A DNA stretch of 64,000 nt from positions 124,001 through 188,000 of the forward strand of contig NZ_KB891252.1 in the NCBI RefSeq assembly GCF_000373365.1. The letters run 5' to 3'. Shown in pieces: positions 1 to 64,000 of the stretch (position 1 is the first letter of the stretch; the number at the start of each line of letters is the position of its first letter). The notes below the pieces were generated by a model. That model made no database searches. It was given only the letters and a program-made list of their open reading frames with translations, and had not been told where the DNA came from. Made by a program: the position numbers and the translations under genes. The DNA is from Parafrankia discariae (GTDB lineage Bacteria > Actinomycetota > Actinomycetes > Frankiales > Frankiaceae).

Positions 1-82
1 GCGACGAGCCCTCCCACATACCTGCGTTCACCCGCGTGTTCGCGCGGGACACCGCCGTCCGGACACAGTCGTCCGGACACGG

Positions 83-517
83 TCACTCGCCGACGGTGAT
101 ACCCATCGAGCGCGCGGTACCGGCGATGATCTTCTCCGCGGCCTCGATGCTGTTCGCGTTGAGGTCCGGCAGCTTCGTCTGGGCGATCTCGCGCACCTGG
201 GCCGGGGTCAGCTTCGCGACCTTGACCCGGTGCGGCGTGCCGCTGCCCTTGTCCACGCCGGCGGCCTTGAGGATCAGCCGGGCGGCGGGCGGGGTCTTGG
301 TGACGAAGGTGAACGACCGGTCGTCGTACACGGTGATCTCGACCGGCACGACGTTGCCGGTCTGCGACTCGGTGGCCGCGTTGTACTGCTTGCAGAACTC
401 CATGATGTTCACGCCGTGCTGGCCCAGGGCGGGACCGACCGGCGGCGCCGGGGTCGCCTTGCCGGCGTTGATCTGGAGCTTGATCAGCGCAGTGATCTTC
501 TTCTTCTTGGGAGGCAT
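83..517 (-). CDS. rplK: 50S ribosomal protein L11
   Basis: Large-subunit protein of the L11 stalk base that binds the GTPase-associated region of 23S rRNA. The 144 residues match the usual family length. They start [16 protein letters not shown] and carry the typical proline-rich N-terminal segment ([24 protein letters not shown], about residues 21-45) that contacts translation factors, followed by the RNA-binding C-terminal domain ending SMGITVGE. The ATG at 517 has an AGGAAG ribosome site just upstream. It lies 34 nt after nusG on the same strand in the standard secE-nusG-rplK order; rplA would be expected just beyond the left edge. Nothing unusual is seen. Confidence 0.98.
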
Positions 518-551
518 CTGTTCGTCTTCCTACCGGGGTTCTACGGGCGGA

Positions 552-1376
552 TCAGATCTTCGCGACCTGGTTGAACTGGAGCTCGACCGGTGTCTCCCGA
601 CCGAAGATGGAGACGAGTACCTTCAGGCGCTGCGCGTCGAGGTTGATCTCGCTGATGGTGGCCGGCAGGGTGGCGAACGGGCCGTCCATGACGGTGACGG
701 ACTCCCCGACCTCGAACTCCTGGGCCTTGACCGTCTCGACCTTCTTCTCCTTCGGCGCCGCCGGCGCGAGGATGGAGACGACCTCCTCGCGGCGCAGCGG
801 CGACGGCCGGTTCGTCAGGCCCACGAACCCGGTCACACCCGGCGTGTTGCGGACCGCCGACCACGACTGGTCGGTCAGATCCATCCGGACGTAGATGTAG
901 CCGGGGTACTTCTTCTGCTGGACGAGCTGGCGCTTGCCGTTCTTGACGACCGGGACCTCTTCGGTCGGGACCTCGATCTGGAAGATGTAGTCCTCCATGT
1001 TGAGGCTGGAGATCCGGGTCTCGAGATTGGTCTTGACCTTGTTCTCGTAGCCCGCGTAGGAGTGCACGACGTACCACTCGCCGGGAGCGTCCTCGAGCGC
1101 CCGGAGCAGGTCGTCGCCGTCGTCCTGAGGCTCGGGCTCGGGCGTCACGACCACGGTGGCGGCCGGCACGGCGCCAGCGGCCGGCACGGCCTCGGCCGCC
1201 GCCGTGTCGGCGGTGGAGCCGCCGTCGGACCCGAGGTCGTCCTCGAGGTCGTCCTTCTCAGGTGCGGCCGCGGCGTCCGTGCTCGCGACCTCGTCGCGCT
1301 CGAACGCCGCAAGGGGGTCGAGACGGTCGAGGGCCTCTCCCTGCTCGGAGGAGGCGTGCTCGGGAGACTGGGACAC
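552..1376 (-). CDS. nusG: Transcription termination/antitermination protein NusG with acidic N-terminal extension
   Basis: NusG binds RNA polymerase and links it to Rho or to the ribosome. The chosen start is the GTG at 1376 ([10 protein letters not shown]), preceded by AAGGAA; the frame stays open further upstream but without a better site. The 274-aa product has about 95 residues of acidic, Ala-rich, probably disordered sequence. The NGN domain follows ([19 protein letters not shown]) and then a C-terminal KOW domain ([20 protein letters not shown]). The core is unambiguous. The extension is typical of actinobacterial NusG and has no visible motif. It is transcribed after secE and before rplK; the 230-nt spacer to secE may hold an additional promoter, but none is obvious. 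Confidence 0.96.
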
Positions 1377-1606
1377 GCGGTCGTTCCTTCTCTCGTGGAC
1401 GGGTGGACAGTGGGTGGTTCTCTCGCCGGCGGACCTGACCCGCCGGGCGGTCGACCGGCGACCGGGTCGCCCGCCGCGACCCGTACCAACGAGACGCGCC
1501 CCGATCGCACAGAGCCGGAACGACGGCGCGGGCCGGTACCCGGGCCGGGCGCCGTGCCGCACCGACGATCGGTCGGCGCGGACCGGTGCCCGCGATGGCT
1601 CCGGTG

Positions 1607-1870
1607 TCAGCCGAAGACCGCGAGGACCGCCTTCGTCAGGCCGAAGTCGAGGCTGGCCACGAAGGCCGTCATCACCGTGACGAAGACGAGCACGACGATC
1701 ACGTACGTGATCAGCTCGCTCCGACCCGGGTAGACGACCTTGCGAAGCTCCGCGATGACCTCGCGGACGAACTGACGAATCCTGCGGACAATCGAGAACG
1801 GCGACCGTCGACGGTCAGCCCGCGCGGACCTGCCGGCCCGCGGTGCCGCGTCACGCGTATCGGTCGCCAC
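1607..1870 (-). CDS. secE: Preprotein translocase subunit SecE
   Basis: Small essential subunit that clamps SecY in the Sec translocon. At 87 residues it is a one-span actinobacterial SecE. A basic N-terminus (about residues 10-30) leads into the amphipathic helix [20 protein letters not shown], followed by one membrane helix ([21 protein letters not shown], about 55-75). The [10 protein letters not shown] hinge is the family signature. The ATG at 1870 lies 32 nt downstream of tRNA-Trp, the usual actinobacterial order, so tRNA, secE and nusG may share a transcript. Confidence 0.96.
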
Positions 1871-1902
1871 TCAGCTCCACCCACTCGTTCGTCGGTCCAA
1901 CG

Positions 1903-1975
1903 CAGGGGCGACAGGACTCGAACCTGCAACCGCCGGTTTTGGAGACCGGTGCTCTACCAATTGAGCCACGCCCCT
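1903..1975 (-). tRNA. tRNA-Trp (anticodon CCA)
   Basis: Read on the minus strand, a 73-nt cloverleaf folds with acceptor arms AGGGGCG and CGCCCCT plus discriminator G. The D-arm is GCTC-AATTGGTA-GAGC, the anticodon loop is CTCCAAA (anticodon CCA), and the T-arm contains GGTTCGAGTCC. CCA is not encoded at the 3' end. It sits directly upstream of secE as in many actinobacteria. Confidence 0.97.
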
Positions 1976-2229
1976 TAGACGTACCCGGACCGCCGCCTGG
2001 TTCCCACCTTGTCGCCTTCGCTCTCCGCCAGGCTTCCGATGATCTCCAGAAGATCTTTCGGGTGGGCCGTTCGGTGGAGCTTCCAGCTGCAGGCGGGGGC
2101 TGACAGGCCGAGCGGAACGAGCATACCCCTTCATCGACCGGAAGCCGTCCGCACGGTGCTCTTAGACGTCCGCAGGTCGCCCCAGGAGGGGCCGGACGGG
2201 CCGGCCCGATCCCCTACTCACGTGGCAGC
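1976..2229. other. Intergenic region between divergent tRNA-Trp and aspartate aminotransferase
   Basis: 254 bases separate the divergently transcribed tRNA-Trp and the aminotransferase. Promoters for both must lie here, but no hexamer pair stands out clearly. No gene or repeat is recognised. Confidence 0.5.
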
Positions 2230-3438
2230 ATGGCTGCCATGAGCAGGATCTCCCACCGCATCGCGGGCATCGCGCCATCCGCGACCCTCGCCGTCGACGC
2301 GACCGCCAAGGCGATGCGCGCCGCGGGCCGGGACGTGATCGGCTTCGGTGCCGGCGAGCCCGACTTCCCGACTCCCGAACACATCGTCGCCGCCGCGGAG
2401 AAGGCGTGCCGCGAGCCGCGCATGCACCGCTACACCCCGGCTGCCGGCCTCCCCGAGCTGCGGGAGGCCGTCGCGGAGAAGACCAGGCGCGACTCCGGCC
2501 TGGTCGTCGAGCCAAGCCAGGTCCTCATCACCAACGGCGGCAAGCAGGCCGTCTACCAGGCGTTCGCGACACTGCTCGACCCAGGGGACGAGGTTCTCCT
2601 GCCCGCCCCCTACTGGACGACCTACCCCGAGGCGATCCGCCTCGCCGGTGGAGTGCCCGTCGACGTCGTGACCGGGCCCGAGGCCGGGTACCGCGTCACC
2701 GTCGAGCAGCTTGAGGCGGCCCGGACCCCCCGCACCAAGGTCCTGCTGTTCTGCTCCCCCTCCAACCCGACCGGCGCCGTCCACACCCCGGAGGAGGTCC
2801 GCGCGATCGGCCGCTGGGCCGCGGAGGCCGGTATCTGGGTGCTCAGCGACGAGATCTACGAGCACCTGGTCTACGGCGGCGCCCGCTTCGCCTCGATGCC
2901 CGTCGAGGCACCCGAGCTCGCCGACCGCTGGGTCGTCGTCAACGGTGTCGCCAAGACCTACGCGATGACCGGCTGGCGGGTCGGCTGGCTGATCGGCCCG
3001 CTCGACGTCGTCAAGGCGGCCACCAACCTGCAGTCGCACGCCACCTCGAACGTCTCGAACGTCGCCCAGGCCGCGGCGCTCGCCGCCGTCGCCGGCCCGC
3101 TCGACGCCGTCCACGAGATGCGGACGGCCTTCGACCGCCGCCGCAAGACCATGCACGAGATGCTCGTGCAGATCCCCGGCGTGCGCTGCCCGCTGCCGGA
3201 CGGCGCCTTCTACGCCTACCCGTCGCTGGAGGGTGTGCTCGGCCGGACGCTACGTGGCCGCACGCCGGCGACCTCGGCCGAGTTGTGCCAGTTCATCCTG
3301 GAGGAGGCCGGCGTCGCGATCGTGCCCGGAGAGGCTTTCGGCACCCCGCGTTTCGCCCGGCTGTCCTACGCCCTGGGGGACACCGACCTGGTCGAGGGTG
3401 TCCGCCGACTCGGCGCCCTGCTGTCCGAGGCTGTCTGA
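2230..3438 (+). CDS. aspC: Aspartate aminotransferase, class I/II PLP-dependent
   Basis: Transfers an amino group between aspartate and 2-oxoglutarate using pyridoxal phosphate. The 402 residues are normal for the subgroup Ib enzymes of actinobacteria. Visible motifs are [14 protein letters not shown] near residue 39, [15 protein letters not shown], the cofactor-stacking [29 protein letters not shown] with the PLP-binding Asp/Tyr, and the Schiff-base lysine in [16 protein letters not shown], with a later substrate-binding Arg in FARLSYA. Two ATGs at 2230 and 2239 are possible and neither has a strong ribosome site. It faces the MaoC pair across a strong hairpin at 3561-3601. The same gene adjoins tRNA-Trp/secE in Streptomyces, so its position is ancestral and not an insertion. 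Confidence 0.93.
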
Positions 3439-3560
3439 GGCCGGCTCAGGTCAGCTGAGCGCACCGTCCGCCTCCACCACCCGCACCCTGGTCGCGACGA
3501 GGTCCGCCTGACGGACACCGGCCGACCGACGTGCATCCGGCCGTCGTAGCGACGACAGCC

Positions 3561-3601
3561 GGCAGCGGGCCCCGCGGATCACCTCCGCGGGGCCCGCTGC
3601 C
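3561..3601. terminator. Bidirectional hairpin terminator between aspC and the MaoC pair
   Basis: A perfect 17-bp GC-rich stem (3561-3577 with 3585-3601) closes a 7-nt loop. It lies between two convergent genes, the position of a shared terminator. There is no long T run, as is common in high-GC actinobacteria. Confidence 0.8.
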
Positions 3602-3624
3602 GTGTCGGGCCGGCGCCGACGGCG

Positions 3625-4053
3625 TCAGGCGAGCTGGACGGTCGCCCGCGCCGCCATGAGAACCTTGGCACCCTCGTGTCGGACTGTGAGGTTGACCACG
3701 ACCCGCCGGCCGTCGAGCTTCTTCTCCACAACGCCCCGGACAGAGACCTGTGCGCCCTCGCCGTCGTCCGGCACGACCACGGGTGAGGAGAACTTCACAC
3801 CGAACTCGACGACGGCCGCCGGGTCGCCGACCCAGTCGGTGACCAGCCGGCCCGCCGTGGCCATCGTCAGCATGCCGTGCGCGAGCACACCGGGGAGCCC
3901 GGCCTCGGCGGCCGCCCGCTCGTTCCAGTGGATCGGGTTGAAATCGCCCGACGCGCCGGCGTAGCGCACCAGATCGGCCCGCCGGAGCGGAAAGACCCGA
4001 TCACCGATCTCGGTACCGACGTCGACGGCGTCATAGGTGACGGTGGTGGGCAT
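3625..4053 (-). CDS. MaoC-family (R)-hydratase/dehydratase, HadB-like catalytic subunit
   Basis: Hot-dog-fold dehydratase, probably the catalytic half of a heterodimer that dehydrates (3R)-hydroxyacyl thioesters in fatty-acid elongation. The ATG at 4053 (MPTTVTYDAVDVG) has GGAG upstream and gives 142 aa, the usual HadB length; the frame continues upstream without support. The hydratase motif is present: GDFNPIHWNERAAAEAGLPG, with Asp and His spaced D-x4-H, followed by HGMLTM. It is encoded 92 nt after its partner on the same strand. In mycobacteria the homologous pair serves mycolic acid synthesis; Frankia-type organisms are not known to make mycolates, so the substrate here is uncertain. Confidence 0.85.
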   Translation of the reverse strand: MPTTVTYDAVDVGTEIGDRVFPLRRADLVRYAGASGDFNPIHWNERAAAEAGLPGVLAHGMLTMATAGRLVTDWVGDPAAVVEFGVKFSSPVVVPDDGEGAQVSVRGVVEKKLDGRRVVVNLTVRHEGAKVLMAARATVQLA

Positions 4054-4145
4054 GCCGGCTCCAATCGAACCCCTGGCGGGACGCCGTGTCAGCGGGGCGG
4101 CGTAGTCAGCCGCGCGGGGCGGCGTGGGGTGGCGGGTCGGCGCGG

Positions 4146-4601
4146 TCAGCGGGGCGGCGCGGTGCCGCGGGAGACCAGGCTGCACGTTCCCTCGGCGATC
4201 AGCTCACCGCTCGTCGTGGTGAACTCGTAGGCCGTCACCAGCACCTCGTTGCGGCCGATCGAGCGGATGGACGCCAGCGTCGAGCGCACCACGAACTCGT
4301 CGCCCGCGACGACCGGGCGGTGCAGGGTGAATCGCTGGTCACCGTGAACGACGAGGGAGTAGTCCAGCCCGAGAGCGGGGTCGTCCGTCGGCAGCCCGAG
4401 GTCACCCGGGATCGCCGTGACCAGGAAGGTCGGCGGGGCGAGCAGATCGGCGTGACCGGCGGCCTCCGCCGCCTCCACGTCGTGGTAGAGCGGGTTGCCG
4501 TCGCCGATGGCGCGGGCGAACTGGCGGATGTGCTCACGTCCCACCTGGAACGGGACGTCGGAGGTGTAACTGCGTCCGACGAAGTCCTGGTTCAGTGGCA
4601 C
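4146..4601 (-). CDS. MaoC-like dehydratase, HadA-like partner subunit
   Basis: A hot-dog-fold protein of 151 aa that lacks the catalytic Asp/His hydratase motif; the equivalent stretch reads GDGNPLYHDVEAAEAAG. This is typical of the substrate-binding HadA or FAS1-like N-terminal subunit that pairs with HadB. The preferred start is the second of two adjacent GTGs at 4601 (VPLNQDFVGRSY), with GGAG six bases upstream. The longer upstream reading is arginine/glycine-rich and overlaps a tandem repeat, so it is rejected. It follows rpmG on the same strand, as in mycobacteria; a third (hadC-like) gene is not present. Confidence 0.82.
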   Translation of the reverse strand: MPLNQDFVGRSYTSDVPFQVGREHIRQFARAIGDGNPLYHDVEAAEAAGHADLLAPPTFLVTAIPGDLGLPTDDPALGLDYSLVVHGDQRFTLHRPVVAGDEFVVRSTLASIRSIGRNEVLVTAYEFTTTSGELIAEGTCSLVSRGTAPPR

Positions 4602-4724
4602 CACACGCTCCGATCTCGACGTTGCCGATCCCGAGGTCACCCGATCCCGAGAGCGCCGGAACCCGGGCTTACCGGACCGGTTCGAGACCTTATCGGGCCC
4701 GCGCCCGCGAGCACAGCCTCGCCG

Positions 4725-4768
4725 CGCGGACCGCGCATCACGCGGACCGCGCATCACGCGGACCGCGC
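4725..4768. repeat. 16-bp tandem repeat, 2.75 copies
   Basis: The unit CGCGGACCGCGCATCA occurs at 4725-4740 and 4741-4756, with 12 further matching bases to 4768. It lies in the spacer between rpmG and the MaoC pair. Each copy contains the near-palindrome GCGGACCGC. No function can be assigned. Confidence 0.85.
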
Positions 4769-4810
4769 CGCCGCCGGGTCGGCGTGCCACCGGCCGGCGG
4801 AACGACGAAA

Positions 4811-4843
4811 CCGGGCGGGTCCGTGTGTCATGGACCCGCCCGG
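4811..4843 (-). terminator. Hairpin terminator downstream of rpmG
   Basis: A perfect 12-bp stem (CCGGGCGGGTCC with its complement, 4811-4822 and 4832-4843) and a 9-nt loop lie about 90 nt past the rpmG stop on the minus strand. A weak or partial terminator separating the tRNA/rpmG unit from the MaoC pair is the likely role. Confidence 0.6.
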
Positions 4844-4931
4844 TGTAACTCACGTGTCGCTGTCACCGCCCGCGTCGGGGGCTCGCCCCGCCCGGTGGAC
4901 GGCGCCTCACCAGCCGTGGTCGGCCGACGGG

Positions 4932-5096
4932 TCAGCGCGTCTCGCGGTGCTCGGTGTGCGAGCGGCAGTTCGGGCAGAACTTGCGCAGCTCGAGACGGTC
5001 GGGGTCGTTCCGCCGGTTCTTGCGCGTGATGTAGTTGCGGTGCTTGCACACCTGACACGCCATTGTGATTTTCGGACGAACGTCGGTGGCAGCCAC
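4932..5096 (-). CDS. rpmG: 50S ribosomal protein L33
   Basis: Small 50S protein of 54 aa near the E site. It begins [20 protein letters not shown] and ends EHRETR, with two zinc-binding CxxC pairs (CQVC and CPNC), so it is the zinc-containing C+ form. The GTG at 5096 is preceded by AGGAAGAGG; an internal ATG twelve codons in would remove conserved N-terminal residues. It lies just downstream of tRNA-Met and tRNA-Thr on the same strand, the usual actinobacterial arrangement. Presence of the C+ paralogue suggests a zinc-independent C- paralogue may exist elsewhere, but this is inference. Confidence 0.95.
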
Positions 5097-5193
5097 GGCG
5101 AGATGCCTCTTCCTGTCTCGAATTCTCTGCAGGCCAAGGGGCCGCGACTCACCAGACCCCTGGAGGGTGACACGGTGTGCCGCGACCCGATGG

Positions 5194-5267
5194 TAGCGGT
5201 GGCCGGACTTGAACCGGCGACACAGCGATTATGAGCCGCTTGCTCTGCCAGACTGAGCTACACCGCC
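5194..5267 (-). tRNA. tRNA-Met (anticodon CAT)
   Basis: A 74-nt minus-strand cloverleaf: acceptor GGCGGTG pairs with CACCGCT (a G-T first pair), discriminator A, D-arm TAGCTCAGTCTGGCAGAGCA, anticodon loop CTCATAA (CAT), T-arm GCCGGTTCAAGTCCGGC. The lack of three consecutive G-C pairs at the base of the anticodon stem and the paired acceptor end favour the elongator over the initiator. Confidence 0.94.
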
Positions 5268-5362
5268 ATGACGGATCACCAGTGAGCGAAGACCCGACTG
5301 ACAGTATAAGCGGACAGACCACCAACTGCCGATCACGATCCTGCCCGATACCGGACCGCCTG

Positions 5363-5435
5363 AGCCCCTTTACGGAATCGAACCGTAGACCTTCTCCTTA
5401 CCATGGAGACGCTCTGCCGACTGAGCTAAAGGGGC
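5363..5435 (-). tRNA. tRNA-Thr (anticodon GGT)
   Basis: A 73-nt minus-strand cloverleaf: acceptor GCCCCTT pairs with AAGGGGC, discriminator T, D-arm TAGCTCAGTCGGCAGAGC, anticodon stem TCTCC/GGAGA enclosing ATGGTAA (anticodon GGT), T-arm ACGGTTCGATTCCGT. It is the first gene of the tRNA-Thr, tRNA-Met, rpmG unit. Confidence 0.95.
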
Positions 5436-5783
5436 GTTGCTCGCGCGGGACTTACGTTACACGACTCCGGCGACTTCGTGGCGGGCACCCCCCCACACTT
5501 CCGCCCCGCGCCTCCCGGCCGGCTCACGCGCCCCCGCGCGGGGCCGGCCCGGCCGGCCGGGGACCGCGCCGACCGCCCTCGACGGCGCGCGGGTGACCAG
5601 ACCCCGCGAACACGGCCAGAAGGCCGACACGGCGAACCAACGGTGACGTCGGGCCCGACACGCACCCCTCGCTGATAGCTGTAAGTAATCGCATGAGTGC
5701 CTAGCGTGTTGCTTGGCCGTGGACGCGCGCCTCACAGGTGCTACCGCAGCCGCCGCCGCGCCTCCCAGCATCGAGGGTTGCTC
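5436..5783. other. Intergenic region between divergent tRNA-Thr and the GH25 gene
   Basis: 348 bases. The left half is very GC-rich. Bases about 5671-5700 (GCTGATAGCTGTAAGTAATC and following) form a distinctly AT-rich island, which in such a genome usually marks a promoter, probably that of the muramidase gene. A c-di-AMP riboswitch, frequent before actinobacterial wall hydrolases, was looked for and not recognised. Confidence 0.45.
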
Positions 5784-7736
5784 ATGCCGCTCACGTACCG
5801 TCACTCCCGAGATCCACAGACTCCGGACGCGGCGCCCATCGTCCCGCGTGCGCCGGGGAGAAGCCAGCCGGCCACCGCGCCGCCGATCCCCCGCGCCGGG
5901 GTACCCGTCCCCGCCGGGACCTCACTGCCACCTGGAACGTCCTACGCGACGCTGCGCGCCGCGTTCCCGGACCGGCCCGGCCCGAGGCCACCGGCACCAA
6001 CGAGACCACAGGATGTCGCCGCCGGGGTTGCGGGCCCGGCGGCCGGTCGGCTGACGGTCGACGAGGCGCTGGCCGTCTGGCGCCTGCGCAATGGCGGACG
6101 GTTCTCGGCGCGGGTCCTCAGCGCGGCCACGGTGGCCGTCACCGCCGTCGCGCTCTCCGCGCCGGCCGCGGGCGCGCTCTCCACCCCGCCAACCCCCGTC
6201 TCCGCACCATCCGCACCATCCGCACCAGCCACACCGGCCACACCGGCCACACCGGAGGCACAGGCTCAGGCCACACCCCAGGCTCAGCTCACCCCGTCGA
6301 CGCAGGCCTCGCCCGCGACACAGATCGCACCGGCCGCGGCGGCACCCGGGGCCGCGGCATCCGCCACGCCGACACCCGCTGTGCCCACACCCACGACCGC
6401 GGCGCCCGCGCCGGCGCCACCTGGGACGACCCCACCCGCGCCACCTGGGACGGCTCCATCTGTTCCCCCCGAGGCCGCCCCACCCGAGGCCGCCCCACCC
6501 ACGCAGCCTGGAACCGTCCCGCCGGCGGCGGCCGGTGTGACACCGGTGTCCGGGCCGGGGACGGCCGAGCGCGTCGTGCTCGCGGAGCCGTCCCCCGCCT
6601 GGCCCAAGGGCGTCGACATCGCCTCGTGGCAGCACCCCGGGTCGGCGCCGATCGACTGGAACGCGGTCAAGGCCGCCGGCATGAGCTTCGCGATCGTGAA
6701 GGCCACCGAAGGAACCAACTACACGAATCCCTTCTTCGTCGGCGACCGGGACGCGGCCGGCAAGGCGGGACTCGTGGTCGGCGCCTACCACTACGCCCGC
6801 CCGGCGGCCCCGCTCTCCACCGCCGTCGACCAGGCTCGGCACTTCCTGGCCGTCACCGGCCTCACCCGCGCGGCCGGTCAGCTCGCCCCGGTCCTGGACC
6901 TGGAGACCACCGGTGGCCTCGATCCGGTGGCTCTCGCGGCCTGGACCCGGGCCTTCCTGGAGGAGGTCGAGTCCCAGACCGGCCGGGCGCCCGTCCTGTA
7001 CACGTACCGGTCGTTCTGGACGGACAGCATGGCCGACACGAAGGAGTTCGCCCGGTACCCGTTCTGGTTCGCCATCTACAACAGCGAGTCCGCCCCGGGC
7101 TGGCTGCCAGGCGGCTGGCCCGGCTGGGCCCTGTGGCAGTACACGTCCTCCGGCGTGGTCCCAGGCATCATCGGGAACGTCGACATGAACGTCGTGTGCT
7201 GCTCGGCGCCCGCGCTGACCGGACTCGCCGACGGGACGCTGTCCGAGATCGACAAGCGGTACGCGGCGGCCGGGCTGCTGCAGGTCGCCCTCGGGGCGCC
7301 CACCGGCCCGGAGGTCGTCGCGGGCGGCGGCGGCCGCTGGCGCCCGTTCACGAACGGGCTCATCTACTGGTCCGTCGCGACCGGACCGCGGGTGCTGCAC
7401 GGCGACATCGCGACGAAGTACCTGGGCCTCGGCGGGACCAACAGCTTCCTCGGACGTCCGCTCGGCGACGTCGAGTGGGCCACCGCGCCCGGTGCCCACC
7501 AGGCGATCTTCCAGGGTGGCTGGATCTACTGGCACCCGGCGACCGGCGCGCACGAGGTGCACGGCCTGATCCTGCGTCGCTATCTGGAACTGGGCGGCTC
7601 GACGTCCAGCCTGGGTCTTCCGATCACGGACGAGTACTCCGTACCGGGCGGGCGCGAGAGCGCCTTCCAGTTCGGCAGGCTGCGCTGGACAGCCGCCACG
7701 AACGCGGTGACCCTGCTGCCCGCGACGGCGTCCTGA
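5784..7736 (+). CDS. Exported GH25 muramidase with C-terminal LGFP repeats
   Basis: Probable peptidoglycan beta-1,4-muramidase acting outside the membrane. The start ATG at 5784 (MPLTYRHSRD) has GAGGG upstream; a longer GTG reading is unsupported. Of 650 aa, residues 1-107 are Pro-rich and cytosolic-like, 108-131 form the hydrophobic segment (VLSAATVAVTAVALSAPAAG), and 132-270 are an Ala/Pro/Thr linker. Residues about 274-480 are the GH25 domain, with GVDIASWQ and the catalytic acidic pair D372/E374 in LDLETT. Residues 490-645 carry about three LGFP-type wall-anchoring repeats (for example LGLGGTNSFLGRPLGDVEWA). The unusually long stretch before the hydrophobic segment makes a signal anchor as likely as a cleaved signal peptide. 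It stands alone, not in an operon. Confidence 0.88.
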   Translation: MPLTYRHSRDPQTPDAAPIVPRAPGRSQPATAPPIPRAGVPVPAGTSLPPGTSYATLRAAFPDRPGPRPPAPTRPQDVAAGVAGPAAGRLTVDEALAVWRLRNGGRFSARVLSAATVAVTAVALSAPAAGALSTPPTPVSAPSAPSAPATPATPATPEAQAQATPQAQLTPSTQASPATQIAPAAAAPGAAASATPTPAVPTPTTAAPAPAPPGTTPPAPPGTAPSVPPEAAPPEAAPPTQPGTVPPAAAGVTPVSGPGTAERVVLAEPSPAWPKGVDIASWQHPGSAPIDWNAVKAAGMSFAIVKATEGTNYTNPFFVGDRDAAGKAGLVVGAYHYARPAAPLSTAVDQARHFLAVTGLTRAAGQLAPVLDLETTGGLDPVALAAWTRAFLEEVESQTGRAPVLYTYRSFWTDSMADTKEFARYPFWFAIYNSESAPGWLPGGWPGWALWQYTSSGVVPGIIGNVDMNVVCCSAPALTGLADGTLSEIDKRYAAAGLLQVALGAPTGPEVVAGGGGRWRPFTNGLIYWSVATGPRVLHGDIATKYLGLGGTNSFLGRPLGDVEWATAPGAHQAIFQGGWIYWHPATGAHEVHGLILRRYLELGGSTSSLGLPITDEYSVPGGRESAFQFGRLRWTAATNAVTLLPATAS

Positions 7737-7909
7737 CGGCGCCCTGACGCCGTCCGTCCCCCCACCCGCGCCGGCGCCGGCGCCCGGCCGCACCCATCCG
7801 AAACGAACGCGAGGAGTGACGAAGACCTACGCGGGGTATCTGACGCCGAGTGCGACGGACTGTGTCCACTTGGCCACACGCTGCGCCGTCGTACAGCCGG
7901 GAGGACCAG

Positions 7910-8695
7910 ATGGCAGATCTGCGGCAGGTACGCAACACGGATGGCTGGCTGATCTTCGCGGCCGTCATCATGTTCGTCGTCGGATTCCACAACCTCATCT
8001 ACGGCATCGCGTCGCTTCGCGACTACATCGTGATCGTGGACAACCTCTACTCCACCTCGACAGGTACCGGGGTGATCTACGCCAACACCACCTTCTGGGG
8101 CTGGCTGTGGATCGTCGTCGGCATCATCCAGATGGGGATCGCGTTCGGTATCGCGGCCGGCAACGAGCTCGCCCGCTGGGTCGGCATCGTCATCGCCGCG
8201 CTCAACGCGATCGGCCAGCTCGCGTTCATGGCCGCCTTCCCCGTCTGGTCAGTGATCATCATCGCCATCGACATCCTCGTCATCTACGCGCTGGCCACGT
8301 ACCAGACCCGCGGTCGCGGCGGCGCCGTCGAGCCCTACCCGAGTGACCGTGGGATGGCCCGCGGCGCGGGCACGACGGCTCGCAGCGGCGCGCGGGCCAC
8401 GGTGGGCGCCGGGCCGGGCTCGGCCGGTGGCTACGAGACCGGCGGCTACGGGCGCGGCCAGGGCGGAGCCGGCACCGGCACCGGCACGGCCCAGGGCGAT
8501 CAGGGTTACACCTCACAGCCGCGCTACGCCCAGCCGGGTCAGACCGGCCAGACCGGCCGCGGCGAGGGCTACCCGTCGGGCCACAACGACCCCGGTCACC
8601 GGTCGGGCGGACCGGGCCTGGAGCCGGGCGACCCCGGCTACCGGGACCCGGGCCGGAAGGACGGCCTCGGGGGTGCCTCGCCCGACGTCCGGTGA
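7910..8695 (+). CDS. DUF7144-type four-helix membrane protein with Gly-rich C-terminal tail
   Basis: Function unknown. The ATG at 7910 (MADLRQVRNTDGW) follows GGGAGGA. The 261-aa product has four predicted membrane helices in the first 130 residues (starting near GWLIFAAVIMFVVGF, FWGWLWIVVGIIQMG, WVGIVIAALNAIGQ and VWSVIIIAIDILVIYAL), matching a small actinobacterial membrane family of about 130 aa. The remaining 130 residues are a Gly/Arg/Ser/Gln-rich hydrophilic tail (for example GGYETGGYGRGQGGAG) that includes a (GGCACC)n microsatellite-like stretch near 8470. Family naming is from memory of the N-terminal pattern; the tail looks like a lineage-specific extension. A hairpin terminator follows. 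Confidence 0.7.
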   Translation: MADLRQVRNTDGWLIFAAVIMFVVGFHNLIYGIASLRDYIVIVDNLYSTSTGTGVIYANTTFWGWLWIVVGIIQMGIAFGIAAGNELARWVGIVIAALNAIGQLAFMAAFPVWSVIIIAIDILVIYALATYQTRGRGGAVEPYPSDRGMARGAGTTARSGARATVGAGPGSAGGYETGGYGRGQGGAGTGTGTAQGDQGYTSQPRYAQPGQTGQTGRGEGYPSGHNDPGHRSGGPGLEPGDPGYRDPGRKDGLGGASPDVR

Positions 8696-8706
8696 CGGTG
8701 TGACCG

Positions 8707-8744
8707 CCGGGGCCGCCGCGGACCTGTCACCGCGGCGGCCCCGG
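8707..8744. terminator. Hairpin terminator between convergent genes
   Basis: A perfect 15-bp stem (CCGGGGCCGCCGCGG, 8707-8721, with 8730-8744) and an 8-nt loop lie between the membrane protein gene (plus) and the GGCT-like gene (minus), well placed to serve both. Confidence 0.75.
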
Positions 8745-8765
8745 CACGACCCACGCGCCCGCCTG

Positions 8766-9209
8766 TCACCGCGGCGGGTCTGGCGGGGCCGCCACGACCC
8801 GCGCACGCCACAGCCGGCAGCGGCGGACGAAGCCGGCCAGGTGCTCGGCCGCGAAGCGGTCCGGATCCCAGTCGGACGTCCGCACGTCGGTCACGTCGCG
8901 CCAGAGATAGGCGACCGCCGAGCCGCCCCCGACCAGCGCGAGCTCGCGGGCCTCGTACGGATCGCCCTCGAACAGGTCGAGCAGCTCGCGTTCGGCCCTG
9001 GTCAGACCGCTCAGGCACCGGCCCGCGCACACGTCGCCGGGACGCGCGGGGACCAGTCCCGGATAGCTCCGCCCCGGCAGCGCCGCCGCCCGCCAGCCGC
9101 CGACCACCGCCGGCGTGATGGTCGGCACCCGGCCGAGCAGCGCGTCGACGACCGCGTCGAAACGCAGCGTCCCGTAGACGAACAACGCTCCGGCCACGTC
9201 CGAGGTCAT
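8766..9209 (-). CDS. Gamma-glutamylcyclotransferase-like (AIG2/GGACT) protein
   Basis: 147 aa, ATG at 9209 (MTSDVAGALFVYGTLRFD). The YGTLR phosphate/glutamyl-binding loop at residues 12-16 and the conserved acidic motif DLFEGDPYEARELAL (about 78-92), which carries the catalytic glutamate in GGCT-like enzymes, place it in this fold. Members release 5-oxoproline from gamma-glutamyl amines or peptides, but the substrate cannot be told from sequence. It is 38 nt downstream of pyrE on the same strand and may be co-transcribed. The open frame extends far upstream through pyrE and tRNA-Tyr but is meaningless there. Confidence 0.82.
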   Translation of the reverse strand: MTSDVAGALFVYGTLRFDAVVDALLGRVPTITPAVVGGWRAAALPGRSYPGLVPARPGDVCAGRCLSGLTRAERELLDLFEGDPYEARELALVGGGSAVAYLWRDVTDVRTSDWDPDRFAAEHLAGFVRRCRLWRARVVAAPPDPPR

Positions 9210-9247
9210 CCCGCGTTCCGTGTGTCCGACGTCAGGCTGTCCGGGTG

Positions 9248-9775
9248 CTAGCGAGCCGCGTCGAGGTCGGCCCGGGTGAGGGTGGGGAGCAGGGTCAGGC
9301 CGATCTCGGCGAGCCGCTCCCGGCCACCCTCCTGACGATCGATGACGCACAGGACGTCCTCGACGACCGCGCCCTGCTCGCGCAGCACCCGGGTGGCGTC
9401 GAGCACGGCCCCGCCGCTGGTCACGACGTCCTCGACCAGCACGATCCGCCGGCCCTCGACCTCGCCGCCCTCGGCGACGCGCCGGGTTCCGTACTCCTTC
9501 GCCTTCTTGCGGACGAACCTGGCCGGCAGCCCGGTGCGGGCCGAGAGCAGCGTGGCCAGCGGAACGCCGCCCAGCTCCAGGCCGGCGAGGAGATCGGTGC
9601 TCGGCGGGAGATGCGCCGCCATCGCCTCGACGATGTCGGCGAGCAGCGCCGGCTCGGCCTCGAACAGGTACTTGTCGAAGTACTCGGTGCTCGTACGACC
9701 CGACCGGAGGAGGAACGTCCCAGTCAGGTGGGACGCCGCCCGCACCCGGGCGGCCAGCGCTTCGATGTCGGCCAC
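9248..9775 (-). CDS. pyrE: Orotate phosphoribosyltransferase
   Basis: Catalyses orotate + PRPP to orotidine 5'-phosphate in pyrimidine synthesis. 175 aa from the GTG at 9775 (VADIEALAARVRAAS); the ribosome site is weak and no in-frame ATG is near. Recognisable are GLELGGVPLATLLSARTGLPARFVRKKAKEYGT (residues about 66-98) with the catalytic flexible-loop lysines, and the PRPP-binding motif IVLVEDVVTSGGAVLDA (about 111-127). It is separated from the other pyr genes, as in Streptomyces. Confidence 0.93.
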   Translation of the reverse strand: MADIEALAARVRAASHLTGTFLLRSGRTSTEYFDKYLFEAEPALLADIVEAMAAHLPPSTDLLAGLELGGVPLATLLSARTGLPARFVRKKAKEYGTRRVAEGGEVEGRRIVLVEDVVTSGGAVLDATRVLREQGAVVEDVLCVIDRQEGGRERLAEIGLTLLPTLTRADLDAAR

Positions 9776-9956
9776 GTCTGCCGACTCTACGGCCCCGCCC
9801 AGTGCGGCCAACCGGACTTCGGCCCGACCGCGGACCGCGGAACCGCCGGCGGCGGAGGCGGACGGCCGAGCGGTGGCACCTGGTCGAAGCGTGCTGGCTG
9901 GGCCCCGCCAGGCGCTGCCGCGGCGACTCGCTGACGAACGGACGGGCGAGGGACAT

Positions 9957-9992
9957 GACACAGGCCCCGGAGTGTCCTCCGGGGCCTGTGTC
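9957..9992 (-). terminator. Hairpin terminator downstream of tRNA-Tyr
   Basis: A perfect 15-bp stem (GACACAGGCCCCGGA, 9957-9971, with 9978-9992) and a 6-nt loop lie 33 nt past the encoded CCA of tRNA-Tyr on the minus strand. Confidence 0.7.
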
Positions 9993-10024
9993 GCAGCTTT
10001 GTCCCCGGGTAACCCCGGGGGTGG

Positions 10025-10106
10025 TGGCAGGTGATGGGTTCGAACCATCGTAGGCTGAGCCGGCGGTTTTACAGACCGCTCCCTTTGGCCACTCGGGCAA
10101 CCTGCC
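10025..10106 (-). tRNA. tRNA-Tyr (anticodon GTA), with encoded 3' CCA
   Basis: An 82-nt class II tRNA on the minus strand. Acceptor GGCAGGT pairs with ACCTGCC, discriminator A; the anticodon loop CTGTAAA gives GTA; a long variable arm (GCCGGCTCAGCCTAC region) precedes the T-arm GATGGTTCGAACCCATC. The next three bases (10024-10022) encode CCA, unlike the other tRNAs of this window. Confidence 0.95.
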
Positions 10107-10239
10107 GTGTTCGGCAAGCATACCGGTTGCACCGAGTGTGCTGACGGGGAGGGTCCCCCCAACACTCCGGCCCGCGCCCGGCCCGCGCGTCACGGGCCGG
10201 CGCCCGCCCCCGTACGACTCGACCAGGAGGTCCGTGCCC

Positions 10240-10728
10240 GTGGCAGATCCGTCCTTCGACATCGTCAGCAAGGTCGACACCCAGGAGATCGACAACGCGG
10301 TCAACCAGACGGCGAAGGAGATCAAGACCCGCTTCGACTTCCGGGACACCGGGGCCTCCGCGGCGCTGTCCGGCGAGTCGATCCTGCTGCAGGCCAACAG
10401 CGAGGAACGGGTGAAGGCCGTCCTGGACGTCCTGCAGGAGAAGTTCGTGAAGCGCGGCATCTCGCTCAAGTCGCTCGAGCATGGCGAGCCGCGACAGTCG
10501 GGCAAGGAGTACAAGCTGACGGTGACCGTCCAGCAGGGCATCGCCGACGAGAAGGCGAAGACCATCGCCAAGAAGATCCGCGCGGACGGACCGAAGGGCG
10601 TGCAGGCGCAGATCCAGGGCGACCAGCTCCGGGTCACCGGCAAGAAGCGGGACGACCTGCAGCGGGTCATCCAGCTCCTCAAGGCCGAGGACTTCGACGT
10701 ACCGCTGCAGTTCGTCAACTACCGGTGA
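10240..10728 (+). CDS. YajQ-family nucleotide-binding protein
   Basis: 162-aa protein of the YajQ/DUF520 family, two ferredoxin-like domains; some members bind cyclic-di-GMP and act as effectors with a transcription factor, which is known for Xanthomonas and not shown for actinobacteria. The sequence has the family hallmarks [19 protein letters not shown] at the start, [26 protein letters not shown] in the middle and the C-terminal PLQFVNYR. The GTG at 10240 is chosen because AGGAGG lies nine bases upstream; another GTG at 10234 is too close to it. Confidence 0.92.
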
Positions 10729-11248
10729 CCACCCCCGCCCGCCGGTGCCGGCAGGCGACGGCGACCGGCCGACCGGGCTGACACCACATTTCACGGGCGT
10801 ATGCACGGGAAGAAGCACGATCGCCGCCCCGGGACAGAAAGCGTCAGGTACATCCGGCGCACATGTCCGAAATAAGTGCACCCCGCCCGATGGGGGGTTT
10901 CGGGCGGGGTGCGTGCGGCGGAACCTGGGGGGTACGCTCCGCCGCTGTCTTGGGAGCTTTGAGACTACTCGCTATCCAGCGCTTCAGCGTGCCTTCCCCG
11001 GGTCTCGTCGTGACGCGCCGGTGAACTCCGCGTTCCCGACATGTTCCTTCCGCGCCGAACCCGCATGGAGCCCCGCGGGCGCGAGTGGCCCATCCGGCCC
11101 GCACCATGACGGGAATACCGACGTCACGGCCTTAATCAGCCGATCCGGCGCGCCACTCCCGGCCGGGAAAGCGACCGGGAGCCGATTCCACCGGGTGGAA
11201 CCGTGCCGGCGGCGGTACGGATGGACCGAGTAGGCGGATTGGGTGGGG
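10729..11248. other. 520-base convergent intergenic region
   Basis: No protein gene is supported between convergent yajQ and htpX; open frames here have no motif. It contains the strong hairpin at 10878-10912 and an unusually AT-richer segment around 10945-11000. A small RNA is possible but nothing specific supports it. Confidence 0.4.
10878..10912. terminator. Hairpin, probable bidirectional terminator
   Basis: A perfect 12-bp stem (GCACCCCGCCCG, 10878-10889, with 10901-10912) and an 11-nt G/T-rich loop lie 150 nt after yajQ and upstream of the htpX stop. Confidence 0.6.
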
Positions 11249-12121
11249 TCACCGGTACGGGTTCATCCTGGCGCGCTGCTCCAGGCGGGCGATCCGCTCC
11301 GCGATCGGCGGGTGGGTCGAGAAGAGCCGGCCGACACCGCCACCACGGAAGGGGTTCGCGATCATGAGGGCGGCGGCCGGGCCCAGCCGCGAGTTGGCTG
11401 GCAGCGGCCTGGCGGCCGTGCCCGCCTCCAGCTTGCGCAGGGCGCTGGCCAGGCCGAGCGGGTCGCCGGTGAGGGTCGACCCTGATTCGTCCGCCTGGTA
11501 CTCGCGGGCCCGGCTGATCGCCAGTTGGATGATCGTCGCGGCGATCGGGCCGACGACGATGAGCGCCAGCATCTCCAGCACTCCCGGGCCGTCCTCGTCG
11601 CGACCGCCACCGAAAATGGCAAACCACTGCAACATATTTGCCAGATAAACGATGATGCCCGCGAGCGCGCCCGCGACCGAGGCGATGAGGATGTCACGGT
11701 TGTAGACATGGCTCAGCTCGTGCCCGAGGACACCGCGCAGCTCACGGTCATCCATGAGCTCCATGATTCCCTCGGTGCAGCACACGGCCGCGTTACGGGG
11801 GTTTCGCCCGGTCGCGAAGGCGTTCGGAGACGGTGTGGGACTGAGGTACAGCCTGGGCATCGGCATGCGCGCCCGGGTGGCGAGCTCCTGGACGATCGCG
11901 TAGAGCCGGGGCTGTTGAACCTGGCTCACCGGATACGCCCGCATCGCCCGCAGGGCGATCCGATCCGAGTAGAAGTAGGAGAATCCGTTCATCGCGAGCG
12001 CGAGAACGACGGCGATGATGAGGCCGCTCCTGCCGAAGAGCGACCCGATCCACACGATCGCGGCGGAGAGAACGCCGAGGAGAAGCGCCGTCTTCAGCCC
12101 GTTGAGACTGCGATGAGGCAT
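11249..12121 (-). CDS. htpX: Membrane zinc metalloprotease HtpX
   Basis: M48-family endopeptidase of the cytoplasmic membrane involved in membrane-protein quality control. 290 aa, ATG at 12121. Two N-terminal membrane helices (about residues 8-28 and 33-52) precede the cytosolic domain with the zinc motif [10 protein letters not shown] (about 134-143). Two further helices follow, with the third zinc ligand Glu in [13 protein letters not shown]. The C-terminus has the family [15 protein letters not shown] motif. The length is normal for HtpX. The neighbouring DUF2520 gene ends near 12216 but runs in the same direction with a 94-nt gap, so linkage is uncertain. Confidence 0.95.
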
Positions 12122-12215
12122 GGCTGTCGCGTATCCGTCCTGTCGACCTGTCGCACCCGCTTCAACGAAGGAACGCGCTCTCCCTGTTCCCAGCGGCGAT
12201 CCTTCCCCGCGACGG

Positions 12216-13166
12216 TCACACCCACCCGCGGTCGCCCGCCGCCGGGGCGTCCGTCGCCGCGGCGCGCACCGCCGCGGCGACGGGCGGCTCGAGCAGGCCG
12301 GCCTGCTCGAGCCGGTCCGCGGTGAGGACGGCGAGCGCGGCGTAGGCGTCCGCGAGATGGCGGTCGAGCGCTTCCAGCCCGGCCAGCTGTGCGGTGACCG
12401 TGCCGACGTCCCCCCGCCGGACCGGGCCGGTCATCGCGGCCGCGCCGCCGTCCAGCGCGTTCTCCAGCGACGCGCGCAGCAGCGGGCCGAGCGCGCCGGC
12501 CGGGTCGGGAACGCCCGCCTCGGCGATCAGCCGCCCGGCGGCCGTCACCAGAGTCGCCAGGAAGTTGCCGCCCAGCACCAGGGCGGCGTGGTAGATCGGC
12601 CGCTGTTCCTCGGGGACGACCGCCACCCGCCCGCCGACGTCGGTCACCAGCCGGCGCACGAGCGCGGCCGCCGGCTCGTCGCCGGGGACCGTGGTCACGC
12701 CGAAGGTGGCACCGGTGAGGCGGTCGACATCGGCCGGCGTCCCGGTGAGGGTCATGATCGGGTGGATGGCGGCGGTCCGCGCACCGACGGCTCGGGCGGG
12801 TGCCAGCGGAGCGATCCCGTGCCGTCCACTGAGGTGCGCGACGAGCGGGAGCAGCGAGCCCCCCGGGACGGAGCGGGTCAGACCGGGGGCGGCCTGGGCG
12901 GCGACGGTCTCGATCAGGTCGTCGGGAACGCCGAGCAGGATCACCTCGGCGGCGGCGGCGGCCTGCGCGGGCGTGGCGCAGGCGGTGGCCGTCGGGAAGC
13001 GCTCGGCGGCCCGTTCCCGGCCGGCGGGCGAACGCGTGTAGAAGGCGCTCACCTCATGACCGGCGGCGGCGAGCGCGGCGCCGAGCGCCGAACCGGCCCG
13101 GCCGACCCCGATGACCGCCACCGTGCGGGCCGGGCCCGCCGCTATCCCCGCGACTGTCCCCGCCAC
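12216..13166 (-). CDS. Rossmann-fold/DUF2520 domain protein
   Basis: 316-aa probable NAD(P)-dependent dehydrogenase-like protein. Residues 14-40 hold a glycine-rich nucleotide motif ([24 protein letters not shown]). The C-terminal half fits the DUF2520 helical domain, with HPIMTLTG near the middle and [16 protein letters not shown]. The overall shape resembles pyrroline-5-carboxylate reductase or ketopantoate-reductase relatives; in actinobacteria this family is often found beside panC, but no pan gene is present here. The GTG at 13166 has GGAGG nine bases upstream; an earlier open frame is arginine-rich and unlikely. Substrate unknown. Confidence 0.8.
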
Positions 13167-14269
13167 CTGGCCGCCCTCCCCCGCCCACCCACGCGGAGCG
13201 GACCGCCACGGTCGTCGCCCCCGCCGCCTCCGCTCGCGACCCGCCGCAGTGACCTCACGCACCGATCCAATCGTCGGAAGTACCACCGGCGCCGGGTACA
13301 CGACGGTGACCGGGCTCACGGCGGCGCCGAACTCCGTCGGAGCTCACGACCGAACCACCCCGCCCCGCAATGAACGGCCACGGCCACACAGCGGGAACTC
13401 CGCTGGAACACACCGTTCATCTCCTGGTGACCGATCAGTGATGCTGCGACACGTCCGCGTCGATCCGTGCCCGCTCGGTGTCATCGGGAGGCTGTGTCGG
13501 CGCGGCGCCTATCGCGCCATACGAAATCGCCGGACGCCACCCGCACCGCCGGTCCGGCTAATCGATAGTGTTCACATCGGGGCGCCATCCCCATCCGACC
13601 GGGGCCGGGAACACACTTATCTGTGGACGTCGGCCGCACGGCGGGGATGATCGCCGCGATACCACCACGATGCCGGTACCCTCGTTTCCACGACAACACC
13701 GGCATGCCGATCTCTGGGCGGAGGTCACCTGAATACGGCCCGTGCTGTACACAGGCGCCCCGAACGGTGTGGACGTCGCCCGTGCGCGCCCCGGGTGACC
13801 GCCGCCCCGGGACGCGTCCCGCGGTGCGCCCCACCGACCGGGGGATTCGGGCCCGGGTCGCGGCGCCGGCCGGGGTGTCCGCCTGCGGACACCCGTCGGG
13901 GCTCCCGCGGGCAGGTGACGCAGCATGTCCGCGGCCCGAAGGGGGAACCGGCGGCCCTCGCCGCGCGGTCCGCCCGTCGATGTCCGGCCGTCTCCTCCCC
14001 GCCACCGGAGCCGATGGTTCGCCCCGGTCGGGACGGCCTCGGAGGGCCCCACGGCGGGGTCGGTCCAGCCCGCCGTGCCGCACTCACGTCCGTTATCAGA
14101 AAACGCATACGGCAACCAGCCGCACACTGCCAGGCAGGGTGGGTGACGGGGATAATCCGGTCCCGAGCGGCGTCCCACCGCCCTTCCCGGAGTCGGTCAG
14201 GCGTCACGATCCCCGTGGTGTATTGAACCGCCCGGTACGCTGGGGTGGTACCTGAGGAGGTTACTGAAG
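13167..14269. other. 1.1-kb region without a recognisable gene
   Basis: Several open frames of 70-210 codons exist on both strands, but all have Arg/Pro/Gly-biased shadow composition and no recognisable motif. Local AT-richer patches lie at about 13610-13640 and 14090-14110 (TCCGTTATCAGAAAACGCAT), and GATAAT occurs near 14151; these may be promoters. The right end holds the korA promoter. It is the longest gene-free stretch in the window. Confidence 0.5.
14223..14251 (+). promoter_or_regulatory. Candidate korA promoter
   Basis: TTGAAC at 14223-14228 and TGGTAC at 14246-14251 are separated by 17 bases and resemble a sigma-70-type -35/-10 pair. The korA ribosome site starts a few bases downstream, implying a very short leader. 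Confidence 0.4.
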
Positions 14270-16156
14270 GTGTCTGAGCAGGTCAGGGAGAGGGAGACCC
14301 GCCGGCTCGACCGGGTCGTCGTGCGGTTCGCGGGCGACTCAGGCGACGGTATGCAGCTCACCGGAGAACAGTTCACAAGCGAGACAGCGGCATTCGGCAA
14401 CGATCTGTCCACGCTTCCGGACTTTCCCGCGGAAATCCGGGCGCCAGCCGGCACCCCGGCCGGAGTTTCTGGCTTCCAGCTACATTTCTCCGATCACGAT
14501 ATTCTCACCCCGGGCGACGCCCCGGACGTCCTCGTGGCGATGAACCCGGCCGCGCTGAAGGCGAACCTGAAGGATCTGCCGCCCGGCGCCGACCTGATCG
14601 TCAACACCGACGCGTTCACCGGCGGCAACCTGAAGAAAGCCGGCTACGCGGCCGACCCGCTGACGGACGGGACCCTGGACAACTACACCGTCCACCGGGT
14701 CCCGCTGACGTCCATGACGATCAACGCGGTGCACGCCGCCGAGGACGTCGCCGGCTCGGTGAACAAGAAGGAAGCCGAGCGGGCGAAGAACATGTTCGCG
14801 CTCGGGCTGATGAGCTGGCTGTACCACCGGCCGACCGGTGGCACCGAGGGCTTCCTCAAGAAGAAGTTCGCCAAGCGGCCGGAGATCGCGGCGGCCAACA
14901 TCGCCGCGTTCCGGGCCGGCTTCAACTACGGCGAGACCACCGAGTCGTTCTCGGTCACCTACGAGGTCGCCCCGGCGCGCATGCGGCAGGGCACCTACCG
15001 GCGGATCACCGGGAACATCGCGCTGTCCTACGGGCTGATCGCGGCCGGCGAGCTGACGAAGCTGCCGCTGTTCCTCGGCACCTACCCGATCACCCCGGCC
15101 TCGGACATCCTGCACGAGCTGAGCAAGCACAAGCAGTTCGGCATCCGGACGTTCCAGGCCGAGGACGAGATCGCCGGTGTCGGTGCCGCCCTCGGCGCCT
15201 CGTTCGGCGGCTCGCTGGGCGTGACGACCACGTCGGGCCCGGGTGTCGCGCTCAAGAGCGAGACGATCGGCCTGGCGGTCAGCCTCGAGCTGCCGCTGCT
15301 GATCGTGGACATCCAGCGCGGCGGCCCGTCCACCGGTCTGCCGACCAAGACCGAGCAGGCCGACCTGCTGCAGGCGATGTTCGGCCGCAACGGTGAGGCC
15401 CCGGTGCCGATCGTGGCGCCGCGTTCGCCCGGCGACTGTTTCGACGCCGCCGTCGAGGCCGCCCGGATCGCGACCAAGTACCGGACGCCGGTCTTCCTGC
15501 TCTCGGACGGCTACCTGGCCAACGGCTCCGAGCCGTGGCTGCTGCCGACCCGCGAGGAGCTGCCCGACCTCACGGTGACCTTCACGACCGAGCCGAACCA
15601 CGAGGGGCCGAAGGGTCCGGAGTTCTGGCCCTATCAGCGCGACCCCGAGACGCTGGCCCGCCCCTGGGCGGTTCCCGGCACCCCGGGTCTGGAGCACCGG
15701 ATCGGCGGCCTGGAGAAGGCCGACGGCTCGGGCAACATCTCCTACGACCCGGCGAACCACGACCGGATGGTCCGCCTGCGCCAGGCCAAGATCGACGGCA
15801 TCGCCCGGGACATCGCCCCGCTGGAGGTCGACGACCCGTCCGGCATGGCGAGCGTGCTGGTCCTCGGCTGGGGCTCGACCTTCGGCCCCATCGCCGCCGG
15901 CTGCCGGCGGGTCCGGGCCAAGGGGCTGCACGTCGCCCAGGCGCACCTGCGCCACCTCAACCCGTTCCCGGCGAACACCGCCGAGGTGCTGCGCTCCTAC
16001 GACAAGGTGCTGATCCCCGAGATGAACCTCGGCCAGCTCCGCACGCTGATCAGGTCGCAGTTCCTGGTGGACGCGATCGGCTACAACCAGGTCCGTGGAC
16101 TGCCGTTCAAGGCCGCGGAGCTCGCGGGCGTCTTGGAGGACGTGATCAACCAGTGA
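14270..16156 (+). CDS. korA: 2-oxoacid:ferredoxin oxidoreductase subunit alpha (fused gamma-alpha)
   Basis: With KorB, converts 2-oxoglutarate and CoA to succinyl-CoA, CO2 and reduced ferredoxin. 628 aa from the GTG at 14270, with GAGGAGG upstream. The N-terminal gamma domain ([19 protein letters not shown], residues about 16-190) is fused to the alpha domain ([13 protein letters not shown] near 270; [23 protein letters not shown] near 306; [30 protein letters not shown] near 346), as in mycobacterial and Streptomyces KorA. Its stop overlaps the korB start. Synteny with nuo suggests ferredoxin coupling to respiration, but no ferredoxin gene is in the window. Confidence 0.94.
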
Positions 16157-17214
16157 CCGTCACAACGAACGGCAGCGGGATTACCAACCGACTCCTGGAC
16201 CTGGTACCCGCCACGCCGAGCCAGCTGACCCGTAAGGACTTCACCTCCGACCAGGAGGTCCGGTGGTGCCCGGGATGCGGCGACTACGCCATCCTGGCCA
16301 CCGTCCAGGGCTTCCTGCCCGAGCTGGGGATCGCCCGGGAGAACATCGCCTTCATCTCGGGCATCGGGTGCTCCTCGCGCTTCCCGTACTACCTGCAGAC
16401 CTACGGGATGCACTCCATCCACGGGCGGGCGCCGGCGATCGCGACGGGCCTGGCGACGTCGCGCCCGGACCTGTCGGTCTGGGTGGTCACCGGTGACGGC
16501 GACGCGCTCTCGATCGGCGGGAACCACCTGCTGCACGCGATGCGCCGCAACGTGAACATCAAGGTCCTGATGTTCAACAACCGGATCTACGGCCTGACCA
16601 AGGGCCAGTACTCGCCGACGTCCGAGGTCGGCAAGATCACCAAGTCGACGCCGTTCGGTTCGCTGGACCGGCCGTACAACCCGGCGTCGCTGGCGCTGGG
16701 CGCGGAGGCGACGTTCGTCGCCCGGTCGATCGACTCGGACCGGGCCCACCTGACGTCGGTGCTGCGCGCGGCGGCGGAGCACCCGGGCACCGCGTTCGTG
16801 GAGATCTTCCAGAACTGCAACATCTTCAACGACGGTGCGTTCGAGGCGCTGAAGGACCGCGGCACCCGGGACGACGCCACGCTGAAGCTGGTCGACGGCG
16901 AGCCGCTGATCTTCGGCGCCGAGCGGGACAAGGGCATCCGGCGCGCGGCGTCCGGCGGCCTCGAGATCTGCGCGGCGACCGACGAGGGCGTTCTCGTGCA
17001 CGACGCGGCGAACACGGACCCGAGCCAGGCGTTCGCGCTGTCCCGGCTGACCGGGGACGACCACGGCGTCACCCCGATCGGCGTGTTCCGCAACGTCGAC
17101 ATCCCGACCTACGACGAGGCGCTCAACGCTCAGGTCGAGCAGACCCGGGAGCGGCAGGGGACGGGGGACCTGATGGCCCTCATCTCCGGCAGCGAGACCT
17201 GGACGATCGACTGA
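16153..17214 (+). CDS. korB: 2-oxoacid:ferredoxin oxidoreductase subunit beta
   Basis: 353-aa thiamine-diphosphate subunit. The GTG at 16153 overlaps the korA stop (GTGA), the normal translational coupling. Visible are [11 protein letters not shown] (about residues 36-46) and [11 protein letters not shown] with cysteines that may bind an iron-sulfur cluster, the TPP/Mg motif [12 protein letters not shown] with [25 protein letters not shown], and the C-terminal [17 protein letters not shown]. All key positions are intact. A strong hairpin follows 18 bases after the stop, so korAB is a two-gene unit. Confidence 0.95.
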
Positions 17215-17232
17215 CAGCGGGCTGACCTCAGT

Positions 17233-17275
17233 GCGAGGGGCCGGGGTGGGCACGACTGCCACCCCGGCCCCTCGC
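17233..17275 (+). terminator. korAB transcription terminator
   Basis: A perfect 17-bp stem (17233-17249 with 17259-17275), 9-nt loop, followed by CGTTTC. It starts 18 nt after the korB stop codon. Confidence 0.85.
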
Positions 17276-17351
17276 CGTTTCGGAGCGCGGGCATCCCACC
17301 ACCATCGCGCTATCCGCACCTATTGCCCTGTTACAGACGCTAACGCAGCAC

Positions 17352-19142
17352 TTGCCGCTTTCTGATCAGCATGCGGTATCGTGTGCGCCGGTGGGGGTGC
17401 CGTGTGGCCCGGGGGGGCTCACAACACCGAAGCAGGCGGAGGCGCAGTGCGGGGTAACGCAGCGCGAGGTCACCGAGTCCGTCACCGGGGCTCGCCGTCG
17501 GGGTCGGGTCACGCCCGGCACCAGGTTCCGCAGGGCGTTGGCGGCCACCGTGGGTAGCCACTCGGCCGGTCGGCACTCCCGCGCGGGCTCCACCGCGACC
17601 GATCGCCGGAACCGCGCCCCGGTCCCCGGCCCGGCCTCCGACCAGGGGCGGCCGATCGACGACCAGGCTCCCCGGCCCGACCAGACCCCCCGGCCCGACC
17701 AGGCGCTCACCTCCCGCGCGCGGACTCCCTACCCGCCGGGCGGCGCGCCGCGATCCGGCTGGGTCGCCAGCGAGTGGAGCAGCAACCCGTCCGCGGCCAC
17801 GGCCTCGCTGCCGAGACGCCCCCCGCCCCGCCCGGCGACGCGGCCCCCCGGCGAGCTGGACACCGTCACCGGCCCGATCTCGATGAGCACCTCCCAGCGC
17901 CGCGAGCTGTTCGGCGACGACCCGCGGCCCGGCCAGGCCGACGCCTACGGCCGCTCCACGCGGCGGGGAGCGCGGTCCGCGGGCGGCGGACGGCCCGGTG
18001 GGCGCCTCGACGACACCGCCGACCTCGGCGTCCGCCGGCCCGGAGAGCTCGACCCGCAGCGGGTCGGCGACGAGGCGCGGGCCGCGGGCGGGCCCGACGC
18101 ATCCCGGTCCTCGCTGTTCGAACCGGCCCGCCCGGCCGGATCCCTGCGGCTCGACACGGCTCCCCGCTCCGGCGCCCGCGCCGAGGGCACCCGCTCGACG
18201 ACGGCCTCACGCGCGGCGGCCTCACGCCCCGTGGCGCGGCCCACCGGTTCGACCACCGGCCGCGGCGCGCACCGCGCACCCGCGCCGCGGCGCGGGCCGA
18301 GCCGGACCCGCATGGTGGTCGCCGGTACCGCGTCCCTCGCCGGCCTCTCCGCGATCGTGACCGGTGTCGCGCTCAGCGGCGACCAGCCGGTCACCGCGGC
18401 CGGGCCCACCACGGGCGCCACGCCGCTCGTGCAGGTCGCCGGCGCCCGGCCGGCCGCGTTCGGCTCGGACGACACCCAGGCCTCCCGCGACGGGCGCGCC
18501 CCGCTGCCGACCTACCCGACGGCGGCGCCGGCCACGACGGGCGGCTCCGGCACGACCGACCGGAGCGACAGCGGGTACTGGAGCTCACCGAGCGGCCCGT
18601 CGGCACCGGCGTACACCGGGTCCGGCACGCAGCAGCAGGGCCTGTCCGGCTATGAGATCCCGTTCGTCCCGCTGACCCCGCGGTCCACGGCGACGCCGTC
18701 CCCGGCCGCCGGCGGCACGACCACGCCGGACAGCACCACGTCGGGCACGACGAACCCGGGCACGACGGCGCCGGGGGCCACCACGCCAGGCACCGCCACC
18801 CCCGGGAACACCGCACCGGGGACGACCACCCCCGGCAGCACCGCCCCCGGTACCACGACGCCCACCCAGCCGGGAGCGACGGCCTCGCCCACGCACGGCA
18901 CCACGTCGTCGCCGGCCCCGACGACGACCCGGCCGACCACGTCGAGCTCGAGCACTCCGGCGCCCGCGCCGTCGCGCGCGGGCTCGCTGCCGTTCAACCC
19001 GACTCCGGTCGAGGTCACCCCGATCTGGGACCTGCTCTTCCCCGCCCAGGGCCAGAGCACGTCGACGTCGTCCAGCGCCCCGGCGGGCTCCTCGGCGACG
19101 CCCGCGCCGACGGCGTCCTCGAGTACCGGCGCCGGCTCCTAA
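17352..19142 (+). CDS. Large Pro/Thr-rich single-span membrane protein
   Basis: Not recognised as a known family. Up to 596 aa from a TTG at 17352; in-frame GTGs at 17391 and 17397 or the ATG at 17884 (MSTSQRRELFGDD) are alternative starts, and none has a convincing ribosome site. The first about 315 residues are Arg/Pro/Ser-rich and probably disordered and cytosolic. One membrane segment follows (MVVAGTASLAGLSAIVTGVALSG, about residues 318-340), and then about 255 outside residues rich in Thr/Pro/Ser, including a TTPG/TAPG repeat block. The C-terminal part contains the more ordered LPFNPTPVEVTPIWDLLFPAQG. It may be a mucin-like, possibly glycosylated surface protein (inference). It lies between korAB and the polyprenyl synthase, facing the latter across a terminator. 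Confidence 0.6.
   Translation: MPLSDQHAVSCAPVGVPCGPGGLTTPKQAEAQCGVTQREVTESVTGARRRGRVTPGTRFRRALAATVGSHSAGRHSRAGSTATDRRNRAPVPGPASDQGRPIDDQAPRPDQTPRPDQALTSRARTPYPPGGAPRSGWVASEWSSNPSAATASLPRRPPPRPATRPPGELDTVTGPISMSTSQRRELFGDDPRPGQADAYGRSTRRGARSAGGGRPGGRLDDTADLGVRRPGELDPQRVGDEARAAGGPDASRSSLFEPARPAGSLRLDTAPRSGARAEGTRSTTASRAAASRPVARPTGSTTGRGAHRAPAPRRGPSRTRMVVAGTASLAGLSAIVTGVALSGDQPVTAAGPTTGATPLVQVAGARPAAFGSDDTQASRDGRAPLPTYPTAAPATTGGSGTTDRSDSGYWSSPSGPSAPAYTGSGTQQQGLSGYEIPFVPLTPRSTATPSPAAGGTTTPDSTTSGTTNPGTTAPGATTPGTATPGNTAPGTTTPGSTAPGTTTPTQPGATASPTHGTTSSPAPTTTRPTTSSSSTPAPAPSRAGSLPFNPTPVEVTPIWDLLFPAQGQSTSTSSSAPAGSSATPAPTASSSTGAGS
18719..18878 (+). repeat. Degenerate Thr-Pro-Gly coding repeat
   Basis: The protein repeats short units of the type TTPGxTAPG (for example ATTPGTATPGNTAPG) about ten times, encoded by related but unequal GC-rich DNA units. 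It extends the external stalk of the membrane protein. Confidence 0.7.
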
Positions 19143-19193
19143 GTCGGGCTCCCGCCGGGAGGGTGCGGGCAGACCCCTCCCGGCGTGCGAGAA

Positions 19194-19241
19194 CCCCGGG
19201 CCGGCCACCGCCGCGCAGAGCACGCGGTGGCCGGCCCGGGG
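19194..19241. terminator. Bidirectional terminator between convergent genes
   Basis: A perfect 17-bp stem (19194-19210 with 19225-19241) and a 14-nt loop sit between the Pro/Thr-rich protein gene and the polyprenyl synthase gene. A weaker hairpin (CGGGAGGG/CCCTCCCG) lies just before it. Confidence 0.8.
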
Positions 19242-19261
19242 CCGAGTCCGGTTCTGGCTTC

Positions 19262-20278
19262 CTAGCTCGTACGGTCGATCACGAAGTCGGCCAGCGACTC
19301 CAGCGCCGTCTTGGCCGAGCCGTCGGGCAGCGGCGCCAGGCACTCGCGGGCCTCGCTCGACCAGCGGATGAGCTCGGCGCGGGCCCGGCCCATCGCCGGA
19401 TGCTCGCGCAGCAGCTCCAGTGCCTCCACGACCCCGGACTCGGTGACCCCGGCCCCGGTACGCGGGTTCGCCCCGAGCAGGTCGCGCAGCCGGCGGGCCG
19501 CCGCGTCCTCGCCCTGCAGGGCGTAGAGCACCGGCAGTGTCGGGATGCCCTCGCGCAGGTCCGTCCCCGGGGTCTTGCCCGAGTCCTCGCTCGGCGACGC
19601 CACGTCGATGAGGTCGTCGGAGAGCTGGAAGGCCACCCCGAAACGCTCCCCGAAGGCGGCCAGGATGTCCGTCGTGACCGGGTCGGCGCCGGCCAGCATG
19701 GCGCCCAGGCGGGCGGACGTGGCGATCAGCGAGGCCGTCTTCTCCGTGATGACCCGCAGGTAGTGCTCGATCGGGTCCTGCCCGGGCCCGACCCCGACCG
19801 TCTCGCGGATCTGGCCCTCGCAGAGGGTCGCGATCGTGCGCGCCAGGATGCGGGTCGCCTCGGGCCCCAGGTCGGCGGTGATCTCGGAGGCGCGGGCGAA
19901 CAGGAAGTCACCGGTGAGGATCGCGACCGTGTTCGTCCACCGGGCGTTCGCGGACGCGGCTCCGCGGCGCAGCGGGGCCTCGTCCATCACGTCGTCGTGG
20001 TACAGCGTCGACAGATGGGTCAGCTCGATCGCCACGGCGGCCGGCACGACACCGGCCGCGTCCGGATCGGCGAACTGGGCGGCCAGCAGCACGACCATGG
20101 GCCGGAACCGCTTGCCGCCCGCGTCGACGAGGTGCCGGGACGCCTCGGTCACGAAGGAGAACTCGCTGCGGACGGACCCGCGCAGCAGTTCCTCGACCGA
20201 GGCGAGCCCGACCCGCATCGACTTCTCGAGATCAGGGTCGGCCCTGATCCCCATCACTTCCAGCCCGATAGCGCTCAT
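19262..20278 (-). CDS. Long-chain polyprenyl diphosphate synthase
   Basis: Class I trans-isoprenyl diphosphate synthase, 338 aa, ATG at 20278. It carries both aspartate-rich motifs: DDVMD (first, in THLSTLYHDDVMDEAPLRRG) and DDLID (second, in VAFQLSDDLIDVASPSEDSGKTPGTDL), plus the KRFRP substrate motif (GGKRFRPM). Bulky residues before the first motif fit a chain longer than C20. It is the last gene of the nuo cluster, seven bases after nuoN, so it very likely makes the menaquinone side chain (heptaprenyl to nonaprenyl; exact length cannot be read). A homologue occupies the same place in Streptomyces. Confidence 0.9.
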   Translation of the reverse strand: MSAIGLEVMGIRADPDLEKSMRVGLASVEELLRGSVRSEFSFVTEASRHLVDAGGKRFRPMVVLLAAQFADPDAAGVVPAAVAIELTHLSTLYHDDVMDEAPLRRGAASANARWTNTVAILTGDFLFARASEITADLGPEATRILARTIATLCEGQIRETVGVGPGQDPIEHYLRVITEKTASLIATSARLGAMLAGADPVTTDILAAFGERFGVAFQLSDDLIDVASPSEDSGKTPGTDLREGIPTLPVLYALQGEDAAARRLRDLLGANPRTGAGVTESGVVEALELLREHPAMGRARAELIRWSSEARECLAPLPDGSAKTALESLADFVIDRTS

Positions 20279-20285
20279 ACCGCCA

Positions 20286-21863
20286 TCAGCGTACGAAGCC
20301 GGAGGTCGCCGCGGTGGTCGCCAGATCGAGAAGCGGCTGCGGCGCCACGCCCAACAGCAGGGTCATGAGTGCACCTATACCCACCGTAGCGAAGGTAAGA
20401 GTCGGCCGGGTGACGACGACCGGTCCGTCGGCGAGCGGCTCGGAGAAGAACATCAGCACGATGACCCGGACGTAGAAGAACGCCGCGATCGCGCTGCACA
20501 CCAGGGCCACGATCACCAGTGGGGTGGCGTCGCCGTCGATCGCCGCCTGGAAGACCGCGAACTTGCCGGTGAACCCGCTGGTCAGCGGGATGCCGGCGAG
20601 CGCGAGCAGCAGGAAGGCGAAGATGCCGGCCAGCAGCGGGGACGTCCGGCCCAGGCCCTGCCACTGGGAGAGGTCGCTGGCCTCCCCGTCACCGGTGCGG
20701 ACCAGGGAGACGACCGCGAACGCCGCGATCGTGGTGAAGCCGTAGGTCACCAGGTAGAACATGGCGCCGCGCAGGCCGTCGACGTTCGAGCCGGCTATCC
20801 CGACGAGCAGGAAGCCGGCGTGGGCGACCGCGGAGTAGGCGAGCATCCGCTTGATGTCACGCTGGGTGAGCGCGAGGACGGCGCCGACGACCATGGTGAG
20901 AATGGCCACAGCCCAGATCACCGGCCGCCAGTCCCACCGCATGCCACCGAAGGCCACGTAGAAGACCCGCAGCAGCGCGCCGAAGGCGGCGACCTTCGTC
21001 CCGGCCGCCATGAAGGCGGTGATCGGGGTCGGGGCGCCCTGGTAGACGTCCGGCGTCCAGGAGTGGAACGGGGCGGCGCCGATCTTGAAGAACAGGCCGA
21101 CGCCGAGCAGCGCGAGCGACAGGTAGAGGTAGGTGTCGTTCTGGCCGACCGTGCCGACCGCGTCGGCGATCCGGCCGAGCTCGACGCTGCCGGCGTAGCC
21201 GTAGGCGAACGCGACGCCGTACAGGAAGAACGCGGACGAGAAGGCCCCGAGCAGGAAGTACTTCATCGCGGCTTCCTGCGACAGCAGGCGGCGGCGCCGC
21301 GCCAGCCCGCACAGCAGGTACAGCGGCAGCGAGAGGATCTCCAGCGCCACGAACATGACCAGCAGGTTGTTCGAGGCGACGAAGAGGAGCATCCCGCTGA
21401 CCGAGAAGACCATCAGCGGGTACGCCTCGGTCTGGACGTCCGGCGAGGTGCGCTGCGCGGTGGAGCCGCGCGAGCCGGGGACGACCGCGGCGGAGGCGAC
21501 CAGCGCGCCGCCGGAGGAGTCCAGCCGCCGCTCGGCGACCAGCAGCACCGACAGCAGCGCGAACACCAGGATGGTGCCCTGCAGGAACAGCGTCGGCCCG
21601 TCGATGGCCACCGCGCCGGCGGCGAGCACCTGGCGGTGGGCGTGCAGCAGCACCACCGCGACGAACGCGCCGATGAACCCGGCGCCGGCCAGCAGCGGCT
21701 GGAGCACCCGCCGGGCCTTCGGCGGCGCGAAGGCGTCGACGAGGACCCCGGCCAGCGCGACGCCGAACAGGATCAGCATCGGGCTGAGGGACGAGTACTC
21801 GATCGACGGCGGTGTGATCTTCTGCGCGGCGCCCTGCGCCAGCACAGTCGTTGCGGCGCTCAC
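20286..21863 (-). CDS. nuoN: NADH-quinone oxidoreductase subunit N
   Basis: Antiporter-like proton-pumping membrane subunit of complex I. 525 aa, about 14 predicted helices, with the conserved proton-path region KYFLLGAFSSAFFLYG (about residues 190-205, key Lys), FKIGAAPFHSWTPDVYQGAPTPITAFMAAGTKVAAF and KRMLAYSAVAHAGFLLVG. The GTG at 21863 overlaps the nuoM stop (GTGA). It is the last nuo gene. A Ser/Arg loop around residue 145 (SRGSTAQRTSPDVQTE) is an extra cytoplasmic or external insertion. Confidence 0.96.
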   Translation of the reverse strand: MSAATTVLAQGAAQKITPPSIEYSSLSPMLILFGVALAGVLVDAFAPPKARRVLQPLLAGAGFIGAFVAVVLLHAHRQVLAAGAVAIDGPTLFLQGTILVFALLSVLLVAERRLDSSGGALVASAAVVPGSRGSTAQRTSPDVQTEAYPLMVFSVSGMLLFVASNNLLVMFVALEILSLPLYLLCGLARRRRLLSQEAAMKYFLLGAFSSAFFLYGVAFAYGYAGSVELGRIADAVGTVGQNDTYLYLSLALLGVGLFFKIGAAPFHSWTPDVYQGAPTPITAFMAAGTKVAAFGALLRVFYVAFGGMRWDWRPVIWAVAILTMVVGAVLALTQRDIKRMLAYSAVAHAGFLLVGIAGSNVDGLRGAMFYLVTYGFTTIAAFAVVSLVRTGDGEASDLSQWQGLGRTSPLLAGIFAFLLLALAGIPLTSGFTGKFAVFQAAIDGDATPLVIVALVCSAIAAFFYVRVIVLMFFSEPLADGPVVVTRPTLTFATVGIGALMTLLLGVAPQPLLDLATTAATSGFVR

Positions 21864-23419
21864 GAATGGCCTCCGGATTCCGGCGCGGCCACCGGGGCCG
21901 TCGGCGCCGGGTCAGACTTCCCGATGTCCGCGAACGTGGCGGTCACCGTGGGCGTGATGATGTCGAGCAGCGGCTTCGGGTACACGCCGAGCCCGATGAT
22001 CAGTGCGACCAGCGGCGCCACGACCAGTGTCTCCCGCACGCTGAGGTCCTTGACGAGGCGCATCTTCTCGTCCTTGACCGGACCGGTCATCGTGCGCTGG
22101 TACAGGTACAGGATGTAGATCGCGGCGAGCACGATGCCGCAGGTCGCGACGATCGCCAGCGCCCGGTACCTGGTGAACGTGCCGACCAGCACCAGGAACT
22201 CGCTGACGAAGCTGTTCGTGCCCGGCAGGGCCAGGGACGAGAGCCCGGCGATCAGGAACACCCCGGCGAGGATCGGCGTCACCTGGGCCAGGCCGCCGTA
22301 GGCGCTGACGTCCCGGCTGCCCCGCCGGGCGACCAGGAAGCCGACGACCACGAACAGCAGGCCGGTCGACAGACCGTGGTTGACCATGTAGAGCACGGCA
22401 CCCGTGCCGGCCTGCGAGGTGAAGGCGAACGTCCCGAGCGCGATGAACCCGAAGTGGGCCAGCGAGGTGTACGCGACCAGGCGTTTCATGTCGCGTTGGC
22501 CGATGGCCAGCAGCGCGCCGTAGAAGATGCCGACCACCGCCAGGGCCAGCACCATCGGCGCGAAGTACTCGGCGGCGTCCGGGAACAGCGGGATGCAGTA
22601 CCGGATCAGGCCGAACGTGCCGACCTTGTCCAGCACGCCGACGAGCAGGACGGCGCCGCCGGTCGGCGACTGCGCGCCGGCGTCGGGCAGCCAGGTGTGG
22701 AACGGGAACAGCGGCGCCTTGATCGCGAAGGCGATGAAGAAGCCCAGGAACAGCAGCTTCTGCACGCCGGGGGTGATGTCGAGCTGGCGCAGGGTGGCGA
22801 AGTCGAAGGTGCCCGTGCCGAGCTGGTCGGCGGCGACCACGTACAGGCCGATCACCGCGGCGAGCATCAGCAGCCCGCCGAAGAGGCTGTAGAGCAGGAA
22901 CTTCACCGCCGCGTAGGACCGCTGCGCCTTCTCCTCGACCGGCCCGTAGCTCCCGATCAGGAAGTACATCGGGATGAGCATGGCCTCGAAGAAGACGTAG
23001 AAGAGGAACACGTCGGTGGCGGCGAACACCCCGATCATGCCCGTCTCCAGCGCCAGCAGCAGCGCGAAGAAGGCGGGGACGGAACGCCGTCCCTCGTCCG
23101 CCTCGTCCCAGGAGGACAGCACGACCACCGGGACGAGCAGCGCGGCGAGCAGCATCAGCACCAGTGAGATGCCGTCGGCGCCCACCGAGTAGGAGACGCC
23201 GAACTCCTTGATCCAGTCATAGGACTGGCCGAACTGGAAGCCGGCCTTGCCCGGGTCGTACGCGGCGGTCGCCAGCACGGCGAGCACCAGGACGGCCAGC
23301 GAGGTGGCGAGCGCGAGTTGCTTGGCGAGCGTGCCGTACCGGCGCGGCAGTGCCGCGACGACCAGCGAACCGACCGCGGGGACGATCAGCATGATCGTCA
23401 GCCAGGGGGCTGTGCTCAC
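21860..23419 (-). CDS. nuoM: NADH-quinone oxidoreductase subunit M
   Basis: Antiporter-like subunit of the complex I membrane arm. 519 aa from the GTG at 23419 (VSTAPWLTIMLIVP), one base after the nuoL stop; a GTG ten codons earlier inside nuoL is less likely. Diagnostic stretches are the lysine-containing KFLLYSLFGGLLMLAAVIGLY, FAIKAPLFPFHTWLPDAGAQSPTGGAVLLVGVLDKVGTFGLIRY and KRLVAYTSLAHFGFIALG. The C-terminal extension ends TAPVAAPESGGHS. The stop overlaps nuoN. Confidence 0.96.
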   Translation of the reverse strand: MSTAPWLTIMLIVPAVGSLVVAALPRRYGTLAKQLALATSLAVLVLAVLATAAYDPGKAGFQFGQSYDWIKEFGVSYSVGADGISLVLMLLAALLVPVVVLSSWDEADEGRRSVPAFFALLLALETGMIGVFAATDVFLFYVFFEAMLIPMYFLIGSYGPVEEKAQRSYAAVKFLLYSLFGGLLMLAAVIGLYVVAADQLGTGTFDFATLRQLDITPGVQKLLFLGFFIAFAIKAPLFPFHTWLPDAGAQSPTGGAVLLVGVLDKVGTFGLIRYCIPLFPDAAEYFAPMVLALAVVGIFYGALLAIGQRDMKRLVAYTSLAHFGFIALGTFAFTSQAGTGAVLYMVNHGLSTGLLFVVVGFLVARRGSRDVSAYGGLAQVTPILAGVFLIAGLSSLALPGTNSFVSEFLVLVGTFTRYRALAIVATCGIVLAAIYILYLYQRTMTGPVKDEKMRLVKDLSVRETLVVAPLVALIIGLGVYPKPLLDIITPTVTATFADIGKSDPAPTAPVAAPESGGHS

Positions 23420-23420
23420 G

Positions 23421-25409
23421 TCAACCGGCCCTGGTGAGCAGCAGAGCACCGACCACGAGGACGGTACCTCCCAACATCGACAGTGCGTAGGACCGGACGA
23501 AGCCGGTCTGGGTGCGTCGCAGCCGGCCGGACAGTCCGCCCACGGCGGCGGCGCTCCCGCGCACGAAGCCGTCGATGCCGACGTTGTCCGCCCAGACCAG
23601 GAAACGGGTCAGGTACTGGCCCGGCCGCATGGCGACGGCCTCGTTGAAGGTGTTCGCGTAGAGGTCGTGGCGCGCGGCGACGGTCACCACACCGACCTCG
23701 GCGTCCGGGCGGGCGACGGCCTCGACCGGGCGGAGCTGGTAACGCAGGTAGGCACCGGCGAACCCGCCGGCGGAGACGACCAGCACCAGCGCGGTGACGA
23801 CCGCGGGCGAGATGTCGTGGTGCGCCTCACCGTGCTCGCCGACCACCGGGGCGAGCCAGTTCTGCATCGAGCTGCCGAGGACGAACAGCCCACCGGCGAA
23901 GACCGAGCCGACGGCCAGCAGCATCATCGGACCGGTCATCGTCGCCGGCGACTCGTGCGGGTGCTTGGCCTCGGGCCCGTCGTGCTCCCACCGCGCCTTG
24001 CCGTGGAAGGTCATCAGGAACAGCCGGGTCATGTAGAACGCGGTGATCCCGGCGCCGAGCAGCGCGACACCGCCGTAGATGTAGCCGCTGGTGCCGCCCT
24101 TGGCCAGCGCCGTCTCGATGATGCGGTCCTTGGTGAAGAACCCGGACAGGCCCGGGAAGCCGATGATCGCCAGATACCCGAGGCCGAAGGTGACCCAGGT
24201 GATCGGCATGTGCCGCCACAGGCCGCCGTAGCGGCGCATGTCCTGCTCGTCGTCCATCGCGTGGATGACCGAGCCGGAGCCGAGGAACAGGCCGGCCTTG
24301 AAGAAGCCGTGCGCGAGCAGGTGCATGATGCCCAGCGCGTACCCGGCCGGGCCGAGCCCGACGGCGAGGAACATGTAGCCGATCTGGCTGACCGTCGAGT
24401 AGGCCAGCACCTTCTTGATGTCGTCGTAGGCGCAGCCGATGACGCACCCGATGAGGATCGTGACCGCGCCGATGATCAGGACGACGGTCCGCGCGGCCTG
24501 CGTCTGGTCGAAGATCGGGGCGGCCCGGACGATCAGGTACACACCGGCGGTGACCATGGTGGCCGCGTGGATGAGCGCCGAGATCGGGGTAGGGCCTTCC
24601 ATGGCGTCCGGCAGCCAGGCCTGCAACGGGAACTGGCCGGACTTGCCGCAGGCACCGAGCAGGAGCAGCAGCGCCATCGCGGTGATGGTGCCGTAGCCGA
24701 TGACGTCCGCGGCGGCGGCACCGAACACCGAGTCGTAGTTGGTGCTGCCGACGGTGGCGAACATGAACATGATCGCGAGGGCGAGGCCGACGTCGCCGAC
24801 CCGGTTCATGTAGAAGGCCTTGTTCGCGGCGGTGGCCGCGGCCGGCTTGTACTCCCAGAACTTGATGAGCAGGAAGGACGAGAGGCCGACCAGCTCCCAG
24901 CCGCCGTAGAGCACCAGGAAGTTGTTGCCCAGCACCAGCAGCAGCATCGAGGCCAGGAACAGGTTCATGTAGGCGAAGAAGCGCCGCCGGCCCGGGTCGT
25001 GCGACATGTAGCCGATCGAGTAGATGTGGATCAGCGTGCCCACACCGGTGATCAGCAGCACGAAGACCGCGGAGAGCTGGTCGAACAGCAGGCCGACGTC
25101 GACCTGGAAGCCGTTGACCGGGATCCAGCTGTAGAGGTGCTGGGAGACGGCTCGGTCGTCGCCGGAGCGGTCGAGCAGCCCGAAGAACAGGATCAGGCCG
25201 ACCACGAAGGAGGCGGCCGCGGTCAGCGTGCCGAGCAGGTGGCCCCACCGGTCGGTGCGCCGCCCGCCGAGCAGCAGGATGGCCGCCCCGGCCAGCGGAA
25301 GCGCGATGAGCAGCCAGGTCAGCGAGAACGCCCCGGACGCGGCGGCGTAGTGCACGGCCCCGCCGCCGTGCTCGTCGGCCGCGAGGATGGCGGCCCCTCC
25401 GGCGCTCAT
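23421..25409 (-). CDS. nuoL: NADH-quinone oxidoreductase subunit L
   Basis: Largest antiporter-like subunit, with the long lateral helix near the C-terminus. 662 aa from the ATG at 25409 ([16 protein letters not shown]). Motifs: [74 protein letters not shown] and [21 protein letters not shown] roughly 210-nt gap (25410-25616) separates it from nuoK, the only sizeable gap in the second half of the operon; no additional gene is seen in it. The C-terminal helices are present, so it is full-length. Confidence 0.96.
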
Positions 25410-25616
25410 CGCGGTCCGGTTCCGGGTACGTGCGCCAGCGCCAGGGCCACCGGAGGTGGTCCGGGCTGCGCCGCCCCTGTTGCGCAAAGCGTCACTGCAG
25501 TGTCGTCCGTTCTTCCGTGACCGGAGGTCCCGGTCGCGGCCGCGTCAGGGCGGCCGGGAGACAAGCCTCGGAGTGCCCGAGTAGGGAGTGCCGAGTACGT
25601 CGAGAGGATCGAGAGG

Positions 25617-25916
25617 TCAGTACTTCAGCAGGTTCACGTCGTCGACCGACGCTGATCTGCGCGTCCGGAAGATCGACAGGATGATCGCCAGGCCGACGAC
25701 CACCTCGGCGGCGGCCACGACCATGACGAAGAACGCCATGATCTGGCCTTCCAGCGTCCCGTGGATGCGGGAGAACGTCACCAGGGTCAGGTTCACCGCG
25801 TTGAGCATCAGCTCGATCGACATGAACACGACGATCGCGTTGCGCCGGACCAGGACCCCGGTCGCGCCGATGGTGAACAGCAGACCCGACAGGATCAGAT
25901 AGTTCGCCGGGTTCAC
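25617..25916 (-). CDS. nuoK: NADH-quinone oxidoreductase subunit K
   Basis: Three-helix MrpC-like subunit of 99 aa, the normal length. It starts at a GTG ([17 protein letters not shown]) that overlaps the nuoJ stop by four bases. Conserved membrane glutamates are visible in [13 protein letters not shown] and [18 protein letters not shown]. It ends with the typical DDVNLLKY. Confidence 0.96.
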
Positions 25917-26860
25917 CGACCGCTCCCCCTGCCCGCGCCCACCGGCGCCGACCCGCCGACGACGGTCTCGCCGTCGGAGTCCTCAATCGTCCCGTTCGCG
26001 CTCGGCCCGCCGTCGGGCCCACCGCCGTCCGGGCCGTCCGTACCGGAACCGCCGGGACCGCCGGAACCGCCCGCACCGGGCCCGCCGTCGTCCGGACCAC
26101 CCGGACCACCCGTGCCGGACGGGCCGGCACCGGGCCCGCCGAGGTCCGGGCCGCCGTCGGCGACATCGCCGCCGCCGGCCGCGACGAGCTCGGGCTGCTC
26201 CGGGCCGGGGTTGGTCGCGAAGACCTTCGGCCCGGGCCGCGGGGTGACCGGGCCGCCCTCGACGAAGCGGGCGCGCATCCGCTCCTTCTGCGTGACCTTC
26301 TCACCGGCGTGCTCGCGGTGACCGAGGACCATCGTCCCGACCGCCGCGACGACGAGCAGTACCGAGATCGCCTCGAAGACGAAGACGTACTCGGTGAACA
26401 GCAGACGTCCGATGGCGTGGACGTTGCCGCCGGTGTTCGCCGCCTCAAGGCCGGCCGCCTTGCCGCCGTCGATCGCCCGGCCGATCGGGAACGCCAGCAG
26501 GCCGGCGAAGCCGAGGCCGAGGATCACCGCGGCGATCCGTTGGCCGCGCAGCGTCTCGACCAGCGAGTCGGACGAGTCGACCCCGACCAGCATCAGCACG
26601 AACAGGAACAACACCATGATCGCGCCGGTGTAGACGATGATCTGGACGAAGCCCAGGAAGGGCGCGTCCTGGATCAGGTAGAACACCGCGACGCAGAACA
26701 GGTTCACCACGAGCAGCAGGGCGGAGTGCACCGCGCTGCGCATCAGGACCAGGCCGAGCGCCGCCAGCAGCGCCACCGGCGCGAGCAGCCAGAAGGTCCA
26801 GGCCTCGCCGTTCGACGTGCTGCTGATCTCCGCCGCCTGGGCGAGAATCTGCGGATTCAT
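25913..26860 (-). CDS. nuoJ: NADH-quinone oxidoreductase subunit J with long Gly/Pro/Asp-rich tail
   Basis: 315 aa from the ATG at 26860, which overlaps the nuoI stop (ATGA). Five predicted helices fill residues about 24-180, including the conserved [25 protein letters not shown] region (TM3 and its pi-bulge) of NuoJ. The hydrophilic linker [19 protein letters not shown] leads to about 85 residues of collagen-like Gly/Pro/Asp repeats (for example [20 protein letters not shown]) before the end at GAGRGSGR. NuoJ is usually about 170-280 aa, so the tail is an extension; the core is intact. Confidence 0.94.
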
Positions 26861-27483
26861 CGGGGGCGCTCCGAACCCGCGCCGTGGGCGGGCACCTTGT
26901 CCGCCGCCCGGTCGGGCCCGTCGGCCTCGGCGGGCCCGTCGGCCTCGCCGGCCGGCGCGGCGCCGACCTGCCAGGGCAGCGGGGCGTCGGGATCGCGGGT
27001 GTAGTAGTCGGTCTCGCTCGCACCGAGGCGCATCGGGTGCGGCGGGTTCTCCATGCCGGCCCGCAGCGGGGCGAGCAGCTGCTCCTTGGTGAAGATCAGG
27101 TCGTCGCGGCTGTCGTCGGCCAGCTCGTAGTCGTTCGACATCGTCAGCGCCCGGGTGGGGCACGCCTCGATGCACAGCCCGCACAGGATGCAGCGCAGGT
27201 AGTTGATCTGGTAGACGCGGCCGTACCGCTCACCTGGCGAGAAACGCTGCTCGTCGGTGTTGTCCGCGCCCTCGACGTAGATCGCGTCGGCCGGGCAGGC
27301 CCACGCGCACAGCTCGCAGCCGACGCACTTCTCCAGCCCGTCCGGATGGCGGTTGAGCTGGTGACGCCCGTGGAAGCGGGGTGCCGTCTCCTTCTTCTGC
27401 TCCGGGTACTGCTCGGTCGTCGGCTTCTTGAACATCGTCGAGAAGGTGACGCCGAAACCCTTGTAGGGGTCGAGGATCCCCAT
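26857..27483 (-). CDS. nuoI: NADH-quinone oxidoreductase subunit I
   Basis: Ferredoxin-like subunit carrying clusters N6a and N6b. 208 aa, ATG at 27483 ([14 protein letters not shown]). Two 4Fe-4S motifs are complete: [12 protein letters not shown] (about residues 53-64) and [12 protein letters not shown] (about 97-108). The last 40 residues ([14 protein letters not shown] and following) are an acidic disordered extension. Start and stop overlap or closely abut nuoH and nuoJ. Confidence 0.97.
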
Positions 27484-27486
27484 GGT

Positions 27487-28848
27487 TCAGCTCTCCTGTC
27501 GCGGACCGGGGCCCGCGGGGATGACGGTGGTGTTTCCCTTGTCGCCGCCGCCGGCGGAGCCGGCCGCGGCGCGGCCGGCCAGTGCCCTCGTCGCGCCGTC
27601 GGACGGCGGCGGCCAGGGAATCCTGTCCAGGCTGGGGGCCGATTCGGCGCGTTCCCGCTCGGCCTCCTCCTGCTCGCGCTGCGCCCTGGACGCTCCCGGG
27701 TCGATGATCGCGACCACGAGCAGGACGCCCACCACGACCCCGAAGCCGATCAGCCACGGCGTCCGGTCGCTCACGTGCTCCTGGTAGGCGCGGAAGGTCG
27801 CGACCGCGAGCACCCACACCAGGCCGACCGGGATCAGGACCTTCCAGCCGAAGGCCATGAACTGGTCGTAACGCAGCCGCGGCAGGGTGCCCCGCAGCCA
27901 GATGAACACGAAGATGAACAGCAGCAGCTTGATGACGAACCAGATCAGCGGGTACCAGCCGTGGTCCAGGCCGGACAGGCCCGGGATCGGCGGCGGCTGC
28001 CAGCCCCCGAGGAACAGCGTGGTCGCGATCGCCGAGACGGTGACCATGTTGATGTACTCGGCGAGGAAGAAGAACGCGAACTTGATCGAGCTGTACTCGG
28101 TGTGGAACCCGCCGACCAGCTCGCCCTCGGCCTCGGGGAGGTCGAACGGCGTCCGGTTCGTCTCACCGACCATCGCGATGCAGTAGAGGATGAACGACGG
28201 CAGCAGCGCGATGTACCACCAGTCGTGCTGGCTCTGCACGATCCCGGCGGTCGACAGCGTCCCGGCGTAGATGAAGACCGCGACGAAGGCGAGGCCCATC
28301 GCGACCTCGTAGGAGATGATCTGCGCGGCCGAGCGCAGCGAGCCGAGCAGCGGGTAGGTCGAACCGCTGGACCAGCCGGCGAGGATCAGCCCGTAGACAC
28401 CGATCGAGGCGGCCGCCAGCAGGTACAGCACGCTGACCGGCAGGTCGGCGAGCTGGAGCGTGGTGCGCTCCCCGAAGATCGACACCTCCGGCCCGAACGG
28501 GATGCAGGCGAACGCCAGGATCGCCGGCACCGCCGAGATGATCGGAGCCAGGACGAAGACCGGCTTGTCGGCCAGCGTCGGGATGATGTCTTCCTTGAGC
28601 ATGAGCTTCACGCCGTCGGCGAGGCTCTGCAGCCAACCGCGCGGGCCGTGCCGGTTCGGCCCGACCCGCTGCTGCATCTTCGCGACGACCTTGCGCTCGA
28701 AGACGATCGAGAACAGCGTCATCACCAGCAGGAACGCGAAGACCGCGACCGCCTTGATCAGGATGAGCCAGAACGGGTCGTCGGTGAGGACGGACATGTC
28801 CGGGTCGCCGGTGTTCGCGGCGAGCAGGAGCGTCGAGGTCCCGGTCAT
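27487..28848 (-). CDS. nuoH: NADH-quinone oxidoreductase subunit H
   Basis: Membrane subunit that forms the quinone chamber with NuoB and NuoD. 453 aa, ATG at 28848, overlapping the nuoG stop. Conserved: [30 protein letters not shown] (about residues 61-90), [47 protein letters not shown] and [22 protein letters not shown]. About 70 residues after the final helix are a charged and Ala/Gly-rich C-terminal extension ([17 protein letters not shown] onward), longer than typical NuoH. Confidence 0.96.
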
Positions 28849-31346
28849 GCCTGGCCTCCGCTGGTGAACTGGCCTCCGCTGGTGAAGGTGTCGACCTCGC
28901 CGCCGGGCGCCGTCTCGGTCGGCGGCAGGCCACCGGCACGCAGCCGGACCAGCACTCCGGCGTGCTCGGCCAGCGAGCGCCGCACGTGCGACCCGGGTGA
29001 GTGCGTCGGGACCCAGACGACCCGGTCCGGGATGGCGGCGATCTCCAGCGGCAGGGTGACCGAGCCGCGGGAGGTGCTGGCGGTGACCGGCTGCCCGGCG
29101 ACCGCGCCGATCTCGGCGGCGGTCGTGGCCGAGAGCAGCAGCCGCGGCGGACGGGCGGTACCGGCCAGGTACGGCTCGCCGATCTGCAGGGCCCCGTCGT
29201 CGAGGTTGAGGTGCCAGCTCGCCAGCAGGGCCTCCCCCGGGCCGGCGGTGACCGCGGCGGGCACCGGCTCGGTGGGGGCCGGGCCGCGGCCGGTCTCGTC
29301 ACCAGCGCGACCGAGCTCGCTGAGCTCGCGCGCGGCGGCGCCGGCGTCCGGGATCCGCAGGTCGACGCCCATCTCGGCGGCGAGCAGGTGCAGCACCCGC
29401 AGGTCGGGCAGGGCCGGGGTGCCGGTCAGCGCGCGCTGGAAGGGGCGCAGCCGCCCCTCCCAGTTCACGAACGTGCCGGCCTTCTCCGCCACCGGCGCCA
29501 CCGGGAAGACGACGTCGGCGACCTCCGCGATCGACGAACGGCGGATCTCCAGCGAGACGCAGAACGGCACCCGGGCCAGCGCGGCCAGCGCGGCCGCGGG
29601 GTCGGGCAGGTCCTCGGCGTCCACACCGGCGACGACGACCGCGTCTAGCCGGCCCGCCGCGGCGGCGGCCAGGATGCCGTCGGTGTCACGGCCGGGCGCG
29701 CCCAGCAGGCGGGCGCCCCAGAAGGACTCCACCTCGGCCCGCGCGCCGACGTCCGCGACCGGGCGACCGCCCGGCAGCAGCGACGGGAGCAGGCCGGCGG
29801 AGACCGCGCCGCGCTCACCGGCGCGGCGCGGCACCCAGGCCAGCGCGGCACCGGTGGACTCGGCGAGGCGCAGCGCCGCGGACAGCGCGCCGGGTGACTC
29901 GGCGGCCCGCGAGCCGACCAGGATCACCGCTCCGGGCGCCCGCAGCGCCTCGGTGGTGGCCGAGGCGCCGGTGGCCAGCTCGTCCAGCGCGGCGGCCTCG
30001 CCGCCGGGGACGACCGGGATCAGCGTGCCGGCCATCTTGCTCAGGCCGCGGGTGATCAGCGGAGCCAGCGCGTGCACGGCGGTGCCGTGCTTGCTCGCCG
30101 CCTTGCGCAGCCGCAGGAAGACGATGGGCGACTCCTCCTCCGGCTCGAAGGAGACGAGCAGGACGACGGGCGCGGTCTCGAGGTCGGCGTAGGTGACCCC
30201 GATGCCGGTGCCGGCGACGGCGCTACCGAGGAAGGCCTCCTCCTCGGCGGAGTGCGGGCGGGCGCGGAAGTCCACGTCGTTGGTGCCCAGGGCGAGCCGG
30301 GCGAACTTGGCGTAGGCGTAGGCGTCCTCGCGGGTCAGCCGGCCGCCGGCGAGCACGCCGACGCCGTTGCGGTCCCGGCACTCGGCCAGGCCGCGGGCGG
30401 CGTACTCCAGTGCCTCCGACCAGCTGGCCTCGACCAGCTCGCCGGTGCTGTCGTCGCGGATCAGCGGGGTGGTGAGGCGGTCGGACTGGCGCGCGTAGTT
30501 GAACGCGAACCGGCCCTTGTCGCAGTTCCACTCCTCGTTGACCACCGGGTCCTCGGCGGCGAGGCGGCGCATCACCTTGCCGCGGCGGTGGTCGGTGCGC
30601 AGCGAGCAGCCGGCGGCGCAGTGCTCACAGGACGTCGGCGTCGACACCAGGTCGAACGGCCGGGCCCGGAACCGGTAGGCGGCGCTGGTCAGCGCGCCCA
30701 CCGGGCAGATCTGCACCGTGTTGCCGGAGAAGTAGGACGAGAACGGCTGGCCGTCGCTGACGGCGACCTGCTCGGCCGCGCCCCGCTCGAACAGCTCGAT
30801 GAACGGGTCCCCGGCGATCTGCGCGGAGAACCGGGTGCAGCGCGCGCACAGCACGCAGCGCTCGCGGTCCAGCAGAATCTGGCTGGAGATCGCCAGCGGC
30901 TTCGGGTAGGCCCGCTTCGTCTCCTTGAAGCGGGAGGTGGCCGAGCCGTTGGCCATCGACTGGTTCTGCAGCGGGCACTCGCCGCCCTTGTCGCAGATCG
31001 GGCAGTCGAGCGGGTGGTTGAGGAGCAGGAACTCCAGTGTCCCGGCCTGGGCCTTCTTCGCCACCGGCGAGCTGACCTGGGTCTTGACCACCATGTCGGC
31101 GGCGACCGTGGTCGTGCAGGACGCGACCGGCTTGCGCTGGCCCTCGACCTCGACGATGCACTGCCGGCAGGCGCCGACCGGGTCCAGCAGGGGATGGTCG
31201 CAGAACCGTGGGATCTCGATTCCCAACAGCTCCGCGGCCCGGATGATGAGGGTGCCCTTGGGCACGCTCACCTCTAGCCCGTCCACGGTCAGGGTGACCT
31301 GGTCGGGTGCGGCCGGCGCGGCCGGCTTCTCTGGGGCGACGGTCAT
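28845..31346 (-). CDS. nuoG: NADH-quinone oxidoreductase subunit G
   Basis: Largest peripheral subunit, holding 2Fe-2S and several 4Fe-4S clusters. 833 aa from the ATG at 31346 ([14 protein letters not shown]), four bases past the nuoF stop. Iron-sulfur motifs: [15 protein letters not shown] (N1b), the His-liganded [17 protein letters not shown] (N5), CVLCARC (N4), and [10 protein letters not shown] with a later Cys in [10 protein letters not shown] (N7). The molybdopterin-oxidoreductase-like C-terminal half has no obvious metal site, as is normal for NuoG. All cluster ligands appear present. Confidence 0.96.
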
Positions 31347-31350
31347 GATC

Positions 31351-32694
<1,344 letters not shown>

Positions 32695-32696
32695 GG

Positions 32697-33527
32697 TCAG
32701 TTCACCTTCGTCTGCGGGACGCCGGGCGTCCCCGGCGCGGGCGCCGGGCTCGCCGGGGCGGCGGCACTCGACGATGCGGGGCTGCTCGACGCCGGCGCCG
32801 CCGGGGCCACCGGGGCCGAATCGGCCGAGGGCGGCGCGTTCGAGGGCAGCGGGGTCAGCGGCGGGGCACCGGCCACGCCGTCCTCCGCCTTCCAGCCGGC
32901 GGCCTCGGCGAGCAGGACTCCGGCCAGGGACGGGGTCCCGACCCCCGGCCCGGCGATGCCCTCCGGCCGCGGGTCCTCGAACCCGGCGAGCTGGAAGGAG
33001 GACTCGCCGAAGGTGCACAGCGGGCCGCCGCGGGTCGGGGCCGGGCGCTCGCCGCGCCGCAGGGCGTCGACGATCTCCTCGGCCGAGTCCGGGTTGACCT
33101 GGTCGTAGAACTCGTAGTTCACGGTCATGACCGGCGCGTAGTCGCAGGCCGCCAGGCACTCGGCGTGCTCCAGCGTGATCGTGCCGTCCTCGGTGGTCTG
33201 GTCGTGCCCGACGCCGAGGTTCTTCGACAGCCGCTCGTAGACCTCCTCGCCGCCGCGCAGCAGGCAGGAGAGGTTCGTGCAGACGGAGACCAGCCAGTCG
33301 CCGACCGGGCGGCGCTTGTACATCGTGTAGAACGTGGCGACCGCGCTGACCTCGGCGTGGGTGATGCCGAGCTCCTCGGCGCAGAACTCCACGCCCTCCG
33401 CGGTGACTGCGCCCTGCTCGGACTGCACCAGGTGCAGCATCGGCAGCAGCGCCGAGCGGGAACGTCCCTCGGGGTAGCGCGCGACGATCTCACGGGCCGC
33501 GGCGCGGGTCTGTTCGGTCAGTGGCAT
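32697..33527 (-). CDS. nuoE: NADH-quinone oxidoreductase subunit E with C-terminal extension
   Basis: 2Fe-2S (N1a) subunit. Thioredoxin-like core of about 170 residues with cluster ligands CTNLSCLLRGGE and HAECLAACDYAPVMTVN; the N-terminal helical part is SALLPMLHLVQSEQG. The total of 276 aa exceeds the usual 160-250, because the last about 100 residues are an Ala/Pro/Ser-rich extension. The ATG at 33527 shares a base with the nuoD stop (TGATG). Confidence 0.95.
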   Translation of the reverse strand: MPLTEQTRAAAREIVARYPEGRSRSALLPMLHLVQSEQGAVTAEGVEFCAEELGITHAEVSAVATFYTMYKRRPVGDWLVSVCTNLSCLLRGGEEVYERLSKNLGVGHDQTTEDGTITLEHAECLAACDYAPVMTVNYEFYDQVNPDSAEEIVDALRRGERPAPTRGGPLCTFGESSFQLAGFEDPRPEGIAGPGVGTPSLAGVLLAEAAGWKAEDGVAGAPPLTPLPSNAPPSADSAPVAPAAPASSSPASSSAAAPASPAPAPGTPGVPQTKVN

Positions 33528-34900
33528 CAGCGATCAACTCCCCCGAGCACCGGGTCGACGGAGGCGACGCCGACGATGACGTCGGCCACCTGCCCGCCCT
33601 CCGTCAGCGCGGGCACGGCCTGCAGGTTCACGAAGCTTGGGTCGCGCACGTGGACGCGGAACGGCTTGGTGCCGCCGTCGCTGACGACGTGGTAGCCGAG
33701 CTCGCCGCGCGGCGACTCGATCTGCGTGTACACCTGGCCGGCGGGCACCCGGAAACCCTCGGTGACGAGCTTGAAGTGGTGGATCAGGGCCTCCATCGAG
33801 GTCCCCATGATCTTGCGGATGTGCTCGAGCGAGTTACCCATGCCGTCCGAGCCGATGGCCAGCTGCGACGGCCAGGCGATCTTCTTGTCGGCGACCATGA
33901 CCGGGCCGGGGCGCAGCCGGTCCAGGCACTGCTCGATGATCTTGAGGGACTCGCCCATCTCCTCCAGCCGCACCAGGTACCGGGCGTAGGAGTCGCCCTC
34001 CAGGGCGGTCGGGACGTCGAACTCGTAGGTCTCGTAGCCGCAGTACGGCATGGTCTTGCGCAGGTCCCAGGGCAGGCCGGCCGCGCGCAGCACCGGCCCG
34101 GTCGTACCCAGCGCGAGGCAGGCGGCGGCGTCGAGGAAGTTGACGTCGACCATCCGCGCCTTCCAGATGGGCTGGCCGGTCAGCAGCGCGTGGTACTCGC
34201 GGATGCGCTTGGGCATGTCGTCGAGGAACGCCCGGATCGCCGGGATCACCTCGTCCGGGATGTCCTGCGCGAGGCCGCCGGGCCGGATGTAGGCGTGGTT
34301 CATCCGCAGGCCGGTGATCGTCTCGAGCAGGTCGAGGATCTTCTCGCGCTCCCGGAACCCGAAGATCATGCCGGTGGTGGCGCCGAGCTCCATGCCGCCG
34401 GTCGCCAGCCACACCAGGTGCGAGGCGATCCGCTGCAGCTCCATGACGAGCACCCGGATGACGGTCGCCCGCTCCGGCACCTCGTCGGTGATGCCGAGCA
34501 GCTTCTCCACCGACAGGCAGTACGCCGCCTCGTTGTACAGCGGCGAGAGGTAGTCGGCGCGGGTGAGGAAGGTGACCGCCTGCGTCCAGGTGCGGTACTC
34601 GCAGCTCTTCTCGATCCCGGTGTGCAGGTAGCCGATGACCAGGCGGGTCTCGGTGACCGTCTCGCCCTCGATCTCCAGCACCAGCCGCAGCACCCCGTGG
34701 GTGGACGGGTGCTGCGGGCCCATGTTGACGGTGATCCGCTCGCCGTCGTCCTCACCGGTGCCGAGAACCTGCTCCCAGTCACCGCCCGTCACGGTGTAGA
34801 CGCGGCCGGCCGAGGACTCGGTGAACCCGGCCTCGTAGGGCTGCGCGCCGGTGAGGGTCTCGGCCGGACCGTCGACGGGCGTCTCGGTGTGCGTGCTCAT
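33527..34900 (-). CDS. nuoD: NADH-quinone oxidoreductase subunit D
   Basis: Quinone-site subunit related to hydrogenase large subunits. 457 aa, ATG at 34900. Conserved: [21 protein letters not shown] (about residues 55-75, contains the quinone-site His), [37 protein letters not shown], and near the C-terminus [16 protein letters not shown] and [11 protein letters not shown]. About 45 extra residues precede the core. It is separated from nuoC by 91 nt. Confidence 0.97.
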
Positions 34901-34991
34901 AGCGAACCTCGGAAGTCGCCTCGGGGGTGCCTGGCGGTCACGCGTGACCCCGTCGTGGCCCGCGCCCGGGTGGCGACCGGACAGTGCCCGG

Positions 34992-35681
34992 TCACGAGTA
35001 GCTCCGGCGGGTCTCGGGCGGCGGGATCTGCGCGCCCTTGTACTCGACGGGGATGCCGCCGAGCGGGTAGTCCTTGCGCTGCGGGTGGCCGACCCAGTCG
35101 TCCGGCATCATGATCCGCGTGAGCTCGTGGTGGCCCTCGTAGACGATGCCGAACAGGTCGTAGGCCTCGCGCTCGTGCCAGTCCGCGGTCGGCCAGACCG
35201 GGGTCAGGCTCGGCAGCACCGCGTCGCCGTCCGCGACGGACACCTCGACGCGCAGCCGGCGCCGGTGCGTCAGCGAGGTCAGGTGCACCACGGAGTGCAG
35301 GCGGCGGCCGGTCAGGTCGTCGGGGTAGTCCACCCCGGACAGCGACGACAGCAGCTCGAAACGCAGCCCCGGGTCGTCGCGCAGCGTCCACGCGACGTCG
35401 AGCAGCCGCTCGCGGCGCACGTGGATCGTCAGCTCGCCGTAGGCGAAGACGACCCGCTCGACGGCGTCACCGAGCTCGGGGAAGACCCGCTCGAGGGTGT
35501 CGTAGACGGTGTCGGCGGCCTCGTCGCCGAACGGCCGGGACGTCGACGCCAGCACGGCCACCGGCGGCACGAGGCCGCCGAAACCCGACGTGTCGCCGCT
35601 GCCGCGCGCGCCGAAGGCGTCCCGGCGGCGGCCGCCGGGGCCGCCCGGAACGCCGGCGGAGCCCGGTACCAGGTCAGTCAT
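34992..35681 (-). CDS. nuoC: NADH-quinone oxidoreductase subunit C
   Basis: 30-kDa peripheral subunit, 229 aa, ATG at 35681, overlapping nuoB by 8 nt. The family motif [45 protein letters not shown] (about residues 165-210) is present, including the ERE-YDLFG stretch. A Gly-rich N-terminal extension of about 30 residues precedes it. Confidence 0.96.
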
Positions 35682-36468
35682 CGGTCAGGGTCTCCGTGCT
35701 CGGTCCGGGACCGTCGGCCCGGGACTCGTCGGTCGGCTTGGCGTCGACGGGCACCCGCTTGCCGCGGCCGAAGACGGACGGCGGCGCGATCGCCGCCGGG
35801 CGGCGCTCGTCCAGCACCGGTTCGACGGCACCGCGCCCCGCCGGGACGGGCGCGCCCTCAGGCAGGCTGAACCGCTTGCGGTCGTTGACCGACAGCGTGC
35901 GGGTGTCGACCGCGCCGGCGGGCAGACCGGACCACGCCGTGGCCACCTCGATCGGCTTCGGGTAGGGCGACGAGCCGGCCTTGGTGTGCTCGACCTTGCC
36001 CGACACCGAGCCGGCGAGGATCTTCTCGTGCAGCTTGATGATCGCGTCCATGAGCATCTCGGGACGCGGCGGGCAGCCCGGCAGGTACATGTCCACCGGC
36101 ACGATGTGGTCGACGCCCTGCACGATCGCGTAGTTGTTGAACATGCCGCCGCTGCTCGCGCAGACGCCCATCGACAGCACCCATTTGGGCTCGGGCATCT
36201 GGTCGTAGATCTGGCGCAGCACCGGGGCCATCTTCTGGCTCACCCGGCCCGCCACGATCATGAGGTCGGCCTGGCGCGGGCTGGCCCGGAAGACCTCCAT
36301 CCCGAAGCGGGAGAGGTCGTAGCGGCCGGCGCCGGTCGACATCATCTCGATGGCACAGCAGGCCAGGCCGAAGGTCGCCGGCCACAGCGACGACCTGCGC
36401 GACCAGTTGGCCAGCTTCTCGACGGTGGTCAGCAGAACTCCACCGGGCAGCTTCTCTTCTAGTCCCAT
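35674..36468 (-). CDS. nuoB: NADH-quinone oxidoreductase subunit B
   Basis: Carries the terminal cluster N2 that reduces quinone. 264 aa from the ATG at 36468 ([16 protein letters not shown]). Cluster ligands are the adjacent cysteines in [11 protein letters not shown], then MGVCASSGG and [16 protein letters not shown]. About 80 residues beyond the usual 180-residue core form a Pro/Ala/Arg-rich tail. The start overlaps the end of nuoA by 10 nt. Confidence 0.96.
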
Positions 36469-36821
36469 TCCAGACCCCCCCGGCGCCATATGTAGGCGTA
36501 GGCGACGAAGATCGTCGCCATGAACGACACCATCGCGCCGAGACCGAAGACCGCGAGACCGTCGAACGTGACGGCCCACGGGAACAGGAAGATGATCTCG
36601 ATGTCGAAGACGATGAAGAGCATCGCGGTGATGTAGTACTTCACCGGGAACCGGTGCGGCCCGGCCGGTGTCGGCTCGGGTTCGATACCGCACTCGTAGA
36701 TGTCGACCTTGGCACGGTTGAACCGTTTCGGGCCGACCAGCGCGCTCACCGCCACGGAGCCGACCGCGAACAGCATGGCGATCGCGAGCAGAACGAGGAT
36801 CGGCACATAACTGTCGAGCAT
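36459..36821 (-). CDS. nuoA: NADH-quinone oxidoreductase subunit A
   Basis: Three-helix membrane subunit, 120 aa, first gene of the operon. The ATG at 36821 ([16 protein letters not shown]) has GGAG nearby; a longer upstream frame is Arg-rich and ignored. The conserved loop [42 protein letters not shown] is complete, including the cysteine used as an A/D-state marker in other species. Confidence 0.96.
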
Positions 36822-37145
36822 GCCGAACTCCTCTCCTTCGAAAGTTTGGTGCGGACGTCTTGGTGGCGGTTCGCCGGGTGTGGGCCGAACGGGCCTCCCG
36901 AGCCAACCGGTGCTTCGTGCTCCTGCCCCCGCGGGTGCCGAGCGCGGGTGCAGCCTACGCGACCTCTGATTTCCCGGTCGCACCGGGATTGTTCCCCTCC
37001 GCAGCACCGACGGAGGGATCTCCCTCGAACGTCCGACACAGCCCGGAGCGTCCTGTTTCGGGGCACGCGCGAGTATCGGGAGCCGTCTCGTGCCGGGTCG
37101 CGCGTCGGCGTACCGACCGGCGGCCTGGCGAACTGGAGACGCGGC
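36822..37145. other. Upstream region of the nuo operon
   Basis: 324 bases between nuoA and the upstream reductase gene, both on the minus strand. TAGGCT on the minus strand near 36950-36955 resembles a -10 element, but no good -35 partner was found. No gene or long repeat is seen. The operon promoter is expected here. Confidence 0.4.
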
Positions 37146-38456
37146 TCAGGCGGCGGGCGCCAGCCGGGTCAGCGCGTTGATCAGTCGGTCCGTGGCGTCA
37201 CCTCCCCGCGGGTCGGTCAGATTCGCCATGACCTTCAGGACGAAACGCATCAGGGTGGGCCGAGGCAGGCCGTACCTGGTCCCCAGCGCCATCACGGCCG
37301 GGTTCCCGATGAGCTGTACGAACAAACGGCCCAGGGTGTAATAGCCCCCGTATGTCTGGGCCAGGATCTCCGGATATCGCCCGAGGGCCCGCTCCCGGGC
37401 CGGCCCGGAGTGCCGGGCGAGCGCGAGGACGATCGTCTCGGCGGCGATCCGGCCCGATTCCATCGCGTACGCGATGCCCTCGCCGTTGAACGGGTTCACC
37501 ATCCCGCCGGCGTCGCCGACGAGGAGCACTCCGTCCTGGTAGTGCGGGGCACGGTTGAAGGCCATAGGCAGCGCGCTGCCGCGGACCGGGCCGGTGGCGT
37601 TCTCCTCGGTGTACCCGAACTCCGACGGCAGGCCGTTCAGCCACCGGCGGAGCAGGTCCCGGTAGTCGGTGTTCTGGAAGGCGCTGGTGGTGTTCAGCAT
37701 GCCCAGGCCCACGTTGCTGGTGCCGTCACCCATGCCGAAGATCCACCCGTAGCCCGGCAGCAGCCGGCTCTCGCGCGGCGGGCCCTCCCACAGCTCGAGG
37801 TGGGACTCGAGGAAGTCGTCGTTCGTGCGCGGGCTGCGGTAGTAGCGCCGCACGGCCACCCCCAGCGGGCGGTCCTCCCGGCGCCGGATCCCCAGCGCCT
37901 GCGCGATCCGGGCGCTGTTGCCGTCGGCGGCGACCACGACCGGGGCGCGGAACTCGGCCGGGGCCCGGTCGACCCCGGCCCGGGCGGTCACGCCGACCAC
38001 TCGTCCCGTCCGGTCGTCGCGCACCGGCCCGGTGACGGAGGCGCCCTCCACCAGCCGGGCACCGGCCTTGACCGCGTGCCGGGCGAGCATCTCGTCGAAG
38101 TCCGCCCGCGGGCGGACCAGGCCGTAGTCGGGCCAGCTCGCCAGCTCCGGCCACGGCAGCTCGAGGCGCACCCCGCCCCCGATGATGCGCAACCCCTTGT
38201 TACGCAGCCAGCCGGCCTCGGCCGATGTGTCGATGCCCATCTCGACAAGGCTGCGCACGGCCCGCGGGGTCAGCCCGTCGCCGCAGACCTTCTCCCGCGG
38301 GAAGGTGCTCTTCTCCAGCAGGAGGACGTCGAGCCCGGTGCGCGCGAGGTGGTAGGCGGTGGCCGAGCCACCCGGCCCGGCTCCGACCACGATGACGTCG
38401 GCGTCGGGGCGGTCACCCACCTGGGTACCGTCTCGTTCCGTCATCCGCTTGGTCAC
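37146..38456 (-). CDS. Geranylgeranyl-reductase-family flavoprotein, probable menaquinone side-chain reductase
   Basis: 436-aa FAD-dependent reductase. N-terminal dinucleotide motif DVIVVGAGPGGSATAYHLARTG (about residues 20-41), then KVCGDGLTPRAV, the signature PxxY-type substrate region GYGWIFGMGDGTSNVGLG, and GVLLVGDAGGMVNPFNGEGIAYAMESGRIAAE, the second FAD motif. Its relatives reduce isoprenoid double bonds. Next to nuo and menG the likely substrate is the menaquinone side chain, as for mycobacterial MenJ (inference). The GTG at 38456 has GGAG upstream; an ATG four codons later is possible. Confidence 0.85.
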   Translation of the reverse strand: MTKRMTERDGTQVGDRPDADVIVVGAGPGGSATAYHLARTGLDVLLLEKSTFPREKVCGDGLTPRAVRSLVEMGIDTSAEAGWLRNKGLRIIGGGVRLELPWPELASWPDYGLVRPRADFDEMLARHAVKAGARLVEGASVTGPVRDDRTGRVVGVTARAGVDRAPAEFRAPVVVAADGNSARIAQALGIRRREDRPLGVAVRRYYRSPRTNDDFLESHLELWEGPPRESRLLPGYGWIFGMGDGTSNVGLGMLNTTSAFQNTDYRDLLRRWLNGLPSEFGYTEENATGPVRGSALPMAFNRAPHYQDGVLLVGDAGGMVNPFNGEGIAYAMESGRIAAETIVLALARHSGPARERALGRYPEILAQTYGGYYTLGRLFVQLIGNPAVMALGTRYGLPRPTLMRFVLKVMANLTDPRGGDATDRLINALTRLAPAA

Positions 38457-38519
38457 GCGCCGCTCCGGATTCCCGCGCCAGTCGGCCGATCAGGGCCGTG
38501 TCCCACGTCTCCCGCTTGC

Positions 38520-38545
38520 GCGCTCGTGAAATTCTTCACGAGCGC
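38520..38545. promoter_or_regulatory. 26-bp palindrome, candidate operator upstream of the reductase
   Basis: Perfect 11-bp arms (GCGCTCGTGAA and TTCACGAGCGC) flank ATTC. It lies 64 bases upstream of the reductase start and is AT-richer in the centre, so a dimeric regulator site is as plausible as an RNA hairpin. Confidence 0.5.
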
Positions 38546-38772
38546 CACGCCGAGTGTAGGCCCTGCCAAGGCCCAAGGCACCAACCAGGACCTCGAGATG
38601 GGCAGACGAGTCAACTTCTCCCGTACTCCGCAACGCAGCGCCACGGCACCGCGACGATAGGCACCTCGGTGGTCCCTCGACCGGGCCAACACCCGCCAGG
38701 CGGTGCGGCGCGAGCCGCGACGGCCCGACAGGAGGCCACACCGCGGGCGGCGGCGTGGGCCCGGCCCGCGCC

Positions 38773-38852
38773 GATCGGGCCGGCGGGCGTCCGACCGGGC
38801 CGACAGCCGCACGATCGGGCCGACGGGCGCACGATCGGGCCGACCGTCACCG
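38773..38852. repeat. Four degenerate 20-bp tandem repeats
   Basis: Units starting at 38773, 38793, 38813 and 38833 share GAYCGGGCCGRC at their start; units 3 and 1 or 2 differ at a few positions. The period of 20 is not a multiple of three and the region is non-coding. Confidence 0.75.
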
Positions 38853-39028
38853 GTCAGGAAGTGACATGACCAGCCGAGCTGGGTAGTTCCGCAAAGTTGG
38901 CTGACAGAAGTTGGCCGACACCACCGGACCCGCGTCTCAAGGATCGACGCGCCCCCACCGGATCCGGAGCCCGCCGACCGCCCGGCACCGATCGACAGGC
39001 CCCACCGACATCGGAGATCGACGCGGCC

Positions 39029-39745
39029 ATGACCTCAGAAACTGTCGTTCTCACCACCGCCGACGGCCCGACGCCCGCGGTCATCGCGGAGCCCCGGTGG
39101 ACCGCCCGCGGTGGCGTCCTCGTCGTGCACGAGGTGTTCGGGCTCACCGACCACGTGACCGACATCTGCCGCAGGTTCGCGGACGCCGGCTGGCGGGCCG
39201 TCGCCCCCGACCTGTACCACCGGCAGGGCTCCCCCGTCTTCGACTACCCCGACTCGGCGGCGGCGGTCTCGCTGCGCGGCCGGCTGGCCGGTGACGACAT
39301 CCTCGACGATCTGGACTCCGGGCTGATGGTGCTCGCGGAGTCGGGGACGGCGGTCGACCGCTGCGCCGTCGTCGGGTTCGGCATGGGCGGTGGCATCGCC
39401 TTCCACGCGGCCGTGCGGCGCCCGCTCGGCGCCGCCGTCACGTTCTACGGGGGCGGCATCGAGGACGGGCGGTTCCGCGAGCCCTCACAGCTCGATCTCG
39501 CCGCCGGCCTGCAGACCCCCTGGCTGGGGCTGTACGGGGACCTCGACCACTCGATCCCGGCGGAGCAGGTCGAGCACCTGCGGGCGGCGGCCGCCCGCGC
39601 CGACGTCGACACCGAGATCGTCCGCTACCCGGGGGTGGGCCACTCCTTCTGCAACGACGAGCGTCCCGACTCCTACGACGACGCCGCGGCCCGCGACGCC
39701 TGGGCGCGCACCCTGACCTGGATGGATGCGCACGTCCCGGAGTGA
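39029..39745 (+). CDS. Dienelactone hydrolase-like alpha/beta hydrolase lacking the cysteine nucleophile
   Basis: 238 aa, ATG at 39029. The alpha/beta-hydrolase fold of the dienelactone hydrolase family is clear: VLVVHEVFGLTDHVTDICRRFADAGWRAVAPDLYHRQG at the N-terminus with the conserved Glu, the elbow VVGFGMGGGIAFHAA, the acid region LYGDLDHSIP and the histidine in YPGVGHSFCNDERPDSYD. In the family the elbow reads G-x-C-x-G-G; here the nucleophile position is Gly (GGC codon), while the acid, Glu and His remain. It could be an inactive or repurposed member. It is convergent with menG, 8 nt apart. Confidence 0.82.
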   Translation: MTSETVVLTTADGPTPAVIAEPRWTARGGVLVVHEVFGLTDHVTDICRRFADAGWRAVAPDLYHRQGSPVFDYPDSAAAVSLRGRLAGDDILDDLDSGLMVLAESGTAVDRCAVVGFGMGGGIAFHAAVRRPLGAAVTFYGGGIEDGRFREPSQLDLAAGLQTPWLGLYGDLDHSIPAEQVEHLRAAAARADVDTEIVRYPGVGHSFCNDERPDSYDDAAARDAWARTLTWMDAHVPE

Positions 39746-39753
39746 CCCGGGGT

Positions 39754-40551
39754 TCAGTCGTCCCCGCCGGGACGGACCGCCCGGTGGACGGCGACGATCC
39801 CGCCGCTGAGGTTGCGCCAGCCCACCCTCGTCCAGCCGGCCGCGCGGATCGACTCCGCCAGCGCGGCCTGCCCCGGCCAGGCCCGGATCGACTCCGCCAG
39901 GTACACGTACGAGTCCGGGCTGCTGCTCACCGCCCGGGCGACCGCGGGCAGCGCCCGCATCAGGTACTCCAGGTAGGCCGTACGCACCGGCCGCCACACC
40001 GGACGGCTGAACTCGCAGACCGCCAGCACGCCGCCGGGCCGGGTGACCCGTAGCAGCTCGGCGAGGCAGACGTCGACCTCGGCCACGTTGCGCAGGCCGA
40101 AGGAGATCGTGACCCGGTCGAAGGAGCCGTCCGCGAAAGGCAGACGCAGGCCGTCACCAGCCGTCAACACCACCCGGCCTTCACCAGCGGCGCCCCTTCC
40201 GCCTCCGGTACCCGTTCCCGCTCCGGCGCTCGCGGCCCCGGCACCCGCCCCCGCGCGCGTGGTCGCGTCGGCGAGCCGGCGCCGGGCCTCGGCCAGCATG
40301 CCCAGGGAGAAGTCACAGGCCACCACCTCGGCCCCGGCGGCGGCGAAGGCCCGGGACGACGTCGCCGTCCCGGCCGCGAGGTCGAGGACCCGCAGACCCG
40401 GCGCCAGGGCCAGGGCCCGTGCGGTCGCGGTCCGCCAGGTGCGGTCCAGCCCGGCCGACAGCACCGTGTTCGTCACGTCGTACCGCCGGGCGACCTGGTC
40501 GAACATCGCGGCCACCTGGTCGGGTTTCTTGTCCAGACCCGCTCGGCTCAC
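39754..40551 (-). CDS. menG: Demethylmenaquinone methyltransferase
   Basis: SAM-dependent UbiE/MenG enzyme that adds the C-2 methyl group in the last nuclear step of menaquinone synthesis. 265 aa, start at 40551 ([28 protein letters not shown]). Motifs: [32 protein letters not shown] (SAM site, about 54-86), [25 protein letters not shown] and [18 protein letters not shown] Gly/Ala/Thr insertion ([20 protein letters not shown], about residues 99-118) interrupts the domain after the SAM site. It follows the deaminase gene by 4 nt. Confidence 0.92.
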
Positions 40552-40555
40552 CGGC

Positions 40556-41656
40556 TCATCCCTCCGCGTTCGTCATGGCCACCGGTCCCGCCAGGTCGGC
40601 GAACGCCGCGGGGGCGGCGGCGAGCGCCGCGGCCTGGGCGGCGTCCCAGTCCGCGCCCGCCCCGAGCGCCGACAGCCGGGAGCGGGTCCGGTCGTCGCAC
40701 AGCGCGCCGGCCACCCCGGCCTCGTAGAGCCCGGCGAGGGGCACCCCGAGACCCGCCGCGACGGCGTACTCCCGTTCGAGGTCCGTGCCGAACATCGCCG
40801 GGTCGTCGGTGGCCAGCGAGCAGCGCAGCCCGGCCGCGACCAGCGCGGGCAGCGGGTGCGCCGCCAGGTCGGTGACGACGCCCGTCCGCAGGTTCGACGT
40901 CGGGCAGACGTCCAGCACGACGCCCCGCTCGACCAGTTCGGCGACGAGCCCGGGCTCCTCGAGAGCCCGCAGGCCGTGCCGGATCCGGCGCGCCCCCAGC
41001 ACGTGCAGCGCGCCGCGCACCGACTCGGCGCCGACCGTCTCCCCCGCGTGCGGGACGGCGGGCAGGCCGACGTCGGCGGCGGCGGCGAAGACCGGCGCGT
41101 ACGGCTCCGGTGGATGGCCGACCTCCGGCCCGCCCAGGCCGATCCCGACGACACCGCGGTCGGTGAACCGGGCGGCCCAGCCGACGACGTCCATCGCGAC
41201 CTCGGGCGGCAGCACCCGGTCGATGTCCGGGGTGAGCCGCACCTCGACCCCGAACCGCTCCCGGGCCTCGACGGCGCCCTCGGTGTAACCGATGAAGATC
41301 TCCTGCCAGGGCACGCCCCGGTGCACCCGGAACCACGGCGAGAAGATGCCCTCGAGGTAGACGGCGCCCTGCGCGGCGGCCCGGCCCGCGTAGTCGACGA
41401 CGACCTCGCGGAAGTCCTCGGCCGTGCGCATGACCTGCGTCGTGAGCACCCAGACCTTGAGGAAGTGGTCGAAGTCGCGGAACCGGTACAGCTCGGCTAT
41501 GCCCTCGACGGTGCGGGCCGGCAGCGCCTCGTCGTTGCGCCGTGCCATCGCGAGCAGCATCTCCGGCCGCACTGTCCCCTCGAGATGGACGTGCAGCTCG
41601 ATCTTCGGCCCACTGCCCGCGACGGCCGGCCCACCCGTGTCCGGTTCGTGGCTCAG
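40556..41656 (-). CDS. Adenosine-deaminase-family enzyme, probable 6-aminodeoxyfutalosine deaminase; apparent CTG start
   Basis: Metal-dependent deaminase of about 366 aa with HVHLEG near the N-terminus, [11 protein letters not shown] in the middle, RIRHGL and the C-terminal metal site [14 protein letters not shown], all expected for the adenosine deaminase superfamily. It lies directly after mqnC and before menG. Work on a related actinobacterium (Acidothermus) showed such proteins deaminate aminodeoxyfutalosine to futalosine, so that role is inferred here. No ATG, GTG or TTG occurs in frame between 42058 and the HxHLEG motif; the first canonical codon (GTG at 41572) would remove the metal ligands. 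A CTG at 41656 overlaps the mqnC stop as CTGA, exactly where ATGA or GTGA would be expected. Confidence 0.85.
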
Positions 41657-42858
41657 GTCGACACCAGCGGCAGCGCGGTCGAGGAGAAGTGCGAGGCCAC
41701 CCGGTCGTCGACCGGGTCGAGAGCCGGGTCCCGGTGCACGACGAGGTGCCGGTACAGCGTGTCGCGCTGCGCCGGGATCCGGTCGGCGGCCCGGATCAGG
41801 TGGATGAGCTCGGTCCGGTTGGTCCGGTGCCGGGCCCCCGCGGAGGACACCACGTTCTCCTCCAGCATGACCGAGCCGAGATCGTCGGCACCCATGTGCA
41901 GGGTGAGCTGACCGACCTCCTTGCCGGTGGTCAGCCAGGAGCCCTGCAGGTGGGCCACGTTGTCGAAGAACAGCCGCGCGACGGCCACCAGCCGCAGGTA
42001 CTCCAGGGTCGTCGCCTGCGTCCGGCCGCCGAGGTGGTTGTTCTCCGGCTGGTAGGTCCACGGGATGAACGAGCGGAACCCGCCGGTGCGGTCCTGGACG
42101 TCCCGGATCATGCGCATGTGCTCGATGCGCTCGGCGTTGGTCTCGCCGGTGCCCATCATGAACGTCGCCGTCGACTCCAGGCCCAGGCCGTGGGCGATCT
42201 CCATGACCGACAGCCAGACGTGGCCGGGCTCCTTGAGCGGGGCGATCGCGTGCCGGGGACGCTCGGTGAGGATCTCCGCGCCCGCGCCGGCGAAGCTGTC
42301 GAGACCGGCGTCACGCAACCGGGTGATCACCTCGGCGAAGTCCAGGTCGGACGTCCGCGCGATGTGCACGACCTCGCTGGCGCCGAGCGAGTGCAGGGCA
42401 AGCTGCGGGTAGGCGGCCTTGATGCCGGCGAACGTCCGCTCGTACCACTCGATCCCGAACTCGGGGTTGTGCCCGCCCTGCAGCATGATCTGGGTAGCGC
42501 CCAACTCGACCGCCTCGCCGCACTTGGCGACGATGTCGTCGAGGTCGCGGACCCAGCCCTCGGCGTGCTTCGGCGACCGGTAGAAGGCACAGAACCGGCA
42601 GGCCGTCACGCAGACGTTGGTGTAGTTGATGTTCCGGTCGATGATGTAGGTGGCGATGCCGTCCGGGTACCGGCGGCGGCGCACGACGTCGGCCGCGTGC
42701 CCGAGGTCGTGCAGCGGGGCGGACGTGTAGAGGAGCAACGCCTCCTCCGGCGAGATCCGCCCGCCGTCGGCCGCCCGGTCGAGCAGCGCGCGGATCTCGG
42801 TGTCGGGAACGCGGGCCCGGCCCGCCGGGGACTCACCGTCGGCATCAACAAGGCTCAC
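41653..42858 (-). CDS. mqnC: Cyclic dehypoxanthine futalosine synthase
   Basis: Radical SAM enzyme that cyclises dehypoxanthine futalosine in the futalosine route to menaquinone. 401 aa from the GTG at 42858 (VSLVDADGESPAGRARV). The cluster motif is CVTACRFC (CxxxCxxC) in NYTNVCVTACRFCAFYRSP. Other family stretches are IMLQGGHNPEFGIEWY, STATFMMGTGET, FRSFIPWTYQPENNHLGG and GSVMLEENVVSSAG. No mqnB or mqnD gene is nearby. The end overlaps the deaminase gene. Confidence 0.95.
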   Translation of the reverse strand: MSLVDADGESPAGRARVPDTEIRALLDRAADGGRISPEEALLLYTSAPLHDLGHAADVVRRRRYPDGIATYIIDRNINYTNVCVTACRFCAFYRSPKHAEGWVRDLDDIVAKCGEAVELGATQIMLQGGHNPEFGIEWYERTFAGIKAAYPQLALHSLGASEVVHIARTSDLDFAEVITRLRDAGLDSFAGAGAEILTERPRHAIAPLKEPGHVWLSVMEIAHGLGLESTATFMMGTGETNAERIEHMRMIRDVQDRTGGFRSFIPWTYQPENNHLGGRTQATTLEYLRLVAVARLFFDNVAHLQGSWLTTGKEVGQLTLHMGADDLGSVMLEENVVSSAGARHRTNRTELIHLIRAADRIPAQRDTLYRHLVVHRDPALDPVDDRVASHFSSTALPLVST

Positions 42859-42965
42859 CCCAGGATCGTACGACCTGCGCCGGGCGGGCCCCGGCCGGCA
42901 GGCGGCCGAACCCGGACAACCCACCCCTGAGACCCCCGCCGGACGGCCCGGACCAGGACGGCGCG

Positions 42966-42999
42966 GGGCTCAGGGAGGCACCGGGCTCAGGGAGGCACC
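42966..42999. repeat. 17-bp perfect direct repeat
   Basis: GGGCTCAGGGAGGCACC occurs twice in tandem (42966-42982, 42983-42999) in the spacer between mqnC and the next gene. A trivial duplication with no assigned role. Confidence 0.8.
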
Positions 43000-43048
43000 G
43001 GCCGGGGAGGCGTCGACTCGACGACGCCCGCCCGGGAGCCGGGCCGGC

Positions 43049-43393
43049 TCAGAACCGGTCGTATCCCGAGCTGTCGCGGGAGCCGGTACCCGCCCCGGCG
43101 CCGTGTCCGTCCGTGCCGGTCGTTCCGGGGCCGGAATGCCCGGCGCCGTTCAGGTCGCCAAGATCGGAACGGTGCACGTCGGAACGGTGCGCGTCGGAGT
43201 GCAGGTCCGGCCCGAGACGGGCGTCATGCCCGGCGCCCGCCCCACTCTTGCCACGACTGGTGATCTTGCTGGACAGCTGACGGATCTTCTCGCGGTTCTC
43301 CGGCCTGTTCGCCGCGGCCCGTGCCTTGTCGACCATCTGGCGGGCCTTCGGGCTGCGGAGCATCTCCTGGACCTTGCTGCTGAAGTTCGCCAT
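43049..43393 (-). CDS. Small hypothetical protein with basic helical N-terminus
   Basis: 114 aa, ATG at 43393. The first 48 residues (MANFSSKVQEMLRSPKARQMVDKARAAANRPENREKI and following) are a basic amphipathic helical stretch of a kind common in short actinobacterial proteins. The rest is Gly/His/Asp-rich and low complexity (for example HSDAHRSDVHRSDLGDL). There is no signal peptide or membrane helix. It follows the kinase gene by 138 nt on the same strand and could be its target or partner, which is speculation. Function unknown. Confidence 0.6.
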   Translation of the reverse strand: MANFSSKVQEMLRSPKARQMVDKARAAANRPENREKIRQLSSKITSRGKSGAGAGHDARLGPDLHSDAHRSDVHRSDLGDLNGAGHSGPGTTGTDGHGAGAGTGSRDSSGYDRF

Positions 43394-43531
43394 GACGACG
43401 GTGTACCTGCGTCAGGCCCGTTTCATGCCGACGACCTCCGAACGGCCGCGGCCCGCGGCCCGGACGGGCCCGGCGGCGGACGCGCGACCGGGACGGACGA
43501 CCGGGACGCGCGGCCGGCACGGCCGGCACGG

Positions 43532-45451
43532 TCAGCCGTTCTGGTTCCCGAGCCCGCCGGGCAGCCGGGAGGGCAGGTCGGAGACCTGGTCACCCAGGTC
43601 GGGGGCCTGCTCGCGCAGGTTGTCGGTCTTGCCCCACAGATCGTCGATCTGGTTGCCGATGTCATCGCGGAAGGTGCTGACGACCCGGTCCCAGAGCCGC
43701 TGGCGCTGGTCGTCCACCATCGTGGCGATCTGGTCGGCCGCCGAGAGCAGAAGCAGCACGAGCGCCACGAAAATGATCGTCTTCTTGAACGGGATTCGTA
43801 GGCGCCACCGCCGACGCGGCCGGCGGCTCGGCGCGTACGGCGCCGGAGCGGGGGGCGCCGGCCGGTGCACGTCGCCGTAGTACGGCGCCGAAGCGGGTGG
43901 GGGTGCCGGCCGGGGGGCTGGTCGCGGGGCCGGGCGAGGCGCGGGCGGCGGCGCGGCGGGGGCGTATCCACGGGGAGCCGGCCCGGCGCCCGCCGGCCAC
44001 GCGCCGCCGCCCTGGGCCCGCGGCGGACCGGCCGCGCCCGCACCGGCCACACCGGCGCCGGCCGCGCCAGCTCCGCCGGCCGCGCCAGCCGAGTACCGCC
44101 CGTCCGGTCGGGCGACCTCAGGCTCATCTCCGTACTGGACGAATCCACCCTTCCGGCGGCGGCGGGCGGGTTGCGGCGGCCCGCCCGGCGCCGGCCGGGA
44201 GGCCTGACGGGCCCCTGGCAGCCCGCCCGGGCCGGCAGCGTCGCCCGGCCGGCCGGAAGCCGACGCCGGCGGGCCCTCCCACCAGCGGTTGCCGCCGTCC
44301 GCGGGGCCGGCGACGCGGGTGGGCACCGGACGCCCGGGGTTCTGGCCGGCACCAGCCGTCCCACCCGCCACGCGGGTCGCCGCGGGCCCGCCGCCCGCTC
44401 CGGCGGCGCCCGCCGCGCCAAAGGCGTCGCCCGGGCCGAACGCCTCCCCCGGGCCGCCCAGACCCGCGGCACCGGCACCGACACCCGCACCGGCACCGGC
44501 ACCGGCACCGGCACCGGCCGCGTAACCGGCCGCCGCCGCGGCGGCGGACCGGCCGCGGGGCCACGTTCCGTCGAGGACCTCGCTGGCCACCGCACGCGTG
44601 TTGCCGCTCCGGCCGCGGTCACCGAGCAGGCTGAGCAGGATCTGCTCGGCGGACGGCCGCACCCGCTGGTCGCGGCGCAGCGCGGCGGCGACGATGTCAC
44701 GCAGCTGCGCCGGGACGGGCCGCAGATCGGGCTGGCCGGTGAGGATGCGCTCCGACATCTCGAGATAGGTACCGTCACCGTAGGGGTGGCTCCCGCCCGC
44801 GGCGTAGGCGACAAGCAGGCCCCAGGCGAACACGTCGGTCGCCGGGCCCACCGGCGCCGTGCCCTCCATCTGCTCCGGGGCCATCCACCCGGCCGAGCCC
44901 AGGACCAGCCCGGACTGGGTGCGCCCGCCCGCCGCGTCAAGCGCCCGGGCGATCCCGAAGTCGATCACCCGGGGGCCGGAGTACGACAGCAGCACGTTGC
45001 TGGGCTTGAGGTCACGGTGCACGATCCCGGCACCGTGGATCGCGGTCAGCGCCGAGGCCACCCCGACGGCGACCCCCTGCAGCGTGGACAGCGGCAACGC
45101 CCCGGACTCGGCGACGACCTCGTCGAGCCGGGCACCGTCGATGAACTCGGTGACCAGATACGGACGGCGGGCGTGCGGATCGGCGTCGAGAACCTGGGCT
45201 GTGCAGAAAGGGGCCACCCGGCGAGCGGCGGCGACCTCGTCGGCGAACCGCTCCCGGAACTCCGGATCCGCCGCGAGATCCGAGCGGATAACCTTGATCG
45301 CGACGTGCCGGCCGCTCTGGTCGAGGGCCAGGAACACGGTGCCCATACCGCCGGCGCCCAGCCGGCCGACGACCTCGTAGCGCCCGATCAACGTCGGATC
45401 GCCCGGCTGCAGGGGGGCACCCCGCGTTCGGCGTGCCGATCGGTCCGCCAC
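43532..45451 (-). CDS. Membrane Ser/Thr protein kinase (PknB-like catalytic domain)
   Basis: Eukaryotic-type kinase of 639 aa. The GTG at 45451 (VADRSARRTRG) is preferred because GGGAG precedes it; a GTG at 45478 is possible. Kinase domain about residues 22-285: GRLGAGGMGTVF loop, VAIKVIR lysine, HRDLKPSNVLL catalytic loop, DFGIARALD and GWMAPEQ. A Gly/Ala/Pro linker of about 240 residues follows (including (AG)n from a hexanucleotide microsatellite). Then comes one membrane helix (IIFVALVLLLLSAADQI), and about 65 outside residues (DDQRQRLWDRVVSTFRDDIG and following) with no PASTA domain. The outside tail has an amphipathic coiled-coil look. Signal and targets are unknown. Confidence 0.9.
   Translation of the reverse strand: MADRSARRTRGAPLQPGDPTLIGRYEVVGRLGAGGMGTVFLALDQSGRHVAIKVIRSDLAADPEFRERFADEVAAARRVAPFCTAQVLDADPHARRPYLVTEFIDGARLDEVVAESGALPLSTLQGVAVGVASALTAIHGAGIVHRDLKPSNVLLSYSGPRVIDFGIARALDAAGGRTQSGLVLGSAGWMAPEQMEGTAPVGPATDVFAWGLLVAYAAGGSHPYGDGTYLEMSERILTGQPDLRPVPAQLRDIVAAALRRDQRVRPSAEQILLSLLGDRGRSGNTRAVASEVLDGTWPRGRSAAAAAAGYAAGAGAGAGAGAGVGAGAAGLGGPGEAFGPGDAFGAAGAAGAGGGPAATRVAGGTAGAGQNPGRPVPTRVAGPADGGNRWWEGPPASASGRPGDAAGPGGLPGARQASRPAPGGPPQPARRRRKGGFVQYGDEPEVARPDGRYSAGAAGGAGAAGAGVAGAGAAGPPRAQGGGAWPAGAGPAPRGYAPAAPPPAPRPAPRPAPRPAPPPASAPYYGDVHRPAPPAPAPYAPSRRPRRRWRLRIPFKKTIIFVALVLLLLSAADQIATMVDDQRQRLWDRVVSTFRDDIGNQIDDLWGKTDNLREQAPDLGDQVSDLPSRLPGGLGNQNG
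44489..44518. repeat. Hexanucleotide microsatellite (ACCGGC)5 inside the kinase linker
   Basis: Five perfect ACCGGC units, read on the coding strand as alternating Ala-Gly codons. Copy number could vary by slippage without a frameshift, changing linker length. Confidence 0.85.
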
Positions 45452-46246
45452 TGGTCTCCCGCTCGTCTCGGGCGCCACCGCGACATGCCGCCACCGTCGA
45501 TCCCGCGGAAACCCGCGGGCATCCCATCATCACGCCTCGGCCGCGCCGGCGACAGGCCGGCGGTCCGGGTAGCGCCGGGCGGCCGTCGCCCGCGACGGTA
45601 ACCCGCCCGGCGCCGAACGACCGTACGCTGTCCGTCTTCCGACGGCCGCCCGCCATGACGGCATCCCCCGCAGGCCGAAATGCCGGACAGCCAAAGCGCC
45701 GGGCCAGCCGAACCACCGCACCACCAGGCCGTCGGGCAGGCCGGGCTGTCGGGCCGCCGGACAGCCGGGCCGCCGGCTGCCCAGCCGCCGGCGGCTGGGC
45801 AGCCGGAGCGGACAGTCGCCGTCTCGACGATCTCCGACCTCGATGGTCAGTGCGATCCCCGACCATGGAGCCAGAACAGACTGCCATTTATCGGACATAA
45901 ATCCCGCAACCTCGGACAGCCTGCTCGCCTTTTGTTTTCCTTCTCGCCCTTTCAGATCGGAATCCGCCGTCATTCACCCCCGAATCGGCGAGTAAGAAAT
46001 TGAATGGCGAGAAGGAGGGCTGTGGGCCGAGCTGCCGGGCCCGGGCGGAGTCGGGCGGAGTCGGGCGGGGCCGACGAGCCGAGGCTGGGCCGCCGGTCAA
46101 CCGCTGTGGATGGGCCCAGCGAGAACGGGTTCCCCCGTCAGCTATCGGGAACCGAGCCACCCTGGCGTCGGCGTCGGCACCTGCCTCGGACACCCGACGC
46201 CCGCCGCTGACACCTGCCAGCCGCCGCTGGCGGCAGACTGGAGAGC
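45452..46246. other. Divergent 795-base region with large palindrome
   Basis: It lies between the kinase gene and the chelatase gene. It contains a 34-bp perfect palindrome (45773-45806), a 7-bp-armed hairpin (GGCTGTC/GACAGCC) just before it, and an AT-richer, promoter-like segment about 45885-46015. Open frames here have shadow composition only. Confidence 0.5.
45773..45806. repeat. 34-bp perfect palindrome
   Basis: Arms of 17 bases (CCGGCTGCCCAGCCGCC and its exact complement) meet with no spacer. It lies 322 bases upstream of the kinase start and 440 bases upstream of the chelatase start, so it is not a simple downstream terminator for either. Confidence 0.85.
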
Positions 46247-46804
46247 ATGCGCGGTCTCCTGGTGATTGGACACGGCTCGCGGCGGGCGGAGGCGAACGCC
46301 ACGGTCGTTGAGCTCGCGCGCGCGCTGGCCGGTGCCAGCACCGACAGCCCCACCTCAGCCCCCGACAGCGGGGCCGGCGGGAACGGCAGGGAGCGCGGGG
46401 GCCACGGAGACCACGGGGGCGGCGCCTTCGGAGACCCCGGAGAGCGCGGGGGCGGCGGAGAGCGCGGGGGCGGCAGCGGCGGCCCGGCCGCTGCCTGGGA
46501 CGCGGTGGAGCCGGCCTTCCTCGAGATCGCCCGGCCGGACATAGCGGAGGGCTACGCCGCGCTGGTCCGCACCGGCTGTTCGGAGATCGTGGCGCATCCC
46601 TTCTTCCTGTTCGACGGGAACCACACGAGCCGCGACATTCCGGATGCCCTGGCCGCGGCGCAGGCGGACCACCCGGGGACGAGCTGGACGGTCACCCGGC
46701 CACTCGGGCTGCACCCGGGGGTCGTGCGGGCCGTGCAGGCCCGTATCGAGGACGCGCTGCACCAGGTCGCCACCATCCCCGCCACGGCGCCGGCGCACTC
46801 CTGA
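46247..46804 (+). CDS. CbiX/SirB-type sirohydrochlorin chelatase
   Basis: 185-aa class II chelatase domain that inserts Fe2+ (siroheme) or Co2+ into sirohydrochlorin; iron is more likely next to sulfite reductase genes. The ATG at 46247 (MRGLLVIGHGSRRAEANATV) has GGAG upstream. The metal histidine is in GHGSR (residues 8-12), the second region is EIVAHPFFLFDGNHTSRDIPDAL, and the middle has EPAFLEIARPDIAEGY. A Gly-rich insertion of about 50 residues (starting GASTDSPTSAPDSGAGG) is absent from short SirB proteins. It is convergent with the CobA-HemD gene. Confidence 0.85.
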   Translation: MRGLLVIGHGSRRAEANATVVELARALAGASTDSPTSAPDSGAGGNGRERGGHGDHGGGAFGDPGERGGGGERGGGSGGPAAAWDAVEPAFLEIARPDIAEGYAALVRTGCSEIVAHPFFLFDGNHTSRDIPDALAAAQADHPGTSWTVTRPLGLHPGVVRAVQARIEDALHQVATIPATAPAHS

Positions 46805-46894
46805 CCCGCGTATCCGACGGCTGGTCGCCTGCCCGCGCTCCCGCCGCCGCGGGGGGAATCCGTCGCTGTCGCCGTCGCCGTCGCCCGCTCGGCA

Positions 46895-46924
46895 GCCGGC
46901 AGGCCCCCGACCGGGTCTGCCGGC
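46895..46924. terminator. Possible terminator between convergent chelatase and CobA-HemD genes
   Basis: An imperfect hairpin with 8-bp arms GCCGGCAG and CTGCCGGC lies between the two convergent stop codons. It partly approaches the CobA-HemD stop. Confidence 0.4.
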
Positions 46925-46940
46925 GCCGGGGCCCGTCGGG

Positions 46941-48560
46941 CTACGCCGTCGGCGCTCGCCGGCTGGCCACGAGGTCGACCACGGCCGCCGCGAGCGGGTA
47001 GATCCCCGGCTCGGACGGGACCGCGTCCACCCGCAGGCCCATAGCCTCGCAGGCCTGCGCGGTGCGCCGGCCCATCGCCGCGACCAGGACACCGTCCGGC
47101 AACGGCCCGTACAGCTCGACCAGGCAGCGGGCCGCGGTCGACGACGCGAGCGTGACGGCGTCCAGGTCACCGTGCCGCAGTTCCTCGGCGATCCGCGGGT
47201 CGGCCTCGGCGGGCGCGTCGACGAGCAGCGGCACGCGGCGCAGCGTACGGATCCCCACCGGCGGCGCCGCCGCCCCGCAGATCACCACCCGCAGTCCGGG
47301 CACCGGGACCTCCGTCACCACCGTGTAGGCGACCTGGACCTCAGCCGAGGACCGCACACAGGCCAGCCCCAGCGCGTCGAGCGCGGCGGCGGCCGAGGCG
47401 GAGGCCGCGACGAGTGTCAGTCCGGTGAGCGCCCGCACATCGGTGCCCGCGCCCCGCAGCAGCGAGACGACCGCGGCGACCTCGTCGGAGTCGGCCAGCA
47501 CCAGGCCGTCCGCGCCCGGAAGCGCCTCGCGCAGCGGCGTCGCGTCGCCGGTCGGGAGGAGCCGGCTGACCACCGTCTCGACGGCCTCGGCGCCGAGCTC
47601 GCGCAGCCTGCGGGCGAGCAGGCCCTGACGTGCCCTGGTGCGCGGGACGAGAACGCGGATGCCCGCCAGCGGGGCGCCGCCGGCCGCCCCGGGCCACCCC
47701 GACCCGGCGCGGGCACCCGGAGCGGCGGTGGCCGCGGCCACGGGCGGGATCGGGACGGCCGCGTCCCGGCGCGCGGCGACCTCGCCGACGACCAGTACCG
47801 CCGGCGAGCGCAGTCCGAAGGCGACGGCGTCGACGACGAGGGCGTCCAGGGTCGTGCGGAGCACCCGCTGCGCCGGGGTCGTGCCGCGCTCGACGACGGC
47901 GGCCGGGGTCGCGGGCGGACGTCCACCCGCCAGCAGCGCGTCGACGATGTCGACCAGTCGGGCGACCCCCATGAGCACGACGATCGTGGCGCGGGACGCG
48001 CCGAGCGCGGCCCAGTCGACCGTCGAGTCGGGGTGCCCCGGCGGCAGGTGACCGGAGATGATCGCGAGGTCCTGCGCGACCCCGCGGTGGGTGACGGGGA
48101 TGCCGGCGTACGCGGGCACGGCGATCGCGGAGGTCACGCCGGGGACCACGGTGCAGCTGACTCCGGCGGCGGCGCAGGCCTCGGCCTCCTCACCGCCCCG
48201 GCCCAGCAGGAACGGGTCGCCGCCCTTGAGCCGCACCACCCGGGCACCGGCCCGCGCGTGCTCGACCAGCAGCGCGTTGACCTCGTCCTGGCTGCGCGAG
48301 GTCGTCGGGCTCTTGCCCACGTGGATGACGTGGGCGTCCGGCCGGGCGACGTCGAGGAGGACGGCCGCGGCCAAACGGTCGGTGACGACGACGTCGGCGG
48401 TGGCGAGAAGTTCCCGCCCGCGGACGGTCAACAACCCGGGATCACCCGGACCGGCCCCCACCAGCCACACCTCGCCGGGCCGGCTGACCTGGGAAGGTGC
48501 CGGATCCGACCCGGATCCGCGGGCTTGCGGCCCAGGTGTCACGACTGCCACGGCGTGCAC
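46941..48560 (-). CDS. cobA-hemD: Fused uroporphyrinogen-III C-methyltransferase / uroporphyrinogen-III synthase-like protein
   Basis: 539 aa. Residues about 25-275 are SUMT (CobA/CysG-C type): VWLVGAGPGDPGLLTVRG, VRLKGGDPFLLGRGGEEAEACAAAGV, VVPGVTSAIAVPAYAGIPVTHRG and VVLMGVARL. It converts uroporphyrinogen III to precorrin-2 with two SAM. Residues about 300-535 match the HemD two-lobe fold (VLVPRTRARQGLLARRLRELGAEAVE; TLASSTAARCLVELYG), though several usual positions are altered, so synthase activity is not certain. The start is a GTG at 48560 or another six codons later. It is followed by cysH upstream on the same strand (118-nt gap), tying the precorrin branch to siroheme supply. Confidence 0.88.
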   Translation of the reverse strand: MHAVAVVTPGPQARGSGSDPAPSQVSRPGEVWLVGAGPGDPGLLTVRGRELLATADVVVTDRLAAAVLLDVARPDAHVIHVGKSPTTSRSQDEVNALLVEHARAGARVVRLKGGDPFLLGRGGEEAEACAAAGVSCTVVPGVTSAIAVPAYAGIPVTHRGVAQDLAIISGHLPPGHPDSTVDWAALGASRATIVVLMGVARLVDIVDALLAGGRPPATPAAVVERGTTPAQRVLRTTLDALVVDAVAFGLRSPAVLVVGEVAARRDAAVPIPPVAAATAAPGARAGSGWPGAAGGAPLAGIRVLVPRTRARQGLLARRLRELGAEAVETVVSRLLPTGDATPLREALPGADGLVLADSDEVAAVVSLLRGAGTDVRALTGLTLVAASASAAAALDALGLACVRSSAEVQVAYTVVTEVPVPGLRVVICGAAAPPVGIRTLRRVPLLVDAPAEADPRIAEELRHGDLDAVTLASSTAARCLVELYGPLPDGVLVAAMGRRTAQACEAMGLRVDAVPSEPGIYPLAAAVVDLVASRRAPTA

Positions 48561-48678
48561 GGTACAGCGTGGTCCTCACCACCTGCCCTGAACTGTGCGC
48601 CACCCGGCTCCCGGCGGCGAGCACCGCGAACTCCCCGAACGCCGCGAACCCCGAGAGCACCGCGAACTCCGCGACGAA

Positions 48679-49350
48679 CTAGTGGATGCCGCATTCCGTC
48701 TTGGTCGTGCCGGCCCAGCGACCCGCGCGGCCGGCGCCGCGCTGCGTGCACGGCCAGCAGCCCACCGACTCGTAGCCGTCGGAGAGCAGCGGGTTGACGA
48801 TCACGTTGTGCTCCTGGACGTACCGGTCGACGTCCTCGTCCGTCCAGGTGGCCAGGGGGTGGATCTTGACCTTGCCGCGGCGCTGGTCCCAGCCGACGAC
48901 CGGCAGGCTCTTGCGCCCGGCGGACTCCACCCGCCGCGAGCCGGCCGCCCAGGCCCGGTAGGGAGCGAGCGCGCGGTCCAGCGGGACGATCTTGCGCATC
49001 CGGCAGCACAGGTCCGGGTCGCTCTCGTAGAGCCGCGGCCCGTGCACGGCGTCCTGCCCGGCGACGGTGAGCTGCGGGCTGGCGCTGATGATCGGCAACG
49101 AGTAGGTGTGCGCGACCGCGTCCCGGGTGCCGATGGTCTCCGCGAAGTGGTAGCCGGTGTCGATGAAGACCACCGGGATGTCCGTGCGGATGCGCGCGAG
49201 CATGTCGACGAGGACCGCCTCGGCCATGGACGCCGCGACGACGAGACCGGTACCGAACTCGTCGGCGGCCCACTGGAGGATCTCCTCCGCCGGGGCGCCC
49301 TCGAGCTCGTCGCCGGCCCGCAGTGCGCGGGCCTTCAGCGCGGCATCCAT
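48679..49350 (-). CDS. cysH: Adenylylsulfate (APS) reductase, 4Fe-4S type
   Basis: Reduces activated sulfate to sulfite with thioredoxin. 223 aa, ATG at 49350 (MDAALKARALRAGDELEG). Substrate loop AASMAEAVLVDML and VVFIDTGYHFAET are present. The cysteine pairs LCCRMRK (about residue 115) and GCWPCTQR (about 198) form a 4Fe-4S site, which marks APS-type and not PAPS-type enzymes, and the catalytic KTECGIH closes the protein. The start shares a base with the stop of the zinc-ribbon gene, so translation is coupled. The ATP sulfurylase genes (cysDN) are not in the window. Confidence 0.93.
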   Translation of the reverse strand: MDAALKARALRAGDELEGAPAEEILQWAADEFGTGLVVAASMAEAVLVDMLARIRTDIPVVFIDTGYHFAETIGTRDAVAHTYSLPIISASPQLTVAGQDAVHGPRLYESDPDLCCRMRKIVPLDRALAPYRAWAAGSRRVESAGRKSLPVVGWDQRRGKVKIHPLATWTDEDVDRYVQEHNVIVNPLLSDGYESVGCWPCTQRGAGRAGRWAGTTKTECGIH

Positions 49351-49568
49351 CAGTTCTTCTCCTCCACGTCCGACGGCGCCACGACGGTGCCGTTCGCCGA
49401 ACCTGTTCTGGCTGTCGCCAGCGCAGTGAGACTGAGCCGGAAGGCGCGCCGGCAGGACCGGCACGACCAGTGCCCGTGGCCCTCGCCCGTCCCGCCCGGC
49501 GCGGGCTCGGGCACGAGGTCCTCGTCACCGCAGTAGGGGCAGTAGAACGGGACGGCGCGGGCGCTCAC
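49350..49568 (-). CDS. Small zinc-ribbon protein between sulfite reductase and APS reductase genes
   Basis: 72 aa from the GTG at 49568, which overlaps the sulfite reductase stop (GTGA); its own stop overlaps the cysH start. Two CxxC pairs, YCPYCGDED (residues 9-17) and SCRSCRRAF (about 35-43), can bind one zinc. Streptomyces has a small Cys-rich gene at the same position of its sulfate operon, which supports it as real and functionally linked. The exact role is unknown; a partner or electron-transfer helper for the two reductases can only be suggested. Confidence 0.75.
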   Translation of the reverse strand: MSARAVPFYCPYCGDEDLVPEPAPGGTGEGHGHWSCRSCRRAFRLSLTALATARTGSANGTVVAPSDVEEKN

Positions 49569-51361
49569 GTCGCGCCGCCCTTGGTCTGGCCCTCGGCCGG
49601 GCCGGCCGTGGCGGGGCCAGCCGTGGCAGGGCCACCCGAAGCGGAGCCACCCGCGGCGGCCCCGGCCCCGGTGAGCAGCGCCTCGTCCGCGTGCTCCGCC
49701 CAGTCGGCGAAGGTGTCACCGTCGGACCGGTGTTCCTGGTAGGTCTCCAGGAGGCCCACGACGTAGTCGAGCAGGCCGTCGGCGGTCACCTTGAGACCAC
49801 GGGACTTCCGGCCGAGCCGGGAACGGGTACCCAGGTGGCCACCGAGGTGGACCTGGAACCCCTCGACCATCTCGCCGTTGGCGTCCGGGACGAGCGAGCC
49901 CTTCAGGCCGATGTCGGCCACCTGGAACCGGGCGCAGGCGTTCGGGCAGCCGTTGATGTTGATGCCGATGGGCTCGGTGAAGTCGGGCAGCCGGCGCTCC
50001 AGCTCGACGATGAGGTCGCGGGCGTTGCCCTTGGTCTCGACGATCGCCAGCTTGCAGAACTCGATGCCGGTGCAGGCCATCGTGCCGCGGCGGAAGACGC
50101 TCGGCCGCACGACCAGGTCGAGCGCGGCCAGCTCGGCCTCGAGCCCGTCGACGCCCTCGCCGGGGACGTCCAGGATCACCAGCTTCTGGGTGGTGGTCGC
50201 CCGGATCCGGCCCTGGCCGAACCGGTCGGCGAGGTTCGCGACGGCGGTCAGTGTCGTCCCGGTCAGGCGGCCGGCACGCGGCGCGAAGCCGACCGCGAAC
50301 AGGCCGTCGCGCTGCTGGTGGACGCCGATGTGGTCGCGGCCCTCGTTGCGGGGCGGCAGCGGCGCCGGGCCGTCCGGCAGCGCCGCGTCCAGGTACTCCT
50401 TCTCCAGGGTCGAGCGGACCCACTCGACGCCCATGTCGGCGACGAGGAACTTCAGCCGCGCCCTGGTCCGCATCCGCCGGTAGCCGTAGTCGCGGAAGAG
50501 CCGGATGACGCCGTGCCACACCTCGGGCACCCGCTCCGGGGTGACGAAGGTGCCCAGGCGCACGCCGAGCTTCGGGTTCGTCGACAGACCGCCACCGACC
50601 CACAGGTCGTACCCGGGGCCGAGCTCGGGGTGCACGACGCCGACGAAGGCGATGTCGTTGATCTCGTGCAGGGTGCACTGGTCGGGGCAGCCCGACATCG
50701 CGCTCTTGAACTTACGGGGCAGGTTCGACAGCGTGGTGTCGCCGACGAACCGCTCCACCACCTGGTCGATGACGCCGGTGGCGTCGATGACCTCCTCGGC
50801 GTCCACCCCCGCCAGCGGGCAGCCGAGGATGACACGCGGGGTGTCGCCGCACGACTCCTCGGTGGTCATCCCCGCCGCCTCGAGCGCCCCCCAGATGGCC
50901 GGGACGTCCTCGATGCGGATCCAGTGCAGCTGGATGTTCTGGCGGTCGGTCACGTCGGCGACGTCCCGCCCGTAACGGGTGGAGATGTCGGCGATGATCC
51001 GGAGCTGTTCGGAGGTCATCCGCCCGCCGTCCAGGCGGATGCGCTGCATGAAGTAGCGGTCGTCGAGCTCCTCGGGCTCGAGGACGGCCGTGCGCCCGCC
51101 GCTGATTCCCGGCTTCCGCTGGGTGTAGAGCCCCCACCAGCGGAACCGGCCGCGCAGATCCTGCGGGTCGATCCCGTCGAACCCCGTGTGCGGGTAGAGG
51201 TTCAGGATGCGCTCGCGCACGGCGAGGCCGTCCTGGTCCTTCTTCATCCGCTCGTTGGGGTTGAGCGGCTCGGAGTAGCCCAGCGCCCATTGGCCCTGTC
51301 CCTTGGGTCGGGACGGGCTTTGCGGGCGCGCGGCACGCGGGGGTCGAGCAGGAGAAGTCAT
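49565..51361 (-). CDS. sir: Ferredoxin-dependent sulfite reductase (NirA/Sir type)
   Basis: Six-electron reductase for sulfite to sulfide, with siroheme and 4Fe-4S. 598 aa, ATG at 51361 with GAGAGA nearby. Cluster/siroheme cysteines are in ACTGIEFCKLA and NGCPNACARFQVADIG (C-x5-C ... C-x3-C). Other conserved parts are NPNERMKKDQDGLAVRERI at the N-terminus, DVTDRQNIQLHWIRIEDVPAIW and KFKSAMSGCPDQCTLHEINDIAFVG. The last 40 residues are a Gly/Ala/Pro tail. Placement beside cysH favours sulfite over nitrite. It is probably regulated by the leader peptide upstream. Confidence 0.93.
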   Translation of the reverse strand: MTSPARPPRAARPQSPSRPKGQGQWALGYSEPLNPNERMKKDQDGLAVRERILNLYPHTGFDGIDPQDLRGRFRWWGLYTQRKPGISGGRTAVLEPEELDDRYFMQRIRLDGGRMTSEQLRIIADISTRYGRDVADVTDRQNIQLHWIRIEDVPAIWGALEAAGMTTEESCGDTPRVILGCPLAGVDAEEVIDATGVIDQVVERFVGDTTLSNLPRKFKSAMSGCPDQCTLHEINDIAFVGVVHPELGPGYDLWVGGGLSTNPKLGVRLGTFVTPERVPEVWHGVIRLFRDYGYRRMRTRARLKFLVADMGVEWVRSTLEKEYLDAALPDGPAPLPPRNEGRDHIGVHQQRDGLFAVGFAPRAGRLTGTTLTAVANLADRFGQGRIRATTTQKLVILDVPGEGVDGLEAELAALDLVVRPSVFRRGTMACTGIEFCKLAIVETKGNARDLIVELERRLPDFTEPIGININGCPNACARFQVADIGLKGSLVPDANGEMVEGFQVHLGGHLGTRSRLGRKSRGLKVTADGLLDYVVGLLETYQEHRSDGDTFADWAEHADEALLTGAGAAAGGSASGGPATAGPATAGPAEGQTKGGAT

Positions 51362-51874
51362 GAGATCTCTCGGTGAGCAGGGTCCACGACGGCGTCGAAC
51401 GCCGGCGCGGGCGGAGTTCAGCGGGAGCGGCGACAGCCGGCGCTGGAGACGCGCAACAGGTCGACGTGCAGACGTGCGACCAGGCGGAGGTCGACGGGGC
51501 AGACGTCACCCGGCCGCGACGCGAGCGCGCCGCGAACGCCGGACGGACCGTACGAACGGTGCGGCCCGGCTGGACGGTACGGGTCGGACTGGCCGAAGCC
51601 GGGGTGCGCCGACGGTGCCGACGGCACCGCGGGGGCAACGGGCATGCGCCAGCTGACGTCGTTCCCAGACCGTGACGACCCGGCCGGCGGGAACGCGCCA
51701 GCGCGCCGGTGACGGGCGACCGTTCGCCCGACCGACGGCTCCAGCAGGTGGACCCGGGCAGTCACGAGAGCAATGTTCCCACAGATGACGCCCCGACGTC
51801 GTGGATGTGTCGTCACACCCCATCCGGGTCACAGTCCAGACACAACGCGCGAACCACCAGGTTCGTTCGGGGGT
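51362..51874. other. Upstream region of the sulfate-reduction operon
   Basis: 513 bases between the sulfite reductase start and the response regulator stop, both on the minus strand. It contains the leader peptide frame and should hold the operon promoter in about 51650-51870, where AT-richer bases occur near 51770-51860. A SAM or cobalamin riboswitch was not recognised. Confidence 0.45.
51418..51645 (-). CDS. Probable cysteine-responsive leader peptide upstream of sulfite reductase
   Basis: A minus-strand frame ending 57 nt before the sulfite reductase start closes with LVARLHVDLLRVSSAGCRRSR. The core HVDLxRVSSAxC matches, from memory, the short actinobacterial proteins annotated as putative leader peptides before sulfur-assimilation genes, where a ribosome slowed at the terminal cysteine codon is proposed to control downstream expression. 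The conserved part is 51433-51483 with the Cys codon at 51433-51435. The start is unclear: the nearest canonical codons are a GTG at 51627 and the ATG at 51645, giving about 69-75 aa, longer than usual (about 25-35), and a non-canonical closer start is possible. Only the C-terminal core should be trusted. Confidence 0.6.
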   Translation of the reverse strand: MPVAPAVPSAPSAHPGFGQSDPYRPAGPHRSYGPSGVRGALASRPGDVCPVDLRLVARLHVDLLRVSSAGCRRSR

Positions 51875-52549
51875 TCAGACGAGGCGCGGGCGCCGGCACA
51901 TCTGCCGGAGCCGGTCGAGCAGCGCGCCGGTGGACAGATCCTTCTCCATCAACTCGTCCGCGCCGAGCGCCATGACCTCGTCGCGCAGCGCGTTCTCCGA
52001 GAAGCCGGTGAAAATCACCACCCGCGCGTCGGGCGCGGCCATCCGCACGTGCGGCAGGGCGCCGATGCCGTCGAGCACGGGCATCGCGACGTCCAGGAGG
52101 ACCAGGTCGGGCGCGGTCCGGGTGACGACCTCGACGGCCTCCGCCCCGTTCGCCGCCCGGCCGACCACCATGAAGTCCGGCTCGGTGTCGAACAGGAGGC
52201 AGAGGAGCTCGCGCAGGCCGTCGGCGTCATCCGCGATGACGACACGGAACGGGCCGGCCCGGAACCGGCCGCGCACGGCCGCCTCGACCTCGGGGACACC
52301 CACCCCGGTCTCGACGACGCCCGTACCGATTCCGGGAAGCCCCGCACCGACTCCAGGGAGGCCGGCACCCGCGATGCCAGCCCCGGGGAGACCGACTCCG
52401 TTGGCGCCGACGCTTGTGGCGCCGACTCCGGGGGCGCCGACTCCGGGGGCGCCGACTCCGGGGGCGCCGACTCCGGGGGCGCCGACTCCGGGGGCGCCGA
52501 CTCCGGGGGCGCCGACTTCAGCGTCCGTCGACGGCCGGCAGTCCATCAC
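51875..52549 (-). CDS. Response regulator receiver protein with VGAPG-repeat N-terminus
   Basis: Stand-alone receiver domain of about 120 residues at the C-terminus. Acidic pair in VVIADDADGLRELLCLLF, phospho-acceptor Asp in DLVLLDVAMPVLDGIG, Thr in VVIFTGFSE and Lys in ELMEKDLSTG are all present; no DNA-binding output domain follows. From the GTG at 52549 (ATG at 52546) the protein has 224 aa, with an N-terminal repeat of GVGAP units (about residues 12-45) and Gly/Val/Pro-rich sequence to about residue 88. A GTG at 52276 (VRGRFRAGPF) would give a 133-aa plain receiver, so the repeat may be untranslated leader. Both options are open. No histidine kinase is adjacent. Confidence 0.75.
   Translation of the reverse strand: MMDCRPSTDAEVGAPGVGAPGVGAPGVGAPGVGAPGVGAPGVGATSVGANGVGLPGAGIAGAGLPGVGAGLPGIGTGVVETGVGVPEVEAAVRGRFRAGPFRVVIADDADGLRELLCLLFDTEPDFMVVGRAANGAEAVEVVTRTAPDLVLLDVAMPVLDGIGALPHVRMAAPDARVVIFTGFSENALRDEVMALGADELMEKDLSTGALLDRLRQMCRRPRLV
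52421..52517. repeat. 15-bp tandem repeat, six perfect copies plus 7 bp
   Basis: GCCGACTCCGGGGGC is repeated at 52421, 52436, 52451, 52466, 52481 and 52496, with GCCGACT to 52517. On the coding strand each copy encodes Gly-Val-Gly-Ala-Pro. Perfect identity implies recent slippage or expansion; the period is a multiple of three. Confidence 0.95.
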
Positions 52550-53335
52550 TCGTCTTTTGTACGCGCCACGGGCGAGTCGTGCCCATCGTCATTCGGGATG
52601 GTTTCGCGGTATGACCCGACCGCGCCGGGTGCCTCACCCGTTCGCTCCCGCCCGGAAGCACCGGACGGGCCCCCCGGAGCGGATACCCGGGCTGGTGCGG
52701 CGAATTGTCGCGACCAGGCGGCGGGCGCGGGCTTTTCAGGCTTTATTTCCGATCCGTCAATCAAAAACACCGAAGACACAATCGATTCACAATGCCGAAC
52801 GGCTGATTCCGGGAGAAAAAAGGATGCCCGCGCCGGAGGGGATCGAACCGGTCGCCGAGCGCATACCGGCGAGCGCCGGAACCCACCCCGCACCCCCTCG
52901 CGAGCGATCGGGCGGCCCAGACTTCGGTCACGGACCGTGATCAAAAGTGGTACCACGCAGCTACCGCACATCAACAGATCGACGACAACTCTCCGTGTCC
53001 GGGACCTTTGGCCCCTAGTCGTCGCCTGCGCCAGCCGGAGTATTCTGATCACACAAGGTGATGTCTCGTATCCGTGACCCGAACGGGCCACACCCTTGGA
53101 AACCCACCAGGCACACGACGGCAGGCACCAGATCCGTGCGGTACGTGAGAGCGGTCGACCGACTGCGCCACGCGTCCAGGCGGGAGGGGTGCCGCCGGCG
53201 CCCCATAACGGTGAGCAGGCGGCCGACGGTGCTACGTGGCCGGCCCCGACGTCCCACCTCCGGCCATCCGGCGGAAGGTGGGACGTCGAGCGGCCACGTA
53301 GCACCGAGCCCCGGGCAGCGGAAGGATCGGCGCAG
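52550..53335. other. 786-base region between response regulator and XRE regulator
   Basis: The genes on either side are divergent. It contains an AT-rich island (52740-52820), palindromes TCACGGaCCGTGA (52928-52940) and GTGGTACCAC (52947-52956), the long hairpin 53228-53305 and a possible 38-codon open frame at 52824-52940 (MPAPEGIEPVAERIPASAG) preceded by GGGAGAAAAAAGG. That small frame is unproven and no other gene is seen. Confidence 0.45.
53228..53305. promoter_or_regulatory. 78-base interrupted inverted repeat upstream of XRE gene
   Basis: Outer arms of 15 bp (GGTGCTACGTGGCCG, 53228-53242, with 53291-53305) and inner arms of 12 bp (GACGTCCCACCT, 53248-53259, with 53276-53287) pair exactly, separated by an asymmetric 5/3-nt bulge and a 16-nt loop. 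It ends 30 bases before the XRE start. It could be an RNA hairpin in the 5' leader or a double operator. Confidence 0.7.
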
Positions 53336-54517
53336 ATGCGGCAACGGAGCCGAGGCCGGCAGGGTTCGAGTACCGCGGAGGACATCCTCCCGACGGAGAT
53401 CCGGCGGCGCCGGTGTGAACGCGGGCTGTCCCGCGACGAGCTCGCCGGGCGGACCGGCTACAGCCGCCAGTACATCAGCCAGCTGGAACAGCCCAGCCGG
53501 GGCATACCGGCGCGGCCGGTCCTCGCCGCCGTCGACGCGGCCCTGGAGGCCGGGGGCGCGCTCGTCGACCTGCGCGAGGCCGCCATCGCCGAGCGCACCG
53601 AGCGGCACGGCCGCCAGCCCGACGCGGAGATCGAGTCCCGCCGGCGGATCGGTGATCTCCTCGACCACCGGCGCTCCGACCGCGAGCTCGACTATCTCGA
53701 CCGGCTCGCCGCCGACCTCATCGCGGCGGCCGACGCGCTGGACCCGGCCGACGTCACCGCCCAGGTCCTCGACCAGCAGGCCTTCGTCGACCAGCTCCTG
53801 CGCACCCCGATGCTGCCGCACCAGCAGTTCCGCCTCTTCATGATCGCGGGCCACCTGGCCGGGCTGCTGGCCATCTCCCTGCTCGACATGGACGAGCTCG
53901 CGAAGGCCAGCACCTGCTGCCTGGAGGCCGCGGTGTTCACCGAGCTGACCGGCCACGAGGGCCTGCGCGCCTGGACACTCGCCGTCAACAGCCTCATCGA
54001 CGCGGCCGCCCGGCACGCCGAGGAGTCCGAGCCGGGGGCCACAACAGGTCGGGGCGGGCTCGCCGGCCGCCGAGCGGAGCAGGGGCTGGTGGCGACACGC
54101 ACCGCCGGTTCCGACCTCCGGAGCGGCACCCGGTCGGCCCGTGCCGGCGCCGCGGACGGCCAGGACGGAATCGACCACCCGCTCGAATCCACCACCGACC
54201 ACGCTGGGTACATGGAAGGCCGGGGGCGCGGCGGCGGTGTCGCACCTTCGGGCGGCGCGGCCGACCCGCGTTCGACCTGGAGCCACCGGCAGAGCGACGG
54301 GACACCGTCACTATCCGCGACAGGCGTCGGCGGTGCCGCGGCCGCGGCACCGCAGCAGCCGAACCTGGATGAGATCCTGATCGCGCCGGGTGGCCGGGCG
54401 ACACCACCCCGGCTGATCGCTCTCGTCAAAAGTCGGATCGCGCGTTTCGCGACTGCCAGCGCGCAGCGGGCCACACCCCCGACAGGTATCTCCCAGGCAT
54501 TCCGGCCACCTGTCTAA
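53336..54517 (+). CDS. XRE-family helix-turn-helix regulator
   Basis: 393 aa, ATG at 53336 with GAAGGA upstream. The helix-turn-helix is at about residues 18-75 (IRRRRCERGLSRDELAGRTGYSRQYISQLEQPSRGIPARPVLAAVDAALEAG). A helical middle domain of about 120 residues follows (ELDYLDRLAADLIAAADALD; QLLRTPMLPHQQFRLFMIAGHLAGLLAISLLDMDELAKASTCCLEAAVFTELTGHEGLRAWTLAV), resembling the TPR-like domain of large actinobacterial XRE regulators. The last about 170 residues are low-complexity Gly/Ala/Ser. No ligand or target is evident. It is convergent with the mqn operon. Confidence 0.8.
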   Translation: MRQRSRGRQGSSTAEDILPTEIRRRRCERGLSRDELAGRTGYSRQYISQLEQPSRGIPARPVLAAVDAALEAGGALVDLREAAIAERTERHGRQPDAEIESRRRIGDLLDHRRSDRELDYLDRLAADLIAAADALDPADVTAQVLDQQAFVDQLLRTPMLPHQQFRLFMIAGHLAGLLAISLLDMDELAKASTCCLEAAVFTELTGHEGLRAWTLAVNSLIDAAARHAEESEPGATTGRGGLAGRRAEQGLVATRTAGSDLRSGTRSARAGAADGQDGIDHPLESTTDHAGYMEGRGRGGGVAPSGGAADPRSTWSHRQSDGTPSLSATGVGGAAAAAPQQPNLDEILIAPGGRATPPRLIALVKSRIARFATASAQRATPPTGISQAFRPPV

Positions 54518-54589
54518 TACGTCACCACTGCGGCCCCGCGGATAGATCACCGGTGCGGCCCGACGCCCCGCCGATCAAACAGATCACCG

Positions 54590-54611
54590 GCGACCCGGAT
54601 ATCCGGGTCGC
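54590..54611. terminator. 22-bp perfect palindrome between convergent genes
   Basis: Arms GCGACCCGGAT and ATCCGGGTCGC meet without a spacer, between the XRE gene and the mqnA stop. As RNA it would form a tight hairpin, so termination is the likely role; a DNA-binding site is an alternative. Confidence 0.5.
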
Positions 54612-54717
54612 TTCCCGGCATCGGCGCACCACCCGGGCATTCATGCCCGCCGCGCCCGCCGCGGGTGACCGGGCGCGGCGGGTGTGGCGGGTGTGGCGGG
54701 CGCGGCGTGGGCTGGCA

Positions 54718-55918
<1,201 letters not shown>

Positions 55919-55922
<4 letters not shown>

Positions 55923-56281
55923 GCTCTCCGGTTTCTGGCGGGACGCCCCCGACGGCGGCGCACCCAACCGAGCCGTTGCAGGACCGCGGGAAAGAACCCC
56001 AGCCCAACGATGATCACGAGCAGCCCGAGCAGACCGGCCGGACCGATCGCCAGGCCGCACCAGCGCAGCAGGCTGTACGCGACCAGCCCGGGAATCAGAA
56101 TGACCAGGAAGGCGAGCACGAAAATGGAGCCCATCCCCGGCGCGCCCTGCGGGCGGGCGGGGCGGGCGGGGCGGGTCTCAGCCACGGCAGGGCTGTCGGG
56201 TGCGGCCGGACCGCCGGCCGGGGCCGGGATGTCGGGCCGTGATTCGCCGCCCGACCGGGTCGAACTCTCCTCGAACGCCAT
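55919..56281 (-). CDS. Small two-helix membrane protein in the mqn operon
   Basis: 120 aa, ATG at 56281, 7 nt after mqnE; its end overlaps copy A of DUF4229. About 48 Pro/Ala-rich residues are followed by GSIFVLAFLVILIPGLVAYSLL and GLAIGPAGLLGLLVIIVGLGFF, then a basic C-terminus (RLGWVRRRRGRPARNRR). It does not align clearly with the two DUF4229 proteins. Function unknown; a membrane partner of menaquinone enzymes is a guess from context. Confidence 0.65.
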
Positions 56282-56288
56282 CGCCGGG

Positions 56289-57437
56289 TCAGGCGTCGAT
56301 CGGGACGGGGTTGTCCCGCCGGGTGGTGTCCGGGCCGTCGTACCTGCGCACGACCCGATAGCGGGTGTCCCGCTCGACCGGCCGGAAGCCCGCGTCCCGG
56401 ATCACCGAAAGGAGATCGTCCCGGGTCATCGTGTTCGGGGTTCCGAAGCCGTCCGCGTCGTGAGTGATCTTGTACTCGACGACCGAGCCGTCGAGGTCGT
56501 CGGCGCCGAAGTTCAGGGACAGCTGGGCGGTGGTCAGCCCGTGCATCACCCAGAAGCACTTGACGTGGTCGACGTTGTCGAACAGCAGCCGCGACACCGC
56601 GAACGTCTTGAGAGCCTCCGCGCCGGTCGCCATCGGCTGGTTCATCAGGCGGTTGCGTGGATCCCCGACCGAGTCGTGCTGGAAGCGCAGCGGGATGAAC
56701 ACCGCGAAGCCGCCTGTCTCGTCCTGCAGCTCGCGCAGGCGCAGCACGTGGTCGACCCGGTGCCGCGGCTCCTCGACATGGCCGTAGAGCATCGTGGACG
56801 GCGTGCGCAGACCCTTGGAGTGCGCGAGGCGGTGGATCCGCGACCAGTCCTCCCAGTGGGTCTCGTGACCGACGATCCTCTGCCGGACCTCCCAGTCGAA
56901 GATCTCGGCGCCGCCGCCCGTCAACGACTCCAGGCCCGCGTCGATGAGCTCGTCCAGGATCTCGTCCGCGGACAGGCCGCTGATCTTCTCGAACCAGTGG
57001 ATCTCGGTGGCGGTGAACGCCTTGAGGGCGACGCCGGGCAGTGCCTTCCCCAGCTCGCGCAGCGAGCGCGGGTAGTAACGCCAGGGCAGCGTCGGGTGCA
57101 GGCCGTTGACGATGTGCAGCTCGGTGATGCCGGCCGGCTCCATCTCCTTCGCCAGCCGGACGGCCTCCTCGATGCGCATCGTGTAGGCGTCCGACTCGCC
57201 GGGCTTGCGCTGGAACGAGCAGTAGGCGCATGAGGCCGAGCAGACGTTCGTCAGGTTGAGGTGCCGGTTCACGTTGAAGAAGGTCTGGTCGCCGTTTTTT
57301 CGAGTTCGCACCTCGTGCGCGAGACCGCCCAGCCAGGCGAGGTCGTCACTCGCGTAGAGGGCCTCACCGTCGGCCCGGCTGAGCCGGGCACCTTCGTGGA
57401 CCTTGGCTTCGATCTCGCGCTTTAGCCCGGCATCCAT
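56289..57437 (-). CDS. mqnE: Aminofutalosine synthase
   Basis: Radical SAM enzyme that adds the MqnA product to SAM to give 6-aminodeoxyfutalosine. 382 aa, ATG at 57437 (MDAGLKREIEAKVHEG). The cluster motif is CSASCAYC in LTNVCSASCAYCSFQRKPGESDAYTMR. Others: HIVNGLHPTLPWRYY, GGGAEIFDWEVRQRI, STMLYGHVEEPRHRVDH and FIPLRFQHDSVG. Product supply for the deaminase at 40.6 kb is implied. Confidence 0.95.
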   Translation of the reverse strand: MDAGLKREIEAKVHEGARLSRADGEALYASDDLAWLGGLAHEVRTRKNGDQTFFNVNRHLNLTNVCSASCAYCSFQRKPGESDAYTMRIEEAVRLAKEMEPAGITELHIVNGLHPTLPWRYYPRSLRELGKALPGVALKAFTATEIHWFEKISGLSADEILDELIDAGLESLTGGGAEIFDWEVRQRIVGHETHWEDWSRIHRLAHSKGLRTPSTMLYGHVEEPRHRVDHVLRLRELQDETGGFAVFIPLRFQHDSVGDPRNRLMNQPMATGAEALKTFAVSRLLFDNVDHVKCFWVMHGLTTAQLSLNFGADDLDGSVVEYKITHDADGFGTPNTMTRDDLLSVIRDAGFRPVERDTRYRVVRRYDGPDTTRRDNPVPIDA

Positions 57438-57577
57438 GCGATCCAGCGTAGCTCCGCGGGCCGACAGTCCATGACGTCCCGGTCCGCCACCGGTGCCGTG
57501 ATCCCCGCCGCGGACCGGGCCGCGGCGGCCCCCGGGCCCGGCCGCGGCCGCCGATCTCGCCTCGGCCAGGTGCCCGC

Positions 57578-57976
57578 TCAGGACGTCGGCGGTTTCCCGG
57601 CGGCGCCATCGGCCCTGGCCCGCTCGACGGAGCGCTGCGCGGCCCGCCGTTGCATGCGCCCGAGCGGCCAGGTGAGGAGCCCGGCCACGGCGAAGCCGAT
57701 GAGGATGCCGAGCAGCGGGGCGATTCCGACGGCGATCAGGACCACACTGAGGATCACGAGCACGGCCAGCCGGATCAGGAAGTACGGGAGCTGGACGCGC
57801 AGATCCGGCGCGACCTCGGGTCCCCGCCCCGGCCGCCGCCGGCTCCCGGAGCCCGCAGGCGCCCCCGGCCCGGCCGGCGCCCCCGAACCCGCCGGAGCCC
57901 CGGATCGCGCGGGCTTCGCGGGCCCCGGGGACGCCGGGTCGTGGCCGCGTGCCTGTCCGGCCTTCTTCCTCGCCAT
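57578..57976 (-). CDS. Small DUF4229-type membrane protein, copy B
   Basis: 132 aa from the ATG at 57976 (another ATG at 57991). The N-terminal 65 residues are an Ala/Gly/Pro-rich low-complexity segment. Two membrane helices follow (YFLIRLAVLVILSVVLIAVG and ILIGFAVAGLLTWPL), then MQRRAAQRSVERARADG. Paralogue of the protein at 55647-55922. It lies 141 nt upstream of mqnE and 18 nt after the UbiX-type gene. Function unknown. Confidence 0.75.
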   Translation of the reverse strand: MARKKAGQARGHDPASPGPAKPARSGAPAGSGAPAGPGAPAGSGSRRRPGRGPEVAPDLRVQLPYFLIRLAVLVILSVVLIAVGIAPLLGILIGFAVAGLLTWPLGRMQRRAAQRSVERARADGAAGKPPTS

Positions 57977-57994
57977 GCCGTCCCCGCCCATCCC

Positions 57995-58783
57995 TTATCC
58001 GCTGGTCGGGGCGCGCCGAGGCCCGTCCCCCAGCTCTGTTGTACGCGCCGGGGTGGCGCGGGCGCCGCCGAGCTCGCCCGTCCACCGGCGGAACAGCGCG
58101 TTGGGGACGCCGGCGGCGTCGAGGACCCGGCCGGCGACGAAGTCCACCAGGTCCTCGGCGGCGCGGGCGCCGGCGTAGAAGCCGGGGCTGGCCGCGGCCA
58201 CGACGGCGCCGGCGGCGTCCAGGTCGAGCATGTGGCGCAGCGTGGCCCGGGTGTAGGGCATCTCCCGGGGGACCACGACCAGGCGCCGGCCCTCCTTGAG
58301 GGTGACGTCGGCCGCGCGCTGGAGCAGGTCCTTGGACAGGCCGAGGGCGATGCCGGCGACCGAGGCGGTGCTCGCCGGGACCACGATCATCCCGCGGGTC
58401 GGGTAGGAGCCGCTGCTCGGGCGCGCGCCCATGTCGTCGGGCGGGTGGACGTCCACCAGCAGGTCGACGCGGCCGGCCACCTCGGCCGCGTCGGGCCGGG
58501 GCCGCCCGTCGAGCCGGGTGCACAGCCAGCTCGTCAGCGGTTCGCGCCAGGCGCCGTCCCGCCAGCCGATGCCGGTCTCGTCGAGCAGGGTGAGCCGGGC
58601 CGCGCGGGAGACCACGATGTCGACGGGCCGGCCGGCGGCCAGCAGGCCGCGCAGGACGGCGGCCGCGTAGGGCGTTCCGCTCGCGCCGCTGACCCCGACG
58701 ACCCAGGGCCGCCGCGGCTCGTCCGCCGCCGCGGGGCCGTCGGGCGCCAACCCGCCGGGCGCCGCCGCGGGGCCGTCGGACAT
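57995..58783 (-). CDS. UbiX-family flavin prenyltransferase
   Basis: Makes prenylated FMN, the cofactor of UbiD-type decarboxylases, from FMN and dimethylallyl phosphate. 262 aa, ATG at 58783. N-terminal FMN loop GVSGASGTPYAAAVLRGLL (about residues 30-48), IVVPASTASVAGIALGLSKDLLQRAADVTLKEGRRLVVVPREMPYTRATLRHMLDL and SPGFYAGARAAEDLVDFVAGRVLD match the family. An insertion around residue 100 (WLCTRLDGRPRPDAAEVAG) sits in the variable region. It is in one unit with the UbiD-type and mqnP genes, like SCO4490-4492 of Streptomyces. Confidence 0.92.
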   Translation of the reverse strand: MSDGPAAAPGGLAPDGPAAADEPRRPWVVGVSGASGTPYAAAVLRGLLAAGRPVDIVVSRAARLTLLDETGIGWRDGAWREPLTSWLCTRLDGRPRPDAAEVAGRVDLLVDVHPPDDMGARPSSGSYPTRGMIVVPASTASVAGIALGLSKDLLQRAADVTLKEGRRLVVVPREMPYTRATLRHMLDLDAAGAVVAAASPGFYAGARAAEDLVDFVAGRVLDAAGVPNALFRRWTGELGGARATPARTTELGDGPRRAPTSG

Positions 58784-58791
58784 CCCGCGGA

Positions 58792-59721
58792 TCAGGCGGC
58801 CAGGCCGCGGCTGACCAGGTCGGCCAGCGCGAAGGTGAACAGGGCGATCCCGACGAAGCCGTTGGTGGTGAGGAACGCCCGGGTCACCCGGGAGAGATCG
58901 GTCGGCGAGACGATCGCGTGCTCGTAGCAGAAGGCCGCCGCGGTCAGCACCAGGCCGGCCCACCACCAGGCGCCGAAGTCCTCCAGCAGGCCGAACACTA
59001 CGAAGAGCGCGAAGGTCACGGCGTGGGTGACGATCGAGGCGGCGAGCGCGGCCCGGACACCGAACCGCGCCGGGACGGAGCGCACCCCGATCCGCCGGTC
59101 GACCTCGGCGTCCAGGCAGGAGTAGATCAGGTCGAAGCCGCCGATCCAGGTGCCGACGGCGAGCCCGAGCAGGACGGCCGACCACGACCACGCGCCGGTG
59201 ATCGCGATCCAGGCGCCGATCGGGGCCACGGCCTGGGCGATCGCGAGGACCGCCTGCGGGAAGTCGGTGAACCGCTTCGCGTACGAGTAGACGATGAGCG
59301 GGGCGACCGCGACCGGGGCCAGGGCCAGGCACAGCCAGGACAGCGCCGCGGCCGAGCCGAGGAACACCGCGAGCGCGACGATCGAGCCGACGACCGCCGT
59401 GCGGACGGACACCGCGCCGGTGACGAGCTCACGGCCGGCGGTACGCGGGTTGCGGGCGTCGATGGCCCGGTCGATGATCCGGTTCGTGGCCATCGCGAAC
59501 GTGCGGGCCGCCACCATCGCGACCGTGACGAGCGCCAGGTCACGCCAGTGCACCGACCGCGAGACCGCGAAGCAGGCCGCGAGGGCCGCCACGTAGGCGA
59601 ACGGCAGCGCGAAGACGGAGTGCTCGATGACGACGAGCCGCAGGAACGCGCGCACCGGGCCGTGCGTCGGGCCACCGGAGGCCCGGCCGGGCATGCCTGG
59701 GGCCAGGGCGGCGTCGCTCAC
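58792..59721 (-). CDS. mqnP: Menaquinone biosynthesis prenyltransferase (UbiA family)
   Basis: Attaches the polyprenyl chain to the naphthoate head group. 309 aa from the GTG at 59721, overlapping the upstream stop, with GGAAGGAG before it. About eight membrane helices. Aspartate motifs NRIIDRAIDARNPRTAGRELVTG (first) and DLIYSCLDAEVDRRIGVRSVPARFG (second). The chain is probably supplied by the synthase at 19.3 kb. Confidence 0.93.
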   Translation of the reverse strand: MSDAALAPGMPGRASGGPTHGPVRAFLRLVVIEHSVFALPFAYVAALAACFAVSRSVHWRDLALVTVAMVAARTFAMATNRIIDRAIDARNPRTAGRELVTGAVSVRTAVVGSIVALAVFLGSAAALSWLCLALAPVAVAPLIVYSYAKRFTDFPQAVLAIAQAVAPIGAWIAITGAWSWSAVLLGLAVGTWIGGFDLIYSCLDAEVDRRIGVRSVPARFGVRAALAASIVTHAVTFALFVVFGLLEDFGAWWWAGLVLTAAAFCYEHAIVSPTDLSRVTRAFLTTNGFVGIALFTFALADLVSRGLAA

Positions 59722-61178
59722 AGGCCGTACTCCTTCCACCGGCGCGTCACCCTGTCCCGGACGGCCTCGTCCATGACGATCTCCTCGGGCCAGCCTCCGT
59801 CGCGCCGGTAGCCCTCGGTGGGCAGCTTGCGGGTCGCGTCGACCCCGATCTTGCCGCCGTAGAACTGCTCGTAGGAGGCGTGGTCCAGGTGGTCGACCGG
59901 ACCCACCGTGGTGAGCAGGTCGTGCGCGTAGTCCACATTGCCGAACGCCCGCCAGGCGACCTCGTGGTAGTCGTGGACGTCACAGTCGGCGTCGACGACG
60001 ACGATCAGCTTCGACAGCGAGAGCAGGCCCGCGCCCCAGACCGCGTTCATCACCTTCTGGGCGTGCTTGGGGAACCGCTTCTCGATCGAGACGATCGCGC
60101 AGTTGTGGAAGACCCCGGCCTCGGGCAGGTCGTAGTCGACGATCTCGGGGATCATCATCCGGATCAGCGGCAGGAAGATGCGCTCGGTCGCCTTGCCCAT
60201 CGGCCCGTCCTCCTGCGGTGGACGTCCGACCACGATGCTCTGGAAGACCGGGTCGCGCTGCATGGTCATCACGTCGACGTGCAGCGCGGGGAACGGCTCG
60301 ATCGGCGTGTAGAAGCCGGTGTGGTCTCCGAATGGGCCTTCGGGCAGCCGTTCGCCGGGTTCGAGCCAGCCCTCGAGCACGACCTGGGAGTTCGCCGGCA
60401 CCTGGAGCGGGACGGTCAGGCAGTCGACCATCTCGACCCGCTCGCGGCGCAGGAACCCGGCGAACAGGTACTCGTCGATCTCGGCGGGCAGCGGGGCGGA
60501 GGACGCGTAGGTGACGGCGGGGTCGCAGCCGAACGCGATCGCGACCGGCAGCCGTTCGCCGCGCCGCTCGGCGACGGCGTGGTGCGCGTTGGAGTCCTTG
60601 TGGATCTGCCAGTGCATGCCGACGGTGCGGGCGTCGTGCTGCTGCAGCCGGTACATGCCGAGGTTGCGCGCCCCGGTCTCGGGGTGCTTCGTGTGGGTCA
60701 GCCCCAGGTTGAGGAACGGCCCGCCGTCGCGTGGCCAGGCGTGCACACCGGGCAGCAGGTTCAGGTCGACGTCCGAGCCCTTGAGGACGACGTCCTGGCA
60801 GGGGGCGGTGCGGACCTTGCGCGGGGGCAGCGAGGTGAGCTGCGCGGCCTTGCCGAGCGCGCCGCGCAGGCCACCGAAGCCGACCGGCAGCTCGGGGCGC
60901 AGCAGCTCGCCGATGCGGGTGCCGATGTCGTCGAGGCGCTCGACGCCGAGCGCCGCGGCCATCCGGGCCTCGGTGCCGAACACGTTGATCGCCAGCGGCA
61001 TGTCGGCACCGACGGGCTTCTCGAACAGCAGTGCCGGGCCCCGGTCGCGGACGACCCGGGTGACGATCTCGGTCACCTCCAGGCGGGGGTCGACGGGAAC
61101 CCGCACCCGGCGAAGGTCCCCACCGCGGTCGAGGTGAGTGAGGAACGCACGGAGATCGGCCCAGGCCATGGCATCCAT
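59718..61178 (-). CDS. UbiD-family menaquinone biosynthesis decarboxylase
   Basis: Probable prenyl-FMN-dependent decarboxylase of the futalosine pathway, first gene of the operon. 486 aa, ATG at 61178 (MDAMAWADLRAFLTHLDRGG); another ATG is three codons later. Family stretches: LEVTEIVTRVVRDRGPALLFE, HAWPRDGGPFLNLGLTHTKHPETGARNLGMYRLQ, the catalytic region GEPFGDHTGFYTP-type (here EGPFGDHTGFYTPIEPFP), and VVVDADCDVHDYHEVAWRAFGN. Homologous to Streptomyces SCO4490. Confidence 0.92.
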   Translation of the reverse strand: MDAMAWADLRAFLTHLDRGGDLRRVRVPVDPRLEVTEIVTRVVRDRGPALLFEKPVGADMPLAINVFGTEARMAAALGVERLDDIGTRIGELLRPELPVGFGGLRGALGKAAQLTSLPPRKVRTAPCQDVVLKGSDVDLNLLPGVHAWPRDGGPFLNLGLTHTKHPETGARNLGMYRLQQHDARTVGMHWQIHKDSNAHHAVAERRGERLPVAIAFGCDPAVTYASSAPLPAEIDEYLFAGFLRRERVEMVDCLTVPLQVPANSQVVLEGWLEPGERLPEGPFGDHTGFYTPIEPFPALHVDVMTMQRDPVFQSIVVGRPPQEDGPMGKATERIFLPLIRMMIPEIVDYDLPEAGVFHNCAIVSIEKRFPKHAQKVMNAVWGAGLLSLSKLIVVVDADCDVHDYHEVAWRAFGNVDYAHDLLTTVGPVDHLDHASYEQFYGGKIGVDATRKLPTEGYRRDGGWPEEIVMDEAVRDRVTRRWKEYGL

Positions 61179-61506
61179 CTTTGCAGCGCCGGGGAACGGC
61201 CGCTGGTCGTACCCTGTCCCAGGGCGCTCCAAGCGTCTGGCGCGTCACATTCGCGACCGGTGAACAGCGCCTTCGCGGACCGCCGGGACATCGCGTCCGC
61301 CCGGGAGGCACACTAGGGACACACGAGACGTTCATCCTGGAAGCCGTGGATCCGACAGAGCGGGTCCGGGTGGCCGAGAGTGAACAGTCCAGCACCGGTG
61401 GCCGCGAGGAGCCGGTGCGTCTTCGACAGGGGCACGCCGATCGGCGTGCCCGGGGCAGGTGCGCGTCGGCGCGCCGCTCACAGCGAGTGAGAGGAGCGGT
61501 CGGCCG
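61179..61506. other. Divergent region between UbiD-type gene and PLDc_N-like gene
   Basis: 328 bases. It holds the 22-bp palindrome at 61430-61451 and a CACCGG/CCGGTG hairpin just before it. Promoters for both directions are expected. No gene is recognised. Confidence 0.5.
61430..61451. promoter_or_regulatory. 22-bp perfect palindrome upstream of the PLDc_N-like gene
   Basis: Arms GGGCACGCCGA and TCGGCGTGCCC meet with no spacer, 56 bases before the GTG at 61507. Candidate operator or leader hairpin. Confidence 0.5.
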
Positions 61507-61923
61507 GTGCTGGGTCTCGCGCTGACATTCCTGATCATAGGTGTCTGGGTGTTTTCGGTCATTGACGTGATCGGCACACCAGTGGACGCGGTCAAGGTTG
61601 TACCCAAACCGATCTGGCTGATCGTGTTGATCGTGTTTTTCTTCCTCGGATCGGTCTGCTGGTTCCTGTTCGGGCGGCCGCGCGTCGCCCACGGCTATGA
61701 CGGCTACGAGCGCCGCGCCGCCTCCGACCACCCGGCGTTCGGCGGCCGCGGGCCGTGGGGAACCGAGCGCGCCGCTGGCGGCCGCACCCGTTCCGGGGCC
61801 TCCCGGACAGGGATGCGCCGCCAGGCCGTCCGCCCCGTCGGCCCGGACGACGACCCCGAGTTCCTGCGCGAGCTCGCCGACCGCATCCGCGGCGGCGAAC
61901 CCGAGCCCCCCGCCCGCGGCTGA
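61507..61923 (+). CDS. PLDc_N-domain-like two-helix membrane protein
   Basis: 138 aa from the GTG at 61507, with GAGAGGAG upstream. The first 60 residues (LALTFLIIGVWVFSVIDVIGTPVDAVKVVPKPIWLIVLIVFFFLGSVCWFLFGRPR) match the PLD-nuclease N-terminal (PLDc_N) pattern of two helices with a central VxxVPKxxW motif. The remaining 75 residues are basic and cytosolic, ending with an ordered-looking DDDPEFLRELADRIRGG, a helix common at the C-terminus of actinobacterial members. Function unknown. Confidence 0.8.
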   Translation: MLGLALTFLIIGVWVFSVIDVIGTPVDAVKVVPKPIWLIVLIVFFFLGSVCWFLFGRPRVAHGYDGYERRAASDHPAFGGRGPWGTERAAGGRTRSGASRTGMRRQAVRPVGPDDDPEFLRELADRIRGGEPEPPARG

Positions 61924-61990
61924 CCTCCCCGCCGCTGACCTCCCCGCGGGCGGCGACCCCCGCCCGCGGCTGACCTCCCCCGGCCGGGTC

Positions 61991-63139
61991 TCAGACCCCG
62001 GCGTACGAGTGCAGGCCGCTGATCACCAGGTTCACCAGGTAGTAGTCGACGAACAGGGCGCTGAAGGCCAGCAGCGAGACCGCCGCGGCGCGCCGTCCCC
62101 GCCACCCGGCTGTCGCGCGGGCGTGCAGGTACGCCGCGTAGATCACCCAGGTGATGAAGGACCAGGTCTCCTTCGGGTCCCAGCCCCAGTAGCGGCCCCA
62201 GGCCGCCTCGGCCCAGATCGCCCCGGCGATGATGGCGAAGGTCCAGATCGGGAAGGCGAACGCGATCGCCCGGTAGGTGATCGTGTCGAGGGTGGCCGAG
62301 GACGGCAGGCGCATCACGATCCCGCCCCGGCTGCGCATGGCGCGCGACGCCTCGGCGCGGCCGGAGGCCACCTCCGCCAGCCGGTTCTCCCAGCGGTCCT
62401 TCAGCAGGAACAGGACCGTCGTCACCGCGGACACCAGGAAGACACCGCTGGCGACGATCGCCCCGGCGACGTGGATCCGCAGCCAGTACGAGTTGAGCGC
62501 CGGGACGAGCGGCCCCGCGGCGACGTAGAGGACCGTGCCGGCGAAGCCCATGGAGAGCACGACCGGCACCATCACGAAGACCCCGAGCCAGCGGATCTGC
62601 TGGCGGGTCATCAGGACCAGGAACGTCGTCACCGCGATCAGGCAGATCATGGACGAGAACTCGTACATGTTGCCCCAGGGGACACGGCCCGCCGCGATCG
62701 CCCGGGTGACCGCCGAACCGACGTGCGCCACCCAGCCGACGATCGTCAGGACCACCGCGATCCGGCCGATCCAGGGCGCGAACCCGGAGCCGGCGGCATC
62801 GTCGCCGCCCGCCGCGGCGCCCGAGTCCGGGGGGGCCGAACCCGCGGTGGCCGAGCCCGCGGCGCCTCCGGCGGCGTCGGCCAGGCCCGTGGCGCCCCCG
62901 CCGACCTCGGCGGCGGACGGCGCGGCGCCGACCAGGACCTCCTGCCGGTCGGTCCGCGCGCCGACCGCGCCGGCGGCGTCCAGCTGACCGCCGGCGGCGA
63001 CGTCCGTCTTTCCGGACGTCGCGCCGAGCCGGCTGAACGCGAACTCGGCCGCGAAGCCGAGCATCCCGGCCGCGTAGACGGCGACCGACGTCCCGAACAG
63101 CAGGTCGGACAGATTGGCCATGCCTTCATTGACCGGCAT
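61991..63139 (-). CDS. ccsB: Cytochrome c biogenesis protein CcsB (heme transporter/ligase half)
   Basis: System II cytochrome c maturation protein with the heme-binding WWD-type motif. 382 aa from the ATG at 63139, overlapping the resB stop (TGATG); MANLSDLL six codons later is an alternative. About eight helices. WGRYWGWDPKETWSFITWV is the tryptophan-rich heme motif, and flanking histidines appear in RIHVAGAIVASG, AYLHARA and SGLHSYAG. A Gly/Ala-rich insertion of about 75 residues (SGKTDVAAGGQLDAAGAVG onward) lies after the first helix and is unusual. Confidence 0.93.
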   Translation of the reverse strand: MPVNEGMANLSDLLFGTSVAVYAAGMLGFAAEFAFSRLGATSGKTDVAAGGQLDAAGAVGARTDRQEVLVGAAPSAAEVGGGATGLADAAGGAAGSATAGSAPPDSGAAAGGDDAAGSGFAPWIGRIAVVLTIVGWVAHVGSAVTRAIAAGRVPWGNMYEFSSMICLIAVTTFLVLMTRQQIRWLGVFVMVPVVLSMGFAGTVLYVAAGPLVPALNSYWLRIHVAGAIVASGVFLVSAVTTVLFLLKDRWENRLAEVASGRAEASRAMRSRGGIVMRLPSSATLDTITYRAIAFAFPIWTFAIIAGAIWAEAAWGRYWGWDPKETWSFITWVIYAAYLHARATAGWRGRRAAAVSLLAFSALFVDYYLVNLVISGLHSYAGV

Positions 63140-64000
63140 CAAGGCTCCCGTTCGCTGGTGGCGCTGATGGTCGTGCTGGTGGCGGGGTCGGCCGGCATGG
63201 CGGCGGCCGGCTTCTCCCCGTCTGGTGCCTCGCCGGCCGCGGGCGGGTCGCCCGCGGACGGGTCGTCGTCCGGGGTGGTGTCGAGCCGGATCTCCTCGCT
63301 GAGGGCGGCCAGCTCGGCGGCGAAGCCCTGCGCGTCCGACCTGGAGAGGCCGCCGACCTCCACCGTGCTGCCGCCGCCGTCCACCGGGGTGGCCCGCACC
63401 CACACCCGGCGCCGGCGCACCCGCAGGCTCGCGACCAGGCCGAGGACGATGACGACGGCCGCGCCCAGCACCAGGCCCTTGTAGGGGTCTGACTTGGTCT
63501 GGAACGTGGCGAACTCGTGCAGGCCGTCCACCTCGAGCGACATGCCGCCGGGCAGGCCGGTCAGCGTCCGCTGCGCGGGGTTGCTCAGGGCGACGACCTG
63601 GGCGATCCGGTCCTTCCCGGCCGGCCCGGTCATCGTGAACTGGGTCATGTCCCGGGTGTCGACGGCGTAGACGTTCTGCGGGATGCCCTCGTTGAGGTGC
63701 AGGTTCCCGACGAAGCCGGTGAGGGTGAGCCCGGGTGCCCGCGCCGCCGGATAGGTGGAGACGTAGCCGTGCCCCGGGTCGAGCACGGTGGTCGGGGTGA
63801 ACACCCCGCTGAAGGCGAGCTGCTGCGGTTCCCGGCGCTCCCCCGTCGGCGGCAGGCCGGTGTCGGGGATCTTCACCGTGCAGGTCGAGGTGAACATGCC
63901 GTCCCGGGGCGTGCAGGGGACGTAGCTCTCCCAGACGACCGCGCCGGCGGAGTCACGCAGGACGAAGTGCGGCGCGTAGCCGTGGCCGATCAGGTAGATC
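63139..64000 (-). CDS. resB: Cytochrome c biogenesis protein ResB (partial, runs off the right edge)
   Basis: C-terminal 287 or so codons of ResB, the partner of CcsB. The frame is open through base 64000 (…YLIGHGYAPHFVLRDSAG…), so the start lies outside the window and the ATG at 63897 is internal. Visible are the large extracytoplasmic domain (SGVFTPTTVLDPGHGYVSTYPAARAPGLTLTGFVG, LHLNEGIPQNVYAVDTRDM), a final membrane helix (GLVLGAAVVIVLGLVASLRV) and the cytosolic part VEVGGLSRSDAQGFAAELAALSEEI. A Pro/Asp-rich tail follows. Confidence 0.92.
   Translation of the reverse strand, partial: IYLIGHGYAPHFVLRDSAGAVVWESYVPCTPRDGMFTSTCTVKIPDTGLPPTGERREPQQLAFSGVFTPTTVLDPGHGYVSTYPAARAPGLTLTGFVGNLHLNEGIPQNVYAVDTRDMTQFTMTGPAGKDRIAQVVALSNPAQRTLTGLPGGMSLEVDGLHEFATFQTKSDPYKGLVLGAAVVIVLGLVASLRVRRRRVWVRATPVDGGGSTVEVGGLSRSDAQGFAAELAALSEEIRLDTTPDDDPSAGDPPAAGEAPDGEKPAAAMPADPATSTTISATSEREP

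Follow-up and report, generated by a model that had tools for sequence, protein, structure and literature searches.

The locus analysed here raises the question of where translation of a gene begins when its reading frame has no ordinary start codon ahead of its metal-binding motif. The window is a 64,000-nt stretch of the Parafrankia discariae genome (contig NZ_KB891252.1, positions 124,001 to 188,000), and positions at this locus are numbered within it. The mqnC gene, encoding cyclic dehypoxanthinyl futalosine synthase, lies on the minus strand at 41653..42858, with GTG 42858 as its predicted start. Its 3′ end reads ...CTG GTG TCG ACC TGA, with the stop codon TGA at 41655-41653. A deaminase frame on the same strand can be read from 41656 as CTG AGC CAC GAA CCG. 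The CTG occupies 41656-41654, and C41656, T41655, G41654 and A41653 together form CTGA (41653..41656, minus strand), a 4-nt overlap of the putative deaminase start with the mqnC TGA. Read from this CTG, the deaminase gene spans 40556..41656 (minus strand) and encodes 366 amino acid residues. A 63-nt linker (41594..41656, minus strand) leads from the CTG to the HxH part of the metal-binding motif HVHLEG (41576..41593, minus strand).

Within the open frame, taken to 60 nt past HxH, the in-frame ATG, GTG and TTG codons were GTG at −405, GTG at +84, ATG at +96 and ATG at +108 relative to the CTG. The first of these is located inside mqnC (42059..42061, minus strand) and is the nearest canonical codon upstream; the second (41570..41572, minus strand) is the first canonical codon downstream and lies past the metal motif. 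The sequence-only reading of this DNA had stated that no ATG, GTG or TTG occurs between base 42058 and HVHLEG, that GTG 41572, the first canonical codon inside the gene, comes after the motif, and that a CTG sits at the usual position of the 4-nt overlap. All of this agreed with our list of in-frame codons. Its proposal of a CTG start with coupled reinitiation is still the best reading, the reinitiation being suggested by the anatomy of the junction. We consider it likely that the deaminase gene starts at CTG 41656-41654, a codon that bacteria very seldom use for initiation, and that this start is reached by termination-reinitiation from mqnC.

Both partners of the overlap are real genes by profile. 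In a profile search MqnC matched TIGR03699 with 481.5 bits (E 1.1e-144), above the cut-off. The deaminase matched PF00962 (E 4e-78) and TIGR01430 (256.5 bits; cut-off 216.55). The motifs HVH, PHAGE, RHG and ATDD, which we take to be the catalytic motifs of the adenosine deaminase family, were read in the protein. Adenosine deaminase is also the NCBIfam name of the matched family and the term given to the closest solved structures (3rys, E 9.9e-53). The gene is placed between mqnC and menG/ubiE, which encodes demethylmenaquinone methyltransferase and is the next gene of the run (39754..40551, minus strand; NF001241, 386 bits, above cut-off). A futalosine hydrolase (TIGR03664, above cut-off) was present in all six Parafrankia genomes, and a translation that appears mqnE-like is found on this contig at a distance of about 16 kb. 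The enzyme is probably the 6-aminodeoxyfutalosine deaminase of the futalosine route to menaquinone (vitamin K), a substrate assigned from the position of the gene.

The junction was compared in six Parafrankia genomes: P. discariae, P. soli, P. colletiae, Frankia sp. EI5c, Parafrankia sp. EUN1f and G002. The deaminase was found in each of them, 81-89% identical within the genus, and CTGA was found at every mqnC/deaminase junction, so that the 4-nt NTGA pair has CTG rather than ATG, GTG or TTG at the start position in 6/6. This bears on the simplest alternative, in which a base error at 41656 masks an ATG or GTG. Such an error had been put forward as a caution that could overturn the sequence-only reading, and that caution is what spoke for it. 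Position 41656 is C in all six genomes, and four loci were 100% identical to public records over the compared stretch; an error here has a negligible probability and is refuted for the genus. Because CTGA is fixed in 6/6 genomes, the caveat is gone and the case is stronger than the sequence-only reading had supposed. That the C is conserved says little by itself, since C is a favoured wobble base in a GC-rich genome, and the six genomes are related and are not six independent tests.

The frame upstream of the CTG allows a second alternative. In P. discariae the deaminase frame stays open over 657 nt ahead of the CTG, and initiation at GTG 42061 would give a 501-residue protein with a long N-terminal extension. 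This GTG is the sole canonical in-frame codon upstream and occupies the same −405 place in five of the six genomes, as can be expected because it lies within the mqnC coding sequence. In P. soli, however, a stop 75 nt ahead of the CTG closes the deaminase frame, and the interval contains no canonical codon, so a start farther up inside mqnC is impossible in that species. The coding signal agrees with this. A codon model trained on the P. discariae genome placed the onset of deaminase coding two codons upstream of the CTG. In the 60 nt ahead of the CTG, where the two frames were compared, the mqnC frame beat the deaminase frame in 6/6 genomes, and the latter scored −11 to −17 bits in every one. 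Initiation at GTG 42061 is thus very improbable.

Downstream of the CTG, the distance to HxH was 63 nt in P. discariae and 138, 57, 108, 147 and 63 nt in the other genomes, in frame in all. Part of this variation in length (57-147 nt) comes from in-frame low-complexity repeats, seen in P. discariae and at loci L005, L007 and L008. No canonical start was present between CTG and HxH in P. discariae and EI5c. The other linkers carried canonical codons at +69 and +111 (P. soli), at +21, with another GTG at +60 within HxH (P. colletiae), at +78, with TTG at +105 (EUN1f), and at +42, +60 and +81 (G002). Upstream of the conserved PKIE motif, CTG was the only NTG codon common to all six genomes.

These codons suggest a third alternative, a start downstream of the CTG. 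In this case GTG would be used in four species, and P. discariae would use ATC (41602) or have no efficient start, with weak expression or decay of the gene. GTG codons do occur in the linkers of 4/6 genomes, the ATC is found 9 nt upstream of HxH in all six, and the P. discariae genome has a further paralogue of 42% identity that might compensate for a weak gene. The linker GTG codons, however, are at non-homologous places, and the coding signal and the frame are kept from the CTG to the first GTG in 4/4 genomes. The family profile begins at P17, ahead of the ATC, and the within-genus identity given above is that of an intact gene. The deaminase frame scored best over the linker in 6/6 genomes, and it was also the best frame in 6/6 over the part of the linker before the first GTG. 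Pooled over that part, the deaminase frame scored 10.4 bits and the other two −58.3 and −68.8 bits, a gap attained by 0.4% of 5000 intergenic controls. The P. discariae linker alone is short and its score was weak, −1.1 bits against −2.6 and −9.7. A downstream start is therefore unlikely, and the CTG is retained as the preferred start.

A close orthologue of the deaminase (E up to 1e-90) was found in 24 of 35 Frankiaceae genomes, and all 24 junctions were read. Among the 18 loci in other genera, GTGA was located at the same place in six and a separate ATG or GTG served the deaminase in 12; dependence on CTG was seen in 0/18. The expectation that relatives would show ATGA or GTGA was therefore borne out in part: it held for the other genera and failed within Parafrankia, where CTGA was the rule. 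No close orthologue at the same threshold was found in 11 of the 35 genomes (G015, G019, G021 and G027-G034). It was absent from all eight genomes of genus g7, which we believe to be Pseudofrankia, and a different deaminase may for that reason serve there.

A maximum-likelihood tree was built from 22 of the 24 family deaminases and three outgroups; L023 and L024 yielded no protein of sufficient length and were left out. The CTGA loci formed one clade with support of 100/100. GTGA was found in two lineages of the tree, one of which is the outermost family member. The simplest history would be a single change to CTGA from an ancestral GTGA. Most likely, the wobble base of the last mqnC codon changed and turned GTGA into CTGA, which would then have been fixed throughout the genus. 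The comparison outside the family comprised 104 rows, with some genomes counted twice, and 67 of these had no mqnC within 700 nt. CTGA was also seen at the mqnC/deaminase junction of an Actinomycetota MAG (L096), where a GTG follows 24 nt later.

The main mechanistic rival does without a start at the CTG. In it, slippage or suppression at the mqnC stop codon produces an MqnC-deaminase fusion by frameshift. The 657 nt of open frame upstream of the CTG in P. discariae are compatible with such a product. According to the accessible part of a report on the AUGA overlap of uPPE2/PPE2, that overlap mainly reinitiates, with some stop suppression accompanied by frameshifting (PMC11260477). Against a fusion, the final 120 nt of mqnC contained no X XXY YYZ slippery heptamer in 6/6 genomes. 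Furthermore, at 12 of the 18 loci in other genera an ATG or GTG outside such an overlap serves the deaminase, which indicates that fusion is unnecessary for function. We regard the fusion as improbable as the main product; it is possible as a minor product made beside the separate proteins.

Termination-reinitiation at the CTG would proceed as follows. A ribosome ending mqnC would halt at TGA, within reach of the overlapping CTG, and stay on the mRNA. It would restart at the CTG with the ordinary fMet initiator tRNA, the CUG pairing at two of three positions. The predicted product begins fMet-Ser-His-Glu-Pro-..., and the deaminase would be made only after MqnC.

The surroundings of the CTG were searched for other initiation signals. 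The best Shine-Dalgarno (SD) match was GGTG(A), 4-5 nt upstream of the CTG, and matches of at least 4 nt were reached at 870 of 3000 random positions (29%). The earlier remark that no SD sequence is visible was therefore fair. The deaminase has nothing like the GGAGGG (40565-40560) that precedes menG. In the first 676 kb sampled of the P. discariae genome, 16 of 46 ATGA/GTGA overlaps had an SD match of at least 5 nt, so a missing SD is ordinary for this genome. Since no strong SD is present at the deaminase CTG, reinitiation by the ribosome that has read mqnC is the likeliest route. RNA folding gave no sign of a structure at the junction: 100 nt around it folded worse than shuffled sequences (z 2.05), and two sub-windows were unremarkable. 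The initiator tRNA pattern GGGCTCATAACCC was found in 6/6 Parafrankia genomes, and in each of four scanned loci ARAGORN called tRNA-Met(CAT). The anticodon arm was ordinary in 6/6 genomes, and no special initiator was seen among them. The 4-nt overlap is described as the commonest coupled arrangement in prokaryotes in the accessible part of PMC12548453, and termination-reinitiation is described as validated for overlapping gene pairs in that of PMC6728339.

CTG starts were then surveyed in 1,872,862 bases (about 24%) of the P. discariae genome, in which 1499 genes were predicted by the codon model. Among 826 adjacent same-strand pairs, the phase of the TGA allowed an NTGA overlap in 259. The first base was G in 105 of these, C in 77, A in 65 and T in 12. 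One CTG at an overlap alone means little, because 77 of the 259 phase-matched pairs are CTGA. Conservation within the genus (6/6) is a stronger test than a single overlap count. Six of the 77 CTGA pairs had no nearby canonical start, and two of these, the deaminase and an ATP-grasp gene, survived inspection. A RecQ-like helicase split at CTGA (C2, ~146044, minus strand) was rejected because the helicase continues across the junction, which looks like a frameshift. Two positions on C151 (minus strand) were rejected as CTG starts: at 36885 the next ATG was at +156 and the coding boundary at +135, and at 219313 the ATG was at +105 and the boundary at +72. The sixth CTGA pair, at C58 35410 (minus strand), had its coding boundary 327 nt upstream and counts as an ambiguous candidate. 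A second screen flagged 5 of 1218 genes, a PHP-domain gene among them, and a looser screen flagged 54 of 1218, mostly with uncertain coding boundaries. At C2 240694 (minus strand) the coding signal reached back to a TGA in the same frame, and a stretch of 147 nt contained no canonical start; a frame break or readthrough is possible in this gene.

The ATP-grasp gene (PF15632) is located at C1:191664-192866 on the minus strand, with its CTG at 192866 in a CTGA overlap with a small membrane protein gene. No canonical codon was present from −75 to +96 around the CTG. The gene is rare: of 393 genomes in the class, 6 have it. Among the six Parafrankia it occurs in two (P. discariae and P. soli), with CTGA in both. 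Three relatives in the family were read. One starts with ATG in ATGA. In the second, a stop closes the frame 9 nt ahead of the alignment, and only CTG is available up to +60. The third has only CTG among the codons listed, plus an ATT read in the sequence. Relatives in two other genera thus also seem to be without ATG, GTG or TTG. A relative at the level of the class (L239) has upstream ATG codons.

The PHP-domain gene (PF02811) is located at C107:243040-243999 on the minus strand, and its CTG at 243999 follows AAGGAGGTCGCG. An in-frame stop lies 33 nt upstream of this CTG, and no canonical codon occurs before the DLHAHS motif. Thirty orthologous loci were read, one of them without the motif. 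At seven loci the 240 nt preceding the motif contained no in-frame canonical start (5/6 Parafrankia, one g7 and one g4), and in all seven an in-frame CTG was found behind an SD-like sequence or in CTGA. At the two loci with CTGA, the upstream frame showed little sign of coding (0.5 and 2.4 bits). The coding score from the CTG to the motif was negative in 5/8 loci, yet this frame was the best of three in 8/8. In g7 the codon at −12, 5 nt behind GGGAGG/GGGGAGG, varied: four genomes had CTG, three had TTG, and three of the four with CTG also have a canonical codon farther up. This exchange of CTG and TTG at one position is the best sign of CTG initiation in Frankiaceae, although the negative coding scores speak against it.

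Comparative sequence suggests that Frankiaceae do use CTG as a genuine start codon, though rarely. The ATP-grasp and PHP-domain candidates, whose CTG also recurs in relatives, lend support to the deaminase start. We lean towards the view that in this family it is a low-frequency fourth NTG start, used in overlaps lacking an SD and also behind a strong SD, unlike in mycobacteria. In the accessible part of PMC4633059, a reporter selection in M. smegmatis enriched ATG, GTG, TTG and ATT, and CTG was not enriched (0.03%). CUG served as a non-start replacement in the work on M. tuberculosis, as far as the available text of PMC11260477 goes, and CUG complexes were less stable on E. coli ribosomes according to that of PMC11497404. 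The presumed use of CTG in Frankiaceae would then be either a real difference of the group or dependent on contexts, such as the stop-start overlap, beyond those covered by that work.

Gene finders limited to ATG, GTG and TTG would misplace or truncate such genes, and a truncated form of the deaminase would lose its metal site. At the mqnC junction, the GTGA of sister genera and the CTGA of Parafrankia form a natural pair for studying a possible relaxation of start-codon stringency when a ribosome reinitiates at an overlap. The PHP-domain gene, with CTG or TTG behind an SD at one position, poses the same question for normal initiation.

The titles and abstract openings searched contained neither a CTGA stop-start overlap nor CTG starts in Frankia. 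CTG start codon is reportedly a term in papers on rare bacterial CTG starts, among them those of the E. coli O157:H7 genes ano and pop, and in work on FIB replicons (PMC5960689, PMC7103648, PMC11983097). The present case differs from these in that a conserved biosynthetic gene is compared across genomes. The Parafrankia junction appears to place a rare start codon within a known kind of overlap. As in the NTGA overlaps treated in the accessible parts of PMC6728339 and PMC12548453, the TGA shares bases with the next start, the order of the genes is coupled and a strong SD is often missing. Those overlaps are given there as ATGA, TGATG or generic NTGA, whereas in Parafrankia N is C throughout the genus. 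The uPPE2/PPE2 overlap of M. tuberculosis, as presented in the accessible part of PMC11260477, resembles the junction in its host and form, for it too is an actinobacterial overlap at TGA (AUGA) with a downstream gene lacking an SD. There the start is AUG and was tested with reporters.

Follow-up and report, generated by a model that had tools for sequence, protein, structure and literature searches.

The window analysed here is a stretch of 64,000 nucleotides from Parafrankia discariae, and all coordinates are positions within it. On its minus strand lies the sulfite reductase gene sir; behind it, in the same orientation, come a small ORF resembling a zinc ribbon, then cysH, then a fusion of tetrapyrrole methylase and HemD. 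The operon is preceded by a leader, and the features discussed below are the following:

48679–49464, minus strand: cysH, PAPS reductase (Pfam PAPS_reduct), whose real start is probably internal to the ORF as listed
49350–49568, minus strand: small zinc-ribbon-like ORF (CPYC...CRSC) of 72 aa, recognised from its sequence
49565–51361, minus strand: sir, ferredoxin-type sulfite/nitrite reductase (Pfam NIR_SIR, NIR_SIR_ferr)
51418–51765, minus strand: leader ORF of 115 aa plus stop, most likely with a leaderless GTG start (frame kept over ten distinct lengths, no in-frame stops, GC3 above GC2)
51418–51483, minus strand: leader core LVARLHVDLLRVSSAGCRRSR and stop, above the NF042934 cut-off and kept before sir across the class
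51433–51435, minus strand: conserved Cys codon TGT, found as TGT in 121 of 122 distinct cores
51773–51783, minus strand: promoter-like box TGTGGGAACAT with an ANNNT-type -10 element, 7 nt ahead of the leader GTG

A Pfam search of the 72-aa zinc-ribbon-like ORF returned no match. Directly upstream of the leader lies a response-regulator receiver gene (51875–52549, minus strand), whose longest ORF includes a repetitive GVGAP-rich N-terminal stretch. Past the end of the operon, a CbiX-type protein with a long Gly-rich insertion is encoded on the opposite strand (46247–46804, plus strand).

A sequence-only reading of this DNA had placed a frame with an HVDLxRVSSAxC core just before sir and likened it to short actinobacterial leader peptides found ahead of sulfur genes. 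Both claims hold. The core is encoded on the minus strand, its TGA stop occupies 51420–51418, 56 nt lie between the stop and the sir ATG (51361, minus strand), and the single Cys codon of the core, UGU, stands four sense codons ahead of the stop. The putative leader peptide family NF042934 matches the last 32 codons with 29.7 bits and the same place with 29.3 bits in a search of the genome (cut-off 27), which puts the core far beyond chance. The whole 132-aa longest frame reaches 25.9 bits, under the cut-off, and automatic annotation would therefore probably miss the leader. The mycobacterial Ms4527A profile, NF042936, gives the window leader 27.5 bits against a curated cut-off of 45; the core holds one Cys in place of the several Cys codons near the ORF end that mark this family, and a search of the genome with this profile found no match at E <= 1e-4. 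Across the class, the same profile retrieves loci with LVARRHVDFKRVCSCCCLP and, below these, intermediates that grade into the single-Cys type, and for this reason the leader and the Ms4527A cores look homologous. The comparison of sequences points to a known kind of element, the actinobacterial cysteine attenuator, in a lengthened single-cysteine form with a re-assigned start.

Conservation of the core was followed at two depths. In the Frankiaceae, 30 loci were retrieved through a sir search and all carry the core before sir, 28 by the strict pattern and the remaining two as variants recognised by eye (H to Y in L041, HVD to HID in L048). From the genome contigs of named actinobacteria 80 loci were taken, and the core precedes sir in 73 of the 78 with readable upstream DNA. 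Streptomyces leaders mostly read MSGTGIALVSRRHVDLGRMSSAIC..., with an ATG 12 codons ahead of the core H. In the leader frame, pN/pS of the core is 0–0.28, and the other frames give higher values wherever the ratio is computable. On this comparative evidence the core peptide is under strong purifying selection, and a real small coding sequence ahead of sir is confirmed. The two checks suggested by the sequence-only reading, conservation of the core upstream of sir orthologues and synonymous-rate constraint in the leader frame, thus both came out in its favour.

The leader before sir has relatives in its own genome of 7.89 Mb, where the NF042934 search finds six places above the cut-off and several weaker ones. 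About 8–12 such leaders are estimated, mostly ahead of sulfur genes. The genes following the paralogous leaders are mostly concerned with sulfur acquisition: a DUF4395 and rhodanese pair, TauD, a Cys/Met PLP enzyme, an ABC permease, a luciferase-like monooxygenase (presumably of the SsuD type), a cupin, and a short-chain dehydrogenase followed by a TauD-like gene. The weakest matches precede mixed gene types, and some of them may be chance matches.

The most constrained element of the core is its cysteine codon. Outside the genome studied, TGT occupies the leader Cys position in 109 of 110 distinct cores. In sir at the named loci, 12 of 536 Cys codons are TGT and 98% are UGC; the difference from the leaders has p of about 1e-108, a value that overstates the contrast because the sequences are related. 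A separate, independent pattern scan of 394 Actinomycetes genomes found TGT at 276 places or more, spread over 152 genomes, and TGC at 4 places in 4 genomes, and the reversed pattern used as a control gave 0 matches. Other core codons are slightly AT-richer than the background (GAT 23% vs 3%, CAT 14% vs 2%), which is far from 99%. Neighbouring bases are ruled out as the cause, since both the base ahead of UGU and the codon behind it vary among the cores, and the constraint seems to lie on the UGU codon itself. The hairpin predicted around the codon (hairpin A, below) does not account for it alone, as several of the paralogues have TGT without the CAGC...GCTGA arms. A general nucleotide motif AGC...TGT was also rejected: AGC hardly varies within the sir-enriched set, several non-sir paralogues replace it with TCC or TCG, and TGT alone is therefore general. 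Such near-total fixation of UGU across a whole bacterial class appears to be previously undescribed; a literature search of partial coverage found no report of it.

The tRNA genes found in the genome number 46 and include one tRNA-Cys, with the anticodon GCA, so that UGU must be read by wobble. It is possible, and we offer it tentatively, that leaders of the Actinomycetes sense cysteine via one obligatory UGU, which the only tRNA-Cys(GCA) would read by wobble and the conserved nascent-chain motif HVDLxRVxSAxC would present, with codon identity taking the place of a codon run. The near-absolute UGU, set against 98% UGC in the sir genes, would then be a clue to how a single codon suffices. A stronger role for the peptide is somewhat unlikely: HVDLLRVSSAG could act in the exit tunnel as an arrest peptide, stalling the ribosome at or after the Cys and sensing cysteine or another sulfur metabolite, with codon starvation being secondary. 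At least 12 residues are conserved class-wide while synonymous change is tolerated, unlike in codon-run attenuators, and the conserved H, D and R sit 6–11 residues ahead of the Cys. Such a distance is in the range usual for contacts with the tunnel. However, the mycobacterial relatives gain Cys codons, the response reported for them is to Cys codons, and arrest alone leaves the UGU codon unexplained.

The start of the leader was sought by comparison within the Frankiaceae. The leader frame is open and in register up to GTG 51765 (GTG or ATG in relatives) in 28 of 28 tested loci. From the start codon to the core H the distances are 72, 81, 114, 138, 141, 144, 180, 186, 270 and 297 nt, each divisible by three, and frame 0 contains 0 stops in 1311 codons compared with 36 and 23 in the other two frames and a mean of 12.7 in mononucleotide shuffles (zero stops in 0 of 1000 runs); the loci behind the length and stop counts are related, and the counts are not independent. 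The spacers between the leader stop and sir represent all three residues modulo 3, some of the longer ones resting on an automatically chosen sir start. A box resembling TGTGRRANCAT mostly lies 6–7 nt before the GTG or ATG (28 Frankiaceae loci, four genera); in the window, no strict sigma-70 consensus match was found. Around this box a CACAAC...TGTG-like pattern, a possible regulator site, is seen in the Frankia and Pseudofrankia groups (L027–L050); in the window it is weak, at about 51773–51810.

In the N-terminal part of the leader GC3 exceeds GC2, and pN/pS is 0.56–0.72, lower than in the other frames; for Frankia the difference is small (0.72 vs 0.83 and 1.08 in the alternative frames). 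Since these ratios are only mildly below one and the Frankia value is near that of one alternative frame, the coding status of this part rests mainly on frame preservation. Together, the upstream box, the ten in-frame lengths, the stop-free frame and the GC3 and pN/pS of the N-terminal part make the leaderless GTG 51765 the most likely start, with a product of 115 aa. In a leader of this extent the N-terminal residues evolve fast and vary in number, and the C-terminal core, HVDLLRVSSAGC, is fixed. The gene model can be corrected to the 115-aa form with the GTG start, which automatic annotation would probably miss. The sequence-only reading had given the leader an extent of 51418–51645, equivalent to a start at the in-frame ATG 51645. 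This codon lies within an insertion common only to the window and its closest relative (G003) and was rejected as the start. The same reading took the flanks to be non-coding, which fails on the upstream side, where the frame stays open in register to GTG 51765 in all 28 loci. Its further suggestion, that the leader is long or uses a non-canonical start, most likely stands in the first part, given GTG 51765 and the box in relatives, and the non-canonical codon is unneeded.

Initiation at CTG 51483 or nearby would give a short leader of ~21 residues and leave the upstream in-frame region untranslated. Leaders of the class are mostly 22–35 aa, and all six congeneric sequences have the CTG at the position of the ATG-CTC of Frankia. 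Against it stand the frame kept over ten lengths, the lack of in-frame stops and the box before the upstream GTG or ATG. The CTG is less well supported than the upstream GTG, and we retain it as an improbable rival. Of the related leaders elsewhere in the same genome (L001–L004, L006–L011, L015), several have clear nearby ATG or GTG starts.

The RNA around the end of the leader can fold locally, and three hairpins were considered:

51419–51445, minus strand: hairpin A (CAGCG...CGCTG), predicted around the Cys codon and the stop
51385–51409, minus strand: hairpin B, in the spacer between the leader stop and sir, with changes on both sides in 5 of 9 pairs
51352–51369, minus strand: hairpin C (GAGA/TCTC), weak and spanning the start of sir, with 4 pairs, a single compensatory change seen in a single sequence, and low predicted probability

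Covariation over the three helices together scores 0.194 vs 0.112 in shuffles, with 0 of 500 shuffles as high, although the shuffles do not preserve the relatedness of the sequences. Hairpin A is nearly invariant and so offers no covariation signal to judge by. In the sir leaders (L021–L150; window 51418–51423) TGA mostly follows an NGC codon, and the residue encoded there changes (R, G, C, S). Many sir leaders also have CAGC near the Ser codon, and this is no more than suggestive of a GCTGA end conserved as RNA, possibly pairing with that CAGC. No terminator-like site was found within 51300–51900, so that the locus departs from a classical attenuator in this respect, and an Rfam search of 51200–52000 with a limit of E <= 1 came back empty. 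The idea that a paused ribosome simply unmasks the ribosome-binding site of sir was rejected, as the predicted accessibility of the sir start is unchanged on leader masking (means 0.46–0.48); masking barely shifts the mean predicted probability of hairpins B and C. It is very improbable that the conserved stretch is an untranslated structured RNA or protein-binding element, as hairpins A and B and the fixed TGT triplet might suggest, given that third positions vary while residues hold, that different copies encode Arg by CGN or AGG and Ser by AGC or TCC/TCG, that pN/pS is near 0 in the leader frame only, and that Rfam offers no match.

A translated leader of the cysteine-attenuator type (NF042934, a homologue of Ms4527A) is the preferred and likely reading. 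It precedes the sir operon, most likely begins at the leaderless GTG 51765 with 115 aa, and would raise sir expression through pausing at UGU. Comparison among the loci shows the open frame, selection on the core, near-invariance of UGU, covariation in hairpin B and the presence of related leaders before other sulfur genes. When charged tRNA-Cys drops, ribosomes would pause at the leader UGU; wobble decoding would help, and the conserved nascent chain may do so too. Such a pause would alter the fate of the downstream RNA, at the level of structure, translation or termination, leading to higher expression of sir and the genes behind it. Stalling at the leader under cysteine shortage would mirror the mycobacterial homologues, and by this analogy the cysteine-sensing step is well motivated. 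Homology to the mycobacterial system and the gene order suggest that sir, the zinc-ribbon gene and cysH would be controlled jointly. Besides the unchanged predicted accessibility of the sir start and the lack of an intrinsic terminator, the Cys count speaks against the mechanism: most leader copies have only one Cys codon, and the mycobacterial ORFs that were studied contain several. Models associate many regulatory codons with sharper control (PMC1183508).

Several described systems resemble the leader. For M. smegmatis, PMC9031893 and PMC13236596, citing Canestrari 2020, describe cysteine-responsive attenuation by such ORFs, in which limitation is sensed by ribosomes. The mycobacterial leaderless ORFs of the Ms4527A type share the core with the window leader, relatives with LVARRHVDFKRVCSCCCLP score above the NF042936 cut-off, and in both systems a GTG or ATG start lies a short way upstream and several sulfur loci per genome are served. 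The window leader differs in having one Cys, not three or more, in its score below the NF042936 cut-off and in its most likely length. Its closest assignment is NF042934, annotated as cis_reg_atten, where the core scores above the cut-off and the longest ORF of the frame below it.

More distant cases differ mainly in their cysteine codons. The relevant passages of a 2005 comparative study (PMC1262725) predict Cys-run leaders before mycobacterial cys operons and note the lack of terminators. The cys leaders predicted there in Mycobacterium, Propionibacterium and Bifidobacterium share with the window leader a short ORF, Cys near the stop, a place before sulfur genes and no obvious terminator; they differ in their runs of Cys codons and in partly other operons, and these passages make no mention of a UGU constraint. 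The uORFC-8-2 motif upstream of cysS in Rhodobacterales (PMC8632094) is likewise a uORF with Cys codons and is thought to sense Cys-tRNA, but it has tandem Cys codons, dominated by UGC, and an intrinsic terminator. This kind of switch is known from mycobacteria; the window copy is unusually long, and the class-wide UGU constraint is apparently new. The leader described here would extend the cysteine-sensing system to bacteria of the Frankia family, in a class where most copies manage with a single cysteine codon.
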